DNA of 47,814 bases. Source: Clostridiaceae bacterium (GTDB lineage: Bacteria > Bacillota > Clostridia > Oscillospirales > Acutalibacteraceae). The translations under genes and the position numbers were made by a program. This document shows positions 1 through 47,814 of the stretch, in pieces. The DNA is taken from the NCBI GenBank assembly GCA_016282855.1, contig JAEELT010000041.1, forward strand, positions 1-47,814, written 5' to 3'. The notes beneath the pieces were generated by a model. The model did not search any database. It saw only the letters and a program-made list of their open reading frames with translations, and had not been told where the DNA came from. Numbering within the stretch: the stretch's first letter is position 1; each line of letters begins with the position of its first letter.

Positions 1-201
1 GCACCGTTAAGCGGGCGATTCTCGTACGGGTCACCACCAAAATGACTCACCCTGTGGGGTGGGTCATTTTTTTTGCTGAAAGCAAAGACGGGAATCGAAC
101 AGGGCGCGAGCGAAGGTAAGAGGCAATCATTTTAATTATCCCGCCGAAGTCCCGAGCCTTGCCGCGGGATTTCCGCTTTTCATCGGCCGTCTTATTCTCT
201 C
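1..201. other. Left-edge intergenic DNA, no gene seen
   Basis: No convincing coding frame is visible. The first 39 bases end in CACCACCA directly before an intrinsic terminator, like the 3' end of a tRNA. However, the stretch that should be the T-arm (about 12-28) does not pair, so I do not call a tRNA. Positions 90-115 contain GGGAATCGAAC, which also resembles an inverted tRNA T-loop, again without a foldable arm. The rest carries nothing recognisable before the promoter at 202. Confidence 0.4.
41..74 (+). terminator. Intrinsic terminator of an upstream transcript
   Basis: A 12-bp stem (41-52 with 57-68, one G-T pair) with loop TGTG is followed by an eight-base T run. It ends whatever transcript enters the window from the left. 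Confidence 0.85.
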
Positions 202-230
202 TTGATAAACCGGGCCGTTTGTGATATATT
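202..230 (+). promoter_or_regulatory. Sigma-A type promoter for the phosphodiesterase / radical SAM operon
   Basis: TTGATA at 202-207, a 17-bp spacer and TATATT at 225-230. The predicted transcript begins near 237, shortly before the AAGGAGG at 260-266. This argues against any start codon upstream of 274. Confidence 0.7.
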
Positions 231-273
231 TAACCCGGAATCGGGCAGCGCTCTGCCCCAAGGAGGTCGTATT

Positions 274-1272
274 ATGAAAAAACTGATTTGCGCTTTGCTT
301 GCTCTCACGATGCTCGCGTCGCTTTGCTTTGCCGGCTATGCCGAAAATGAGCCGAAATCATACGGCGCTTACAAGCATGTGTTTATTATCGGCGTTGACG
401 GAGCCGGCAGATTCTTTAAGGATGCCGAAACTCCCGAGTTTGACAGAATATTCGCAAACGGCGCGGTTGACTACACCGCCCGCGCGGAAGTAAAAACAGA
501 CAGCGGCCCTAACTGGGGAGCTATCCTCACCGGCGTTTCAATATTCAAAACCGGCCTTCAGAACGGAGTTACAGGGGATAAAGAAAGAACGAGCGAAACA
601 GAGTACCCTACCGTTTTCACTTACCTTCGCAAGGCAAGGCCCGGCTCGGTGCTTGCCTCATTTGTAAACTGGAACAATATAAACTACGGTATAATAGAGA
701 ATGATATAAATGTAAATAAGGTCAATGTGCCGGATGATGAGAAACTCACAGACGCTATTTGCGCATATTTTGATGAGGGCAACGCGCCCGAGCTCTTCTT
801 CGTGCAGCTTGACAGCGTTGACCATGTGGGCCACGAAAAAGGCAGCAAGTCAGAGGATTATATGAAGCAGATAAGCGTGGCTGACGGCTATGTCGGCAGG
901 ATATATGACGCCGCCGCGCGCAACGGGCTTATGGACGACGGTCTCTTCATAGTGGTTGCCGACCACGGTCACACCACTGCCGGCGGGCACGGCGGACTTA
1001 CAATGAGAGAGAGCCAGGTGACCCTTGCCGTTACGGGCAAAACAGTCGCGAAGGGCGGCAAGATGAGCCCTGAAACGCGCAACAGGGATGTCGCGGCGAT
1101 TGCTCTTTATGCTCTGGGCGTTGAGAGACCCGATGTTATGACTGCCGTTATCCCTTCGGATGTTTTCACCGATGTAAATGGCGAAACAAGACCCGCGGGC
1201 AAAGATTTCGCGGACACTTTCGTTTCGGCTCTTGCCTGGATAATAACCCGGATTACCGGAATTGCAGGGTGA
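274..1272 (+). CDS. Secreted type I phosphodiesterase / alkaline-phosphatase-superfamily protein
   Basis: A 332-residue exported protein. The start is the ATG at 274, preceded by AAGGAGG at 260-266. A classic signal peptide (MKK, hydrophobic core, about 20-25 residues) opens it. The metal-binding pattern of the alkaline phosphatase superfamily follows: an early IIGVDGAG, a DSGPNW-ILTG segment where nucleotide pyrophosphatase/phosphodiesterases carry the Thr/Ser nucleophile, LDSVDHVGH, and a late VADHGHT-GGHGG. Family knowledge suggests hydrolysis of phosphodiester or phosphomonoester bonds outside the cell; the substrate is not predictable. The C terminus ends in a hydrophobic, aromatic segment (FVSALAWIITRITGIAG), a kind of tail also seen on other secreted proteins here. 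Only 3 bases separate it from the next gene, so the two are probably co-transcribed. Confidence 0.82.
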   Translation: MKKLICALLALTMLASLCFAGYAENEPKSYGAYKHVFIIGVDGAGRFFKDAETPEFDRIFANGAVDYTARAEVKTDSGPNWGAILTGVSIFKTGLQNGVTGDKERTSETEYPTVFTYLRKARPGSVLASFVNWNNINYGIIENDINVNKVNVPDDEKLTDAICAYFDEGNAPELFFVQLDSVDHVGHEKGSKSEDYMKQISVADGYVGRIYDAAARNGLMDDGLFIVVADHGHTTAGGHGGLTMRESQVTLAVTGKTVAKGGKMSPETRNRDVAAIALYALGVERPDVMTAVIPSDVFTDVNGETRPAGKDFADTFVSALAWIITRITGIAG

Positions 1273-1275
1273 TTT

Positions 1276-3132
1276 ATGTACCCCGAAAAGCTTGAAAAAT
1301 ATCTCTTAAAAGTGCAGAAGCCCGGCAGATACACCGGGGGCGAGCTTAACAGCATTGTCAAAGACAAAGACAGTGTGGATATCTCATACGCCTTCTGCTT
1401 CCCCGATACTTACGAGATAGGCATGTCGCATCTCGGCATGAAGATTCTTTACGCCCTTGTAAACTCGCGTGATGACGCAAGGTGCGAAAGAGTGTTTGCC
1501 CCCGATGTGGATATGGAAGAGATTATGCGTGAAAACGGCATATTGCTCTACGGCCTCGAAAGCGGCGAAGCGATAAAGGATTTTGATATAATCGGCTTCA
1601 CAATGCAGTATGAGCTCAGCTACACCAACCTGCTCAATATGCTGGACCTCGCGGGTCTGCCCGTGAGGAGCGCTGACAGACATTCTCTCACACCCATAGT
1701 GGCTGCGGGGGGTACCTGCGTGTGCAATTTTGAGCCGATGGCCGATTTTGTGGACCTTACTATGCTCGGAGACGGCGAGGAGGTCACAATGGACCTTATC
1801 GACCTGCTTAAGCGCTGCAAGGCAGACGGCAAAACCAAAGAGGAGTTTCTGCAGGCGGCGGCTCAGATACCGGGTGTGTATGTGCCCTCGCTTTATGATG
1901 TTTCTTATAACGATGACGGCACGGTGAAAGCAATCACGCCCAAATGCGGCGCTCCCGAAAAGGTTGTAAAGCGCAATGTGGCCGACCTTGACAGTATGTT
2001 TTCGCCCGAGTCCTTTGTTGTTCCCTTCCTTGAAACGGTGTTTGACAGGACAACCGTTGAAATATTCAGAGGGTGCATCAGAGGGTGCCGCTTTTGCCAG
2101 GCGGGCTTCATAAACAGACCCCTCAGAGAAAAATCCCCCGCAGAGGTCGAAAGGCAGTGCAGAGCAATCTGCGGCTCAACGGGTTATGATGAAATATCCC
2201 TCTGCTCGCTTAGCACGAGCGATTATCTGGGGCTCGAGGAGCTGCTGCGCTCCATGCTTCCGTGGGCAAACGAAAATCAGATAAATGTGGCTCTGCCGTC
2301 TCTCAGGGCGGATAACTTCCCAAAAGAGCTTATGGAGCAGCTCAACACCGTGCGAAGGAGCGGGCTCACTTTCGCCCCGGAGGCGGGCACGCAGAGACTC
2401 AGAGATGTTATAAACAAAAATATTACCGAAAAAGAGGTGCTTTCCACCTGCGCTCAGGCTTTCGCCGGCGGCTGGACGGCCGTGAAGCTTTACTTTATGA
2501 TAGGGCTGCCGACCGAAACGCCCGATGATATTGCCGGCATAGCCAACCTTGCTCAGGCTGTGGTGGAGGAATACTATCACTGTGAAAACAAGCCAAAGGG
2601 CAAGGGAGTGAATGTGAGCATAAGCCTGGCGTCTTTTGTGCCCAAGCCCTTCACACCTTTCCAGTGGGAGGCGCAGGACAGGCCCGACACCCTGATTGAG
2701 AAACAGGCTTTTCTTATGGAAAATGTGAAATCGCGCAAGATAACCGTGTCGCGCCACGTGCCGCGCACGAGCTTCCTTGAGGGCGTATTCGCCAGGGGAG
2801 ACAGGCGCCTTTGCTCTGTGATAGAAACTGCCTGGAGAAACGGCTGCAGGTTTGACAGCTGGGAGGAACATCTGAAATTTGACACCTGGATGCAGAGCTT
2901 TGAGGATAACGGGCTTGATCCTTATTTTTACACCGCGCGAAAAAGAGATTTTGATGAGATTTTTCCCTATGAGCATATGGATTACGGAGTAACCAAGGAG
3001 TTTCTCAGGCGTGAAAATTTAAAAGCGCACAGCGGTCAGACAACGCCGCCGTGCCGCGAGAAATGCTCCGCCTGCGGAGCTGCAAGGCTGAACGGAGGTG
3101 TGTGCAATGAACTTCGTAAGGCTGTGGTATAA
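1276..3132 (+). CDS. Radical SAM protein, TIGR03960-like, with B12-binding-like N terminus
   Basis: 618 residues. The 4Fe-4S/SAM motif is CIRGCRFC with Cys at 267, 271 and 274, inside a typical radical SAM barrel (about 255-500). The first about 200 residues look like the cobalamin-binding-like N-terminal region of this class (MGMSHLGMK, AAGGTCVCNFEPM). The C terminus has an extra Cys cluster (PPCREKCSACGAARLNGGVC) that could bind a second cluster or metal. Length and the next gene fit the TIGR03960 / DUF2344 pair, which in many Clostridia lies near rng-rplU-rpmA and is sometimes fused into one chain. Its reaction is not known to me. It is probably co-transcribed with the gene 3 bases upstream and overlaps the next gene by 26 bases. 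Confidence 0.85.
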   Translation: MYPEKLEKYLLKVQKPGRYTGGELNSIVKDKDSVDISYAFCFPDTYEIGMSHLGMKILYALVNSRDDARCERVFAPDVDMEEIMRENGILLYGLESGEAIKDFDIIGFTMQYELSYTNLLNMLDLAGLPVRSADRHSLTPIVAAGGTCVCNFEPMADFVDLTMLGDGEEVTMDLIDLLKRCKADGKTKEEFLQAAAQIPGVYVPSLYDVSYNDDGTVKAITPKCGAPEKVVKRNVADLDSMFSPESFVVPFLETVFDRTTVEIFRGCIRGCRFCQAGFINRPLREKSPAEVERQCRAICGSTGYDEISLCSLSTSDYLGLEELLRSMLPWANENQINVALPSLRADNFPKELMEQLNTVRRSGLTFAPEAGTQRLRDVINKNITEKEVLSTCAQAFAGGWTAVKLYFMIGLPTETPDDIAGIANLAQAVVEEYYHCENKPKGKGVNVSISLASFVPKPFTPFQWEAQDRPDTLIEKQAFLMENVKSRKITVSRHVPRTSFLEGVFARGDRRLCSVIETAWRNGCRFDSWEEHLKFDTWMQSFEDNGLDPYFYTARKRDFDEIFPYEHMDYGVTKEFLRRENLKAHSGQTTPPCREKCSACGAARLNGGVCNELRKAVV

Positions 3133-3769
3133 AAAAAGCGGCCTTGCCGTTTACACCTCGCACCTTGATATGAACCGCTGTTTCACAAGGGCTGTCAGAC
3201 GGGCGGGCATACCGCTGTGGTACACGGAGGGCTTCAATCCCCACCCGTATCTGACCTTTTTGCTTCCGCTGCCCCTGGGCACTGCGGGAGAGAGAGAACC
3301 GGTTGACATAAGAACTCTTGAGGATATGACCCCCGAAGAGATTAAAAGTCGCCTTAATTCGGTGCTGCCCGAAGGCGTTGAAATAGTGGATGTGACTCAG
3401 GCAAAGGACAAGGCAAACGAGGTTGAATCCGCTTTGTATGAGATTGAAACGGTATTCGCTGCGCAGGAAGCTGCGCAGACCTTTGCCCGCGAAGCCGCGC
3501 AGATAATGGCCGGCGGCTCGCTTGAGGCTGAAAAGCGCTCAAAGAGGGGAGTGAAAACCGTAAATCTGTGTGACTATGTTTTCGGCTTTGACGCTTCCTC
3601 AAACGGAAAAAGTGCGGTTTTTCGCACCGTGCTCGCTACCGGCACTCAAAACAATCTTGCGGTCTCCCTGCTTGAGGAAACGCTGGAGCAGCGCCTCGGC
3701 GCAAGCCCCGAAAAATGCTCAATCACACGCAGAGAAATATATAAGACAGGCAGAAAATTATTTGAATAA
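3107..3769 (+). CDS. DUF2344 / TIGR03936 radical-SAM-linked protein
   Basis: 220 residues. The start at 3107 is set by GGAGG at 3094-3098 and lies inside the end of the radical SAM gene, implying translational coupling. The N terminus (LWYKKSGLAVYTSHLDMNRCFTRA..PLWYTEGFNPHP) is typical of the 'radical SAM-linked' family, which always accompanies the preceding enzyme or is fused to it. The family has been compared with RNA-modification proteins, but a function is not established to my knowledge; in some genomes the pair sits beside RNase G. No catalytic motif is obvious. A bidirectional terminator follows directly. Confidence 0.85.
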   Translation: MNFVRLWYKKSGLAVYTSHLDMNRCFTRAVRRAGIPLWYTEGFNPHPYLTFLLPLPLGTAGEREPVDIRTLEDMTPEEIKSRLNSVLPEGVEIVDVTQAKDKANEVESALYEIETVFAAQEAAQTFAREAAQIMAGGSLEAEKRSKRGVKTVNLCDYVFGFDASSNGKSAVFRTVLATGTQNNLAVSLLEETLEQRLGASPEKCSITRREIYKTGRKLFE

Positions 3770-3775
3770 AAAAAC

Positions 3776-3813
3776 AATCTCCCGCGATACTCCGGTATCA
3801 CGGGAGATTTTTT
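3776..3813. terminator. Bidirectional terminator between convergent operons
   Basis: A 15-bp stem (3776-3790 with 3795-3809, one mismatch) with loop TCCG is flanked by a T run on the right and an A run on the left. It can stop both the radical SAM operon and the oppositely oriented vitamin-transporter operon. Confidence 0.88.
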
Positions 3814-3852
3814 CATGCAAAGTGTTATGCCGCGCCCTGCGGCTTTGCGCGA

Positions 3853-4551
3853 TTAAATACCGTATTTGATTTTTATTCTTCCCAGCTTCTCGGAAAACGG
3901 CTTGGCGAGCAGCGCGGTGAAAACCACGTTTGATACAGCGTAAACCGCCGTGTAAGGGGCTGCGGATGAAATGCTCGCGATGTAGTAGGAGAGCCTGAAA
4001 GTGTTGTATGCCCATATAACGGTCCACACGTCCATAATAAAAGAGTAGGCAAGGCCTGCAAAAAAGGTGTAAACACACAGGCGTACGGTGTGCCCGGCAA
4101 ACTGCTTTGAAAATACACCCGCAATAAGCCCTATCATGCCCCAGGCAAACATCTGAAACGGTGTCCATACGCCCTGCCCCGCAAAAATATTGGATATAAG
4201 GGCAGAGAAGGCCCCTATCATAAACCCCGCTTCGCCGCCCAGATAAACGGCGAAAAGCACGGTGACAGCCGTTATGGGATTCACCCCCGGCACAAAGGAG
4301 AAAACAGCCCTGCCAACGCTCGCCATGGTAACTGCCGCGGCGGCAAGCACAAGGCGCCGGGTGCCTGTCTTTCTGCGGTCAAATCCGCAGGCGAAAAGCA
4401 TAACCGAGAGTGCGGCAACGGCAAAAATGCCGTAAGAATAATTTTTGCTTCTGAAAATGAATACGCCTGAAAGCACCACAGCGGGTATGAAGACAAACAG
4501 AATAAGTACCGAGAGGGCTTTTCTGAGTTTTTCGTTTTTACCGGATATCAT
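3853..4551 (-). CDS. ECF transporter S component (probable cobalamin/corrinoid, CbrT-like)
   Basis: 232-residue membrane protein with about six hydrophobic segments. It contains the GRAVFSFVPGVNPITAV, GAFSALISNIFAGQGVWTPFQMFAWG block that I associate with the S component of B12-regulated ECF transporters. It should bind the vitamin in the membrane and hand it to the T/A/A' module encoded just upstream. The start is ATG 4551, which overlaps the ATPase stop as ATGA and has GGAGGG nearby; a longer frame to 4605 would run into the ATPase gene. Last gene of the cobalamin-riboswitch operon, so corrinoid is the favoured substrate; dimethylbenzimidazole or another precursor is the alternative. Confidence 0.8.
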   Translation of the reverse strand: MISGKNEKLRKALSVLILFVFIPAVVLSGVFIFRSKNYSYGIFAVAALSVMLFACGFDRRKTGTRRLVLAAAAVTMASVGRAVFSFVPGVNPITAVTVLFAVYLGGEAGFMIGAFSALISNIFAGQGVWTPFQMFAWGMIGLIAGVFSKQFAGHTVRLCVYTFFAGLAYSFIMDVWTVIWAYNTFRLSYYIASISSAAPYTAVYAVSNVVFTALLAKPFSEKLGRIKIKYGI

Positions 4552-6158
4552 AGCCTGCCCTCCGTTATTCCCGACACATCGTCCGGGGTAATCACGCCGG
4601 GGCATAATCCGGAGGCGATTTTCGCAGCGGATGTAGTGTAAAAAAGATTCTCGGAAAAGAACCTGCGCGGTGTGTCAACACACATCACTTCGCCGCGGAA
4701 AAACATCGCGGCGCGGTCGGCGCAGCGGGCGGCAAACTCCACATCGTGGGTCACCGTAATGACGGTAACGCCGCTGTCTCTGAGCTTTTTCAGCTCATCG
4801 CACACGGCGGTTTTCGCATAGCTGTCAAGCCCTTTTGTGGGCTCGTCAAGCAGCAGGATTTTCGGCTTTGAAGCAAGGGCAATGGCGAGAGCCGCAAGCT
4901 GCTGCTCGCCGCCGCTCAGGTCATAAGGATGGGTCTCGGCAACATAAGATAAATCAAACCCCGGCTCATCAAAGCTGATATGCGCCTTCCTGAATTCCTC
5001 ACGCAGGGTGCTTTGCAGAAACATCGGCTGAACATCCTGAGGCAGCAGCGCAACGCAGTTATCATAGAGCGACTGCCCCTTGTATTTCCTGATGTTTTTT
5101 CCGAGTATTTCCACACTGCCCGCATAAGGAGTGAGAAGACCGGCGATGGTGTAAAGCAGGGTGGATTTGCCGGAGCCGTTTGCTCCGAGCAGGCAGAAAA
5201 CCTCGTTTTCGTAAACGGTCAGAGAGGCGTTTCTCAGAGCGTCGGGGGAGTTCCTGTCGTATCTGAAATATACATTTTTCAGTTCAACAGCCTTCGCGCC
5301 GCGCTTCGGTTCATCATCTGCGCTGAGCGGGGCGCAGGGGACAAAATGCTCGGCAAAGTATTTCTTGCCCTGGCTTACCGTGAGCGGGCACTCGCCCTGA
5401 GCCCCGAGGGCTTTGTATATCCTTACGCTTCCGGGCATGGAAGCTATGATTCTGTCATTGTCAATCACGCTTTTTATTGTTTCGCGTGTTTCGCCGAAGG
5501 CGGTAACTCTGCCGCCCTCAAGCACGCAGAGCTTATTGCACAGCGGCACAACATTTTCAAGCCGATGCTCGGTGATGATAATAGTCATGCCGAGGTCCTC
5601 ATTGAGCTTTTTGAGCGTGGTCATAAAGTCCGACGCGGCAACGGGGTCAAGCTGAGAGGTGGGTTCATCGAGAATAATCACTTCGGGATTCATCGCGAGT
5701 ACGCCGGCAAGCGAAATCATCTGCTTCTGCCCGCCGGATAAATCCGCTGTGTCGGCGTCAAACAGGCTGTCTATGCCGAAATAGCTCATGATTTCCGCAA
5801 GGCGCCGCTTCATCAGATTTTGTTCACAACGCAGGTTTTCCATGCCGAAAACAATCTCGTGCCAGACCTTGTCAGTCACAATCTGATGCTCGGGCGACTG
5901 CTGTACAAAGCCGATTTTGCAAGACTCTTCGGGCGATAGCTCATCTGTGTTGACACCGCCGAAAAGCACTGAGCCGCTTTTGCCGCCGAGCGGGGTAAGC
6001 TCCGGTTTCATCAGGCGCAGCAGGGTGGTTTTGCCGCTGCCGGTAGGGCCGCAGAGCGCGACAAAATCACCGCGCTCAATTTCAAAAGAAACATCGTTTA
6101 TTATCGTATCGGAAGACGGATATCCGAATGTGAGATTTTTGACCTCAAGCAACGCCAT
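4548..6158 (-). CDS. ECF transporter ATPase, two ABC domains fused (A-A')
   Basis: 536 residues carrying both ATPases of an energy-coupling-factor module in one chain. Domain 1: Walker A GPTGSGKT (37-44), signature LSGGQ (about 140), Walker B VIILDEP (160-166). Domain 2: GANGSGKST (about 325), LSGGE (about 414), ILLLDEP (435-441). Most Firmicutes encode two separate EcfA proteins, so this is the fused, dedicated type. It powers uptake by the S and T proteins. The start at 6158 lies inside the end of the T gene (58-base overlap). It overlaps the S gene by ATGA. In the riboswitch operon, so expression should fall when B12 is plentiful. Confidence 0.9.
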   Translation of the reverse strand: MALLEVKNLTFGYPSSDTIINDVSFEIERGDFVALCGPTGSGKTTLLRLMKPELTPLGGKSGSVLFGGVNTDELSPEESCKIGFVQQSPEHQIVTDKVWHEIVFGMENLRCEQNLMKRRLAEIMSYFGIDSLFDADTADLSGGQKQMISLAGVLAMNPEVIILDEPTSQLDPVAASDFMTTLKKLNEDLGMTIIITEHRLENVVPLCNKLCVLEGGRVTAFGETRETIKSVIDNDRIIASMPGSVRIYKALGAQGECPLTVSQGKKYFAEHFVPCAPLSADDEPKRGAKAVELKNVYFRYDRNSPDALRNASLTVYENEVFCLLGANGSGKSTLLYTIAGLLTPYAGSVEILGKNIRKYKGQSLYDNCVALLPQDVQPMFLQSTLREEFRKAHISFDEPGFDLSYVAETHPYDLSGGEQQLAALAIALASKPKILLLDEPTKGLDSYAKTAVCDELKKLRDSGVTVITVTHDVEFAARCADRAAMFFRGEVMCVDTPRRFFSENLFYTTSAAKIASGLCPGVITPDDVSGITEGRL

Positions 6159-7009
6159 TTCAGCCTGTTCCCTCCTTCCGTTACGCTCGGGCAGATGCAG
6201 AGCAGCCCGTAGCCGATATAGCCGAGCATCGCGAGCGGCTGGGTTGATATCTTATCCATATAGGGATAGAAGTTATAGAAAAGCGCGTTTTTTGCCGTCG
6301 CATATACGGCGCAGGCGGCAAACACCAGCGAAAACGCAAGGAAGAGCGCGTCGCGCCTCGCAAAGGGATAAAGAGAATAGTTGCGCCGCCTTCGCCCGCT
6401 GTAGCCCCTTGCGGACATGCTGTCGGAGGTGATTATCGTTTTTTCAATCATATATGACAGCAACCCGGAGAACACTCTCATTGTACCTCTCAGGCGTGAG
6501 ACAATGGTTTCGTCTTTATAAAGCCCCAGCGCTTTCTGGTCGGTGCTCATCTGCCTTGCTTTGCGTATATACATAGGAATAAATCTCAGGGCCATTGTCA
6601 CGACAAGCGCCGCTTTACGGGAAACAAAGCCGAGAATATAAGTAATCTTATCCGATGTCATAATGGCAGAGAACGAGGCAAACCAGTAAACCGCGCCGGA
6701 GAGCATAATGCCCAGAAACAGCCCGTAAAGGGCTGCTTCCACAGTAACATTATGATTGTTTATCACCACTATTACCGTTGACCCGATATGCCCGAAAACA
6801 GGGTTGAATACCATGCAGGCGATAGTCATAAGCACGGTCCAGATGTGTATTTTTTTATCTTTTTTCACAGGCAGGGCAAGGCGGAATGCCAGCGCGCCCG
6901 CGAGCGAAATCAATGAGATTACGGGATTCATCGTGAATATGCCCGCGACTATGACACAGGCGAAGAAGATAAACACCGTAAGCGGATTGAAAATATCAAA
7001 GCAGGTCAT
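6101..7009 (-). CDS. ECF transporter T component
   Basis: 302-residue integral membrane protein. N-terminal hydrophobic segments are followed by a cytoplasmic helical region with SMSARGYSGRRRR, the Ala-Arg-Gly coupling motif of EcfT that contacts the ATPases, and two or three more membrane segments. The start codon at 7009 overlaps the preceding gene's stop as ATGA, and its 3' end overlaps the ATPase gene, so T, A-A' and S are likely made in fixed ratio. The C-terminal 40 residues past the last membrane segment are basic and are encoded in the overlap with the ATPase gene. Confidence 0.88.
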   Translation of the reverse strand: MTCFDIFNPLTVFIFFACVIVAGIFTMNPVISLISLAGALAFRLALPVKKDKKIHIWTVLMTIACMVFNPVFGHIGSTVIVVINNHNVTVEAALYGLFLGIMLSGAVYWFASFSAIMTSDKITYILGFVSRKAALVVTMALRFIPMYIRKARQMSTDQKALGLYKDETIVSRLRGTMRVFSGLLSYMIEKTIITSDSMSARGYSGRRRRNYSLYPFARRDALFLAFSLVFAACAVYATAKNALFYNFYPYMDKISTQPLAMLGYIGYGLLCICPSVTEGGNRLKWRCLRSKISHSDIRLPIR

Positions 7010-9141
7010 TTAAGATCCTCTCCGAGATTTGTAGTATAGCGCCACTCTATGTTATCACCGTCACTCAGCGTATATTCGCCGCAGCCCACATCGCCGAAAT
7101 CGCCGTTCACGCTGAACATCCAGCCCGACAAATCGCCGTAACTGAACTCGCGCAGGAAGTTTATTCCCGCAATGTAGGCGCCCGAATGGTCAGTAAGAGT
7201 TCTGGTGGAGTCTTCAATCTGAATATTGTATTGCTTTGCCGCCGATATAAGGCAGTCATAAGCGGTTGAGCCGGCAGGCAGTATGAATTCCGTGCTTTCG
7301 AGTATGATTCCGTCAGCCGGGGTTATATCCTCGCTGCCTCTGCCCGCTACGGTTTTGCAGTCTATGCTCATGGTGACGGCAATGGTGTCCTCACCCGGAG
7401 CAGTGCCCTGCGCGGAGTAATATTCGTCCGGTCTCTGTATGTCGCTTATCATGATTCCGGCCGTGATAAGCGCTGCAGCCACTGCGAGAGCAATGAAATT
7501 GACCGGCTTTCTCTTTTTCTTAATTATAAGTACGGCGCAGATAATCGCGGCGGCCGACCACACGGCAATAACCGCAATCTGCTTTAAAGGAAGGGGGCTG
7601 CTTTCGTCCTCCGGCTCATCGGAAGGAGTCGGCTCAGGCCCTTCAAAATATGATTCATCACCGGCCGGGGTCTGTGTTTCGGCCGGGGTCTGTGTTTCTG
7701 TTTCGTCTTCCTGTCCTGAAGAATACTCAACGGTAAAGGTTTCAAATGATGCGGTTTCGGTTATATCGCCCGGTGCCTGAGCGGATGTCTCCGCCAATGA
7801 AGAAACGGCTGACTGATTTGCGGCGGCAGAAGAATGAGCTTTTGTGTTTGCGGGTTCGGTTACAGGGGGAGCGGCTGTTGTCGCTGCCGGTTCGGGAGCT
7901 GCCGCTGTTTTTCCTCTGCCCCCGGTTGTGGTTTCGCGCCTTGACCTGACGGTTACGTTTTCAGGCCTTGTTACGGTAGGCGATGCGGTGGTGCCGGTGC
8001 TTTCGGGCGCAGTGGTTTTGCCGCCCGTGCGCCCGGACTTTCTTGTTGTTTCCGGTGTTACGGGTGCGGGTGATGAGGTGCCGGAGGGTTTAGAGGTTGA
8101 TGCGGGCTTAGCGGTTGACGAAGGCTTCGATGAGGTCTGCGCAGGGGAAATGTCGGTTTTTACTCCGGAGTTCAGGTCATAAAGCCTGCCTTTGCCCTTA
8201 TCAAGGCGGTAAATCGAAATAAGTGAGTAAAGCACCTGTGAAGTCGCGGATATATTGTACTGCCCGTCCTTTGTGTGGGAGTAGCCGAAGTCTGTAGCTT
8301 TGAAATCCATCATGGAATCAACAGGCGACCTTCCTCCCTTTATGAATCGCGCATCGGTCAGGGGGTTTATGCCAAGGGATGTGAGCGCCACAATGACCTG
8401 GGCTGCGCTCTCGGGATTTTTCGCGCTGTAATAGCTTGAAAAACCTCCGTCGCTGAGCTGCCTTGAAGAGAGGAGCGATATTGCTCTGTCAACAGCTTCT
8501 CTGACGGCTGAGTTTCTTGCGTAATACGGGGCAAGGCACTGCACCGCCATAGCTGTGATATCAACATCGGATGTGCCCGTATCCGTGTTGAGCGCCCAGC
8601 CTCCGTCGTCAAACTGTACGGACAGGAGGTAGTTTATTATATCATCCGCCTTATATTTTGACGAGGTGTAGCCGTTTGAAATAAGGTGAAGCCCGAAAAT
8701 ATAGCTCATAATCCCGAGCTTGCCTATTTCATTGTTGACCGTTGTCTTTATAAACCCGCTGTTTGTGCCCATTGCAGCAAGGTTCAGAGCATACCGCTCC
8801 TTTGTGGACGCTGACGCAGAGGAGTCATTTTCGGCGTAGCGGTCCAGCGCGCGCGCGTACGAAGAATAATCGTATTTGCTCCCTGCATACTGCACAAGAG
8901 AGAAAATAAACCAGTCTGAGGTGACACCGGCTTTTTCGGTGTATTTGCCGTTTATAAGATCCTGAACCGAGCCGGCGCCCGCCGAGGCACACTCATCCCT
9001 GAAAACAGCGTTTATCGTGCTTTCGATATCCGCCGCAGAAACGGCATTAGCCCGGAAGCTGAAAGCTCCGGGCAATACCGCGGGAATTATTAAGAATAAG
9101 GCTGTCAGGAGGGACAGCACCTCAGCGTATTTTCTCTTCAT
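7006..9141 (-). CDS. Membrane-tethered alpha/alpha-barrel plus DUF4430 protein, intrinsic-factor-like
   Basis: 711 residues. Signal peptide (1 to about 36); alpha/alpha-barrel of the prenyltransferase/squalene-cyclase type (about 37-325) with repeat motifs QFDDGGW (176-182) and LSDGGF, and SDVDITAMAV (191-200). The cyclase DxDD acid is absent (DVDI), so an enzyme is unlikely; transcobalamin and intrinsic factor carry a comparable VDTxAMA helix. A Ser/Thr/Pro linker (330-515) follows, then two membrane segments (520-541, 547-566) around KKKRK, so that both folded domains should face outward. A C-terminal DUF4430 domain (about 586-711, SGWMFSVNG) ends it. Barrel plus DUF4430 is the two-domain plan of animal cobalamin carriers. 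Riboswitch control and ATGA coupling to EcfT suggest a surface corrinoid-binding partner of the transporter. Function is inferred. Confidence 0.75.
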   Translation of the reverse strand: MKRKYAEVLSLLTALFLIIPAVLPGAFSFRANAVSAADIESTINAVFRDECASAGAGSVQDLINGKYTEKAGVTSDWFIFSLVQYAGSKYDYSSYARALDRYAENDSSASASTKERYALNLAAMGTNSGFIKTTVNNEIGKLGIMSYIFGLHLISNGYTSSKYKADDIINYLLSVQFDDGGWALNTDTGTSDVDITAMAVQCLAPYYARNSAVREAVDRAISLLSSRQLSDGGFSSYYSAKNPESAAQVIVALTSLGINPLTDARFIKGGRSPVDSMMDFKATDFGYSHTKDGQYNISATSQVLYSLISIYRLDKGKGRLYDLNSGVKTDISPAQTSSKPSSTAKPASTSKPSGTSSPAPVTPETTRKSGRTGGKTTAPESTGTTASPTVTRPENVTVRSRRETTTGGRGKTAAAPEPAATTAAPPVTEPANTKAHSSAAANQSAVSSLAETSAQAPGDITETASFETFTVEYSSGQEDETETQTPAETQTPAGDESYFEGPEPTPSDEPEDESSPLPLKQIAVIAVWSAAAIICAVLIIKKKRKPVNFIALAVAAALITAGIMISDIQRPDEYYSAQGTAPGEDTIAVTMSIDCKTVAGRGSEDITPADGIILESTEFILPAGSTAYDCLISAAKQYNIQIEDSTRTLTDHSGAYIAGINFLREFSYGDLSGWMFSVNGDFGDVGCGEYTLSDGDNIEWRYTTNLGEDLK

Positions 9142-9162
9142 ATTCCCAAAAGTTTAAAACAG

Positions 9163-9936
9163 TTATCTTGAAAAGATTCCTTTGATAAGGCTGATGATGT
9201 AGTTGATGTAATAGGAAATCACGTTGCCGAGATTGAACTTGGCATTTACAACGCAGGCGGGGGGAGTGATAACCATATCTTTGGGTGCGGAAGCGGAGAT
9301 GAGGCTCTCGCCGGTCTTTGTAACGGTTATTGAGGCCTTGCCCTGAGCGTCGGTCTTAACGCCTGTGCCTTTGCCGTTAAGAAGGATTTCAGCGCCCTCA
9401 ACGGGAACGGCTTTGGCAGTTGAAGTGCCCTGAGCGTCATACTCAAATGTGACTGTGCTGAGAGTGAGCTCTATTTCGGAGTAAGCGTCAACATCGGCAG
9501 TTTTCTTGTCGAAATAGACATACTGATCTTTCCACTCTTTGAGGTCGGAATAAACAAAAGCGTAAACGCTGTCATCGGCCTTTACGGTGTCGGTGAGCGA
9601 CCAGGCGGCTTTGTCATTTACATAATAGCCGTAGCTTCCGCCGTTTTCAACGCCCCAAAGCTTCTGGAGGCTGAGACCCCACTGGGTTTCGCCGGCTTTA
9701 TAGCCTTTTTCGGCTCCGCCGTCATAATACTGCTCATGAGTGCAGTAGAGCACGTCGTTTACGGTGATTGCTTTATCACTGTCGATATCGGTAACCTTAA
9801 CCGTTTTGTTGATGAGCACAAGGCTGCCCGCATTGGCGATTGTTACGGTTACGTTGGTGCTGTCGGCTGCGAATGCCACACAGACAAAGCTGAGCATCAT
9901 AATTGCAGCGAGCAGGATTGAAAGTGTTTTTTTCAT
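9163..9936 (-). CDS. Secreted DUF4430 protein, candidate corrinoid-binding
   Basis: 257 residues with a clear signal peptide (MKKTLSILLAAIMMLSFVCVAFA). The start at 9936 is fixed by AAGGAGA just upstream. Residues about 25-140 form a DUF4430-like domain (ITVNDVLYCTHEQY, then GGSYGYYVNDKAAW and DDSVYAFVYSD), the fold of the transcobalamin C-terminal domain. A second beta domain (about 150-235, VEGAEILLNGKGTGVKTDAQG) resembles CarboxypepD-regulatory/Ig-like modules. The chain ends with a hydrophobic aromatic tail (YYINYIISLIKGIFSR) that may hold it at the membrane. It lies between the HNH-repeat gene and the barrel-DUF4430 gene of the riboswitch operon, consistent with vitamin capture. Ligand unproven. 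Confidence 0.75.
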   Translation of the reverse strand: MKKTLSILLAAIMMLSFVCVAFAADSTNVTVTIANAGSLVLINKTVKVTDIDSDKAITVNDVLYCTHEQYYDGGAEKGYKAGETQWGLSLQKLWGVENGGSYGYYVNDKAAWSLTDTVKADDSVYAFVYSDLKEWKDQYVYFDKKTADVDAYSEIELTLSTVTFEYDAQGTSTAKAVPVEGAEILLNGKGTGVKTDAQGKASITVTKTGESLISASAPKDMVITPPACVVNAKFNLGNVISYYINYIISLIKGIFSR

Positions 9937-9967
9937 AAAATATATCTCCTTTTCTTCGGGTCTGCGG

Positions 9968-10255
9968 TTATTCGGCAGCTCCGTTATTTGATTTTTTTGC
10001 TGTTTTGCGCTGAGTTGCTTTGCGTTTCTGCGCTTTTCGTTTTTCCTGCCTTTTGGCAAGTCTTTCGGGGTCCGCCGGCTTTATACCCGCCGCCTCAAGC
10101 GCGCGCGGCCAGGGGCCCAGGAAAGCTTTGATTGCGGTAACTTCCCTTCCTGTAAAGTCCCTCTGGGCAGGGTACCTTGTTTCGCCGTCGCTTTTGAGCT
10201 CGGCATATTTTCTGTTCAGCAGAGCTATACAGTCGGTTTTGGTATAATCAGTCAT
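9968..10255 (-). CDS. Small basic protein with a homing-endonuclease-associated (HNH_repeat-like) motif
   Basis: 95 residues. The start at 10255 is preceded by GAGGTG; a longer frame would begin in the leader hairpin. The segment YPAQRDFTGREVTAIKAFLG-PWPRALEAAGIKP resembles the short helical repeat found beside HNH/homing endonucleases and in some DNA-binding proteins. The C-terminal third is Lys/Arg/Gln-rich (KRQEKRKAQKRKATQRK) and probably binds nucleic acid. No nuclease motif is present. It is the first gene after the cobalamin riboswitch, so its level should follow B12. What it does with a vitamin transporter is unclear; a regulator is one possibility. Confidence 0.65.
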   Translation of the reverse strand: MTDYTKTDCIALLNRKYAELKSDGETRYPAQRDFTGREVTAIKAFLGPWPRALEAAGIKPADPERLAKRQEKRKAQKRKATQRKTAKKSNNGAAE

Positions 10256-10273
10256 ATTCACCTCAAAATAAAG

Positions 10274-10301
10274 GCGCCTGCCCGGATTGCCGGACAAGCG
10301 C
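10274..10301 (-). promoter_or_regulatory. Strong leader hairpin between riboswitch and first gene (expression platform candidate)
   Basis: On the minus strand, 12 bp (two G-U pairs) with loop CAAT, followed by CTTTATTTT and then by the GAGGTG ribosome site. It could work as a weak terminator or by masking translation initiation. A second leader stem (GAAAAGTGC with GCACTTTTC, plus 10321-10361) lies upstream. Confidence 0.55.
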
Positions 10302-10391
10302 AACTGTTAAATGCCTTCACGAAAAGTGCACACGCAAAAACATAAAACGGCTGCACTTTTCATCCCCAAAAATGCTGCGGCAATATGCCGC

Positions 10392-10515
10392 ACCAAACAA
10401 ATGCACTGCGGGTATTCCGACTTAACGGCTCAAGGCCGATTACGGTAATGGAAGTTGCGACGGATTTTCACCGAACTTGCCCCTTATTTCTTAAAGAAAG
10501 CAGTACACTTCTGAA
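10392..10515 (-). ncRNA. Cobalamin riboswitch
   Basis: The minus strand shows the hallmarks of the B12 element: GGTGAAAATCCGTCGC (about 10473-10458), CCATTACCGTAATC for the usual CCACTGTAA segment, and the 3' B12-box-like AAGTCGGAATACCCGCA (about 10423-10407). The element starts about 10-15 bases after the predicted transcription start and precedes the HNH-repeat/DUF4430/ECF operon. By family knowledge it lowers expression when adenosyl- or other cobalamins bind. Exact ends are approximate. Confidence 0.93.
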
Positions 10516-10526
10516 TTGTCATCCTA

Positions 10527-10555
10527 TATATACCACAAAACCCGGTCTGTGTCAA
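10527..10555 (-). promoter_or_regulatory. Promoter of the cobalamin operon
   Basis: On the minus strand, TTGACA (10555-10550), a 17-bp spacer and TATATA (10532-10527). The consensus -35 and exact spacing suggest a strong constitutive promoter, leaving control to the riboswitch. Confidence 0.85.
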
Positions 10556-10576
10556 TAGTGAAAAGCTCCTGCAATT

Positions 10577-10608
10577 AAAAGGAACTCCCCGCCGGGGAGT
10601 CCCTTTTT
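10577..10608 (-). terminator. Terminator of the beta-propeller lipoprotein gene
   Basis: On the minus strand, GGGACTCCCC pairs with GGGGAGTTCC around GGC, followed by TTTT. It lies just past the lipoprotein stop and insulates the cobalamin promoter. Confidence 0.8.
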
Positions 10609-10642
10609 ACAATTGACTTTATATTATTAATCTTTCATATAA

Positions 10643-12736
10643 TTACGCTTTCTCACTTGTGAGTTCGTATTTTCTGATAAACGCCACATGTGCGGAGCCG
10701 TCGCTCTTTGCGTCAACATCGGCAAAGTCGCCGCCTTTTGAGTTTGTGTTTCCGCAGGCAAAGACGGTGCCGTCGCCGACATAACATATGCTTCCCGCGG
10801 TGTCTGTGCCTTCTCCGCCGAATGACCTCATCTTGACAGGCTTGCCGCCTGAGGTTTCAATTATGCCAAAGTAGCAGTCGTAGTCTCCCTTGCTCGGGAA
10901 TACAAAATCACGGGTGGTGGAGTTTGTCTGCGCGATAAAAGCGTAGCCCTCGGGTATGGCTGTAACTCCCTTTATAAAATCGTTGCCCGAGCCCTTTATA
11001 TTCTGGAACCACCTGAATCTTCCGCTGCCGTCAACACGAAGTATAACGCCTTCCTTACCGCCGGCATAGTATTCGTGAGGCCCGTTGAATGAGCCTTTCA
11101 GCCCGCCTGAAAGGATACTGTAGTAACCGCCGACCACGCAGCCGCCGTCATTGGCGGGGGTGATTGAAACAAGCTCTACGGAGCCGTTCTCATAAAAGTC
11201 TTTCATCCATTGCTGTTTTCCTGAGCTGTCAAGCTTTTCGACAACGCTGAAAACTCTGCCGTTTTTCGCTCCATCCATTGTCTCAAAATCGCCTGCTTTT
11301 GCGTTGGTCTGAATTACAGCGTAAATGTCGTCGCCCGAAACACAGATATCATTTACACGGCAATAGGATTTGCGCGGGCAGGAAACAGCCTGAATCCACT
11401 GAATATTATCGGATGAGTCAAACTTTGCGACAAAAGCCTTGCAGTATTCGCCTGGCACGTTTTTGAGGTCGGCGTCGGGAGAATCTGTCTCACCGGCGAC
11501 AACATATCCGCCGTCGGATGTTGCGGCAACCGCGTACAGCAAATCGCCGCCGCTGCCGCCGAATATTCTGAACATTTCTCTCTTGCCTTTATCTGAATAT
11601 CTCGCAATGATGCCCTCTGCGGTGTTTATCGCTTTATATTCGGACTGGGGAGCTATATCGGAAGCGGTGGTGGTGCCTACGGCAACTATGCTTCCGTTCT
11701 TGAGCACCGCGACATCGGCAAAATCGGAAAGAGAATCAGCGCTGTATGTGTCATTCCATTTTTCTTTGCCGTTTTTATTGAATTTTACAATCAGGGGGTT
11801 GCTGTCGCCTTCGGGCATCTGAGTGCCCACGCAAACCACGCCGCCGTCATCTGTTGCGGCGCAGGAGTTGAATGTGGTAAATGAACCCTTGTCTTTGAAT
11901 GTGTTTGTGGCATCGGGCTGAACATCGCTTACCTTGTAACTTTCGGCTGTTACGGCCTCCGTGAAAGACGGTTTCACTGTTTCGCCGCCGACGGGGCTTT
12001 TTATGGAGGTGGGGGGAGTAACGGGATTGCTCCTTGTGGTCGTTGTTCTTGCAGTGGTTGTTCCGGAAGCCGAAGAAGTTGTGCTTCTGCTGCCGGAAGA
12101 GGTTGTGCCTGCGGGGGGGTTATCCGGCTCGGGATTGGTGGTATTGTTGTTTCTGCCGGATCTGCCTGAGGAAGCGCGTGTTGTAGTGGTTGTTGCCGCC
12201 GCAGACGAAGTTTCTATAATCCTGACGTCTCCGTTTTTATCTGTAACCGCCGAAGCGCCGCGGTCCTTTGCCGCCCTTGATACTCTCTCATACTGCTCTC
12301 TTGAAAGGCGGGTGGAGCTTTTCACTCCGGCATCGGACATAATATCGCTTGCTTTTTCGTCCGAAATGTCGCTTGATTCAATGCTGCTGTCTTTTTTGAT
12401 AACTGTTTTGCCGTCGGCGTTTGTTTCAACAGCGTAGCCTTCCTTTTCGGCAAGGGCTACAACTTTTTTAAGCTGGTCCTCGGAAAGCGAGCTGAGGTCG
12501 CCGTCGAAGCCTTCGGCTTCTTCTCCGAGAGCTTCGGAAACTATGGCCGCAAGCTCAACGCCTTCAATCTCAACCGGCTGATATGATTCGTTTTCACCTG
12601 AGTTCCAGCTTTCGTCCGGTGCGAGAGTGGTGGACTCAGTGCTGCTTTCCTTATTGAATGAGCAGGCCGTGAAAACCGACACTATAAGCAAAACGCTCAT
12701 AGCGACTGAAACTATTACGGTTAATCTGTTTTTCAT
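10643..12736 (-). CDS. Secreted lipoprotein with Ser/Thr-rich stalk and beta-propeller-like repeats
   Basis: 697 residues. The start at 12736 is set by GGAGGTAAGGCA-ATG. The signal peptide ends in a lipobox-like FTAC, so it is probably lipid-anchored. Residues about 30-190 are acidic with two related segments of about 40 residues (KKVVALAEKEGYAVETNADGK and YERVSRAAKDRGASAVTDKNGD). A Thr/Ser/Pro-rich stalk (about 195-265) follows. The rest is a repeating beta pattern (ATSDGGYVVAGETDS, ANDGGCVVGGYYS, AVLKNGSIVAVGTT, LDSSGKQQWMKDF) as in predicted beta-propeller surface proteins. Probably binding or scaffold; no catalytic residues seen. Own promoter and terminator; single gene. Confidence 0.75.
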   Translation of the reverse strand: MKNRLTVIVSVAMSVLLIVSVFTACSFNKESSTESTTLAPDESWNSGENESYQPVEIEGVELAAIVSEALGEEAEGFDGDLSSLSEDQLKKVVALAEKEGYAVETNADGKTVIKKDSSIESSDISDEKASDIMSDAGVKSSTRLSREQYERVSRAAKDRGASAVTDKNGDVRIIETSSAAATTTTTRASSGRSGRNNNTTNPEPDNPPAGTTSSGSRSTTSSASGTTTARTTTTRSNPVTPPTSIKSPVGGETVKPSFTEAVTAESYKVSDVQPDATNTFKDKGSFTTFNSCAATDDGGVVCVGTQMPEGDSNPLIVKFNKNGKEKWNDTYSADSLSDFADVAVLKNGSIVAVGTTTASDIAPQSEYKAINTAEGIIARYSDKGKREMFRIFGGSGGDLLYAVAATSDGGYVVAGETDSPDADLKNVPGEYCKAFVAKFDSSDNIQWIQAVSCPRKSYCRVNDICVSGDDIYAVIQTNAKAGDFETMDGAKNGRVFSVVEKLDSSGKQQWMKDFYENGSVELVSITPANDGGCVVGGYYSILSGGLKGSFNGPHEYYAGGKEGVILRVDGSGRFRWFQNIKGSGNDFIKGVTAIPEGYAFIAQTNSTTRDFVFPSKGDYDCYFGIIETSGGKPVKMRSFGGEGTDTAGSICYVGDGTVFACGNTNSKGGDFADVDAKSDGSAHVAFIRKYELTSEKA

Positions 12737-12782
12737 TGCCTTACCTCCGTTTACAGATTTTTCTGTGTTAAGATACATTTTA

Positions 12783-12811
12783 AAAATAGCACAAAAATAC
12801 CTCAAAATCAA
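12783..12811 (-). promoter_or_regulatory. Probable promoter of the beta-propeller lipoprotein gene
   Basis: On the minus strand, TTGATT (12811-12806), a 17-bp spacer and TATTTT (12788-12783), with TGC just upstream of the -10 (extended -10). It faces away from nth; a TATAAT at 12872-12877 on the plus strand is a candidate -10 for nth. Confidence 0.5.
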
Positions 12812-12910
12812 TAAAATAGCCTATTCGAAAAAAAAATTTACATATCGCTTCATTTCTGTTTGCAAATGTTGTATAATCGTAACGAAAAAATACTTCAAGA
12901 GGATTGCATA

Positions 12911-13558
12911 ATGAATAAAAAAGAAAAGGCGCTTTTTGCCGTAAATGCTCTTAAAGAAAAATACCCCGGCGCTCTCTGCAGCCTTGACGCCGGTAATCCG
13001 CTGGAGCTGTTGATAGCGACCCGCCTCTCCGCTCAGTGCACCGACGCCAGGGTGAACCTGGTAACGCCCGCTCTGTTTGAAAAGTACAGAAATGCCGATG
13101 ATTTTGCCCGGGCGGATGTCGCTGATGTTGAAAAGCTGGTTCACTCCTGCGGGTTTTACAGAGCTAAGGCGAGAGATATAGTGGAAATGTGCAGAATTAT
13201 CAGAGACGAGCACGGCGGCAAGGTGCCCGACACCATGGAGAAGCTCACCGCTCTTCCCGGGGTAGGCAGAAAAACGGCTAACCTTATTATGGGCGATGTC
13301 TATCACGAACCCGGAGCGGTAGTTACAGACACACATGTGATAAGGATAACCAATCTGCTCGGGCTTGTGAATACGAAAGACCCTGCCAAAGTTGAGTCGG
13401 CGCTCAGGGCCATTCTTCCCCCGGATGAGAGCAACGATTTCTGCCACAGGTGTGTGCTTCACGGCAGGGAAACTTGCGTTTCCGGGCGGCCGAAATGCGA
13501 AAACTGCGTGCTTAATTCCGTCTGTTCACATCGGGTGAAAACATCGGAAAAGCAGTGA
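12911..13558 (+). CDS. nth: Endonuclease III
   Basis: 215 residues, normal family length. A bifunctional DNA glycosylase/AP lyase that removes oxidised pyrimidines. Helix-hairpin-helix LPGVGRKTAN carries the catalytic Lys121; the partner Asp140 is in VVTDTHV. The 4Fe-4S cluster has the expected C-x6-C-x2-C-x5-C spacing at the C terminus (CVSGRPKCENCVLNSVC). The start at 12911 follows AGAGGA; a TATAAT lies about 35 bases upstream. It is next to an OGG1 homologue, making a small base-excision-repair pair with a DnaA-box-rich gap between. Confidence 0.95.
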   Translation: MNKKEKALFAVNALKEKYPGALCSLDAGNPLELLIATRLSAQCTDARVNLVTPALFEKYRNADDFARADVADVEKLVHSCGFYRAKARDIVEMCRIIRDEHGGKVPDTMEKLTALPGVGRKTANLIMGDVYHEPGAVVTDTHVIRITNLLGLVNTKDPAKVESALRAILPPDESNDFCHRCVLHGRETCVSGRPKCENCVLNSVCSHRVKTSEKQ

Positions 13559-13668
13559 AAAAAAGTGAATAACTGTGTGAATAAAGTGAACAAATTGGCT
13601 TAAAACCCTTGATTTTTACGGATTTTCGGCGTGAAAAACCGAAGTTATTCACAAAATGAGGCAAAAAT
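13559..13668. promoter_or_regulatory. DnaA-box-like cluster between nth and ogg
   Basis: Two matches to TTATNCACA face each other: 13645-13653 on the plus strand and 13576-13584 on the minus strand. Two near matches (AGTGAATAA at 13564-13572, AGTGAACAA at 13585-13593) flank the left one. Their inverted arrangement also forms GTGAATAAC...GTTATTCAC. Confidence 0.5.
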
Positions 13669-14487
13669 ATGAACGAAAAGAAATTCTATGTATTGCACAA
13701 AAATGCCCTGAATATTTCTCTTTCTTTTGACTGCGGGCAGGCTTTCCGCTGGGAAAAAACGGATGACGGTACCCTGCACGGGGTGGCCTTCGGAAGAGCG
13801 CTTACCGTGAAGGAGGACGGGGACACCGCGGTATTCTATGATACCGATGAAAAAGAATTCAATGAAATCTGGCGCCCCTATCTTGACCTTGACCGTGACT
13901 ATGAAGCGCTCTACGCAGAATTTGCCGCGGATAAATACCTCAGGCAGGCGGTCGAGGCCTACCCGGGCATCAGAATTCTGCGTCAGGAGCCGTGGGAAAC
14001 GCTCTGCTCCTTCATTATATCGCAAAATAACAACATACCCCGCATAAAGGGGATTATTTCCCGTATGTGCGAAGCCCTCGGCGATGATCTGGGAAACGGT
14101 GATTTCACCTTCCCCGGTCCCGACAGAGTGCTGGAAGCCGGAGCCGACGGGCTCGCTCCTCTGCGCGCGGGATTCAGGGTGAAATACATCCTTGACGCCG
14201 CCGAAAAGGTTGCGGGGGGAGAGGTTGATTTCGGTCTGATTGAGAAATCCGATATTGAAACCGGGGCGCAGGAGCTGAAAAAAATCAAGGGAGTCGGTGA
14301 CAAGGTCGCCGCCTGCGCTTTGCTTTACGGCTTCGGAAAAGCGGACGCGCTGCCCGTTGATACCTGGGTTAAAAAGATACTCGCGGAAACCTACCCCGAC
14401 GGTCTTCCGGAGTGCACGTGGGGAGTGCGTGGCATAGCTCAGCAGTATCTTTTCCACTTCAGGAGAAACGCCGGCACCGATTTATAA
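13669..14487 (+). CDS. ogg: 8-oxoguanine DNA glycosylase, OGG1 type
   Basis: 272 residues. The N-terminal beta domain (about 1-105, CGQAFRWEKTDDGTLHGVAFGRAL) is the OGG_N fold; the helical HhH-GPD domain follows. Catalytic Lys212 sits in GVGDKVAACALLYGFG and Asp231 in PVDTWV. The 19-residue spacing equals that of human OGG1 (K249, D268), which separates it from AlkA-type glycosylases. EPWETLCSFIISQNNNIPRIK is also typical. It should excise 8-oxoG opposite C. Many bacteria use MutM instead; Clostridia often carry this eukaryote-like form. The start at 13669 follows a modest GAGGC. Ends at a bidirectional terminator. Confidence 0.92.
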   Translation: MNEKKFYVLHKNALNISLSFDCGQAFRWEKTDDGTLHGVAFGRALTVKEDGDTAVFYDTDEKEFNEIWRPYLDLDRDYEALYAEFAADKYLRQAVEAYPGIRILRQEPWETLCSFIISQNNNIPRIKGIISRMCEALGDDLGNGDFTFPGPDRVLEAGADGLAPLRAGFRVKYILDAAEKVAGGEVDFGLIEKSDIETGAQELKKIKGVGDKVAACALLYGFGKADALPVDTWVKKILAETYPDGLPECTWGVRGIAQQYLFHFRRNAGTDL

Positions 14488-14518
14488 CAGTATGATTGCG
14501 TAAAAACAGATTCATATA

Positions 14519-14557
14519 AAAAGTGAGGACTGCAGAGTGTGCAGTCCTCACTTTTTT
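14519..14557. terminator. Bidirectional terminator
   Basis: A perfect 14-bp stem (14521-14534 with 14540-14553), loop GAGTG, with A and T runs on either side. It serves ogg and the convergent MFS gene. Confidence 0.9.
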
Positions 14558-14578
14558 ATTTGCAGATATTATTTTTAA

Positions 14579-16207
14579 TCAGTCTTTTTCGGCTTCTTCA
14601 ACAGCTTCCTTGAGCCAGGCGTCATCCTCGTCCTTGGAAAGCTCGCCGTGCTTAACCTGCGTGATGACCGCGAGGCCGAGAGCAAACATAATCGCGCAGA
14701 ACAGGAACATGAAGTTGTAGTCATCATTGAAGAGACCGACAACCAGACCGCAGAGGATGGGGCCGGTGATTGCAGCCGAGAAGGTGGCTGTGTAGTAATA
14801 GCCGGTAAAGGTGCCCACATATTCGCGCCCGCCTATCGCAAGCACAAGCGGAAGGGTGTTTATATTGATGCAGCCGACCGCCGCGCCGCCTACCACGAGG
14901 GCAATCCAGAGCACTATCCAGGTGAATGTTCTGTTATTTACAAACTGTGAAACTCCGAGGTAAATCGCAAACATAATTACTATTACGCTGAGACCTATTA
15001 TTATGGTCTTTTTGCGCCCGAGTTTTCTGCCCATGGCTCCGGCGGGAATGCCGAAGGCGGCGAGAGAAACAGCGAATATTGCCATCATAAGGGTTGAATA
15101 AATGGGCTTTACATCGAGTGTATCAAGAGCGAAGTTTGTGAAATTGGGAACGATGGCTTCTGTTGCGTTGTTTATAAGGAACAGAGCCGCGAGCATAACG
15201 AGAAGGCTTCTTCTCTCCGCTTTCGTGAGGGGAAGATCGCGGATTTTAATCTTTTTGGGTTTCTCCTCTGCCGATTCAAGCTCAACCTTTGCGGAAAGGT
15301 CATACTGCTTGTTTCTCTTGTAGAAAATTACAAGCACCAGAAGGCAGAGCACGGAAATAATGGCTGCAACAAGGAAAATGGGGGTGTAGTTTACATAGGT
15401 GGGCTCGCCGTTTGTGAGCTTGGCGACTTTTTCGGCTACAACCTGACCGTCAACGGTGAGAGTGTCGCGCCCGCTCTCGATGAAGTTTTCGAGCCTGGTG
15501 GGGTCGATTGACGCTTTGTCTGCAAGGTATCTGATTACGGGCACTCCCTGCGCGTCAACCTCAAGCAGCTGACCGAGAGTGTTTGTTTTCGCGCTCAGGG
15601 CTTCTTTGAGCTGAGTGAAACCGAGCAGGCCGACTATTGCGGTGGCGATGGTGCCTACCACGAAGCCTATCATCTGACCGATGCCGCCCATGATGTTGAT
15701 AACGGCGTTGGCGTCGCTCTGAAGATGAGAGGGTGTGAAATCCGGCATGAGCGAAACAACGGGGGAACGCCAGACGGACATTGTGAAATTGAAGAAGATA
15801 ATAACGCTCATCATAAGCGCTATGCTCAGGCCCGCGGCTTTGACCGTTGCGGCAACTGGTATGAAGCTGAAAAACAGCGCGCAAAGAGGCAGGCAGATAA
15901 TGATGTAAGGCATTCTCTTGCCGAGCTTTGAATGCGTGTGGTCGCTTTTCTTGCCGAAAAAGGGCTGGAAGATAACGCCGAAAATGTTGTCAATCGTCAT
16001 AATGGCGTTTACAAGAAGGGCAACCGAAAGGAAAGCGGGCAGATTTCCGCCTGTCAGCTCAGTGAGCTTTGCCCTGAAAATAACAGGAACATAGGAGTTG
16101 TACACTGACCACATCAGCATACAGCCCATAAAGCCGAAGCCGATGAGGAAGGTGCGTTTGTAATTAAGCTTCTCCGCCTGTGCCGAGGCGGCTTTTTCAT
16201 TTTTCAT
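14579..16207 (-). CDS. MFS transporter, GPH/SLC45-like sugar carrier
   Basis: 542 residues with about 12 membrane segments. FLIGFGFMGCMLMWSVYNSYVPVI at the start and the KSDHTHSKLGKRMPYI loop between segments 2 and 3 are typical of the glycoside-pentoside-hexuronide / SLC45 branch of the MFS, which imports sugars with a cation. An unusually long loop between segments 6 and 7 (about 215-285, hydrophilic) separates the halves. The start at 16207 follows GGGGGAT. It is 955 bases from a beta-galactosidase gene transcribed the other way, so a beta-galactoside is a reasonable guess for substrate. Its promoter region has TGATATAAT and an inverted repeat. Confidence 0.8.
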   Translation of the reverse strand: MKNEKAASAQAEKLNYKRTFLIGFGFMGCMLMWSVYNSYVPVIFRAKLTELTGGNLPAFLSVALLVNAIMTIDNIFGVIFQPFFGKKSDHTHSKLGKRMPYIIICLPLCALFFSFIPVAATVKAAGLSIALMMSVIIFFNFTMSVWRSPVVSLMPDFTPSHLQSDANAVINIMGGIGQMIGFVVGTIATAIVGLLGFTQLKEALSAKTNTLGQLLEVDAQGVPVIRYLADKASIDPTRLENFIESGRDTLTVDGQVVAEKVAKLTNGEPTYVNYTPIFLVAAIISVLCLLVLVIFYKRNKQYDLSAKVELESAEEKPKKIKIRDLPLTKAERRSLLVMLAALFLINNATEAIVPNFTNFALDTLDVKPIYSTLMMAIFAVSLAAFGIPAGAMGRKLGRKKTIIIGLSVIVIMFAIYLGVSQFVNNRTFTWIVLWIALVVGGAAVGCININTLPLVLAIGGREYVGTFTGYYYTATFSAAITGPILCGLVVGLFNDDYNFMFLFCAIMFALGLAVITQVKHGELSKDEDDAWLKEAVEEAEKD

Positions 16208-16238
16208 AGGTTTATCCCCCTATAAAAGTATTTATACA

Positions 16239-16268
16239 ATTATATCATTTCAGCCTGTTGTTTAACAG
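16239..16268 (-). promoter_or_regulatory. Extended -10 promoter of the MFS gene with inverted repeat
   Basis: On the minus strand, TGATATAAT at 16247-16239. CTGTT-GTTT-AACAG (16255-16268) covers the -35 position (TGTTAA, 16267-16262), where a repressor could act. Confidence 0.45.
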
Positions 16269-16311
16269 ACAGCAAAATGCACAAAAAGACGGAAACAATT
16301 TGTTAATTATG

Positions 16312-17007
16312 CTAGAGCACATAATGGTAAACAGTGACAAATTGCACTATGCTTCCGGCGAGCACGAGGATATGAAACGGCAGGTGATAAGCGGGCTTTT
16401 TTATGCCCATACGGCAGAAGACCGCGCCTGCGCCGTAGAGAATACAGCCGAGCACAAGCAGGATAAAAGCGGTTCTGTTTATTGTGCCGAGCAAAGGCAC
16501 GGCGCTCAGCAGCATCGCCGCTCCGCCCGCGAAGTATATCACCATACCGAGCGTTTTGAGCTTTTCATTGTTAAAGAAAAACAGCTTTGCGGCAAGTCCG
16601 TAAAGCGCAATAGCCCAGCCGGCGCAAAAGACGGTTATGCCATGGATATGACTTATGCGGTATAGCGTTATCAGAGCGCAGGGGGTTGCCGTGCCCGCGA
16701 GAAGCACCGGAATCGCAATATGGTCAAGCCTTCTCGCAATCACTTTCGCCCTTCCGGGGGGAAGACCGTGATAAAGCGCCGAAATGCCGTAAACCGCGAT
16801 AAACGAAAGGCAGTAAACTGCGGCGCAGGCAATGCGCAAAGCGCTGCCGGACCCGCATGTCTTTATAAGCGATATTATCAGCGCGGCAATTCCGAAAGCC
16901 GCTCCCGCGGCGTGTGAAACACAGAATGAAATATCCAGCTGCCTCGGATAATCGATCAGACCTACCTTGTTTTCTTCTTTCAGCTTTATCACCTCCCGGA
17001 AAATCAT
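16312..17007 (-). CDS. PAQR / hemolysin III family membrane protein
   Basis: About 231 residues with seven hydrophobic segments. Metal-ligand motifs of the family are all present: SALYH (first His), RRLDHIAIP, and a C-terminal HLPFHILVLAGSIVQF (last two His). These proteins are integral-membrane zinc hydrolase-like proteins; the bacterial function is unsettled. The start is doubtful. An extended -10 (TGATATAAT, 17023-17015) puts the transcript start at or beside the ATG at 17007, and a good GGGAGGTGAT ribosome site lies inside the frame 8 bases before a CTG at 16983. Initiation at that CTG would give about 223 residues; a leaderless ATG is the alternative. Confidence 0.8.
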   Translation of the reverse strand: MIFREVIKLKEENKVGLIDYPRQLDISFCVSHAAGAAFGIAALIISLIKTCGSGSALRIACAAVYCLSFIAVYGISALYHGLPPGRAKVIARRLDHIAIPVLLAGTATPCALITLYRISHIHGITVFCAGWAIALYGLAAKLFFFNNEKLKTLGMVIYFAGGAAMLLSAVPLLGTINRTAFILLVLGCILYGAGAVFCRMGIKKPAYHLPFHILVLAGSIVQFVTVYHYVL

Positions 17008-17097
17008 TATTCATATTATATCACCGCGCGATGCGAAAATAAAGTGCCGGATTCCGCCGCGGTATAATAACAATTCGTCCATAAGTTCGCATCGCAC

Positions 17098-17126
17098 TTG
17101 AAAAGATGATAATTATCCTGTATAAT
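17098..17126 (+). promoter_or_regulatory. Promoter of the beta-galactosidase gene
   Basis: TTGAAA (17098-17103), a 17-bp spacer and consensus TATAAT (17121-17126), with GGAGG and the ATG at 17162 about 30 bases on. Confidence 0.85.
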
Positions 17127-17161
17127 AATTCAGAATAAAATAATATATGGAGGACGACATT

Positions 17162-20100
17162 ATGGCGCAGGAGCTTAAATACTGGGAAAACCCGTATATC
17201 ATAAAAGAAAACAAAGAGGACGGGCACAATAACACCCTTCCCCGCAAAACGGTGAAGGATGCTGTGGACGGCAAACCCGCGCCCGATTATCTCTCTCTTA
17301 ACGGCAGATGGAAGTTTTACTGGCAGACAGGGGTTGACAATCTGCCCGCCGGCTTTGAAACGGCTGACTTCAATGACGATATGTGGGACGATATCGAGGT
17401 GCCTTCGCTCTGGCAGATGAAGGGCTACGGCAAGCCGATTTATCTTTGCGCTTTCTTCCCCAAGGCTGTTTCCACCGTAAAAAGCGAGATACCGAAAATC
17501 GATCACAATCAGAATGAGGTGGGCATTTACCGCCGCAGCTTCAATCTGCCCGAAAGCTTTGAGGGCAAGGAGATATTCATAAATTTCGGCGCGGTAAAGG
17601 CCGGCTTCTTCCTCTATATAAACGGCAGAAAAGTCGGGTATTCGCAGGGCTCAATGACTCCCGCGGAGTTTGATATCACGGATTATGTGGTGCCAGGCGA
17701 AAACCGGGTGACGACTGAGGTTTACCGCTACACGGACGGCACTTATCTTGAGGATCAGGATATGTGGTTCCTAAGCGGCATTTACAGGGATGTTTACCTC
17801 TATGCCGAGGAGAAGGTCTGCGTGCGTGATTTCTTTGCGGATACGGGCCTTACCGATGATTACAGGGACGGCACGCTGAATCTTGAAATTACAGTCAGGA
17901 ATTACGGTGAAGATACCGACTGCGCTCTTGAGGTCGCAATTATTGACCGCGGAAAGCCCAAAAAGGTTGCCGCCGAAAAATTCACCGCTCCCTCCGGAAA
18001 GACAGTGCTCAGATATAAGTATACCGAAGAAAATGTCAGGGCCTGGTCTGCCGAAAAGCCGGAGCTCTATCAGCTTGTAATTGTGCTCAAAAAGGATAAG
18101 CAGATTCTCTCCGCCAAGGCGGTCAGGGTCGGTTTCCGCAGAACCGAAATAAAGGGCAATGTGCTTTACATAAACGGCGAGAAAGTCATCATAAAAGGTG
18201 TCAACCGCCACGATTTCGATCCCGACAACGGCTGGGCGATTCCCGATTTCAGATATGAGCAGGATCTGCACCTGATGAAAAAGGCAAACATAAACGCCAT
18301 ACGCACAAGCCACTATCCCAACAGGGAAATGCTCTATGATATGTGTGACGAGCTCGGCTTCTATGTGATGGATGAGGCAGATGTTGAGAGCCACGGAGTA
18401 AGGCGCAAAAACTGCCCCGGCGACAACCCCGATTTTACCGAGGCGGTCTGCGACAGAGCCCGCAGAATGGTTCTGCGCGACAGAAGCCACGCCTGCATCT
18501 GCTTCTGGTCGCTTGGCAACGAGGCCGGCGACGGCAGCAATTTTGCCGAGGAAAAGAAAGCGATTCTTGAGCTTGACTCGTCAAGGCCCATTCACTACGA
18601 GGGCGACTTTGATTTCACCAAGTCCGATTTCATCTCCAGAATGTACCCCGTTGAGAGCATAGTTGACAAGCTGAGAAATCAGCAGGAAATCAAGACCTCT
18701 CTCTATGACAATGTCGCCAACACCCTTGCGGCCGACAACAAGCCGGTGCCTGCGTCGGTCTATGCGGACCATCCGGTTATTTACTGCGAATACGCTCACG
18801 CCATGGAAAACAGCCTGGGCAACTTCAAAGAGTATGTGGATGATTTCGAAAACTATGACCATATGTGCGGCGGCTTTATCTGGGACTATGTTGACCAGTC
18901 AATCAGAAAATATGAAGACGGTCAGGAAAAATGGCTGTACGGCGGGGATTTCGGCGAAGGAAACACCAGCTACTATTTCTGCGCAAACGGTATTATAACC
19001 GCGGACAGACAGCCTCAGCCCTCGTTCTATGAGGTTAAAAAAGTTTATTCAAATCTTGAGGCAATGGACTGCGATGCCGCGGCCGGCAAGGTTATCATAA
19101 AGAACAAGAACTTTTTTGTTGACACCTCTTACTGCAACATTTACTGGGAGCTTACTCTCAACGGCGTTGCCGCGGTTAGCGGAATCATAGAGGATACGGT
19201 TATACCGCCCTGCTCAGAGCAGATTGTTTCACTGCCGTATGACATTTCCAAGTATCCTGCCGGAGAGCTTCTTCTCAATGTGTCGTTTATTCAGAAGGAA
19301 AACACCCCCTGGGCTCAGGCGGGCTACGAAATTTCCTGCAGCCAGATTGTTGTCAGAGAGCAGGCCTGCGCTCAGCGCAAGCCGTCTGTGGGTGAGCTTA
19401 AATTCCTGCAGAAGGGCAGAAACGTGAGCATTAAAGGCGATGACTTTACCGCCGAAATAAAGGGCGGAGCGATTTCATCGCTTGTTTACGGCGGCAGAGA
19501 AATAATAGAAAAGCCGCTCAGGCCCGATTTCTTCAGGGCGCTGACCGACAATGATATAGGTTATCTGAATTTTACCCCTGTCTTTTCCGGCATACACTTC
19601 CTCTATCAGTGGAAGAGAAGCACGGCTCAGACCTTTGCCTCGTCGGTTAAGGCGCAGGCAACTCCCTCGGGCGTTGAGGTTAAAGTGAAATGGACGGCTC
19701 CGTTTGTTTCGGGGCTTGCCACCACCTACCTCTTTGCCCCCGACGGCAGCGTGAGTGTGAAGCACAGGGCACTCGGTCTGTTCATACCCATGCTCAAGGT
19801 AGGCATGAGGATGTCTGTTATACCCGAGCTTGAGAATGTCACCTGGTACGGCAGAGGTCCGCAGGAAAACTATGCAGACAGAAAGACGGGCTCCAAAATC
19901 GGCATTTACTCAATGACGGTTGATGAGCTTGAGCACAGATATATGAGGCCTCAGGAAAACGGCCACCGCTGCGATGTGAGGAGCCTTAAAGCGCTCGATG
20001 AAAACGGAAACGGCTTCATTGTGGAGGCGCTCGATGTTCCCTTCGGCTTCAATATGGCGTGGTACAGCCCCGAGCAGCTTGACAAGGCAAAGCATCTTTA

Positions 20101-20254
20101 CGAATTACGCAAGGAAAATTTCATCACTCTTTCGCTTGACGCCGGTATGAGAGGCGTAGGCGGAGATATGCCCGGCTGCGCTTATCTGCATGACCCTTAC
20201 AAGCTCAAAGCGGGCAGAAGCTACAGCTTTGAATTCAGAATATCACGGGTATGA
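17162..20254 (+). CDS. lacZ: GH2 beta-galactosidase, LacZ type
   Basis: 1030 residues, the full length of five-domain LacZ enzymes, with no signal peptide, so cytoplasmic. N-terminal sugar-binding jelly roll (about 45-215), Ig-like domain (220-325), TIM barrel (325-625), second Ig-like domain and C-terminal beta-galactosidase small domain (about 750-1028). Acid/base Glu454 is in WSLGNEAGDGS; nucleophile Glu543 is in YCEYAHAMENS, where most LacZ enzymes have AHAMGNS. It splits terminal beta-galactosides such as lactose or host-glycan fragments. Start chosen at 17162 because GGAGGAC precedes it; an ATG at 17147 overlaps that site. Its stop overlaps the ybaK start as ATGA. Confidence 0.92.
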   Translation: MAQELKYWENPYIIKENKEDGHNNTLPRKTVKDAVDGKPAPDYLSLNGRWKFYWQTGVDNLPAGFETADFNDDMWDDIEVPSLWQMKGYGKPIYLCAFFPKAVSTVKSEIPKIDHNQNEVGIYRRSFNLPESFEGKEIFINFGAVKAGFFLYINGRKVGYSQGSMTPAEFDITDYVVPGENRVTTEVYRYTDGTYLEDQDMWFLSGIYRDVYLYAEEKVCVRDFFADTGLTDDYRDGTLNLEITVRNYGEDTDCALEVAIIDRGKPKKVAAEKFTAPSGKTVLRYKYTEENVRAWSAEKPELYQLVIVLKKDKQILSAKAVRVGFRRTEIKGNVLYINGEKVIIKGVNRHDFDPDNGWAIPDFRYEQDLHLMKKANINAIRTSHYPNREMLYDMCDELGFYVMDEADVESHGVRRKNCPGDNPDFTEAVCDRARRMVLRDRSHACICFWSLGNEAGDGSNFAEEKKAILELDSSRPIHYEGDFDFTKSDFISRMYPVESIVDKLRNQQEIKTSLYDNVANTLAADNKPVPASVYADHPVIYCEYAHAMENSLGNFKEYVDDFENYDHMCGGFIWDYVDQSIRKYEDGQEKWLYGGDFGEGNTSYYFCANGIITADRQPQPSFYEVKKVYSNLEAMDCDAAAGKVIIKNKNFFVDTSYCNIYWELTLNGVAAVSGIIEDTVIPPCSEQIVSLPYDISKYPAGELLLNVSFIQKENTPWAQAGYEISCSQIVVREQACAQRKPSVGELKFLQKGRNVSIKGDDFTAEIKGGAISSLVYGGREIIEKPLRPDFFRALTDNDIGYLNFTPVFSGIHFLYQWKRSTAQTFASSVKAQATPSGVEVKVKWTAPFVSGLATTYLFAPDGSVSVKHRALGLFIPMLKVGMRMSVIPELENVTWYGRGPQENYADRKTGSKIGIYSMTVDELEHRYMRPQENGHRCDVRSLKALDENGNGFIVEALDVPFGFNMAWYSPEQLDKAKHLYELRKENFITLSLDAGMRGVGGDMPGCAYLHDPYKLKAGRSYSFEFRISRV

Positions 20255-20721
20255 CAAAGACAAACGCCATGCGCCTGCTGGAAGCGGCGGGCATTGAATA
20301 TGAAACTCTCGTTTACGAGGTTGACGAAAGCGACCTTTCGGGTGCAGGGGTGGCAAAAAAGACGGGTAAAGATAAGGACTGCGTATTCAAAACCCTTGTT
20401 TTTTCCGGCGAAAAAAACGGGTACGCGGTTGCCTGCATACCCGTATGTGAGGAGCTTGACCTGAAAAAAGCCGCCGGAATTTTCAGCGAGAAAAAGGTTG
20501 AGATGCTTCATGTAAAAGATCTGCTGAAGGTCACCGGATACATAAGAGGCGGCTGTTCGCCCGTGGGAATGAAAAAGCAGTTTCCCACAGTGATTGATGA
20601 AACGGCTCAGCTCTTTGATGTTATTTATCTCTCAGGCGGGCAGAGGGGGCTTATGCTCGGGGTGAACCCCGATAAAATCGCCGCCTATATTTCAGCCCGC
20701 TTTGAGGATGTAACAGCCTAA
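20251..20721 (+). CDS. ybaK: YbaK/EbsC-type aminoacyl-tRNA deacylase
   Basis: 156 residues, whole-family length. Motifs of Cys-tRNA(Pro)/YbaK deacylases are clear: KDKDCVFKTLVF with the conserved Lys, LDLKKAA, and the GGCSPVGMKKQFPTVID block. It clears tRNA-Pro mischarged with Cys in the cytoplasm. The start codon lies inside the lacZ stop (ATGA) and no separate ribosome site is seen, so it depends on lacZ translation. Pairing a housekeeping editing enzyme with a sugar hydrolase is probably accidental. Confidence 0.9.
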   Translation: MTKTNAMRLLEAAGIEYETLVYEVDESDLSGAGVAKKTGKDKDCVFKTLVFSGEKNGYAVACIPVCEELDLKKAAGIFSEKKVEMLHVKDLLKVTGYIRGGCSPVGMKKQFPTVIDETAQLFDVIYLSGGQRGLMLGVNPDKIAAYISARFEDVTA

Positions 20722-20752
20722 AAAAAGAGGCATTGCATCAAACAGCAATGCC
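20719..20752 (-). terminator. Terminator overlapping the Nudix gene end
   Basis: GGCATTGC (20729-20736) pairs with GCAATGCC (20745-20752). On the minus strand it is followed by CTCTTTTTTT. The stem includes the last codons of the Nudix gene. On the plus strand only TTGAGTTTT follows, so it may weakly end lacZ-ybaK too. Confidence 0.75.
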
Positions 20753-21475
20753 TTGAGTTTTGAGAAAATCGTTTGCGTTTTTCAGCATATTACGGTCATT
20801 TGAAAATTTGAGGCGGTCCATTGCCTTGTCATAATTGAGCCAGGCGTAGTCCTCTATTTCCTCATGCTGGATTTTTGTGTTCACATCGTTTGTTTTAGCC
20901 AGGAAAATCGTCACGGCTTTTTCAACTCTGCCCTGTATGGTATATTCGGATTTTGAAGCGAAATCGGGCAGAATCGTTATGTGAATGCCCGTTTCCTCAA
21001 GCACCTCTCTCTTGGCAGTGTCTTTGTTGGATTCTCCGCGCTCAACGTGACCCTTGGGGAAACCCCAGTTGGATGAGCGGCTGTTTTTGATAAGGAGAAA
21101 TGTCAGCTCGCCGCCGATAAATCTGTAAACTATCGCTCCGCAGGAGCGCTCATACAGGCAGTCCAGCTTTTTTATCCTGCCTTCCTCGGCAAAGCTGACG
21201 GCGTCTTCAACCTGATGGTTGATAAATCTTGTGCTTTTAGGGGCGACAACATACACCGGCGCTGTGCCGTCGTTGTGCCTGATTACGGCAATTACTCTGC
21301 CGTCAAATGTTCTCACGGGGTGATTTATCCCCATAATATACGCTCCGCTTGAGACATAGTCAAAATGCTTTTTTCCTTCGATAATGCCGTAATTCAGCCC
21401 GTAGGTAAAGCCGCGCTGCCCGTTTACGGAGTGGATGGGGTTGGTGACCCTGACTCTGACATATTTGCCGAGCAT
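20738..21475 (-). CDS. Nudix hydrolase with extra N-terminal beta domain
   Basis: 245 residues. The C-terminal half is a Nudix domain with a complete box: GHVERGE-x7-REVLEETGI, preceded by SSNWGFPKGH as in diadenosine tetraphosphate hydrolases. The N-terminal 95 residues (YVRVRVTNPIHSVNGQRGFTYGLNYG, then APVYVVAPKSTRF) are a separate domain found attached to Nudix enzymes in Clostridia that looks distantly like inorganic pyrophosphatase; I am not certain of that relation. Likely hydrolyses a dinucleoside polyphosphate or similar. The start at 21475 follows AAAGGTG. Between promoter and start lies the palindrome TGATC-ATAC-GATCA (21495-21508). Confidence 0.82.
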   Translation of the reverse strand: MLGKYVRVRVTNPIHSVNGQRGFTYGLNYGIIEGKKHFDYVSSGAYIMGINHPVRTFDGRVIAVIRHNDGTAPVYVVAPKSTRFINHQVEDAVSFAEEGRIKKLDCLYERSCGAIVYRFIGGELTFLLIKNSRSSNWGFPKGHVERGESNKDTAKREVLEETGIHITILPDFASKSEYTIQGRVEKAVTIFLAKTNDVNTKIQHEEIEDYAWLNYDKAMDRLKFSNDRNMLKNANDFLKTQGIAV

Positions 21476-21494
21476 GATTCCACACCTTTCAGAA

Positions 21495-21531
21495 TGATCA
21501 TACGATCACAACAGTTTATGGGATGATTATA
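21495..21531 (-). promoter_or_regulatory. Nudix gene -10 box and 5'-UTR palindrome
   Basis: On the minus strand, TATAAT at 21531-21526, then TGATC-GTAT-GATCA at 21508-21495 just after the expected transcript start. The position suits a roadblock operator; no binding protein is known. Confidence 0.4.
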
Positions 21532-21671
21532 CTATCACTTATCAAATAATACAACACTTTTTTTCACTTTAATAAATTTATTTACATATTGCCTTCCGGG
21601 CAGACTTTTGCTTAAAAAGACAACTTTTTTATCCGCCGTGCAACAAAACGGCTTTTATTTATCACTAATCT

Positions 21672-22229
21672 ATGAAAGCGGGTGGGGCTTTGGACAACAG
21701 AATATACGATCTTGCGGTCCTTGCCCGCGACGGAGACACGCAGGCTTTCGGCGATCTTTACGAGATTTACCGCAAAGAGATGTACGCCTATGCCTGCTCC
21801 ATCACCGGTGACAGCTATGCCGCCGAGGACGCGGTGAGCGAGGCTGTGGTGTCTGCATTCAGGCAGATACGCAATCTCAGGGACCCGTCGTCATTCAAGG
21901 GCTGGCTTTTCAGAATACTTCACGCCGAAAGCTGCAAGCAGTTCAATGCCCGTATGGCTCATATGACGCTTGATGACAGCGTGCGTATGACAGAGACGGG
22001 CGGGGGAGGCATAGATAATCTTGAGCTCTCCCTCGAGCTTAAAGCCGTGCTCAAAGTGCTCACAGACGAAGAAAGAGAAATCGTAATGCTCAAGACAGTC
22101 AACGAATACACATCCAGGGAAATATCCGACATAACGGGTATTCCTCACGCGACGGTCCGTTCAAAGCTGTCCAGAGCTTTATCCAAAATGCGTAAAGAAC
22201 TTGAGAAAGGAGGCGACACGGATGAATAA
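21672..22229 (+). CDS. RNA polymerase sigma factor, ECF family
   Basis: About 185 residues. Region 2 (about 12-85: DTQAFGDLYEIYRKEMYAYA, AEDAVSEAVVSAFRQI, FKGWLFRILHAESCKQ) and region 4 (about 125-175: LTDEEREIVMLKTVNEYTSREIS, HATVRSKLSRALSKMRKEL) are both intact. It should direct RNA polymerase to a dedicated promoter set. The start is ATG 21672 or a TTG 18 bases on that sits just after GGTGGGG; the latter gives 179 residues. It overlaps the following membrane protein by 8 bases, the usual layout for a sigma factor and its anti-sigma partner. A short GCCGT/ACGGC hairpin with TTTTATTT (21635-21660) lies before it. Confidence 0.9.
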   Translation: MKAGGALDNRIYDLAVLARDGDTQAFGDLYEIYRKEMYAYACSITGDSYAAEDAVSEAVVSAFRQIRNLRDPSSFKGWLFRILHAESCKQFNARMAHMTLDDSVRMTETGGGGIDNLELSLELKAVLKVLTDEEREIVMLKTVNEYTSREISDITGIPHATVRSKLSRALSKMRKELEKGGDTDE

Positions 22230-24138
22230 AAGCGATATGGAAACCCTCTCCCGTTTTGAGCAGATGTTTGCTCAGGACGCTCAGAAAATAAGCACACCGG
22301 AGAGACTGTCAAGAGACAGCATCGTCGCGCTGCTCGAAAATGCTCAGAGCGAAAAGGTTGTGCCGATTTCATCGGCAAAAAGCAACCGCTTCAGACCCTT
22401 CGGCAAGATAGCCGCCGTTGCCGCCTGCTTCATTATGATACTTGCCGTTGCGGCTCTTGCGAGAAACAGCACCGGTCACAGCGATCTCGGAATCAAAAAC
22501 GCATTTGAGGGGCTTAAGATTGATAACCTTATCAAGAAGATAACCTCAAAGGAGGAGCTTGACCTTGCGGTCAGCGAGATAATCGAGGACAACGCCGCCC
22601 GCGGAAACTCCGCCGCCGGCACCGAAACCTCAGCCGGAAACGAGGATATAAGCGTATCGGCGCAGGAGGAAGCTTCAATAGTCGTTGAAAAGCCCGGAAG
22701 CGGCTTTACCGCCGTCAATGACAGCGCGCGTGAGGCGGACATAGTAAAATACCACAACGATATGCTCTTTGTACTTACCCCTGCTGTTGACAGCAGCACC
22801 TCGGCAGGCACCCAGGTCATAAAGATAATCGGAACCGGCGAAAAAGGTGGCATGAAAGAGATTTCATCAATAGCTCCGTATGAGTCCGACGCCGTTTCAC
22901 TCTCCGACGAATGCCTCGAAATGTATATTAACGGCAGCACTCTTGTTGCTGTTATCAGCCGCAGGGATTTTTCCGGCTCATCATCCGCTCACCATTCAAA
23001 AAACAGCACGGTAACTCTTTTCTACGATATATCCGACCCGTCCGCGCCTGCCCTGCTTGCGACCAATGAGCAGGATGGCTCCTATATCTGCTCCGAAATC
23101 AGAAACGGCAGGCTTTGCCTTGTGACCACAGGTAATGTTTCGGGTATGCCCGCTCTGACAGCTCAGGGCCGCAGATATACGCTCAGCGCAGATAAAGAGG
23201 AGATAGCCGTGGCCGAAAACGCCAGAGAAGATGCCTATCTTTTCATAACGGAAACAAACGCAGCGGCACCCGGCGGAGAAATTGCCATGCTCGGCATTCT
23301 CGGCTGCGGCGCAAACTCCGAAATCAGCATTTGCGAAAACGGCATTTATATAGCAAGGCAGCTTTCCGCGGTTGACACCGGCGAAAAACGCACAGAGATT
23401 TACTGCGTTTCGGATGTATCCGGCAGGCTTGCTCTCGCCGGCACATATTCCTTCAGCGGCAGCCTTTGCGCGGGTGTAAACGCCGACAGCGGCGATGGAG
23501 TGTATATTATTTACAGCCCGGGCGACAGTATGTACGCCTGCACTCTCACAGCGGACCTCAGGAGCACCGGAAACGAAACCGCTCTTGACTGCGCTGCCGA
23601 CCTGCCCGTGTCATTCATCGGCAGCACCGCCTATATTTCCGGCGGCGATGAGAGCAGAGCCGTGCACTTCAGCGGAGCTGACATTCAGATATTCACCGCG
23701 TCCGCTCACGCCCTCAACGCCAAAACAATCGAACTGACAGACGATATAGTAATTGAAATAGGCTCATCCGCTTCTGACGGCGGAACGCTCATCACATATT
23801 ACTCGGGCAACGGAGACGCTCTTGACTCATTCAGGCTCGGTCCGGATGTGTCTGTGCTTCTCGGTGACAGCAGAGCTCTGATTGCCGACCCGTCCGGTTA
23901 CTTCGGAATCCCGGTCATTGTCAGCGCGGGCGGAAGCGAGAGAAGCTCCTACATTCTTTACAGAGTATCCGGCGCATCGGTGCAAACCGTGGGTGAATTC
24001 GTTCACGAAAGCAGCTTTGCCGGCGATGCGGCAACAAGAGCCGTAATTGAGGGTGACACTCTTTACACCGTGTCCGGCGCAAAGATAAAGGCCTTCTCCG
24101 TTTCGGCAAATGAGGAGATTGAGTCCTACATCTATTGA
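22222..24138 (+). CDS. Membrane-anchored beta-propeller protein, candidate anti-sigma factor
   Basis: 638 residues. The start at 22222 is set by AAAGGAGG and lies inside the sigma gene end. Residues 1-64 are a cytoplasmic, helical, acidic/basic segment; 65-83 a single membrane helix (IAAVAACFIMILAVAALA); the rest is extracellular. After a linker, about 165-638 matches the PF09826-type 'beta propeller' pattern (READIVKYHNDMLFVLT, VTLFYDISDPSAPALLAT, ISICENGIYIARQL, VIEGDTLYTVSGAKIKAFS). Typical proteins of this family are secreted without a known role. Here the sigma-proximal N terminus suggests it holds the sigma factor and senses an outside signal through the propeller. No zinc anti-sigma motif is seen, so this is inference from layout. 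Confidence 0.8.
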   Translation: MNKSDMETLSRFEQMFAQDAQKISTPERLSRDSIVALLENAQSEKVVPISSAKSNRFRPFGKIAAVAACFIMILAVAALARNSTGHSDLGIKNAFEGLKIDNLIKKITSKEELDLAVSEIIEDNAARGNSAAGTETSAGNEDISVSAQEEASIVVEKPGSGFTAVNDSAREADIVKYHNDMLFVLTPAVDSSTSAGTQVIKIIGTGEKGGMKEISSIAPYESDAVSLSDECLEMYINGSTLVAVISRRDFSGSSSAHHSKNSTVTLFYDISDPSAPALLATNEQDGSYICSEIRNGRLCLVTTGNVSGMPALTAQGRRYTLSADKEEIAVAENAREDAYLFITETNAAAPGGEIAMLGILGCGANSEISICENGIYIARQLSAVDTGEKRTEIYCVSDVSGRLALAGTYSFSGSLCAGVNADSGDGVYIIYSPGDSMYACTLTADLRSTGNETALDCAADLPVSFIGSTAYISGGDESRAVHFSGADIQIFTASAHALNAKTIELTDDIVIEIGSSASDGGTLITYYSGNGDALDSFRLGPDVSVLLGDSRALIADPSGYFGIPVIVSAGGSERSSYILYRVSGASVQTVGEFVHESSFAGDAATRAVIEGDTLYTVSGAKIKAFSVSANEEIESYIY

Positions 24139-24155
24139 TGGAGATTAATTTTTCC

Positions 24156-24184
24156 TTGACAATATGGCAAAAGAGTATTAATAT
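24156..24184 (+). promoter_or_regulatory. Promoter of the VPNTG surface protein gene
   Basis: Consensus TTGACA (24156-24161), a 17-bp spacer and TAATAT (24179-24184). A very AT-rich leader follows, then AAGGATGA before the ATG at 24234. Confidence 0.8.
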
Positions 24185-24233
24185 GTAATTAAATATATAA
24201 TAATATTATTATAAAGAAAAGGATGATTTACTT

Positions 24234-24794
24234 ATGAAAAAGTCAATTTCAGTTTTGCTTGCAGTTCTTTTTGCACTTGCAGCTGTATTTGCATGCTCGG
24301 CTATAGCTTTTGCCGATGATCCTCCCGAACAAAATAATATGGAAGCTAATACTGAGACTCGCGCTGACAAGCCCGCCGAGGATCCTGTTGCTGATACACC
24401 CAAAGTAGGTGCAGAAGCAGACAAAGGCGAAACAAGAAAAGATACCTCAAAAGATATCACCGTTCCTGCAACCAAGGAAACAACCACAGTTGCTTCAACC
24501 GACCCCGTAAAGCAGCTTGAGGATCTCATCAACAAGCTTGACACAACCACCAAGACCACTCTTCCCAACAAAACAGAGAAGGATGATTCTCCCGTAGTTA
24601 CCAACCCCGACGGCGTTACCGCTTTTGTTGATGACGATACCACAGCAGGTACTCCCACCACAGCAAAGTCAGCTGCTCCCGTTAAGACCTATGTTCCCAA
24701 CACCGGCAGCTCATTCGCAGTTCCCGCTTTCGCGGTGCTTGCTCTTCTCGCAGGTACTGTAGCAGTAGTGGCAGTTAAGAAGAACGAAGACTAA
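24234..24794 (+). CDS. Small cell-wall-anchored (sortase substrate-like) surface protein
   Basis: 186 residues. Signal peptide (MKKSISVLLAVLFALAAVFACSAIAFA), then a low-complexity Thr/Lys/Asp/Pro-rich region of about 125 residues. A C-terminal sorting signal follows: VPNTGS, a hydrophobic stretch (FAVPAFAVLALLAGTVAVVAV) and KKNED. By family knowledge a sortase would cut the TG bond and link the protein to the wall. No sortase gene is in the window. No folded domain is visible, so a spacer or coat protein is likely. The strong promoter, good terminator and optimal-looking codons suggest high expression. Confidence 0.8.
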   Translation: MKKSISVLLAVLFALAAVFACSAIAFADDPPEQNNMEANTETRADKPAEDPVADTPKVGAEADKGETRKDTSKDITVPATKETTTVASTDPVKQLEDLINKLDTTTKTTLPNKTEKDDSPVVTNPDGVTAFVDDDTTAGTPTTAKSAAPVKTYVPNTGSSFAVPAFAVLALLAGTVAVVAVKKNED

Positions 24795-24845
24795 GATCCG
24801 GTCGTCGCACAAAAGGCGAAAAGCGAAAAGACAATTAGGTTATAT

Positions 24846-24882
24846 AGGACTGCGAATTATAAACTCGCAGTCCTGTTTTTTT
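24846..24882 (+). terminator. Terminator of the surface-protein gene
   Basis: A perfect 10-bp stem, AGGACTGCGA (24846-24855) with TCGCAGTCCT (24865-24874), then G and seven T. Confidence 0.9.
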
Positions 24883-25076
24883 GCTCGTATTTAACTAAAA
24901 AGAAGGAATAATTGTTTTTGTCTTTTCTCAACGCCTTTGCTCGCTTGCCGTATCCCGATACTGTCTTCGCTCGCAAATTGCGTTGTTTTCATTCTTTTCT
25001 GCTTCCGACCTTCCATTGTCTGAGCCTTTACTTTTTTTCGCATGTTCGCTTTTTGAAAAGCTGTCAGGTGAAGCAG
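24883..25076. other. Intergenic, nothing recognised
   Basis: About 190 bases rich in C and T on the plus strand between two terminators. A frame can be drawn through it but lacks a ribosome site and reads like non-coding DNA. Confidence 0.4.
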
Positions 25077-25110
25077 AAAAAAGGGACTGCGGGATTAAAT
25101 CCTGCAGTCC
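25077..25110 (-). terminator. Terminator of the GH20 gene
   Basis: GGACTGCGGGA (25084-25094) pairs with TCCTGCAGTCC (25100-25110). On the minus strand a run of six T follows. Confidence 0.85.
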
Positions 25111-25142
25111 TGTTTCTCATCAGCTCATCAGTCATACCCGGT

Positions 25143-26297
25143 TTATTTCAGGTAATGCTCCTTCACGAATTTCAGCCAGCCGGCAGGGTTCGTGATTCGC
25201 GGCTTTGTCCAGTTCTTTTCATCCTCAAATGCGTATCCCGGCAGCGCCTTTCTGATTTCAGGTATTTCCCTGAGAAATTCTTCATAAGGTTTGCTGTTTT
25301 CTCCGTGCGCAACCTTTGAAACGGCAATAAGCCTCGGGAAAATCCTGCGTTCAATCTCGTCTGTGCTGTCAATGTATTCCGTCCAAAGGGGCGAATCAAC
25401 GCCTGTAATGTTTTTCCTGCCTTCCGGCGTAAGTCCTCTGAGATATGGATTGAGCGAATAAACCCTGTTCAGCGGGGTGATTGCGTAATCGTAGTCAAGG
25501 TAAAAATAAGAGAAGGGTGAAAGTATTGCCTTTCCGCCTGAGTTTATAAACTTAATGCTTGAGGGCTCATGTTCCTTCCAGTACTGGATAATCGCTCTTT
25601 TGTCAAGATTTTCGCCTCTTGCTGCTTCATTCCATACAATGCAGTGCCTGCCCTTGCTCTCCAGGTAGTCAATCACTCTGTTCATAAACAGATTCTGATA
25701 TTCGGCGTAGGTTTTCACTCCGCTCCTTTTCATAAGTTCGCGGCAGTCGGGGCAGGCTTTCCAGGAAGCGTGCGGGGTTTCATCACCGCCTATGTGAAAA
25801 TATCTGCCGGGGAATATTTCGAGAAATTCATCGATGATTCCGGTGATTGTTTCAAATGTCTTTTCGTTTGCGATGCAAAGCACATCCTTGAAAATACCCT
25901 GATGTGTTTTTATTTTCACTTCCTTACCGCCGCAGGAGAGCTCGGGATAAGCGCTCAGCAGTGCGCTTGTGTGCCCGGGCATTTCAAATTCAGGCACAAC
26001 CTCTATTCCTTTTGAAGCGCAGTATTCAACTGTTTCACGCATTTCCGCTTTGGTGTAAACTCTGCCGTACGGTCCGTCAGCACGGGTCCTGCCGAAGTCT
26101 GAGTAAGGCCTTACCGCGGCTTTCGTGTTCAGCAGCGGGTATCGTTCGCTCTCAAAGCGCCAGCCCTGGTCGTCTGTCAGGTGCCAGTGAAAGTAATTGA
26201 AGCCGAGGCGGTCAATTGCGTCAATAAGCTTTTTGATTTCGCTTATGCTCTGCATATGGCGCACACTGTCAAGCATGAAGCATCTGTATTCAAACAT
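25143..26297 (-). CDS. GH20 beta-N-acetylhexosaminidase, cytoplasmic
   Basis: 384 residues. A single GH20 catalytic barrel with FNYFHWHLTDDQGWR, VVPEFEMPGHTSALL and the catalytic Asp-Glu pair in HIGGDETPHASW. It removes terminal beta-GlcNAc or beta-GalNAc using the substrate's own acetamido group. There is no signal peptide and no N-terminal GH20b domain, so it likely works inside the cell on imported oligosaccharides. Start: an extended -10 (TGATATAAT, 26334-26326) sets the transcript start near 26319; AAGGGAG then serves ATG 26297 at 8-base spacing (ATG 26303 is possible). A frame reaching 26393 would begin upstream of the promoter and is rejected. Confidence 0.9.
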   Translation of the reverse strand: MFEYRCFMLDSVRHMQSISEIKKLIDAIDRLGFNYFHWHLTDDQGWRFESERYPLLNTKAAVRPYSDFGRTRADGPYGRVYTKAEMRETVEYCASKGIEVVPEFEMPGHTSALLSAYPELSCGGKEVKIKTHQGIFKDVLCIANEKTFETITGIIDEFLEIFPGRYFHIGGDETPHASWKACPDCRELMKRSGVKTYAEYQNLFMNRVIDYLESKGRHCIVWNEAARGENLDKRAIIQYWKEHEPSSIKFINSGGKAILSPFSYFYLDYDYAITPLNRVYSLNPYLRGLTPEGRKNITGVDSPLWTEYIDSTDEIERRIFPRLIAVSKVAHGENSKPYEEFLREIPEIRKALPGYAFEDEKNWTKPRITNPAGWLKFVKEHYLK

Positions 26298-26325
26298 TTT
26301 CATCTCTCCCTTAAAGTCTGTGATT

Positions 26326-26334
26326 ATTATATCA
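26326..26334 (-). promoter_or_regulatory. Extended -10 element of the GH20 gene
   Basis: TGATATAAT on the minus strand about 30 bases before the chosen start; no good -35. On the plus strand TATAAT at 26399-26404 is the candidate -10 of the divergent metallophosphoesterase gene. Confidence 0.5.
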
Positions 26335-26430
26335 CCCGAATCACTTAACTGCAATCCCGCAATGAACGGTTGCTGTTGCATTTGCTTTTCCAAAGCGGTA
26401 TAATATTTTTATAAAAAGTGAGGGTGAAAT

Positions 26431-27399
26431 ATGGTTATAAAATCTGTTTTTATCAAAATCACCGCATGGATTATAACGGCGGTAATGCTGATGTTCGCCG
26501 GCACGGTCGGCACAGAGCAATACGATGTGAAATCTCCCGGCAGCTGTTTGCTTAATTACCCTGTGCTGTCAGACTCCCATATTGAGGCTAACAACACCGC
26601 CCGCTACAATGTGTTCGTGAATTCCCTGCGTAATGCGGGTGCAAACAAAAGCGGGAATGACGCTGTTGTTTTTCTCGGCGATAACACTATGAACGGCCAG
26701 ATTACAGAGAATCTTCTGTTTCACGGCGCGGTAGCGGAGATACTCGGCAGCGAAAATGTGCTGACGGTTGTAGGCAATCACGATATAGGCAACGGTGAAT
26801 GGGATTATGAAACTCTTCAGCGCCGCTGGTATGAATACACCCGGACCTTCTTCGGCAGAGAGCTTGAGCACCCGTACTACTGTGAAATCATAGACGGTTA
26901 TTACTTTATTGTGCTCGGAATGGAGTCTCAGGAAGTTTATGATATGTACATAAGCGAGGAGCAGTTTGACTGGCTTGAGGGTGTGCTCGGCAAAGCCGCG
27001 CAGAGCGGAAAGCCCGCCTTTGTGTTTTCGCATTATCCCGCGGATGATGTTGTTGATGAAAACGGCAACCCTTCATCCCGGCTCACCGAGATGCTCGCTG
27101 CCTACAATGAGGAGCACGATATATTCTCATTTGTCGGGCATACTCATATGTCAACGTATCTTTTCTGGTCGTTTCACAGTTATGACGGATACCCGGAAAT
27201 CTATCTGCCCCGCCTGACCGAGCTTGCCGGCCCGGACGATAACGAGATATTCAAGGAGAGCGGAGTAGGCGCCGAGGTGGAGGTGTACGAAAACGAAGTA
27301 ATCGTGCGCTGCAGAAACTTTTATACGGGCGAATGGCGCACAGAGGACGGCACTCCCACCGAAATGACTTACGCGCTCAAGAACCCTGTCGGAGGCTGA
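26431..27399 (+). CDS. Secreted or membrane-anchored metallophosphoesterase
   Basis: 322 residues. An N-terminal hydrophobic segment (about 8-27) acts as a signal or anchor. Calcineurin-like phosphoesterase motifs appear in order: SDSHI (Asp/His), FLGDNTMNG, VVGNHDIG, FSHYP and FVGHTHMS, giving the complete two-metal site. It should hydrolyse a phosphate ester outside the membrane; the substrate is unknown. The start follows GAGGGTG. The next gene begins 2 bases after its stop with GGAGG at the junction, so the two form an operon. Confidence 0.85.
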   Translation: MVIKSVFIKITAWIITAVMLMFAGTVGTEQYDVKSPGSCLLNYPVLSDSHIEANNTARYNVFVNSLRNAGANKSGNDAVVFLGDNTMNGQITENLLFHGAVAEILGSENVLTVVGNHDIGNGEWDYETLQRRWYEYTRTFFGRELEHPYYCEIIDGYYFIVLGMESQEVYDMYISEEQFDWLEGVLGKAAQSGKPAFVFSHYPADDVVDENGNPSSRLTEMLAAYNEEHDIFSFVGHTHMSTYLFWSFHSYDGYPEIYLPRLTELAGPDDNEIFKESGVGAEVEVYENEVIVRCRNFYTGEWRTEDGTPTEMTYALKNPVGG

Positions 27400-27400
27400 T

Positions 27401-27994
27401 ATGCTCAAGCTCGGAAACAAAAGAATAACTCTGCCCGTCATCATATTTCTCGCGGCGCTTATTGCCGCCGGCGCGGCAATGGTCACGGTGTCTCTGCGTT
27501 TCGTAAAAAGCGGAGAAATATCGCCCGACAGCCTTACACCTAAGCTCAGCTTTGCCGGGCTGCCAACGCAGTATACTTTCACAAACGGCGGCGGTGTCAC
27601 AACTCTTACCCTGAGCGCTGACGGCGCATTCGAAGGAGTATACCGCCAAAAAGAGGAGCGCAATGTTAACTACTCAACTTTTCGCGGCAGATTCGCGAAA
27701 CCTGAAATGATAAATGAATATACCTATCTTGCCGTGATTGATGAGTTTGAGAAAACAGACGAAAAAAGCAAGGTTTACGAGGGCGATGAATACGGCTATA
27801 TCCCGGCGGATTCCGCGGGCTTTGAAAAAGCAAAGGATATGCTTGTTTTCCTGCCGGAAACGCCGCTCGCTCTCATGCACAGCGAATGTATTCCGCAGCT
27901 TGATCTTGAGGAGGGCGCCGACTGCCTTCCGGACAATATGTGTGTTATCTACAACTATATTGAAGATTATCCGTTCATCGGTTTCACGGGGTAA
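27401..27994 (+). CDS. Membrane-anchored protein of unknown function
   Basis: 197 residues. One N-terminal membrane segment (about 10-33), then an extracellular beta-rich domain. The pattern TTLTLSADGAFEGVYRQ...STFRGRFAKPEMINEYTYLAVIDEF recurs in a family of small Clostridia envelope proteins that I know only as hypothetical. Residues 145-165 (FLPETPLALMHSECIPQL) are part of the same pattern. It is expressed with the metallophosphoesterase. No catalytic residues stand out; a partner or lipocalin-like binding role is possible but unproven. Confidence 0.65.
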   Translation: MLKLGNKRITLPVIIFLAALIAAGAAMVTVSLRFVKSGEISPDSLTPKLSFAGLPTQYTFTNGGGVTTLTLSADGAFEGVYRQKEERNVNYSTFRGRFAKPEMINEYTYLAVIDEFEKTDEKSKVYEGDEYGYIPADSAGFEKAKDMLVFLPETPLALMHSECIPQLDLEEGADCLPDNMCVIYNYIEDYPFIGFTG

Positions 27995-28008
27995 AAATTG
28001 AAAAACAG

Positions 28009-28063
28009 TTTACATTTTATTTCATCTTATTTTACATTATGTACCACGGCACGGTGATATAAT
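28009..28063 (+). promoter_or_regulatory. Promoter of the 29-residue peptide gene with two TTTACATT repeats
   Basis: TGATATAAT extended -10 (28055-28063). TTTACATT occurs at 28009-28016 and 28031-28038, 22 bp apart (two helical turns), upstream of the -10, a layout suited to an activator or repressor. Confidence 0.5.
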
Positions 28064-28096
28064 ATAACCACAATAAATCCGGGGAGGATGATATTT

Positions 28097-28186
28097 ATGT
28101 TTGATGGATTATTGACATTCGCAGACGGAATAGCAGACGCTATCTCCTCATTTTTTGTAAGCATTCTGTTTTTCTTTTTCAACTGA
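28097..28186 (+). CDS. 29-residue hydrophobic peptide
   Basis: A very short frame, MFDGLLTFADG then IADAISSFFVSILFFFFN, with all gene signals: extended -10 promoter, GGGGAGGATG ribosome site 7 bases before the ATG, and a strong terminator 17 bases after the stop. It has no signal peptide; the N-terminal half is amphipathic with two Asp in FADGIAD and the end is strongly hydrophobic and aromatic. It resembles small membrane-active peptides (type I toxins, phenol-soluble-modulin-like) but also the C-terminal tails of the secreted proteins near 9.2 kb, 40.7 kb and 46.9 kb. No antisense RNA gene is evident. Function unknown. Confidence 0.65.
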   Translation: MFDGLLTFADGIADAISSFFVSILFFFFN

Positions 28187-28202
28187 TTATTAACCGTAAT
28201 AA

Positions 28203-28245
28203 AGCAAAGGCCTGCAGATGATTGCCGTCTGCAGGCCTTTTTCTT
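28203..28245 (+). terminator. Terminator of the peptide gene
   Basis: AAGGCCTGCAGA pairs with TCTGCAGGCCTT around TGATTGCCG, followed by TTTTTCTTATCTTTTT. On the minus strand the tail is CTTTGCTTTATT, so it may also stop the PHP gene weakly. Confidence 0.85.
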
Positions 28246-28271
28246 ATCTTTTTGCTTGCCCTGATAACGCT

Positions 28272-29270
28272 TTATTCTTCAATCCATACCGGGTTTGTGA
28301 ACGCCCAGAACAGTTCATCTGCCGTTTCGGGCGGCGTTTCGCAGCGCGGAGCAAGGTATTTGCTTTCTGCCGCTCCGAAAATCTTTTTGACAGGGGACGC
28401 AAGCTTTACATCTATTTCCGCGCGTACAAAGCCGGGCTGTGTAATGCTGAATTCCGCTGTGTGAACTTTTTCAAAGAATTTTGCCTTGTGGCTGTAAACC
28501 ATGGAGTCGTTGTTGAATATTTTCAGTTCAAAACCCGGCAGAAGCTTTGTCGCTTTGCAGCTGCCTTTGAGCGAAGCGGATAACGGCACCGTGTCACCCG
28601 GCAGAGCGCCGTCCACACTCAGATATATCATTGATGTTTCGGGTTTGCAGGTAATCACGCTTCTGCCCTCGCGCAGTGCCTTCAGGATAGCCTCGGGAGT
28701 ATTGCTCTCGGCGTGTGTCACCGTGGTGGGCATAGCCATCATATCAACGCGCTTTACCTGATCGCGGTGAAAATCCGAGCCGCCTACCGCGGCGATATGT
28801 CTTCCCTGTTTAAGCTGATTTACCCACCAGTTCAGGTTTCTCACATTGTCACTGTGCTGTATGGTGTTCCACACTTCCACACAGTCCGCAGGCAGATTGT
28901 CTATCGGAATACGGAATCCGCACTGTGAGCAGAAAGGGTGATTGAGGCATACGGTCGCGCCGGCATTGCGGCATTTTTCCATAATATCGGCGTACGCCTT
29001 TTCATCGGGAATGTCATACGGAGGCTCGGCCGGAACCTTCGCGCCCCATATATTCACGTGGCCGGCTTCAACGGTGATTTCCTGACCCTGAATGACCGTC
29101 AGCCCTTCGCTTGAGTAGCTTTTTTCGATGCTGTTGAAGTTGTGATCCGTTACTATTATCCAGTCCAGCGAATTCTTCTTTGCTTTCGCGATAAGCTCAT
29201 ACAGTCGCAGAGCTCCGTCGGAGCCTGTTGTGTGCAGATGAGTGTCTCCCCAATACCATTTTCCGGACAC
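28272..29270 (-). CDS. PHP-domain metallohydrolase (CehA/McbA-like)
   Basis: 332 residues. PHP metal ligands: GDTHLHTTGSDG near the start, IVTDHNFNS, QGQEITVEAGHVNIWG, CLNHPF and GGSDFHRD. Members hydrolyse phosphoester bonds with three metals; this branch is also called CehA/McbA-like, and the natural substrate is unknown. The C-terminal about 100 residues form a beta domain (FELKIFNNDSMVYS, FVRAEIDV). Start: an in-frame ATG at 29291 overlaps an AAAGGAGG that lies 7 bases before a GTG at 29270, so GTG is the likely start and the ATG is not. Confidence 0.85.
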   Translation of the reverse strand: MSGKWYWGDTHLHTTGSDGALRLYELIAKAKKNSLDWIIVTDHNFNSIEKSYSSEGLTVIQGQEITVEAGHVNIWGAKVPAEPPYDIPDEKAYADIMEKCRNAGATVCLNHPFCSQCGFRIPIDNLPADCVEVWNTIQHSDNVRNLNWWVNQLKQGRHIAAVGGSDFHRDQVKRVDMMAMPTTVTHAESNTPEAILKALREGRSVITCKPETSMIYLSVDGALPGDTVPLSASLKGSCKATKLLPGFELKIFNNDSMVYSHKAKFFEKVHTAEFSITQPGFVRAEIDVKLASPVKKIFGAAESKYLAPRCETPPETADELFWAFTNPVWIEE

Positions 29271-29394
29271 GGTGAATCCTCCTTTGCTCAATAAATAATC
29301 AAGGCCTTCTTTAAGCTATTCTATCAAACGGCGCCGTGATTTGCAACATTGAAATATGCCTGCCAGGCATAAAATCCGTATATTTATCCTTTCA

Positions 29395-29423
29395 TTGACT
29401 TTTATTTATATTTGTTATATAAT
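29395..29423 (+). promoter_or_regulatory. Promoter of murD
   Basis: TTGACT (29395-29400), a 17-bp AT-rich spacer and TATAAT (29418-29423), then GGAGG and the ATG at 29463. Confidence 0.88.
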
Positions 29424-29462
29424 ATCACGGATAGGAACAGTTTTATTCGGAGGTTTTCCATT

Positions 29463-30809
29463 ATGGACCTTAAAGGCAAAAGAGTGCTTGTCGTCGGCCT
29501 GGCAAGAAGCGGTATGGCGGCAATAAAAGTTCTCAACTTGCTCGGAGCGGAAATCGTCCTCTCCGAGAGCAAAAAGAGAGAAGAAATCAAAGAAGCTGAT
29601 GAGCTCGAAAAAATCGGCGTTACCATAAAAGACCAGAGCCTCGAAGTGTTTGCCGAGAAGTATGATCTCTGTGTCAAAAACCCCGGTGTGCCTTATATCA
29701 GCCCCGCAATGGACCTGCTTGCCGAAAACGGAGTGCAGGTCATCACGGAGATTGAGCTTGCGTTCAGAGTGGCAAAGCCCCAGCACTATGTGGCAATCAC
29801 CGGCACCAACGGCAAGACGACCACCACCACGATTGTTTATGAGATTCTCAGAAATGCTTTCCCCGGCAAGGCTCATGTGTGCGGCAATATCGGCACACCC
29901 CTTTGCGAAACCGTCCTCGAAAATAATCTCATGAACGAGGAGGGGCATTATATAGCCCTCGAAATATCCAACTTTCAGCTGGTCAACATAGATAAGTTCA
30001 GACCTGAGGTTGCCTCCATCATCAACCTCACCCCCGACCACATAGATTTTATGGGCGGGCTCGAAAACTACTATAAATCCAAAACCGAGGTTTACCGCAA
30101 TATGGAGGGCTCCGATGTGTTCATCCTCAACAGTGATGACCCGGTGCTTGCCGAATACACCGCGAAATACCCGGTCAGGTGCAGCGTGCAGACTTTTTCT
30201 CTTGACAGAAAAGACACCTGCAGCTATATCGATGACGGATTTATCTGCATCTGCGGCAAAAAAGTGCTGCCTGTTGACTGCGTAAAGATTGTCGGCAGAC
30301 ACAATCTGCAGAATATTATCATCGCCGTTTCCGCCGCAAAGGCACTCGGTGTGCCGGATGATGTTATAGTGCGTACCGTTTCGGAGTTCAAAGGTGTTGA
30401 GCACAGAATCGAATTTGTGCGCGAGCTTAACGGTGTTAAATATTATAATGACTCCAAAGGCACCAACACAGATGCAACAGTAATAGCGGTGAGGTCATTT
30501 GACAGGGGAGTGATTCTGCTTGTGGGCGGCTTCGAAAAAGGTCTGCCGATGGATGAGCTGCGCGAGAATCTCTCGTCTGTAAAAAAAGTAATCGGTTACG
30601 GCGTGTGCGGCCCCAGGCTCGTAAAGGAGCTTGTCGGGGACGAAGGCACAGTGGTTGACAATCTTGAGCAGGCCGTGAATGAGGCATACAAAATCGCCCT
30701 GCCGGGTGATACAGTGCTTCTTTCACCCACCACAAGCTCATTTGACCAGTACAGCTGTTTTGAAGAAAGAGGAGAACATTTCAAAAAGATAGTAAACGCA
30801 TTGCAATAA
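29463..30809 (+). CDS. murD: UDP-N-acetylmuramoyl-L-alanine--D-glutamate ligase
   Basis: 448 residues, standard length. It adds D-Glu to UDP-MurNAc-L-Ala in peptidoglycan synthesis. N-terminal Rossmann domain (KRVLVVGLARSGMAA), ATP-binding loop ITGTNGKTTTT (about 115-125), central domain with EISNFQL and NLTPDHIDFMG, and C-terminal ligase domain (GRHNLQNII, KYYNDSKGTNTDAT). The start at 29463 follows GGAGG. Unlike most Firmicutes, the gene is not in an mra/mur/fts cluster here; it has its own consensus promoter and is followed only by a YhhN gene. Confidence 0.93.
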   Translation: MDLKGKRVLVVGLARSGMAAIKVLNLLGAEIVLSESKKREEIKEADELEKIGVTIKDQSLEVFAEKYDLCVKNPGVPYISPAMDLLAENGVQVITEIELAFRVAKPQHYVAITGTNGKTTTTTIVYEILRNAFPGKAHVCGNIGTPLCETVLENNLMNEEGHYIALEISNFQLVNIDKFRPEVASIINLTPDHIDFMGGLENYYKSKTEVYRNMEGSDVFILNSDDPVLAEYTAKYPVRCSVQTFSLDRKDTCSYIDDGFICICGKKVLPVDCVKIVGRHNLQNIIIAVSAAKALGVPDDVIVRTVSEFKGVEHRIEFVRELNGVKYYNDSKGTNTDATVIAVRSFDRGVILLVGGFEKGLPMDELRENLSSVKKVIGYGVCGPRLVKELVGDEGTVVDNLEQAVNEAYKIALPGDTVLLSPTTSSFDQYSCFEERGEHFKKIVNALQ

Positions 30810-30835
30810 ACAATATGTGATATGGGGGCTTGATT

Positions 30836-31552
30836 ATGCTGTTTCCCGTAATATTTGCATCGCTCGGAATGATTCTGCTGTTTGCTTTTCAGTATCACAG
30901 AATCAAAGGCTGCACTCCGTGGACCACGGTCCTTAAGTCGTTCACTTCGCTCGGCTTTATGTGCGTTGCCGTCTGCGCTCTCGCGACAAATGATTTTGAT
31001 AAAGCAAATTCAAAATACTGCGCGTTTGTCATCCTTGCGCTGCTTTTCGGCCTTCTCGGCGATATATGGCTCGACCTCAAGTTTACTCATCCGGAATGCG
31101 GCATTCCTTACACTTACGCCGGCTTTATGGTGTTTCTTTTCGGTCATCTTGTGTATGACGCAGGCCTGATTACGAGATTTTATGTAAAAGGCCACCCGAT
31201 GTATCTCATTGTGCCCGTGCTTGTTTCGCTGGCATTCTGCGTGGTTGTGCTTCTCACCGAGGACCTTATGAAGGTGAAATACGGCAAATTCAAAGGGATT
31301 GTTGCCGCGTACAGCCCGGTTGTTATTTCAATTTCCGCTTTTTCCGGCTCATTCGCGCTTCTCCATCATCTCAAGGAAATTCCTCTCAATATTTTCTTCG
31401 TTGCGAGCATTTTCTTCCTGTTTTCCGATCTTATACTCAACGGAACATATTTCGGAGACGGCAAAAACAGACCGGTTGATATTATCGTCAACCACACATC
31501 TTATTATCTTGCCCAGTACGCGATAGCGCTTTCTTTGTGCTTTCTTGAATAA
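30836..31552 (+). CDS. YhhN / lysoplasmalogenase family membrane protein
   Basis: 238 residues with about eight membrane segments. YhhN/TMEM86 markers: GLLGDIWLDLKF in segment 2-3, FLFGHLVYDAG, FLFSDLILNGTYFG near the end and HTSYYLAQYAIA. Human TMEM86B splits the vinyl-ether bond of lysoplasmalogens; many anaerobic Clostridia have plasmalogens, so that role is plausible but not shown. The start is ATG 30836, 7 bases after GGGGG; a TTG 6 bases earlier is less likely. Downstream of murD with a 26-base gap, so probably co-transcribed. Confidence 0.82.
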   Translation: MLFPVIFASLGMILLFAFQYHRIKGCTPWTTVLKSFTSLGFMCVAVCALATNDFDKANSKYCAFVILALLFGLLGDIWLDLKFTHPECGIPYTYAGFMVFLFGHLVYDAGLITRFYVKGHPMYLIVPVLVSLAFCVVVLLTEDLMKVKYGKFKGIVAAYSPVVISISAFSGSFALLHHLKEIPLNIFFVASIFFLFSDLILNGTYFGDGKNRPVDIIVNHTSYYLAQYAIALSLCFLE

Positions 31553-31598
31553 ATTTTTGTGATGAAATAAAGCTAATTTGTTTTCAGGAGGAAAAACC

Positions 31599-33719
31599 AT
31601 GGAACAGATTCTCTCTGCACTGATATCTGTCTTGATGGTCGTTGTTCAGATGATAACGTCCTTTCTCGGCGGAGGCGGGATAACCATTCCCACATTTCCC
31701 GGCACTGACCCCGGCACAATAGTTGAGGACACATCGGATATGATATGGCCTCTCAAGAAATCCAGCTATGTTTCCGCCGGATTTCCGAATTACGATGACG
31801 GCTCGTATCACGGCGGTATTGACATTGTGCTCACGAGCGGAAGCAGCAAGGGTGAGCCCTTCTACGCTGTCAAAGACGGCAAGGTTGCAATAGCCCTCAA
31901 TGACAACGAAGATAATCTCGGCTACGGCAACTGTGTGTGTCTGAGCCACACAGACGGTATTTCCACTTTCTACGCTCACGCCGATTCTGTCAAGGTCAAG
32001 AAGGGCGATACTGTCCGCAAGGGCGACCTTCTGGGCTATATCGGTCAGACGGGCAACGCAACGGGGCCGCATCTTCACCTTGAGGTCTGGAAAGAAAAAG
32101 ACAACGGCATTGAAAGGGTCAATCCTCTCGATTATATCAAGAATCCCTATACCAATGTGCCTTCAACGCCCACTACCCCCACAACACCCACCGAGCCTGA
32201 AACCAAAAACGGCAAGTTCAACTTCCTTGTTTACGGCTACGGTCACGGTGTCGGAATGAGCCAGGACGGCGCCATATTGATTGCAAAAGCCGGATATCAG
32301 TACAGTGATATTCTCACAAGATATTACCCCGGCACCACCTTAAAAACGGATTCATCAACTCCCGCTACAGTCAACAAAAACGGCAAGAAAGTTTCCATAC
32401 TTGAATTCCTCTGCAAAACAGTCGCTCAGGAAATCGGGTCCGGATCACCTTTGGAAGCTCTGAAGGCTCAGGCTGTTGCCACTTACACTTATGCCAAAGT
32501 TTACGGCTACGGTAACGGTCAGGGCTATAAATCCGATTTCAAATACAGCGGCACCAATGTCGAAAAAGCGTGCCTGGCTGTGCTCGGCATGTCAAAGACA
32601 ACCGATACTCCCAAGGCGACCTACCTTGATTATAAGGGCAATCCCGCTCAGACCTTCTATTTCTCCAACGCCGCGTGCAAGACCGCATCTTCCGTGAACG
32701 TCTGGGGCGGCAGTGAAATTGAGTATCTTAAGGGCGGAGTATCCAGCCCCGAGACTCCCGTAAAGTCCACCAAGACTTATACTGCCGAGGAAATGAAGAC
32801 GCTCATAAACGATTACGCCAAGGCGGAAAACAAGACCATCACTCTTGACAAAGATCCGTCAAAGTGGATTGAAATTGTTTCTCACGACGGCTCGCTCGGC
32901 ACTGCCGGCTATATCAAGGAAATCAAAGTCGGCAACATCAAAATGAGCGGTAACACCTTCAGATCCAAAGTGCTAAAATACGGCCTCAAGTCACATTGCT
33001 TCCTTGTAGGCTACGATACCGTACCCAAAGAGATTAAAATCACCGTTGAGCCCATTGAGGCACCGAAGCCGGCGTCAACTCCCTTTGTGCTTCCGAAGGC
33101 CTCAATGATTACGGGTGTTCCTTTCCTCGATCAGAACAAGCTCGGTTATCCTATGGGCTGTGAGGCGGCCTCCGCTGCTATGGTCATGAACTATTTCGGC
33201 TTTGATTCCGTAACCATCAAGGATGTTGTGGCGGCCACTCCCAAGGCATCAAAATACTTCAAGCAGGGCAATGAATGGTTCGGCGGCGATCCCTTCAAGG
33301 GCTTTGTCGGCGACCCGACAAAGAAGATGGCTGACGGCGCTTACGGCTGTTTCGCTCCTCCGCTCGTAACGGCAATGCAATCCATTGCCGGAAAAGACAG
33401 GGTTTATAACATTTCGGGCTGCACGGCGGATCAGCTCTTCACCTTTGTGGCAAAGGGATGCCCGGTGGTTGTCTGGTGCTGCAACACCGATAACAAGCTT
33501 TCAAAGGATATAACCTGGAGAATAATTGACAATAACGGTAAACCGACAGGTGACACATTCACCATGATTAAGTACGAGCACTGCGCAGTGCTTGTCGGAT
33601 ATGATGAGAACTATGTGTATCTCAACAACCCGTCGAGAACAGCCGGCTACAAGCAGGATAAAAACCTCTTTATGAGCAACTGGAATATGCTTTATAACCA
33701 GGCGGTTATCATGTTCTGA
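31599..33719 (+). CDS. Three-domain cell-wall protein: M23 peptidase, permuted SpoIID/LytB, C39-like peptidase
   Basis: 706 residues. The start at 31599 follows CAGGAGG. A hydrophobic N-terminal helix (1-23) without basic residues is an atypical anchor. M23/LytM domain (about 50-183) with HGGID (His71, Asp75), His127 and HLH (158-160). A Thr/Pro linker follows. Then VYGYGHGVGMSQDGA...ILTRYYPGTTL (211-248), normally the C-terminal part of SpoIID, comes before VAQEIGSGSPLEALKAQAVATYTYA (275-299), normally its N-terminal part, and SNAAC...NVWGG (356-371). The SpoIID catalytic Glu corresponds to Glu278. C39-like domain (about 500-706) with Cys521 (YPMGCEAAS), a late His in YEHCAVLVGY and LNNPS. 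It likely cuts peptidoglycan peptides and glycan strands. Confidence 0.82.
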   Translation: MEQILSALISVLMVVVQMITSFLGGGGITIPTFPGTDPGTIVEDTSDMIWPLKKSSYVSAGFPNYDDGSYHGGIDIVLTSGSSKGEPFYAVKDGKVAIALNDNEDNLGYGNCVCLSHTDGISTFYAHADSVKVKKGDTVRKGDLLGYIGQTGNATGPHLHLEVWKEKDNGIERVNPLDYIKNPYTNVPSTPTTPTTPTEPETKNGKFNFLVYGYGHGVGMSQDGAILIAKAGYQYSDILTRYYPGTTLKTDSSTPATVNKNGKKVSILEFLCKTVAQEIGSGSPLEALKAQAVATYTYAKVYGYGNGQGYKSDFKYSGTNVEKACLAVLGMSKTTDTPKATYLDYKGNPAQTFYFSNAACKTASSVNVWGGSEIEYLKGGVSSPETPVKSTKTYTAEEMKTLINDYAKAENKTITLDKDPSKWIEIVSHDGSLGTAGYIKEIKVGNIKMSGNTFRSKVLKYGLKSHCFLVGYDTVPKEIKITVEPIEAPKPASTPFVLPKASMITGVPFLDQNKLGYPMGCEAASAAMVMNYFGFDSVTIKDVVAATPKASKYFKQGNEWFGGDPFKGFVGDPTKKMADGAYGCFAPPLVTAMQSIAGKDRVYNISGCTADQLFTFVAKGCPVVVWCCNTDNKLSKDITWRIIDNNGKPTGDTFTMIKYEHCAVLVGYDENYVYLNNPSRTAGYKQDKNLFMSNWNMLYNQAVIMF

Positions 33720-33757
33720 CGAGCAGGGCGGAGCGGTTTTTACTGTTAAAATTTTTA

Positions 33758-33786
33758 TTGACATTTAATTATTTATATAGTATAAT
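33758..33786 (+). promoter_or_regulatory. Consensus promoter of the rimP-nusA-infB operon
   Basis: TTGACA (33758-33763), a 17-bp spacer and TATAAT (33781-33786): a perfect match to the sigma-A consensus, as expected for a strong housekeeping operon. Confidence 0.93.
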
Positions 33787-33813
33787 GCGTAACGGTTAGA
33801 ATATGAGATTAAG

Positions 33814-33846
33814 CAAAGGAGTAGGGCAACCTGCTCTTTTGTTTTT
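33814..33846 (+). promoter_or_regulatory. rimP leader hairpin with T tract (attenuator candidate)
   Basis: A 12-bp stem (33814-33825 with 33830-33841, two wobbles), loop GCAA, followed by TTTTT and then the AAAGGAGC of rimP. It has the form of an intrinsic terminator placed inside the leader. It resembles the 'rimP leader' RNA reported in Firmicutes, from memory. NusA, encoded second, stimulates hairpin termination, so feedback is plausible. Confidence 0.65.
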
Positions 33847-33862
33847 GCAAAGGAGCGGTTTT

Positions 33863-34339
33863 ATGTCAAAAGGAAAGGGCGGCAATGTTTCCGCTGCGGT
33901 GCGTGAGCTTGCCGAGCCCATCGCCGAAAAGCTGGGCCTCGAAATCTGGGATGTCCGTTTTGTAAAAGAAGGAGCGGACTGGTTTCTCAGAGTGTTTATC
34001 GATAAAGAGGGCGGAGTTAATATCAACGACTGTGAGAATATGAGCCGCGCCCTTGACGCTCCGCTTGATGAGCTTGACCCCATTGAGCAGAGCTACTGCC
34101 TTGAAGTGTCATCCCCCGGCATAGAGAGAGACCTTACACGGCCGGAGCATTTTGAAAAGTTCATCGGTGCTGATATCAAGGTGAAATTCATAAGACCCGT
34201 TGACGGCAGACGCGAATACTGCGGCGTGCTCGAAAGCAGCGACGGCAGCAGCATTGTGCTCCGTCTTGAGGACGGCAGCGCAATGAACATTGAAAAGAAA
34301 GAAACTTCATTCATCCGTCTGGATGATTTTGACGATTAA
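33863..34339 (+). CDS. rimP: Ribosome maturation factor RimP
   Basis: 158 residues, usual length. Needed for 30S subunit maturation. Typical motifs: LGLEIWDVRFVKEGADWFLRVFIDKEGGVNINDCE and LEVSSPGIERDLTRPEHFEKFIG. The start at 33863 is set by AAAGGAGC; an upstream in-frame ATG at 33803 lies in the leader hairpin region and is rejected. First gene of the operon that continues through nrnA. Confidence 0.95.
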   Translation: MSKGKGGNVSAAVRELAEPIAEKLGLEIWDVRFVKEGADWFLRVFIDKEGGVNINDCENMSRALDAPLDELDPIEQSYCLEVSSPGIERDLTRPEHFEKFIGADIKVKFIRPVDGRREYCGVLESSDGSSIVLRLEDGSAMNIEKKETSFIRLDDFDD

Positions 34340-34358
34340 GAAAGGACTGACAGGAAAA

Positions 34359-35423
34359 ATGAAAAACACAGAATTTTTTGAAGCTGTATCTGCAATGGCT
34401 CAGGAAAGGGGAGTGCCTGTTGAAGCTCTCTACGAAGCCATTTCCAAATCCGTTATCACATCCGTCAAGAGGGATTACGGCGACAGAGATATAGTCTTCT
34501 GCGATATAAACCCAGAAAAGAACACTCTCAAAATTTTTGTGCGCAAGAGAGTCGTTGACGAAGTCACGGATGAAATTGAAGAAATTTCACTTGATGAAGC
34601 AAAGAAAATCAGAAAGAGAATCAATGTGGGCGACACCATCGATATAGAGCTCAACACCAAAGCGGTCAGCAGAATCGCGGCGGTTAAAGGCAAGCATCTT
34701 CTGCGCCAGAATATCGGTGACGCCGAGACCGAGCGCAAGAGGCAGGAGCTTCAGGAAAAGAATCAGGAGCTTGCCACCTGCAAGATTATCAGAGTCGATC
34801 CCGACACTCTCGATGCCTTCCTTGAAATCGGCAAGGTCGTTGAGCGCCTGCCCAGAAGCGAGCAGATTCCCACTGATGTGCTCAGAGAAGGCGAGTATAT
34901 CAAAGTGTATGTTACCGAAGTTATCGAGGGCGCAAAAGGCCCCAAGGCAAAAATCTCCAGAACTCATCCCGGCCTTGTAAGGCGCCTGCTTGAGGTTGAG
35001 GTGCCCGAAATAGTTGACGGCACCGTCGAAATCAGGTCCATAGCCCGCGAAGCCGGTTCAAGAAGCAAGATAGCCGTTTACTCATCGGATGAAAATGTTG
35101 ACCCCGTCGGCGCCTGCATAGGTCAGAGAGGTCAGAGAATCAACAATATCGTTGATGCTCTCGGCGGCGAGAAGCTTGATGTGATCAACTACAGCGATGA
35201 CCCCGCTAAGTTTGTTGCCGCGGCTCTCGCTCCTGCAAATGTAATATCCGTTGAGATACTCAGCGAGGAGGAGAGAAGCTGCAAGGTTACCGTTCCCAAC
35301 AATCAGCTTTCACTCGCTATAGGCAACAAGGGCCAGAATGCCCGTCTTGCCGCAAAGCTCACCGGCTGGAAGATAGATATTAACCCCGAATTTGAGGAGC
35401 CGGTAATAAATTTTGATGACTGA
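34359..35423 (+). CDS. nusA: Transcription termination/antitermination protein NusA
   Basis: 354 residues, the short form common in Gram-positives without the acidic repeats of E. coli. N-terminal RNA-polymerase-binding domain (FFEAVSAMAQERGVPVEALYEAI), S1 domain (about 130-200), KH1/KH2 (GACIGQRGQRINNIVDALGGEKLDVI; LAIGNKGQNARLAAKLTGWKIDI). Binds RNA polymerase and nascent RNA to modulate pausing, termination and hairpin folding. The start at 34359 follows AGGA. 19 bases after rimP, so co-transcribed. Confidence 0.96.
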   Translation: MKNTEFFEAVSAMAQERGVPVEALYEAISKSVITSVKRDYGDRDIVFCDINPEKNTLKIFVRKRVVDEVTDEIEEISLDEAKKIRKRINVGDTIDIELNTKAVSRIAAVKGKHLLRQNIGDAETERKRQELQEKNQELATCKIIRVDPDTLDAFLEIGKVVERLPRSEQIPTDVLREGEYIKVYVTEVIEGAKGPKAKISRTHPGLVRRLLEVEVPEIVDGTVEIRSIAREAGSRSKIAVYSSDENVDPVGACIGQRGQRINNIVDALGGEKLDVINYSDDPAKFVAAALAPANVISVEILSEEERSCKVTVPNNQLSLAIGNKGQNARLAAKLTGWKIDINPEFEEPVINFDD

Positions 35424-35443
35424 TACCCGAAGGAGAGTCTGCT

Positions 35444-35713
35444 ATGGCTGTGCGTCGAAGCGTTCCGATGAGAAAATGTACGGGCTGCAATGAAATGAAG
35501 CCCAAAAAAGAGCTTGTACGGGTTGTAAGAAGCCCGGAGGGCGAAATATCCGTGGACCTTGTCGGCAAAAAGCCCGGCAGAGGCGCTTATGTCTGCAGAA
35601 GCAGAGAGTGCCTCGAAAAAGCCAGAAAAGCCAAAAGACTCCAGAAGGCGTTTTCGTGTGAAATACCGGACGAAGTTTTTGAACGGATGGAGGAAGAGCT
35701 GGAAAATGGATGA
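35444..35713 (+). CDS. rnpM: YlxR / RnpM RNA-binding protein
   Basis: 89 residues. MRKCTGCNEMKPKKELVRVV and GKKPGRGAYVCRSRECLEKA are the YlxR signature. In B. subtilis this protein binds the RNase P RNA and was renamed RnpM. Start at 35444 after GAAGGAG. Always found between nusA and infB in Firmicutes; overlaps the next gene by 8 bases. Confidence 0.93.
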   Translation: MAVRRSVPMRKCTGCNEMKPKKELVRVVRSPEGEISVDLVGKKPGRGAYVCRSRECLEKARKAKRLQKAFSCEIPDEVFERMEEELENG

Positions 35714-36020
35714 AAACAGATTCCTCTCTCTCCTCGGAATGTGCCGCAAAGCGGGCAAGCTCAGCTGCGGGCACGACAGTTCGGTAGAATCCATTAAATC
35801 TCACAAAGCGGCTTTGTGTGTTTTCAGCAGTGATTCTTCAGAACGGCTGAGAAAGGAAATCAGGCGCGAATGTGAATTCCGCAATTCTCAGGCGGATTCG
35901 CTGACCGTAGAATATGACATGAATGAAATCGGCAGAGCCACGGGGCTCAGGTCCGCGGTGCTTACCGTCAACGATAAGGGCTTGGCGGACGCATTGCTGA
36001 AAGCACTCGGCAGATCGTAA
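35706..36020 (+). CDS. ylxQ: L7Ae-family RNA-binding protein YlxQ
   Basis: 104 residues, ribosomal L7Ae/L30e/S12e fold (FLSLLGMCRKAGKLSCGHDSSVESI; ALCVFSSDSSERLRKEI). Expected to bind kink-turn RNA; cellular role unclear. The start at 35706 lies within the rnpM end, after GAGGAAGAG, so translation is coupled. The SDSSE stretch replaces the more usual Asp-Ala-Ser-Asn-type motif that contacts RNA, so binding may differ. Confidence 0.88.
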   Translation: MDENRFLSLLGMCRKAGKLSCGHDSSVESIKSHKAALCVFSSDSSERLRKEIRRECEFRNSQADSLTVEYDMNEIGRATGLRSAVLTVNDKGLADALLKALGRS

Positions 36021-36032
36021 GGAGGATAAAGA

Positions 36033-38585
36033 ATGATAACTAAAATCAAGGTATCCGACGTAGCAAAGGATTTCGGCGTAAAGCCTACCGAAATAATAAA
36101 TGTTCTCGCAAAGTATTACGAGGGCAAGAAAACCCGTACATCAATTCTTGAGCAGGATGAGCTCAATCTGATATTTGAGTATTATACCAAGCAGTTCAGC
36201 GTTGATAATCTCGACGCTTACTTTGAGCTTGTTTCTCCCGCAGGCGCCGCCAAGGAGAAGGAAGCGGAGCCTGCTCCCGCTCCCGAAGAGGCGCAGGCCA
36301 AACCCGCCAAAGCCAAGAAGGCGGCCAAAGCAGACGAAAAGGGCGGGGAAGCGCCCGAAAAAGAGCCCGAAAAGCCCGAGCAGGAGAAAAAAGAAGAAGA
36401 GAAGAAACCCGCAAAGGAAAAGAAGGCTGAAAAGAAGGAAGCGGCTCCCGAAAAAGAGAAGCCGGCAGAGAAGGCCGTGAAACCCGCTGCCGAAAAAGCA
36501 ACAGGCAAAACCAAGGCGCCCAAGATGCCTGTTATGCCTCAGAATAATCGCAAGCAGCCCGAAAAGAAGAAGGAAGACAAGGCGGCTCAGCCCAGAACCA
36601 AAGGCGAGCAGTCCACAGTCAACCTCAGAAGCGACAATGTTGACCTCGAGAAGTATAACGAAAAATATGAGAGAATTGCTCCGGGTTCCGCAGCAAGCGC
36701 AATGGAGAGGGGCCCCTCAAAGCAGAAGATAAATCAGAAGAGCAAGCAGTACAGAAAGCAGGGTAACAGACCCACAAGGCGCGAAACAGAGAAAGAGCGT
36801 CTTGAGAGAATTGCCGCTGAAAGAGCCAAGAAGCCCCAGCTTCAGCTCAAGATACCCGAGGAAATCACGGTAGGCGAGCTTGCCTCCATGCTCAAAATGA
36901 CCGCGGCGGAAGTTATCAAAAAGCTTTTCTCGCTCGGTCAGATGGCGGCAATAAACGATGTGCTTGACTATGAGACCGCGGCTATAGTTGCCGAAGAGCT
37001 CGGCGCCAAGGCTGAGAAGCTCGTGGTTGTCACTATAGAAGACAGAATAATCGACGACAGCGAAGACGATGAAGCGTCACTTGAGCGCAGAGATCCTGTT
37101 GTGGTCGTTATGGGTCACGTTGACCACGGTAAGACCTCAATTCTTGATGCTATCAGAAACACTTCCGTCACCGCGGGTGAAGCTGGCGGCATTACTCAGC
37201 ATATCGGCGCTTACAGAGTCAATGTCAACGGCGAAAATATTACCTTCCTTGATACTCCCGGTCACGCCGCTTTTACCTCAATGCGTTTAAGAGGCGCTAT
37301 GGCCACAGATATAGCCGTGCTTGTAGTCGCTGCGGATGACGGTATTATGCCTCAGACAATTGAAGCCATCAACCACGCCAAAGCGGCCGGCGTTCAGATT
37401 ATAGTTGCAATCAACAAGATGGATAAACCTGCCGCAAATCCGGACAGAGTGCTTCAGCAGCTCACCGAGTATGAACTTGTTCCGGAAGAGTGGGGCGGCG
37501 AAACCATCTGCGTTCCTGTTTCAGCTCTCACAAAGCAGGGCATAGACAAGCTGCTTGAGTCCATTCTTCTTGTGGCTGAAATGCAGGAGCTTAAAGCCAA
37601 CCCCAACCGCCGCGCGAAGGGCGTTGTTATAGAAGCCAAGCTCGACAAGGGCAGAGGCCCCGTTTCAACTCTCCTTGTGCAAAACGGTACCCTCAAATCC
37701 GGCGATATCATAGTTGCCGGCACTGCTGTAGGCAGAGTAAGGGTTATGACGGATGACAAGGGCAGAAAGGTCAATGAAGCCGGTCCGTCCGTTCCCGTAG
37801 AGATTATGGGTCTTGCCGAAGTTCCCCAGGCAGGCGACGCGTTTGACGCCGTCAATGACGAACGCCTCGCAAGAGAGCTTGTCGAGCAGAGAAAGGCAAA
37901 GGCCAAGGAGGAGCAGTTCAAGGAGTATCAGAAAGTTACTCTTGAAAATCTCTTTGATTCCATCAAGGAAGGCGAGCTCAAGGAGCTCAATATCATTATC
38001 AAGGCAGACGTTCAGGGCTCAGCCGAAGCAGTTAAGCAGAGCCTTGTCAAGCTCTCCAACGAAGAGGTCAGGGTTAAGGTTATCCACTCCGGCGTCGGCG
38101 CAATCAATGAGAGCGATGTTATGCTTGCAAACGCCTCCAACGCCATCATCGTCGGCTTCAATGTCAGGCCCGACGCAGTCGCTTCTGAAAACGCAGAGCG
38201 CGATGATGTTGAAATCAGAACATACAGAGTTATTTATGACTGTATCAACGAGATAGAAGCCGCCATAAAGGGTATGCTCGCGCCTAAATTCAGGGATGTT
38301 GATATCGGTAAAGCGGATGTCCGCCAGATAGTCAGGATTTCCTCCATAGGCAACATTGCCGGCTGCCATGTCACGAGCGGCAAAGTCACAAGGAATTCCA
38401 AGGTCAGAGTTGTCCGCGACGGTATCGTTGTTGCCGAGGATGAGATTGCCTCGCTGCGCAGATTCAAGGACGACGTCAAGGAAGTCGCTTCCGGCTTTGA
38501 ATGCGGTATCGGTCTTACCAAGTTCAACGATATAAAGGAAGATGACGTGTTTGAATTCTTCATCACCGAGGAGTACAGAGACTGA
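36033..38585 (+). CDS. infB: Translation initiation factor IF-2
   Basis: 850 residues. N-terminal IF2_N domain (1-60, [22 protein letters not shown]), a long Lys/Glu/Ala/Pro-rich disordered linker (about 75-190), a second IF2_N (about 270-325), then the GTPase domain: G1 [10 protein letters not shown]3 DTPGHAAF, G4 NKMD. Domains II-IV and the fMet-tRNA-binding C-terminal region complete it. Brings initiator tRNA to the 30S subunit. Start at 36033 after AAGGAGG. The stop overlaps the rbfA start by one base (TGATG). Confidence 0.97.
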
Positions 38586-38956
38586 TGGCGGGATATAAAA
38601 CAGATAGGGTAGCGGAAGATATAAAGCGCGAAATTGCCTCAATCATCCGCGAGCTCAAAGACCCGAGAGTGCAGGGCAAAATGCTCACGGTAGTAAATGT
38701 TGATGTCAGCTCCGACGCTTCATACGCCAGGGTTTATGTCAGCGCGCTCGAGGGCATAGACACTGCAAAAACAGCAGTCAAAGGGCTTGTCAGCGCCACG
38801 GGTTATATACGCAGAGAGGTCGGTCAGCGTCTTCATCTGCGCAAAACTCCCGAGCTTAAATTCATTGCCGATGATTCCATTGAAAAGGGAATGAAAATTG
38901 CAGGAATGCTCAATTCCATAGTCAGGGACGAAGAGGAAGAAAGCGATGATGATTAA
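38585..38956 (+). CDS. rbfA: Ribosome-binding factor A
   Basis: 123 residues. KH-type fold with DRVAEDIKREIASIIRELKDPRV and VSDASYARVYVS-like strands, then RREVGQRLHLRKTPELKFIADDSIEKG. Late 30S maturation and cold adaptation. The start overlaps the infB stop and the end overlaps the nrnA start; acidic C terminus (DEEEESDDD). Confidence 0.95.
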   Translation: MAGYKTDRVAEDIKREIASIIRELKDPRVQGKMLTVVNVDVSSDASYARVYVSALEGIDTAKTAVKGLVSATGYIRREVGQRLHLRKTPELKFIADDSIEKGMKIAGMLNSIVRDEEEESDDD

Positions 38957-39911
38957 TATTGCCGCCGCGGCGGAATACTTCAAAAAAAATGATAATTTTC
39001 TGCTCCTTTGCCATGCGTCGCCCGACGGTGACACAGTCGGCAGCGCCGCCGCTCTCGCGAGAGCGCTCATTTCAATGGGCAAAAAAGCGCAGGTGAGGTG
39101 CTCCGATAAGTTTACCAAGGATTATGATATCCTGCTGCGCGGAATTGAAGAGCAGGAGTTTGAGCCCGAGCACATTGCGGCTGTGGATGTTGCGGACCGT
39201 AAGCTTCTCGGCGCGGACTTTGAAGGCCTTTACGGCGACAGAATAGAGATGTGCATAGACCATCACGCTTCCAACACTCTTTACGCGCCTTATATTTATC
39301 TTGAGCCCGATTCCGCTTCAACGGCGGAAATGGTTTACCTGCTGATTGAGGAAATGGGTGCTGAAATCACCCCTGAAATCGCCACCTGCCTCTTCACGGG
39401 CGTTTCCACCGACACCGGCTGTTTCAGGTTTGTGAATACCACCGTCAGAACTTTCGAGATAGCCGCAAAGCTTGCCGCAAAGGGCGCTGAAACCTTCAGA
39501 ATAGTCCAGATTTTCTTTGAGACAAAGACCAAGACTTATGCCGCGCTCGAAAGGCTCGCTCTTAACGATATGCGCTTTTTCTTCAATGAGAGGTGCGCGG
39601 TCATCTGTGTCACGAGGGATATGTACGAAAAGACCGGCTCCGATGAAACCGAGACCACCTCGCTCGCAAATCTCACCAGAATGGTCGAGGGTGTGCTTGT
39701 TGGCGTGCTTATGAAAGAGCAGAAAGACGGCTCTTTCAAAATTTCACTTCGTACCAACGGTGATGTTGACGCGTCCGAAATCTGCAAACGCCTCGGAGGA
39801 GGCGGGCACACAGGCGCAGCCGCGTGCAAAATAAACGCGCCCAAGCAAAAAGCGCTCGCTATTGTGCTTAAAGAAATAGAAGCGGAGCTGAGCGCTTTGG
39901 AAACAGACTGA
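38946..39911 (+). CDS. nrnA: DHH-family nanoRNase / pAp phosphatase NrnA
   Basis: 321 residues. DHH motifs: HASPDGDTVGS (about 24-34), AVDVADRK, IDHHASN and STDTGCFRF; the C-terminal DHHA1 domain ends with CKRLGGGGHTGAAAC. Degrades 2-5 nt RNAs, and often 3'-phosphoadenosine 5'-phosphate. The start at 38946 lies inside the rbfA end (GAT GAT GAT TAA); a second ATG at 38949 is possible. Closing gene of the operon: truB and ribF, which usually follow, are absent here. A hairpin without T run (39961-39991) lies downstream. Confidence 0.93.
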   Translation: MMINIAAAAEYFKKNDNFLLLCHASPDGDTVGSAAALARALISMGKKAQVRCSDKFTKDYDILLRGIEEQEFEPEHIAAVDVADRKLLGADFEGLYGDRIEMCIDHHASNTLYAPYIYLEPDSASTAEMVYLLIEEMGAEITPEIATCLFTGVSTDTGCFRFVNTTVRTFEIAAKLAAKGAETFRIVQIFFETKTKTYAALERLALNDMRFFFNERCAVICVTRDMYEKTGSDETETTSLANLTRMVEGVLVGVLMKEQKDGSFKISLRTNGDVDASEICKRLGGGGHTGAAACKINAPKQKALAIVLKEIEAELSALETD

Positions 39912-40005
39912 GTTTCAGCCTCATATTTCATATTTTGAATTTGAATATCAGCCCGTCAGTAACCGGGTGGCTTAACTGATTTCACCCGGTTAACTCATAC
40001 TGTAT

Positions 40006-40082
40006 CCGCCGGTAGCATAGCTGGATAATGCATCGGATTCCGATTCCGAAGACCGGGGGTTCGAATCCCTTCCGGCGGGCCA
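40006..40082 (+). tRNA. tRNA-Arg (anticodon CCG)
   Basis: A complete cloverleaf: acceptor CCGCCGG with CCGGCGG, D stem GCAT/ATGC, anticodon stem TCGGA/TCCGA with loop TTCCGAT (anticodon CCG, reads CGG), T arm GGGGG-TTCGAAT-CCCTT, discriminator G and encoded CCA. Terminator directly follows. Confidence 0.95.
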
Positions 40083-40083
40083 A

Positions 40084-40118
40084 AATACCGCTCTCCCTTT
40101 ACGGAAGAGCGGTATTTT
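40084..40118 (+). terminator. Terminator after tRNA-Arg
   Basis: An 11-bp stem, AATACCGCTCT (40084-40094) with AGAGCGGTATT (40106-40116), then TT; a symmetrical A run allows some bidirectional action. Confidence 0.8.
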
Positions 40119-40183
40119 AATACAAACGGGATTCCGGTTCTGACAGTGTGAGCGGCAAAATCTACACAGGGAAATTATGCTTA

Positions 40184-40212
40184 TTGATTTTCCACCCAGA
40201 CTGTTTTATAAT
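40184..40212 (+). promoter_or_regulatory. Promoter of the small secreted protein
   Basis: TTGATT (40184-40189), a 17-bp spacer and TATAAT (40207-40212), then CGGAGG before the ATG at 40248. Confidence 0.8.
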
Positions 40213-40247
40213 AAACCCGTAAAATAGATTTTTTCGGAGGAATGATT

Positions 40248-40775
40248 ATGAAATCTGCAAAGATAATAACAGCGATTATACTTGCTTTTGTTTTTGTTTC
40301 AGCCGCGGCTCTTCCTGCTTTTGCCGAAGGTGATACAATTATAAGCGAAGTTCGCCTCACCGTCACCGAGCCCAAAGCCGGCGCCGCTCCCGATGTCAAG
40401 GTCGTTTCCGCTGAGCCTGAAAAATACACCGCAACGGTACGATATTGGTTAAAGACAGGCAGTTCGGATAATAAGGTAACCGTTTTTGAGGAGGGCTGCG
40501 AGTACGCACTCGTGGTTGATATTAACCCTGCAAGCGGTTTCAGGTTTGAAACTCCGCAGAAAAACGGCAGCAACGAAGAAAGCCCCACCGTGGTATATAT
40601 CAACAACGTTAAAACGAGATGCGTTTCCTGGGAAACTGAGACCAAGCTTTCCAGAGCCTATTATGTGAGTGTTGCCGAAGAAGCACAGGAGGAAACAAAC
40701 TTCTTCACAATGATTATAAACGCAATCAGGGATTTCTTCGCCGGCATTGTAAGCTTCTTTAAAAACCTTTTCTGA
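40248..40775 (+). CDS. Small secreted protein with hydrophobic aromatic C-terminal tail
   Basis: 175 residues. The start at 40248 follows CGGAGG. Signal peptide (1 to about 25, ending ALPAFA). The middle is one beta-rich domain (about 30-140: EVRLTVTEPKAGAAPDVKVVS, YALVVDINPASGFRF) that I cannot assign. The last about 25 residues (FFTMIINAIRDFFAGIVSFFKNLF) form an amphipathic, aromatic helix that could sit in or on the membrane. Own promoter and shared downstream hairpin; monocistronic. Function unknown. Confidence 0.75.
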   Translation: MKSAKIITAIILAFVFVSAAALPAFAEGDTIISEVRLTVTEPKAGAAPDVKVVSAEPEKYTATVRYWLKTGSSDNKVTVFEEGCEYALVVDINPASGFRFETPQKNGSNEESPTVVYINNVKTRCVSWETETKLSRAYYVSVAEEAQEETNFFTMIINAIRDFFAGIVSFFKNLF

Positions 40776-40791
40776 TTTATTTATGATAAAA

Positions 40792-40820
40792 CTCCTGCTC
40801 TTACGGGCAGGAGCTTTCTG
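40792..40820. terminator. Hairpin between convergent genes
   Basis: CTCCTGC (40792-40798) pairs with GCAGGAG (40807-40813). The minus strand continues with TTTTAT and the plus strand with CTTTCTGTTATTT, so both neighbours may end here. Confidence 0.65.
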
Positions 40821-40879
40821 TTATTTAATTGCTTTTTCCGCTTTCGTTCTGCAAAAGAAGCAAACGCGGCAAACGGGAT

Positions 40880-42007
40880 TCAGACTTTCATGATGTCAAG
40901 TATTTCTTTAAATTCGGGAGTTTCTTTGAATTCATCCGAGAGCGGATAGTTATCCAGCATGTGATGAGTCATACGTTTGCGCAGGCTGGCGTCAAGGAGC
41001 ACACCGACATCTTCCTGTTTGTTCAGAACGGAGCCCTTGAACAAAAGAGCTGTTCTTTCGGTAAGGTTGGGCATAGTGTCAAATTCTTTTGCCAGTTCTG
41101 CGCTCTTTTTGAGGTTTTCGAGGGCCTTTGCATTGTTGCCGATCCTGTGATAATACTGACCCAAATGTCCGTAATTATATATTACCGCTGTCCAGTTTTT
41201 CCCGTAGTTTCCGTCCGAATACACATTTTCATAGATGCCGTTCATCATTTCGAGCACTTTTATTGTTTCGTTGATTTCTTCGGCTGATGCCTCTCTGCCG
41301 TAAAGAAACTGCGTATGTGTGTAATGTGAAACGGCGTTGTCAAAATAGTAAAGAAGTGAGTCAAAAAGCTTCTGACAGCCCTGCCTTATTGCATCGGGGT
41401 CGAGCGGTAAATATCCCATCATATGTTCTTTTGAATCGATTATTCCCGGCATTTCATCTATGAGATTATACATATCCTCAGCCGTCACACCGCTGTTTTT
41501 GACAGTAACGAGATTACGGTAATATTGAATAATCAGTGTTTTCGCGCGCATTCTGATTCTGTCGTTTGTGCAGAAATCCTGTATTCTTTCATAAATTGTC
41601 TTGATTTCTTTTTTGTTTTTCAGAGGATGTCCCGAACCGATATTATCATCCATCAAGGCGTTCATATAGCGCACAAGAATTCGGAAATCCGAAGGATATT
41701 TGCCGAAAGCCTCCGACATAAATGAAAGAGAGCCCTCGCTGCTTTTATATTTTCCGTTGTCAAATCTGTCAATGTAGGCGAGGATATCTTTTTCGTTCCG
41801 CTGCGCGTCCACGCCGAGCAGATAATCTGTTGTCACACCGAAAAAATCCGCAACAGTCGGCAGCAGTTCAATATCCGGATAGCTTTCACCGCGTTCCCAT
41901 TTGCTGACTGCCTGGAAAGTTACGCCCAGGAAATCGGCCAGTGTTTCCTGAGTCAGTTCCCGTTCCTTGCGTAAACGCCTGATGTTTTCGCTGAAATAAT
42001 TGTTCAT
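40880..42007 (-). CDS. XRE-family regulator with long TPR-like C-terminal domain
   Basis: 375 residues. The N-terminal helix-turn-helix (about 7-60: IRRLRKERELTQETLADFLGVTFQAVSKWERGESYPD) is a canonical XRE/Cro DNA-binding domain. The remaining 300 residues are helical, with tetratricopeptide-like features (YNYGHLGQYYHRIGNNAKALENLKKSAELA). This design is shared with peptide-responsive regulators of the RRNPP group and with many uncharacterised Clostridia regulators. The start at 42007 follows GAGGTGATTGT. Its own promoter carries a perfect palindrome, suggesting autoregulation. No small peptide-pheromone gene is obvious next to it. Confidence 0.85.
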   Translation of the reverse strand: MNNYFSENIRRLRKERELTQETLADFLGVTFQAVSKWERGESYPDIELLPTVADFFGVTTDYLLGVDAQRNEKDILAYIDRFDNGKYKSSEGSLSFMSEAFGKYPSDFRILVRYMNALMDDNIGSGHPLKNKKEIKTIYERIQDFCTNDRIRMRAKTLIIQYYRNLVTVKNSGVTAEDMYNLIDEMPGIIDSKEHMMGYLPLDPDAIRQGCQKLFDSLLYYFDNAVSHYTHTQFLYGREASAEEINETIKVLEMMNGIYENVYSDGNYGKNWTAVIYNYGHLGQYYHRIGNNAKALENLKKSAELAKEFDTMPNLTERTALLFKGSVLNKQEDVGVLLDASLRKRMTHHMLDNYPLSDEFKETPEFKEILDIMKV

Positions 42008-42048
42008 ACAATCACCTCATAATTTTATTGACGTTGCCGTCTGATGAA

Positions 42049-42089
42049 ATAATAGCAATAAATCTTTAAACTCACAATAACGCGTTATT
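42049..42089 (-). promoter_or_regulatory. XRE gene promoter with 14-bp palindromic operator candidate
   Basis: On the minus strand, TTGTGA (42077-42072), a 17-bp spacer and TATTAT (42054-42049, preceded by TGC). The perfect palindrome AATAACGCGTTATT (42076-42089) abuts and overlaps the -35 by two bases. Confidence 0.6.
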
Positions 42090-42451
42090 TGAGATTTATT
42101 CAACTGCCGGTTGAGCAGGAGAGAGCAAACCTGTTTTTGCTCTGTCGGTAAGGCCGTTTCAACAGTAAGTATATAATATGCAAAGCCGCCCGGCAAGTTT
42201 TATTCCTGCCGGGCGGGGAAAATCAGTTCTTTTTCCTGAAAAACAAGTGTTCCGCAATCAGGTATGGTATTTCGGTTATCTGTTCACTTTGTTGTGCCTT
42301 CATCATATGCAAGGGGCGTGCTTTATTTTGTGTTTAGGTTCTTCTGATGATACGGACGCAGGTGGTTGCAAGTGGTCTCAAAATGCCCGTAATCGTTGAT
42401 ATATAAAGGAATTAGAACTTAAACAAATCATTTTATACTTTTAATTTATTG
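42090..42451. other. Intergenic region, one GC-rich hairpin
   Basis: About 360 bases without a supported gene. CCGCCCGGCA (42186-42195) pairs perfectly with TGCCGGGCGG (42207-42216) but has no T run on either side. A frame over 42178-42399 starts at this hairpin, lacks a ribosome site and reads like noise. Confidence 0.4.
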
Positions 42452-42481
42452 TTGATATTTATATTATAAATGTGCTATACT
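42452..42481 (+). promoter_or_regulatory. Promoter of the leader RNA / Nmad2 operon
   Basis: TTGATA (42452-42457), an 18-bp spacer and TATACT (42476-42481) with TGC just before it (extended -10). The expected start, near 42488, coincides with the 5' arm of the P1 helix of the leader RNA. Confidence 0.7.
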
Positions 42482-42486
42482 GTAGG

Positions 42487-42655
42487 TGCGACACAAAGCA
42501 AATAGTTTTTAATGATAACAAATCGGCATGTGTTTTTACTCCGGTAAAAATGCAGGCTTCACTTCCACTTGCCTTGTCATCATAGAAACTTTGTGTCGCA
42601 GCAAACGGAGCTATGCGTTTTTTGTGCGTAGCTTTCGGGCTGCGCACTTTTTATT
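42487..42655 (+). ncRNA. Unrecognised structured leader RNA with terminator/antiterminator
   Basis: P1: perfect 12 bp, TGCGACACAAAG (42487-42498) with CTTTGTGTCGCA (42589-42600). P2: 42512-42521 with 42574-42583, nine of ten positions paired. GGC/GCC (42525-42527 with 42571-42573). P3: an 11-bp hairpin 42529-42539 / 42544-42554 with loop TCCG. After P1, AGCTATGCG (42609-42617) can pair with TGCGTAGCT (42625-42633). That excludes the terminator GTGCGTAGC (42624-42632) / GCTGCGCAC (42639-42647) followed by TTTTTATTT. The Nmad2 ATG is 38 bases beyond. I do not recognise a known riboswitch class. Ligand or sensing mode unknown. Confidence 0.6.
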
Positions 42656-42689
42656 TGTATTAGAAATTTGTTATAAAAATGGGGGGAAT

Positions 42690-43403
42690 ATGATGAAAAA
42701 TAAAAATGTCTATGGCTACCTGATTGTCAGTGATGATGGATTTGCCCCGTGTTATGATGACGGACTTTTCACCCTCGCATGTTGTAAGCCGGACATCCGA
42801 AAATCCATTTTCAAAAATCATATTGATGAAAACGGTAAAGTGAAAGATGATGTATGGGTTATTGCCTTCAGGCACGGCGATCAGTATGAAAACGGAGAAT
42901 ATGAAACAAAACTCGTCTACGTCGCTAAAATCACCGGTGTTCTGAATTTTGAAGAATACTATGATTGCGCAGATTATCAAAGCCGAACCGACTGTATTTA
43001 CAAAAATCTGAAAACAGGTTGTTGTGAAAAAATATCCGGATTAAAGGGCAAAGATAGAGAGGAGAGCTTGAAAAAACTGATAAAAAAGGCATATCGGGGA
43101 AAGCCGGATTATCATATCATTAAGTGCAAAAGCAATCCTACAGGCAATGAACTTGACCAGTTCAGACGTGATGTCAGCGGCCTCTGCGTTTTAATATCCA
43201 GTGAATATTACTATTTCGGTAATGAAAAACTCCCCAAAGAATTAGAATTCGCCAAAGAACATTGCAGGCATAAACGCCCTGGTAGGTTTTTCTATGTGGA
43301 CATAAAAACGGATGAAATCGATGCATTGATCAAAAAGTTTGCAAATCACAAAAATATTAAAGCTCCTTTACCTGAAAATAAAAAAAGGGTGTGTGGGTGT
43401 TGA
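42690..43403 (+). CDS. Nmad2-like protein (nucleotide-modification-associated domain 2)
   Basis: About 237 residues. The family pattern is read in order: YLIVSDDGFAPCYDDGLFTLACCKPDIR (7-34), VWVIAFRHG (52-60), TKLVYVAKITGVLNFEEYYDC (69-89), IYKN, then VSGLCVLISSEYYYFGNEKLP and HRPGRFF-like end. This is the layout I know for Nmad2, a domain predicted from gene neighbourhoods to take part in nucleotide or DNA base modification; its biochemistry is not established to my knowledge. No membrane segment. The start is ATG 42690 or, with better spacing from GGGGGG, 42693. It lies behind the switch-like leader RNA and 2 bases before a BspA-like surface protein. AT-richer than the flanking genome. Confidence 0.7.
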   Translation: MMKNKNVYGYLIVSDDGFAPCYDDGLFTLACCKPDIRKSIFKNHIDENGKVKDDVWVIAFRHGDQYENGEYETKLVYVAKITGVLNFEEYYDCADYQSRTDCIYKNLKTGCCEKISGLKGKDREESLKKLIKKAYRGKPDYHIIKCKSNPTGNELDQFRRDVSGLCVLISSEYYYFGNEKLPKELEFAKEHCRHKRPGRFFYVDIKTDEIDALIKKFANHKNIKAPLPENKKRVCGC

Positions 43404-43405
43404 AA

Positions 43406-46400
43406 ATGAAAAAACGATTGTTATCAGTTGTATCTTTTTTTGCTGTATGTATAGTAGTAATAGCCGTATTAACAACAACTGCAAGTGCTGATGAAAGCGG
43501 GACTTTCGGGGACAATCTGACTTGGTCTTTCAACAGTAGTACAGGTACTTTGACAATAAGCGGAACAGGAGAAATACCAGATTACGATGGAATGATGGGT
43601 CCTCCATGGCAAAACAATGTTTCTCCTTATGTAAAAGAATTAATAATAGGAAACAATGTTACAAAGATAGGAAAATATGCATTTAATCATTTATTATATG
43701 CTACAAGTGTTGTTATTGGAAACAAAGTATCGAACATAGGATTTGGGGCGTTTTATAATTGCGAAAAATTAATAAATATTACAATTCCGCAAAGCACAGT
43801 ATCTATAGATAGTCAGGCATTTAGAGGTTGTACTGCCCTTACAAGCATAACTATACCCCAAAATGTAAAAAGCATTGGAGGTAGTGCTTTTTATAAATGC
43901 TCGGAATTGAAAAGTGTTAAAATTGGAGACGGAGTCATTAGCATAGGGAATTCTGCTTTTTCACAGTGCACAAGTCTTGAAGATGTGATAATAGGAAACA
44001 GTGTCACAAGCATTGGATATGATGCTTTTGCTGATTGTACTGAGATCAAAAAAGTTAAATATACTGGAACAATCGAAGATTGGTGTAATATTGCTTTTCA
44101 GACACAAGTTTCAACGTCTTCTATAAGTTCAAACCCTATTGTTTATGGAAAAGAACTATATATAAACAATGAACTAATAACTGATTTGGTTATTCCTAAC
44201 TCTGTTAAACGCATAGGAAGTCGAACATTTACTAATTATTCTACGCTCAAAAGCATAACCATACCTGACAGCGTCACAAACATAGGTGAAAAGGCATTTT
44301 TCCGCTGTACTGGTCTAACGAGCATAACTATCCCAGACTCAGTCACAAGCATTGGAGAGATGGCATTCGCCCAATGCTCCGGGCTAACCAGCCTCACACT
44401 ATCCGAAAATGTTACAAGCCTTGGCGGTGGTGTGCTTTCTGGTTGTACCGGGCTAACCAGCATAACTATACCCGAAAGCTTAAATACCACAGGAAGAGGC
44501 ACCTTTAGTGGGTGTACCGGGCTAACTAACATTAATTTTCCCGCCAAAATCAAAAAAATCGATTATGAAGCTTTTTATAATTGTTCCGGGCTTACAAGTA
44601 TAACAATTCCCGAAAGTGTCACAAGTATAGGTCAAGAGTCATTCTATGGTTGCACCGGGCTAACAAGCATAACAATCCCCGAAAATGTTACAAGTATTGA
44701 TCGTTATGCATTTGACCAATGTAGTAATTTAGAGGAAATAAAATTTAATGCAATAAATGTTGCAGATTTTGAATATCCAGTTTTTTCTTCTTCAGGAGCG
44801 GCCGGCAACGGTATAAATGTATTTTTGGGCGACCGCGTCGAAAGAATACCCGCAAACTTTTTATACTATACAACCAATACAAAGTCTTTATCTTTTGCTA
44901 ATAGTGTAAAATCAATAGGTGAAAACGCATTTTCAAATTGCGGTGATTATATAATTGTTAATTACAAAGGAAATGTAGAAGACTGGTGTAATATAGATTT
45001 TTCTAATTATGACTCAAACCCACACGCCAAAGAATTGTATATTAACGAAACTTTGATTACAGAATTAAAGATACCTGATACAGTTAGCAACATAAAGAAT
45101 TATGCTTTTGGCGGTTGCACTGGGCTTAGAAGCATAACTATTCCTGACAGCATCACACTTATTGGCAAATCTGCATTCAGTAATTGCACAGATCTTAACA
45201 ATATAAGATATAATGCGGTGAATGCCGCTATCGGCCAAACATATGAGGCGTTTTCCAAGGCTGGAATTAACGGAGACGGAATTACAGTTAATTTTGGTGC
45301 CAGTGTTAGTGTAATTCCACAATACCTATTTTATAGTTCAGATTACTATAGCCGGCCTAAAATCACTCAGGTTTATATGGGTAAAAGCATATCAAGAATA
45401 GACTCCTATGCGTTTAACGAATGCAGATTTTTAAAAAATATTTATTTTGACGGAACTTCTGAAGACAGAAAACAAATAAACATCTTTAAATATAATGACT
45501 CTTTCGTAAATGCTAACTGGATATATTACAGTCACGCATACATTGTGGAAATAATCAAAAAACCGACTTGTAAAGATTACGGCAAAGAAAAATACACCTG
45601 TGAGCTTTGCGGTTACAGTTACACAAAACAGATTGCTAAAACAGATAACCATGATTGGGGTATTCCAACAGCAATATCTCCTGATTGCTTAAAAGAAGGT
45701 GGCGATCTTTTTGTTTGCCAGCTTTGCGGCTGTTCAAAACTTGAGAATATAAAGCCGGCCATCGGCCACAGCTTTACGAACTATATTCCCGACGGCAATG
45801 CAATCTGCCTTGAGGACGGAACAAAGACGGCAAAATGCGATAACTGTGAAGAGACAGACACAGTAGCAGACGAAGGCTCTGCGCTCGGTCACGATATTAT
45901 TCATCACGACGGTCAGGCGTCAACCTGCAAAGATCACGGCTGGAAAGCATACGAAACATGTTCAAGGTGTGATTACACCACATTTGAAGAATTGCCACTC
46001 GGTGATCACAGCCCTGCACCGTTTAAGGTTGAAAACTCAACTGAATCAACCTGCAAGAAAGCGGGCGAATATGATGAAGTTGTCTATTGCTCAGTTTGCG
46101 GTGATGAATTAAGCAGGGAGCATAAAGTCAGAGAACTTGGTAATCACGCTCCTCTTGATCCTGTGAAAGAAAATGAAGTTGCAGCAACCTGCACCGAAGG
46201 TGGAAGTTATGACAGCGTTATCAAATGCGGTGTATGCGGTGATGAACTGAGCCGTGAAAAAATCACGACAAACCCGGCCGGCCACAGTTACACTGAGGTA
46301 GTAACAGCTCCGACCTGTACCGAGCGAGGATTCACAACTTATACCTGCCACTGCGGTGACAGTTATGTGGATAATTACAATGATGCTCTCGGTCACAGCT

Positions 46401-46885
46401 TTACAAACTATAAGTACAACAACGATGCTACAACCGAAAGAGATGGAACCGAGACAGCAAAATGTGATCGCTGCACAGAGACTTATACAAGGACAAAGCC
46501 CGGCACAAAGATTGTTAATCCCACTGCAAGTGCAAGGCTGAATGTTAAAGCGTCTCAGACAGTCGATTACAAATCAAATGTTACTGTTACGGCCACTGCA
46601 TCTGGTGTACCTACAGGATATGTTCTTGCTATTTATGAGGGTAACACTTTCAGAACTCAGGGAGATAATACAAAGGTTTCTTACCCAGTCGGTCAAATGA
46701 CTGCTGGAAGAACTTTCACTGTGAAAGTAATTGATCCGTCAACAAAAGTCGTACAGAAAGACAGCAGCGGAGCAGAGCTCAGCAAATACTGTGAAGTAAA
46801 AGTTAAAACAGGTTTCTTTGATAAACTGATTGCTTTCTTCAAAGGATTGTTTGGGGCACTGCCCAATGTTGAAGTAAAACCGTAA
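43406..46885 (+). CDS. Large BspA-like leucine-rich repeat surface protein
   Basis: 1159 residues. Signal peptide (MKKRLLSVVSFFAVCIVVIAVLTTTASA). The N-terminal module GTFGDNLTWSFNSSTGTLTISGTGEI is usual for the class. About 16-18 LRR_5 repeats follow (consensus GCTGLTSITIPESVTSIGxxAFxx, about 60-730). Then come about eight short Cys modules (TCxxxGxxxxxCxxCG, about 735-1035) separated by GHSFTNY or LGDHSP, the last one having lost its first Cys. An Ig-like beta domain (about 1040-1130) and an aromatic tail (TGFFDKLIAFFKGLFG) end it. BspA-like proteins serve adhesion or binding at host surfaces. No LPXTG motif. Expressed with the Nmad2 gene. Lower GC than the window average. Confidence 0.88.
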   Translation: MKKRLLSVVSFFAVCIVVIAVLTTTASADESGTFGDNLTWSFNSSTGTLTISGTGEIPDYDGMMGPPWQNNVSPYVKELIIGNNVTKIGKYAFNHLLYATSVVIGNKVSNIGFGAFYNCEKLINITIPQSTVSIDSQAFRGCTALTSITIPQNVKSIGGSAFYKCSELKSVKIGDGVISIGNSAFSQCTSLEDVIIGNSVTSIGYDAFADCTEIKKVKYTGTIEDWCNIAFQTQVSTSSISSNPIVYGKELYINNELITDLVIPNSVKRIGSRTFTNYSTLKSITIPDSVTNIGEKAFFRCTGLTSITIPDSVTSIGEMAFAQCSGLTSLTLSENVTSLGGGVLSGCTGLTSITIPESLNTTGRGTFSGCTGLTNINFPAKIKKIDYEAFYNCSGLTSITIPESVTSIGQESFYGCTGLTSITIPENVTSIDRYAFDQCSNLEEIKFNAINVADFEYPVFSSSGAAGNGINVFLGDRVERIPANFLYYTTNTKSLSFANSVKSIGENAFSNCGDYIIVNYKGNVEDWCNIDFSNYDSNPHAKELYINETLITELKIPDTVSNIKNYAFGGCTGLRSITIPDSITLIGKSAFSNCTDLNNIRYNAVNAAIGQTYEAFSKAGINGDGITVNFGASVSVIPQYLFYSSDYYSRPKITQVYMGKSISRIDSYAFNECRFLKNIYFDGTSEDRKQINIFKYNDSFVNANWIYYSHAYIVEIIKKPTCKDYGKEKYTCELCGYSYTKQIAKTDNHDWGIPTAISPDCLKEGGDLFVCQLCGCSKLENIKPAIGHSFTNYIPDGNAICLEDGTKTAKCDNCEETDTVADEGSALGHDIIHHDGQASTCKDHGWKAYETCSRCDYTTFEELPLGDHSPAPFKVENSTESTCKKAGEYDEVVYCSVCGDELSREHKVRELGNHAPLDPVKENEVAATCTEGGSYDSVIKCGVCGDELSREKITTNPAGHSYTEVVTAPTCTERGFTTYTCHCGDSYVDNYNDALGHSFTNYKYNNDATTERDGTETAKCDRCTETYTRTKPGTKIVNPTASARLNVKASQTVDYKSNVTVTATASGVPTGYVLAIYEGNTFRTQGDNTKVSYPVGQMTAGRTFTVKVIDPSTKVVQKDSSGAELSKYCEVKVKTGFFDKLIAFFKGLFGALPNVEVKP

Positions 46886-46897
46886 AAGCATAATGAA

Positions 46898-46930
46898 AAC
46901 AGCCGAGGCTTTGGCCCCGGCTGTTAATCT
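46898..46930. terminator. Hairpin between the LRR gene and the four-helix-bundle gene
   Basis: AACAGCCG (46898-46905) pairs with CGGCTGTT (46918-46925), extended by GG/CC. The T run is poor (AATCTTATG), so termination strength is uncertain. Confidence 0.55.
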
Positions 46931-46934
46931 TATG

Positions 46935-47279
46935 TCATTTATTCTCATTTGCTGTGTTAATGGAGGATATGAGCATCCTGCGGATAGTTCCGCATTGATT
47001 GTTAAGAGTTTTGAAGCATTCTTCGTTAATCAACCCGGATTTTAAAAATAACTCAATCCAGTATTCCGATTCATAACATTCTTTCAGAGCAATCTGCAGT
47101 TTAGCGATAAAATCCGGCTTGCTGTGTGCGTAATTAGCTTCATGGATATTTGCCCCGACAGATGTGGCGGAGCGTTCAAACTGATTTACAAGCGAATAAT
47201 GGCCTTTTAACCCTTCGCATAGTTTAATTGCGTTAACGGCAAATTCCATTGATAAAGCCTTTAGTTTTGATTCAGCCAT
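46935..47279 (-). CDS. Four-helix-bundle protein (S23 / 23S rRNA intervening-sequence family)
   Basis: 114 residues, all helical. The start at 47279 follows AGGAGAAA; a longer frame would run back into the upstream hairpin array. Family markers: AVNAIKLCEGLKGHYSLVNQFERSATSVGANIHEA and ALKECYESEYWIELFLKSGLI. Relatives are encoded in 23S rRNA intervening sequences and as accessory (Avd-like) proteins of diversity-generating retroelements; they form basic pentamers that bind nucleic acid. No reverse transcriptase or variable repeat is in the window. Its upstream DNA is a dense set of short palindromes, which may be its target. Confidence 0.85.
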   Translation of the reverse strand: MAESKLKALSMEFAVNAIKLCEGLKGHYSLVNQFERSATSVGANIHEANYAHSKPDFIAKLQIALKECYESEYWIELFLKSGLINEECFKTLNNQCGTIRRMLISSINTANENK

Positions 47280-47304
47280 ACTATTTCTCCTGTGCGTTTT
47301 TTGA

Positions 47305-47475
47305 GTGAAATATCTCGCTTTGCTCGATGTGAAATAATTCTGACGAATTGTGAAATTTTGCGGCAAGCCGCAAAGTGAAATGAAATAAATCCACCCACGC
47401 CCGCAGGCATTTCATACGCCGAAGGCGTATTTCATGCACGAAGTGCATTTCACAAATCCTGAAAGGATTTATTTC
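47305..47475. repeat. Ordered array of small palindromes with GTGAAAT / ATTTCA spacers
   Basis: The left half has four GTGAAAT spacers (47305, 47329, 47350, 47375) separating palindromes: 47312-47328 (imperfect), AATTC-TGAC-GAATT (47336-47349) and TTTGCGGC-AA-GCCGCAAA (47357-47374). The right half has ATTTCA spacers (47409, 47429, 47447) separating ATACGCC-GAA-GGCGTAT (47414-47430), ATGCAC-GAA-GTGCAT (47434-47448) and AAATCCT-GAA-AGGATTT (47454-47470). GAAATAAATCC (47382-47392) and GGATTTATTTC (47465-47475) form an 11-bp inverted repeat enclosing the right half. Confidence 0.85.
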
Positions 47476-47477
47476 GT

Positions 47478-47515
47478 TGAAAACGACAGTATTCTGTCGA
47501 ATACTGTCGTTTTCA
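47478..47515. repeat. 17-bp perfect hairpin
   Basis: TGAAAACGACAGTATTC (47478-47494) and its exact complement (47499-47515) around TGTC. It borders the palindrome array. No T run follows, so it is not a typical terminator. Confidence 0.9.
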
Positions 47516-47561
47516 TGGTACGGGTATTGTTATAGGATTTAAAATATCGCCGCAGGCGCAA

Positions 47562-47642
47562 TCGCAAAAAGGCGGTAGTGAGCCAAAGGCGTTATGAGGG
47601 CGCTTGCAACCGAATAGCCGACGTGAATGTGCCTTTTTGCGA
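47562..47642. repeat. 12-bp inverted repeat enclosing a GC-rich core
   Basis: TCGCAAAAAGGC (47562-47573) and GCCTTTTTGCGA (47631-47642) are exact complements around 57 bases that can form smaller stems (for example GGC/GCC). A frame across it on the minus strand (47539-47739) has no ribosome site and an odd composition, so I treat the segment as a non-coding structured element or repeat. Confidence 0.6.
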
Positions 47643-47814
47643 AAAGGAGGAACGACGGCGCATGTGACTGATTTTTGTGCAAACAAAGTATAGTTAAGGG
47701 CTGAAAGCCAAAATCCGGCTTCCAGCCCCCTATAATCACTTAAATTATATTATCATTTTGGAGTTTACACAAAATCGGGGGAATACCCCCGTCATATGAA
47801 AAGCCCCCGGCTTA
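47643..47814. other. Right-edge intergenic DNA
   Basis: No gene seen. GGGCTGAAAGCC (47698-47709) pairs with GGCTTCCAGCCC (47717-47728, one mismatch) without a T run, and CGGGGG-AATA-CCCCCG occurs near 47776-47791. Confidence 0.4.

Follow-up and report, generated by a model that had tools for sequence, protein, structure and literature searches.

A cobalamin-riboswitch operon predicted to join surface capture of corrinoids to import by a CbrT-type ECF transporter

Organization of the operon

The 47,814-nucleotide stretch of Clostridiaceae bacterium DNA analysed here (contig JAEELT010000041.1, referred to as the window) carries on its minus strand, at positions 3853..10555, an operon that probably serves to scavenge corrinoids. 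Its expression would be repressed by corrinoid, and its exported proteins would capture B12 or its relatives at the cell surface and hand them over to a CbrT-type S component for ECF import. Comparison across genomes strongly supports corrinoid scavenging. A scavenging system with a surface step, as put forward in the initial annotation, is the best-supported reading given a CbrT-like S component, DUF4430 genes located behind riboswitches, and the absence of DUF4430 from ten related genomes with CbiD. The host has rumen species among its relatives.

Sequence analysis confirmed the operon and its order, which is, 5' to 3', a promoter, a cobalamin riboswitch (RF00174), a terminator-like hairpin, an HNH_repeat gene, genes for two exported proteins, EcfT, fused ATPases A-A', and the S component. 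The parts listed in the initial annotation are all in place; the HNH_repeat open reading frame (9968-10255) and the flanking terminator-like hairpins had been missed. As also claimed, the genes run in a single direction with ATGA or longer overlaps among the last four: ATGA at 7009-7006 (711-aa exported protein and EcfT), 58 bases at 6158-6101 (EcfT and A-A'), and ATGA at 4551-4548 (A-A' and S). A terminator hairpin with a T7 tail (3776..3809, minus strand) lies between the S gene and a convergent gene. Since shuffled sequences would be expected to yield 11.2 terminator-like sites and the hairpin scan returned 16, any single site is weak evidence alone. The HNH_repeat protein (9968..10255, minus strand; 95 aa with a basic tail) is encoded between the riboswitch and the exported-protein genes. 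Its PF18780 score is barely above the cut-off (27.0 bits, cut-off 26), and relatives occur in 21 of 80 related loci.

Promoter and leader

The near-consensus promoter that had been proposed consists, on the minus strand, of a -35 hexamer TTGACA (10550..10555) and a -10 hexamer TATATA (10527..10532) separated by a 17-base spacer, with 10 of 12 bases matching the consensus by eye. TTGACA is also found in L115, a locus of the same genus. The pair is missing from the promoter scan because the scan demands a T at the last -10 position.

The leader contains a short form of the cobalamin riboswitch aptamer (10390..10520, minus strand), with 8 bases where the RF00174 consensus holds 61 positions. Infernal placed it in the family, as had been predicted, at 39.4 bits (gathering threshold 31.5, E = 2.5e-8), and no other RF00174 match appeared in the host draft genome when E was allowed to reach 1. 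It was found by a narrower search, the whole-window Rfam scan at the gathering threshold having not listed it. The hairpin immediately 3' of the aptamer (10376..10392, minus strand) is possibly a kissing-loop hairpin; compared with L115, it has one two-sided compensatory change and one pair lost to a gap. The terminator-like hairpin with a U-rich tail ahead of the first gene (10274..10301, minus strand) is the probable expression platform. Its stem has two two-sided compensatory pairs and 1 of 12 pairs lost, again relative to L115, the one relative used for both hairpins. With little corrinoid in the cell, the riboswitch would let RNA polymerase through the 10301-10274 terminator, which would form when corrinoid is plentiful. 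The presence of the riboswitch and the compensated terminator stem favor a capture system.

The ECF transporter

A full ECF transporter had been claimed and all of its components were found, each on the minus strand. EcfT (6101..7009) belongs to the CbiQ family (PF02361, E = 2e-10). The fused ATPases A-A' (4548..6158) have two ABC_tran stretches in one chain (E = 1.9e-56) and match ECF_ATPase models. The best PDB match of the S component (3853..4551) is 6fnp_A (E = 7e-10; E = 8.3e-18 with profile A5). The closest solved relative is thus CbrT, which serves as S subunit in an ECF transporter proven to carry B12. From this likeness to CbrT, the S component is predicted to transport cobalamin and cobinamide. 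Since ECF-CbrT transports both (PMC5997447), this similarity also favors capture of corrinoids. Neither a BtuF-like binding protein nor a FecCD-type permease is among the Pfam matches listed for the operon proteins (25 of 31 families in the case of the ATPase). Cargo would pass to the S component, with EcfT and the fused A-A' driving import with ATP.

The exported proteins

The larger exported protein (7006..9141, minus strand; 711 aa) appears to be membrane-tethered from Pfam, profile and hydrophobicity evidence. It consists, in order, of a signal peptide (identified by eye), an α/α toroid, a Ser/Thr/Pro-rich linker, a membrane hairpin, and a DUF4430 domain. The toroid (residues 31-325; 8167..9051) matches squalene cyclase-type chains through its profile A10 (best E = 1.1e-14), and Pfam SQHop_cyclase_C was identified in 32 of 36 toroid members at E 0.01. 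Against the PDB, profile A10 matched cyclases and α-2-macroglobulin and no transcobalamin. The vertebrate family PF01122, which we take to be the cobalamin-binding α-domain family of transcobalamin and intrinsic factor, is absent from the toroid's Pfam matches at E 0.01. Assignment of the toroid as a transcobalamin α domain was rejected because its profile matches cyclases.

Two hydrophobic segments flank the sequence KKKRKP (7447..7578), and two such segments with a basic loop are present in all 72 toroid-DUF4430 proteins examined. KKKRKP is predicted to form a cytoplasmic turn that would leave the toroid and DUF4430 both outside. The DUF4430 domain, which is transcobalamin-like β in type (residues 624-703; 7033..7272), is well supported by PF14478 (62.9 bits, cut-off 23.8, E = 4e-17). 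A toroid followed by a β domain in one chain is therefore present in this protein, with the membrane hairpin between them. A profile of the window-type DUF4430 domain (A7) found no transcobalamin in the PDB at E up to 10. A profile of the small DUF4430 proteins of the host family (A8) matched human transcobalamin-1 (E = 9.7e-6), and intrinsic factor and transcobalamin-2 at E of 0.14 to 2.7. PDB 3u7z, titled putative metal binding protein, is also among the A8 matches. The reach of A8 to transcobalamin-1 counts for capture; the matches of the toroid to cyclases and α-2-macroglobulin and the A7 result count against it.

The smaller exported protein (9163..9936, minus strand; 257 aa) has a signal peptide (by eye), a DUF4430-like domain, an Ig-like CarboxypepD_reg-type region, and a hydrophobic C-terminal tail. 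PF14478 is not among its listed Pfam matches even at E up to 10. Its alignment (A3) matched A8 (hhalign 94%, E = 1.4e-7), and hhalign found no match between A3 and A7. A single-sequence PDB search gave only weak matches of unrelated name; a search with its profile, allowing E as high as 1, gave no match. The protein is thus predicted to be only distantly DUF4430-like, and the claim of two DUF4430 proteins stands in full for the 711-aa protein alone. A [PST]xTG motif is present near the C-terminus in 16 of 34 aligned members of its group. The relative in locus L112 bears many repeats that resemble wall-binding repeats.

From these features, the two exported proteins would remain cell-bound and catch corrinoid outside. 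The toroid and DUF4430 domain of the 711-aa protein would close on it from two sides in the manner of transcobalamin, both kept at the membrane by the hairpin lying between them, and the 257-aa protein may be a second binder or an adaptor.

Comparison across genomes and loci

Among 120 genomes of the host family, DUF4430 was found in none of the 10 with CbiD, in 83 of the 89 with a B12-binding domain and no CbiD, and in 6 of the 21 with neither (Fisher 3.8e-7 and 1.7e-9). The trend is weaker in the host class, with DUF4430 in 11 of 50 CbiD genomes, 74 of 131 with a B12-binding domain and no CbiD, and 1 of 15 with neither. Full exclusion of DUF4430 by CbiD was not upheld as a class-wide rule. 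The host genome itself was examined for PF02310 and CbiD.

The gene-neighborhood survey behind RF00174 matches that the initial annotation called for bore out the link in the host family: of 83 cobalamin riboswitches, 52 are followed by DUF4430 on their own strand at a distance of up to 8 kb, compared to 1 of 83 in the control (opposite strand or upstream). Riboswitch counts are lower bounds because the strict-filter scans, which list no match for the host genome or its genus mate, miss the host's own riboswitch. Similarly, DUF4430 is within 6 kb of 66 of 96 CbrT-like S places. Of the 52 linked stretches, 21 have the S gene directly behind DUF4430 and no T nearby; the joins are tight in all 21, ranging between an overlap of 59 bases and a gap of 10 bases. 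(L068 was left out, its S piece preceding the riboswitch.) All of the B1-type, toroid, DUF4430, T, A, and S parts are present in 55 of 80 named relatives. A riboswitch, assigned to these loci by coordinates only, precedes the operon in 47 of the 80; L164 was dropped from the 48 script-assigned cases since its coordinates would place it inside the operon. In two of the 80 (L162 and L165), one riboswitch precedes the exported proteins and a second precedes an HNH-T-A block. Paenibacillus cellulosilyticus CECT 5696 (L188) carries a version headed by a riboswitch; Pseudoruminococcus massiliensis (L124) has the toroid-DUF4430-T array and gave no match to a riboswitch. The position of DUF4430 behind riboswitches, its tracking of B12-binding domains without CbiD, its adjacency to CbrT-like S genes, the recurrence of the gene set, and the conserved hairpin pattern all argue for capture. 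Counted against it are 7 family genomes with a CbrT-like S and no DUF4430, 7 with the reverse, the CbiD genomes of the class that carry DUF4430, and 16 of the 52 linked stretches in which profiles found no S or T, ten of these being more than 10 kb long.

Translational coupling of the exported proteins to the transporter had been suggested. Among 72 loci, the DUF4430 and EcfT genes stay clear of each other in 39, even when EcfT is given the earliest start it could have (the first start codon, set mechanically). The overlap is exactly 4 bases in 12 of the 72. Coupling was consequently rejected as conserved evidence.

Alternative explanations

It is conceivable, if unlikely, that the CbrT-like S component imports alone and that the exported proteins, though governed by the same riboswitch, act otherwise, for example in wall holding or polysaccharide binding, with no hand-over of cargo. 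The toroid is closer to cyclases than to transcobalamin, and the repeats of the L112 relative point the same way. Multi-domain SLBB proteins elsewhere bear domains often tied to polysaccharide interactions (PMC1796856). CbrT by itself is a tight binder of cobalamin, and E. coli without BtuF and BtuC regained B12-dependent growth when given ECF-CbrT, the parts of that study consulted naming no outside partner (PMC5997447); an outside binder is thus not essential in principle. Set against this, the small-DUF4430 profile reaches transcobalamin-1, DUF4430 tracks a need for B12 without synthesis, and the two-gene DUF4430-S stretches are what a cargo partner would be expected to look like at its simplest.

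Two further explanations are much less probable. The ECF complex might instead send corrinoid outward for loading onto extracytosolic B12 proteins, in the way that Listeria FmnA/EetB is reported to export flavin (PMC9973259), and B12 binding is predicted for the exported proteins; a cobalamin riboswitch, for which repression is expected, a CbrT-type S, and the lack of DUF4430 in family CbiD genomes all point to acquisition, leaving this very improbable. Import of cobalt or another metal for corrinoid synthesis is slightly more remote still. It draws on the Pfam description of EcfT as CbiQ, cobalt transport, and on the title of 3u7z; however, the S component is CbrT-like, neither CbiM nor CbiN appears among the families listed for T or S, and CbiD had no match in the host draft genome (86% complete).

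Surface capture followed by ECF import remains the preferred reading. A more tentative extension, which we consider somewhat less likely to be right than wrong, is that it forms a dedicated outside stage of ECF import in which a split, membrane-tethered transcobalamin closes on B12 and reopens to CbrT without proteolysis. In relatives, a single small, anchored DUF4430 protein with CbrT would be its minimal form, and the whole a bacterial counterpart of the animal carriers, perhaps akin to their source. B12 is contested in the gut and rumen, and little is known about its capture by Gram-positive bacteria. Should the exported proteins pass B12 on to CbrT, ECF transporters would gain a class of partner missing from the published accounts consulted, and it would become possible to test biochemically where the animal B12 carriers came from. 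The operons and their two-gene form offer small, clonable test systems.

Relation to known systems

BtuG and BtuH of gut Bacteroides, as far as described in the sources consulted, also capture B12 at the surface for uptake; unlike the system described here, they serve Gram-negative outer-membrane transport. To our knowledge, they are unrelated to the DUF4430-type exported proteins.

The S component and the module of T and two ATPases resemble ECF-CbrT of Lactobacillus delbrueckii. There, CbrT adjoins nrdJ, cbrS, and pduO and relies on a module shared with others, whereas the operon has its own T and fused A-A'; it also provides two exported partners, none being mentioned for ECF-CbrT in the parts of the study consulted (PMC5997447).

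The idea of scavenging precedes this work; the initial annotation, aware of related B12-regulated loci from genome surveys, knew of no experiments on the arrangement. From the sections consulted, Burroughs et al. (2007) described exported SLBB proteins, often as paralogous pairs, whose genes share operons with CbiO and CbiQ, predicted B12 scavenging, and suggested low-GC Gram-positive bacteria as the origin of animal B12 carriers (PMC1796856). As in those loci, an exported SLBB (DUF4430) domain is fused to an α/α toroid, often with a second exported SLBB protein, CbiO/CbiQ genes are present, and B12 synthesis is usually absent. The word riboswitch does not occur in the main text of that paper, and the sections consulted mention neither an S component nor a membrane hairpin separating toroid and SLBB nor an HNH_repeat gene. 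A literature search, with most subscription journals outside its reach, yielded no experiment testing whether bacterial proteins of this kind bind corrinoids. Beyond that account, the present analysis adds the CbrT-type S partner, a quantified link to riboswitches, the split architecture with its predicted membrane tether and toroid-SLBB hairpin, and the HNH_repeat gene.

Like vertebrate transcobalamin, intrinsic factor, and haptocorrin, the 711-aa protein has a toroid followed by a DUF4430 β domain, with β homology drawn through the small-DUF4430 profile. Unlike these carriers, its toroid is not recognizably of the vertebrate α family, a long linker and a membrane hairpin separate the domains, and the protein is predicted to be membrane-bound.

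Operon organization and regulation

The window comprises a full contig of 47,814 bases from a draft genome that measures 2.3 Mb and is 86% complete. The initial annotation had placed a promoter, a cobalamin riboswitch and the genes that follow in a single direction, and all were found on the minus strand: the promoter (TTGACA/TATATA) at 10555–10527 and, at 10520–10390, a leader that matches the cobalamin riboswitch family RF00174 with 39.4 bits. This riboswitch is the only RF00174 match in the draft genome at E-values up to 1. A terminator-like hairpin (10301–10274, minus) lies upstream of a gene for a small HNH_repeat protein (PF18780; 9968–10255, minus), which is followed by genes for two exported proteins of 257 and 711 aa, EcfT, fused A-A' ATPases and an S component. 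A hairpin with a T7 tail (3809–3776, minus) ends the operon after the S gene.

The aptamer is a short form in which 61 consensus positions are replaced by 8 bases; short-form aptamers have reportedly been assigned to a class of their own that differs in ligand preference. We infer the effect of the ligand from the riboswitch family. When compared to L115, a locus of the same genus, the aptamer core is almost identical in the two sequences. Of the 12 pairs in the terminator stem, 11 are retained, two of them as G-U, and two pairs show compensatory changes on both sides; the post-aptamer hairpin has one two-sided change and one pair lost to a gap. The two sequences thus compared support putative RNA-level control by termination.

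The HNH_repeat protein has a relative in L115 (7869–8144) and further HNH matches occur in related loci (L135–L189). An LGPWPRALE stretch is invariant in 19 aligned members and a basic tail is usual. As a guess, the protein may be a nucleic-acid-binding regulator. Upstream of the promoter, a large protein (10643–12811, minus) best matches the NCBIfam SBBP beta-propeller lipoprotein model (8.4e-13), with a score of 47.8 bits that is far under the cut-off of 400. Close to the contig end is a Gut-1 RNA (RF01706; 47404–47479, minus; 74.3 bits, gathering score 50).

The exported proteins

The 711-aa protein begins with a signal peptide (identified by eye) and a toroid-like domain, continues through a region rich in Ser/Thr/Pro and a predicted membrane hairpin of two hydrophobic segments flanking KKKRKP, and carries a DUF4430 domain (PF14478) that starts about 60 residues past the hairpin. 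From the positive-inside rule, the toroid and DUF4430 are both predicted to face outward. The hairpin was surveyed in 72 toroid-DUF4430 proteins, namely this one and 71 relatives of 500–760 aa. In all 60 proteins scored by script, two hydrophobic segments enclose a loop of net positive charge; the remaining 12, outside the script's motif search, show two segments and a K/R-bearing loop. The linker, crudely taken as the residues between position 330 and the first of the two segments, has a median length of 108 residues (range 14–215).

Both exported proteins had initially been assigned DUF4430 domains. While this stands for the larger protein, the 257-aa protein is only DUF4430-like (hhalign 94%, E = 1.4e-7), and PF14478 is absent from the families listed for the 34 members of its group. 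It consists of a signal peptide (by eye), the DUF4430-like domain, an Ig-like region matched weakly by CarboxypepD_reg in 14 of 34 members, and a hydrophobic tail. A [PST]xTG motif occurs within the last 70 residues of 16 of the 34, and in many cases a hydrophobic stretch and then a basic tail come after it, a pattern known from wall-anchored proteins; Pfam Gram_pos_anchor matched just one of the 34. A relative of this smaller protein (L112, 553–2781) carries its domain in two copies, together with many KYYMGxDGxAYTKRLISVNG-type repeats that presumably resemble wall-binding repeats.

For a profile (A8), 26 small DUF4430 proteins were taken from the family Acutalibacteraceae; 17 of them have a lipobox-like cysteine by eye. 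The profile matched RUMGNA_00854 (PDB: 3u7z, E = 5e-28) and transcobalamin-1 (E = 9.7e-6); matches to intrinsic factor and transcobalamin-2 (E = 0.14 to 2.7) lie amid unrelated chains of similar E-value. According to a 2026 paper, 3u7z shares a CATH superfamily with the beta domains of transcobalamin and intrinsic factor, whose beta-hairpin helps coordinate cobalamin (PMC13385337), and a 2014 paper describes transcobalamins as carrying DUF4430 C-terminally (PMC4350170). DUF4430 is thus tied to B12 carriers by homology, and B12 binding is putative.

The ECF transporter

The full transporter described initially, with EcfT, fused A-A' and S, was recovered in the operon. The best solved relative of the S component is CbrT (6fnp_A; E = 7e-10 alone, 8.3e-18 by profile). 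According to the CbrT study, cobalamin and cobinamide are both substrates of ECF-CbrT and are bound by CbrT with high affinity (PMC5997447). The S profile from two-gene loci, in which an S gene directly follows a DUF4430 gene, is nearer to CbrT still (1.8e-27), and the alignment of one S group with the other spans 162 columns (99%). In L080, L094, L108, L165 and further places, EcfA-A' and S form one continuous reading frame of 881–1201 aa, apparently a fusion of the ATPases with the substrate subunit.

Distribution and gene neighbourhoods

Among 120 genomes of the family (119 genera), RF00174 was found in 72 (83 places), DUF4430 in 89 (130 places), CbiD, a marker of corrinoid synthesis, in 10 and the B12-binding domain PF02310 in 99. 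The proposed survey of neighbourhoods behind RF00174 bore out the linkage: for 52 of the 83 riboswitches, DUF4430 is encoded on the same strand no more than 8 kb downstream, compared to 1 of 83 in an opposite-strand-or-upstream control. With PF02310 an imperfect sign of B12 use and the drafts incomplete, DUF4430 was present in 0 of 10 genomes with CbiD, in 83 of the 89 that have the B12-binding domain but lack CbiD, and in 6 of the 21 that lack both (Fisher, 3.8e-7 and 1.7e-9, p-values that overstate independence because genera share ancestry). Among 196 genomes of the class Clostridia, the counts were 11 of 50, 74 of 131 and 1 of 15 (2.7e-4 and 2.0e-4), and the pattern is still present when the family itself is removed (7.5e-4 and 2.3e-4). 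At class level the tendency persists, but the exclusion is not absolute.

In the family, 82 genomes have both a CbrT-like S and DUF4430, 7 have only S, 7 only DUF4430 and 24 neither, and DUF4430 lies within 6 kb of 66 of 96 CbrT-like S places, a co-occurrence favoured by S profiles made from DUF4430-linked loci. In 21 of the 52 stretches linked to a riboswitch, S comes directly after DUF4430, with joins that range from a 59-base overlap to a 10-base gap, and T is absent; 12 have DUF4430, then T and S. Single stretches have T-A-S ahead of DUF4430, T and no S (a short stretch), or only an S piece ahead of the riboswitch. The other 16 have neither S nor T; some end at contig ends and ten exceed 10 kb. 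Judging from the two-gene form, the core may consist of DUF4430 and S, with the toroid as an extra part.

Related loci were named from the best 80 of 178 confirmed by tblastn, a set biased to close kin, chiefly Clostridia from rumen and gut, plus four Paenibacillus. Within these best 80, T was labelled in 72, A in 69 (some possibly unrelated ABC genes within the stretch), S in 73, the toroid in 77, the smaller exported protein in 58 and HNH_repeat in 21, where its gene is at times first and at times right before EcfT. DUF4430, T, A and S occur together in 67 of the 80, and in 55 with both the toroid and a relative of the smaller exported protein. By coordinates, a riboswitch precedes the operon in at least 47 of the 80, a lower bound because in five stretches no more than 300 bases precede the first gene and because aptamers with weak scores were filtered out. 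Two loci have two riboswitches (L162, 7855–8006 and 10611–10751; L165, 7873–8015 and 10713–10845), one ahead of the exported proteins and the second ahead of the HNH-T-A block, so that there the exported proteins and the transporter are each preceded by a separate cobalamin riboswitch.

Proposed mechanism and comparison with known systems

The operon is real and well conserved, and its putative role is very probably B12 acquisition. In the favoured mechanism, the toroid and DUF4430 would close on a corrinoid to capture it, the long linker allowing the toroid to swing, and the corrinoid would be handed to S at the membrane. The initial annotation knew of no experimental description, and none was found of such an operon in the literature searched, which leaves out most subscription journals. 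The main text of a 2013 survey of cobalamin riboswitch regulons contains neither DUF4430 nor words beginning with Cbr (PMC3766115). Release from human carriers needs proteolysis, according to the CbrT study (PMC5997447), whereas a tethered split clamp could reopen. Burroughs et al. 2007 described the fused domains, the exported paralogues and operons that also hold CbiO and CbiQ, and predicted B12 scavenging (PMC1796856). Thus, the operon is of a kind predicted in 2007, its function is now better supported than in that prediction, and its mechanism is clear but proposed.
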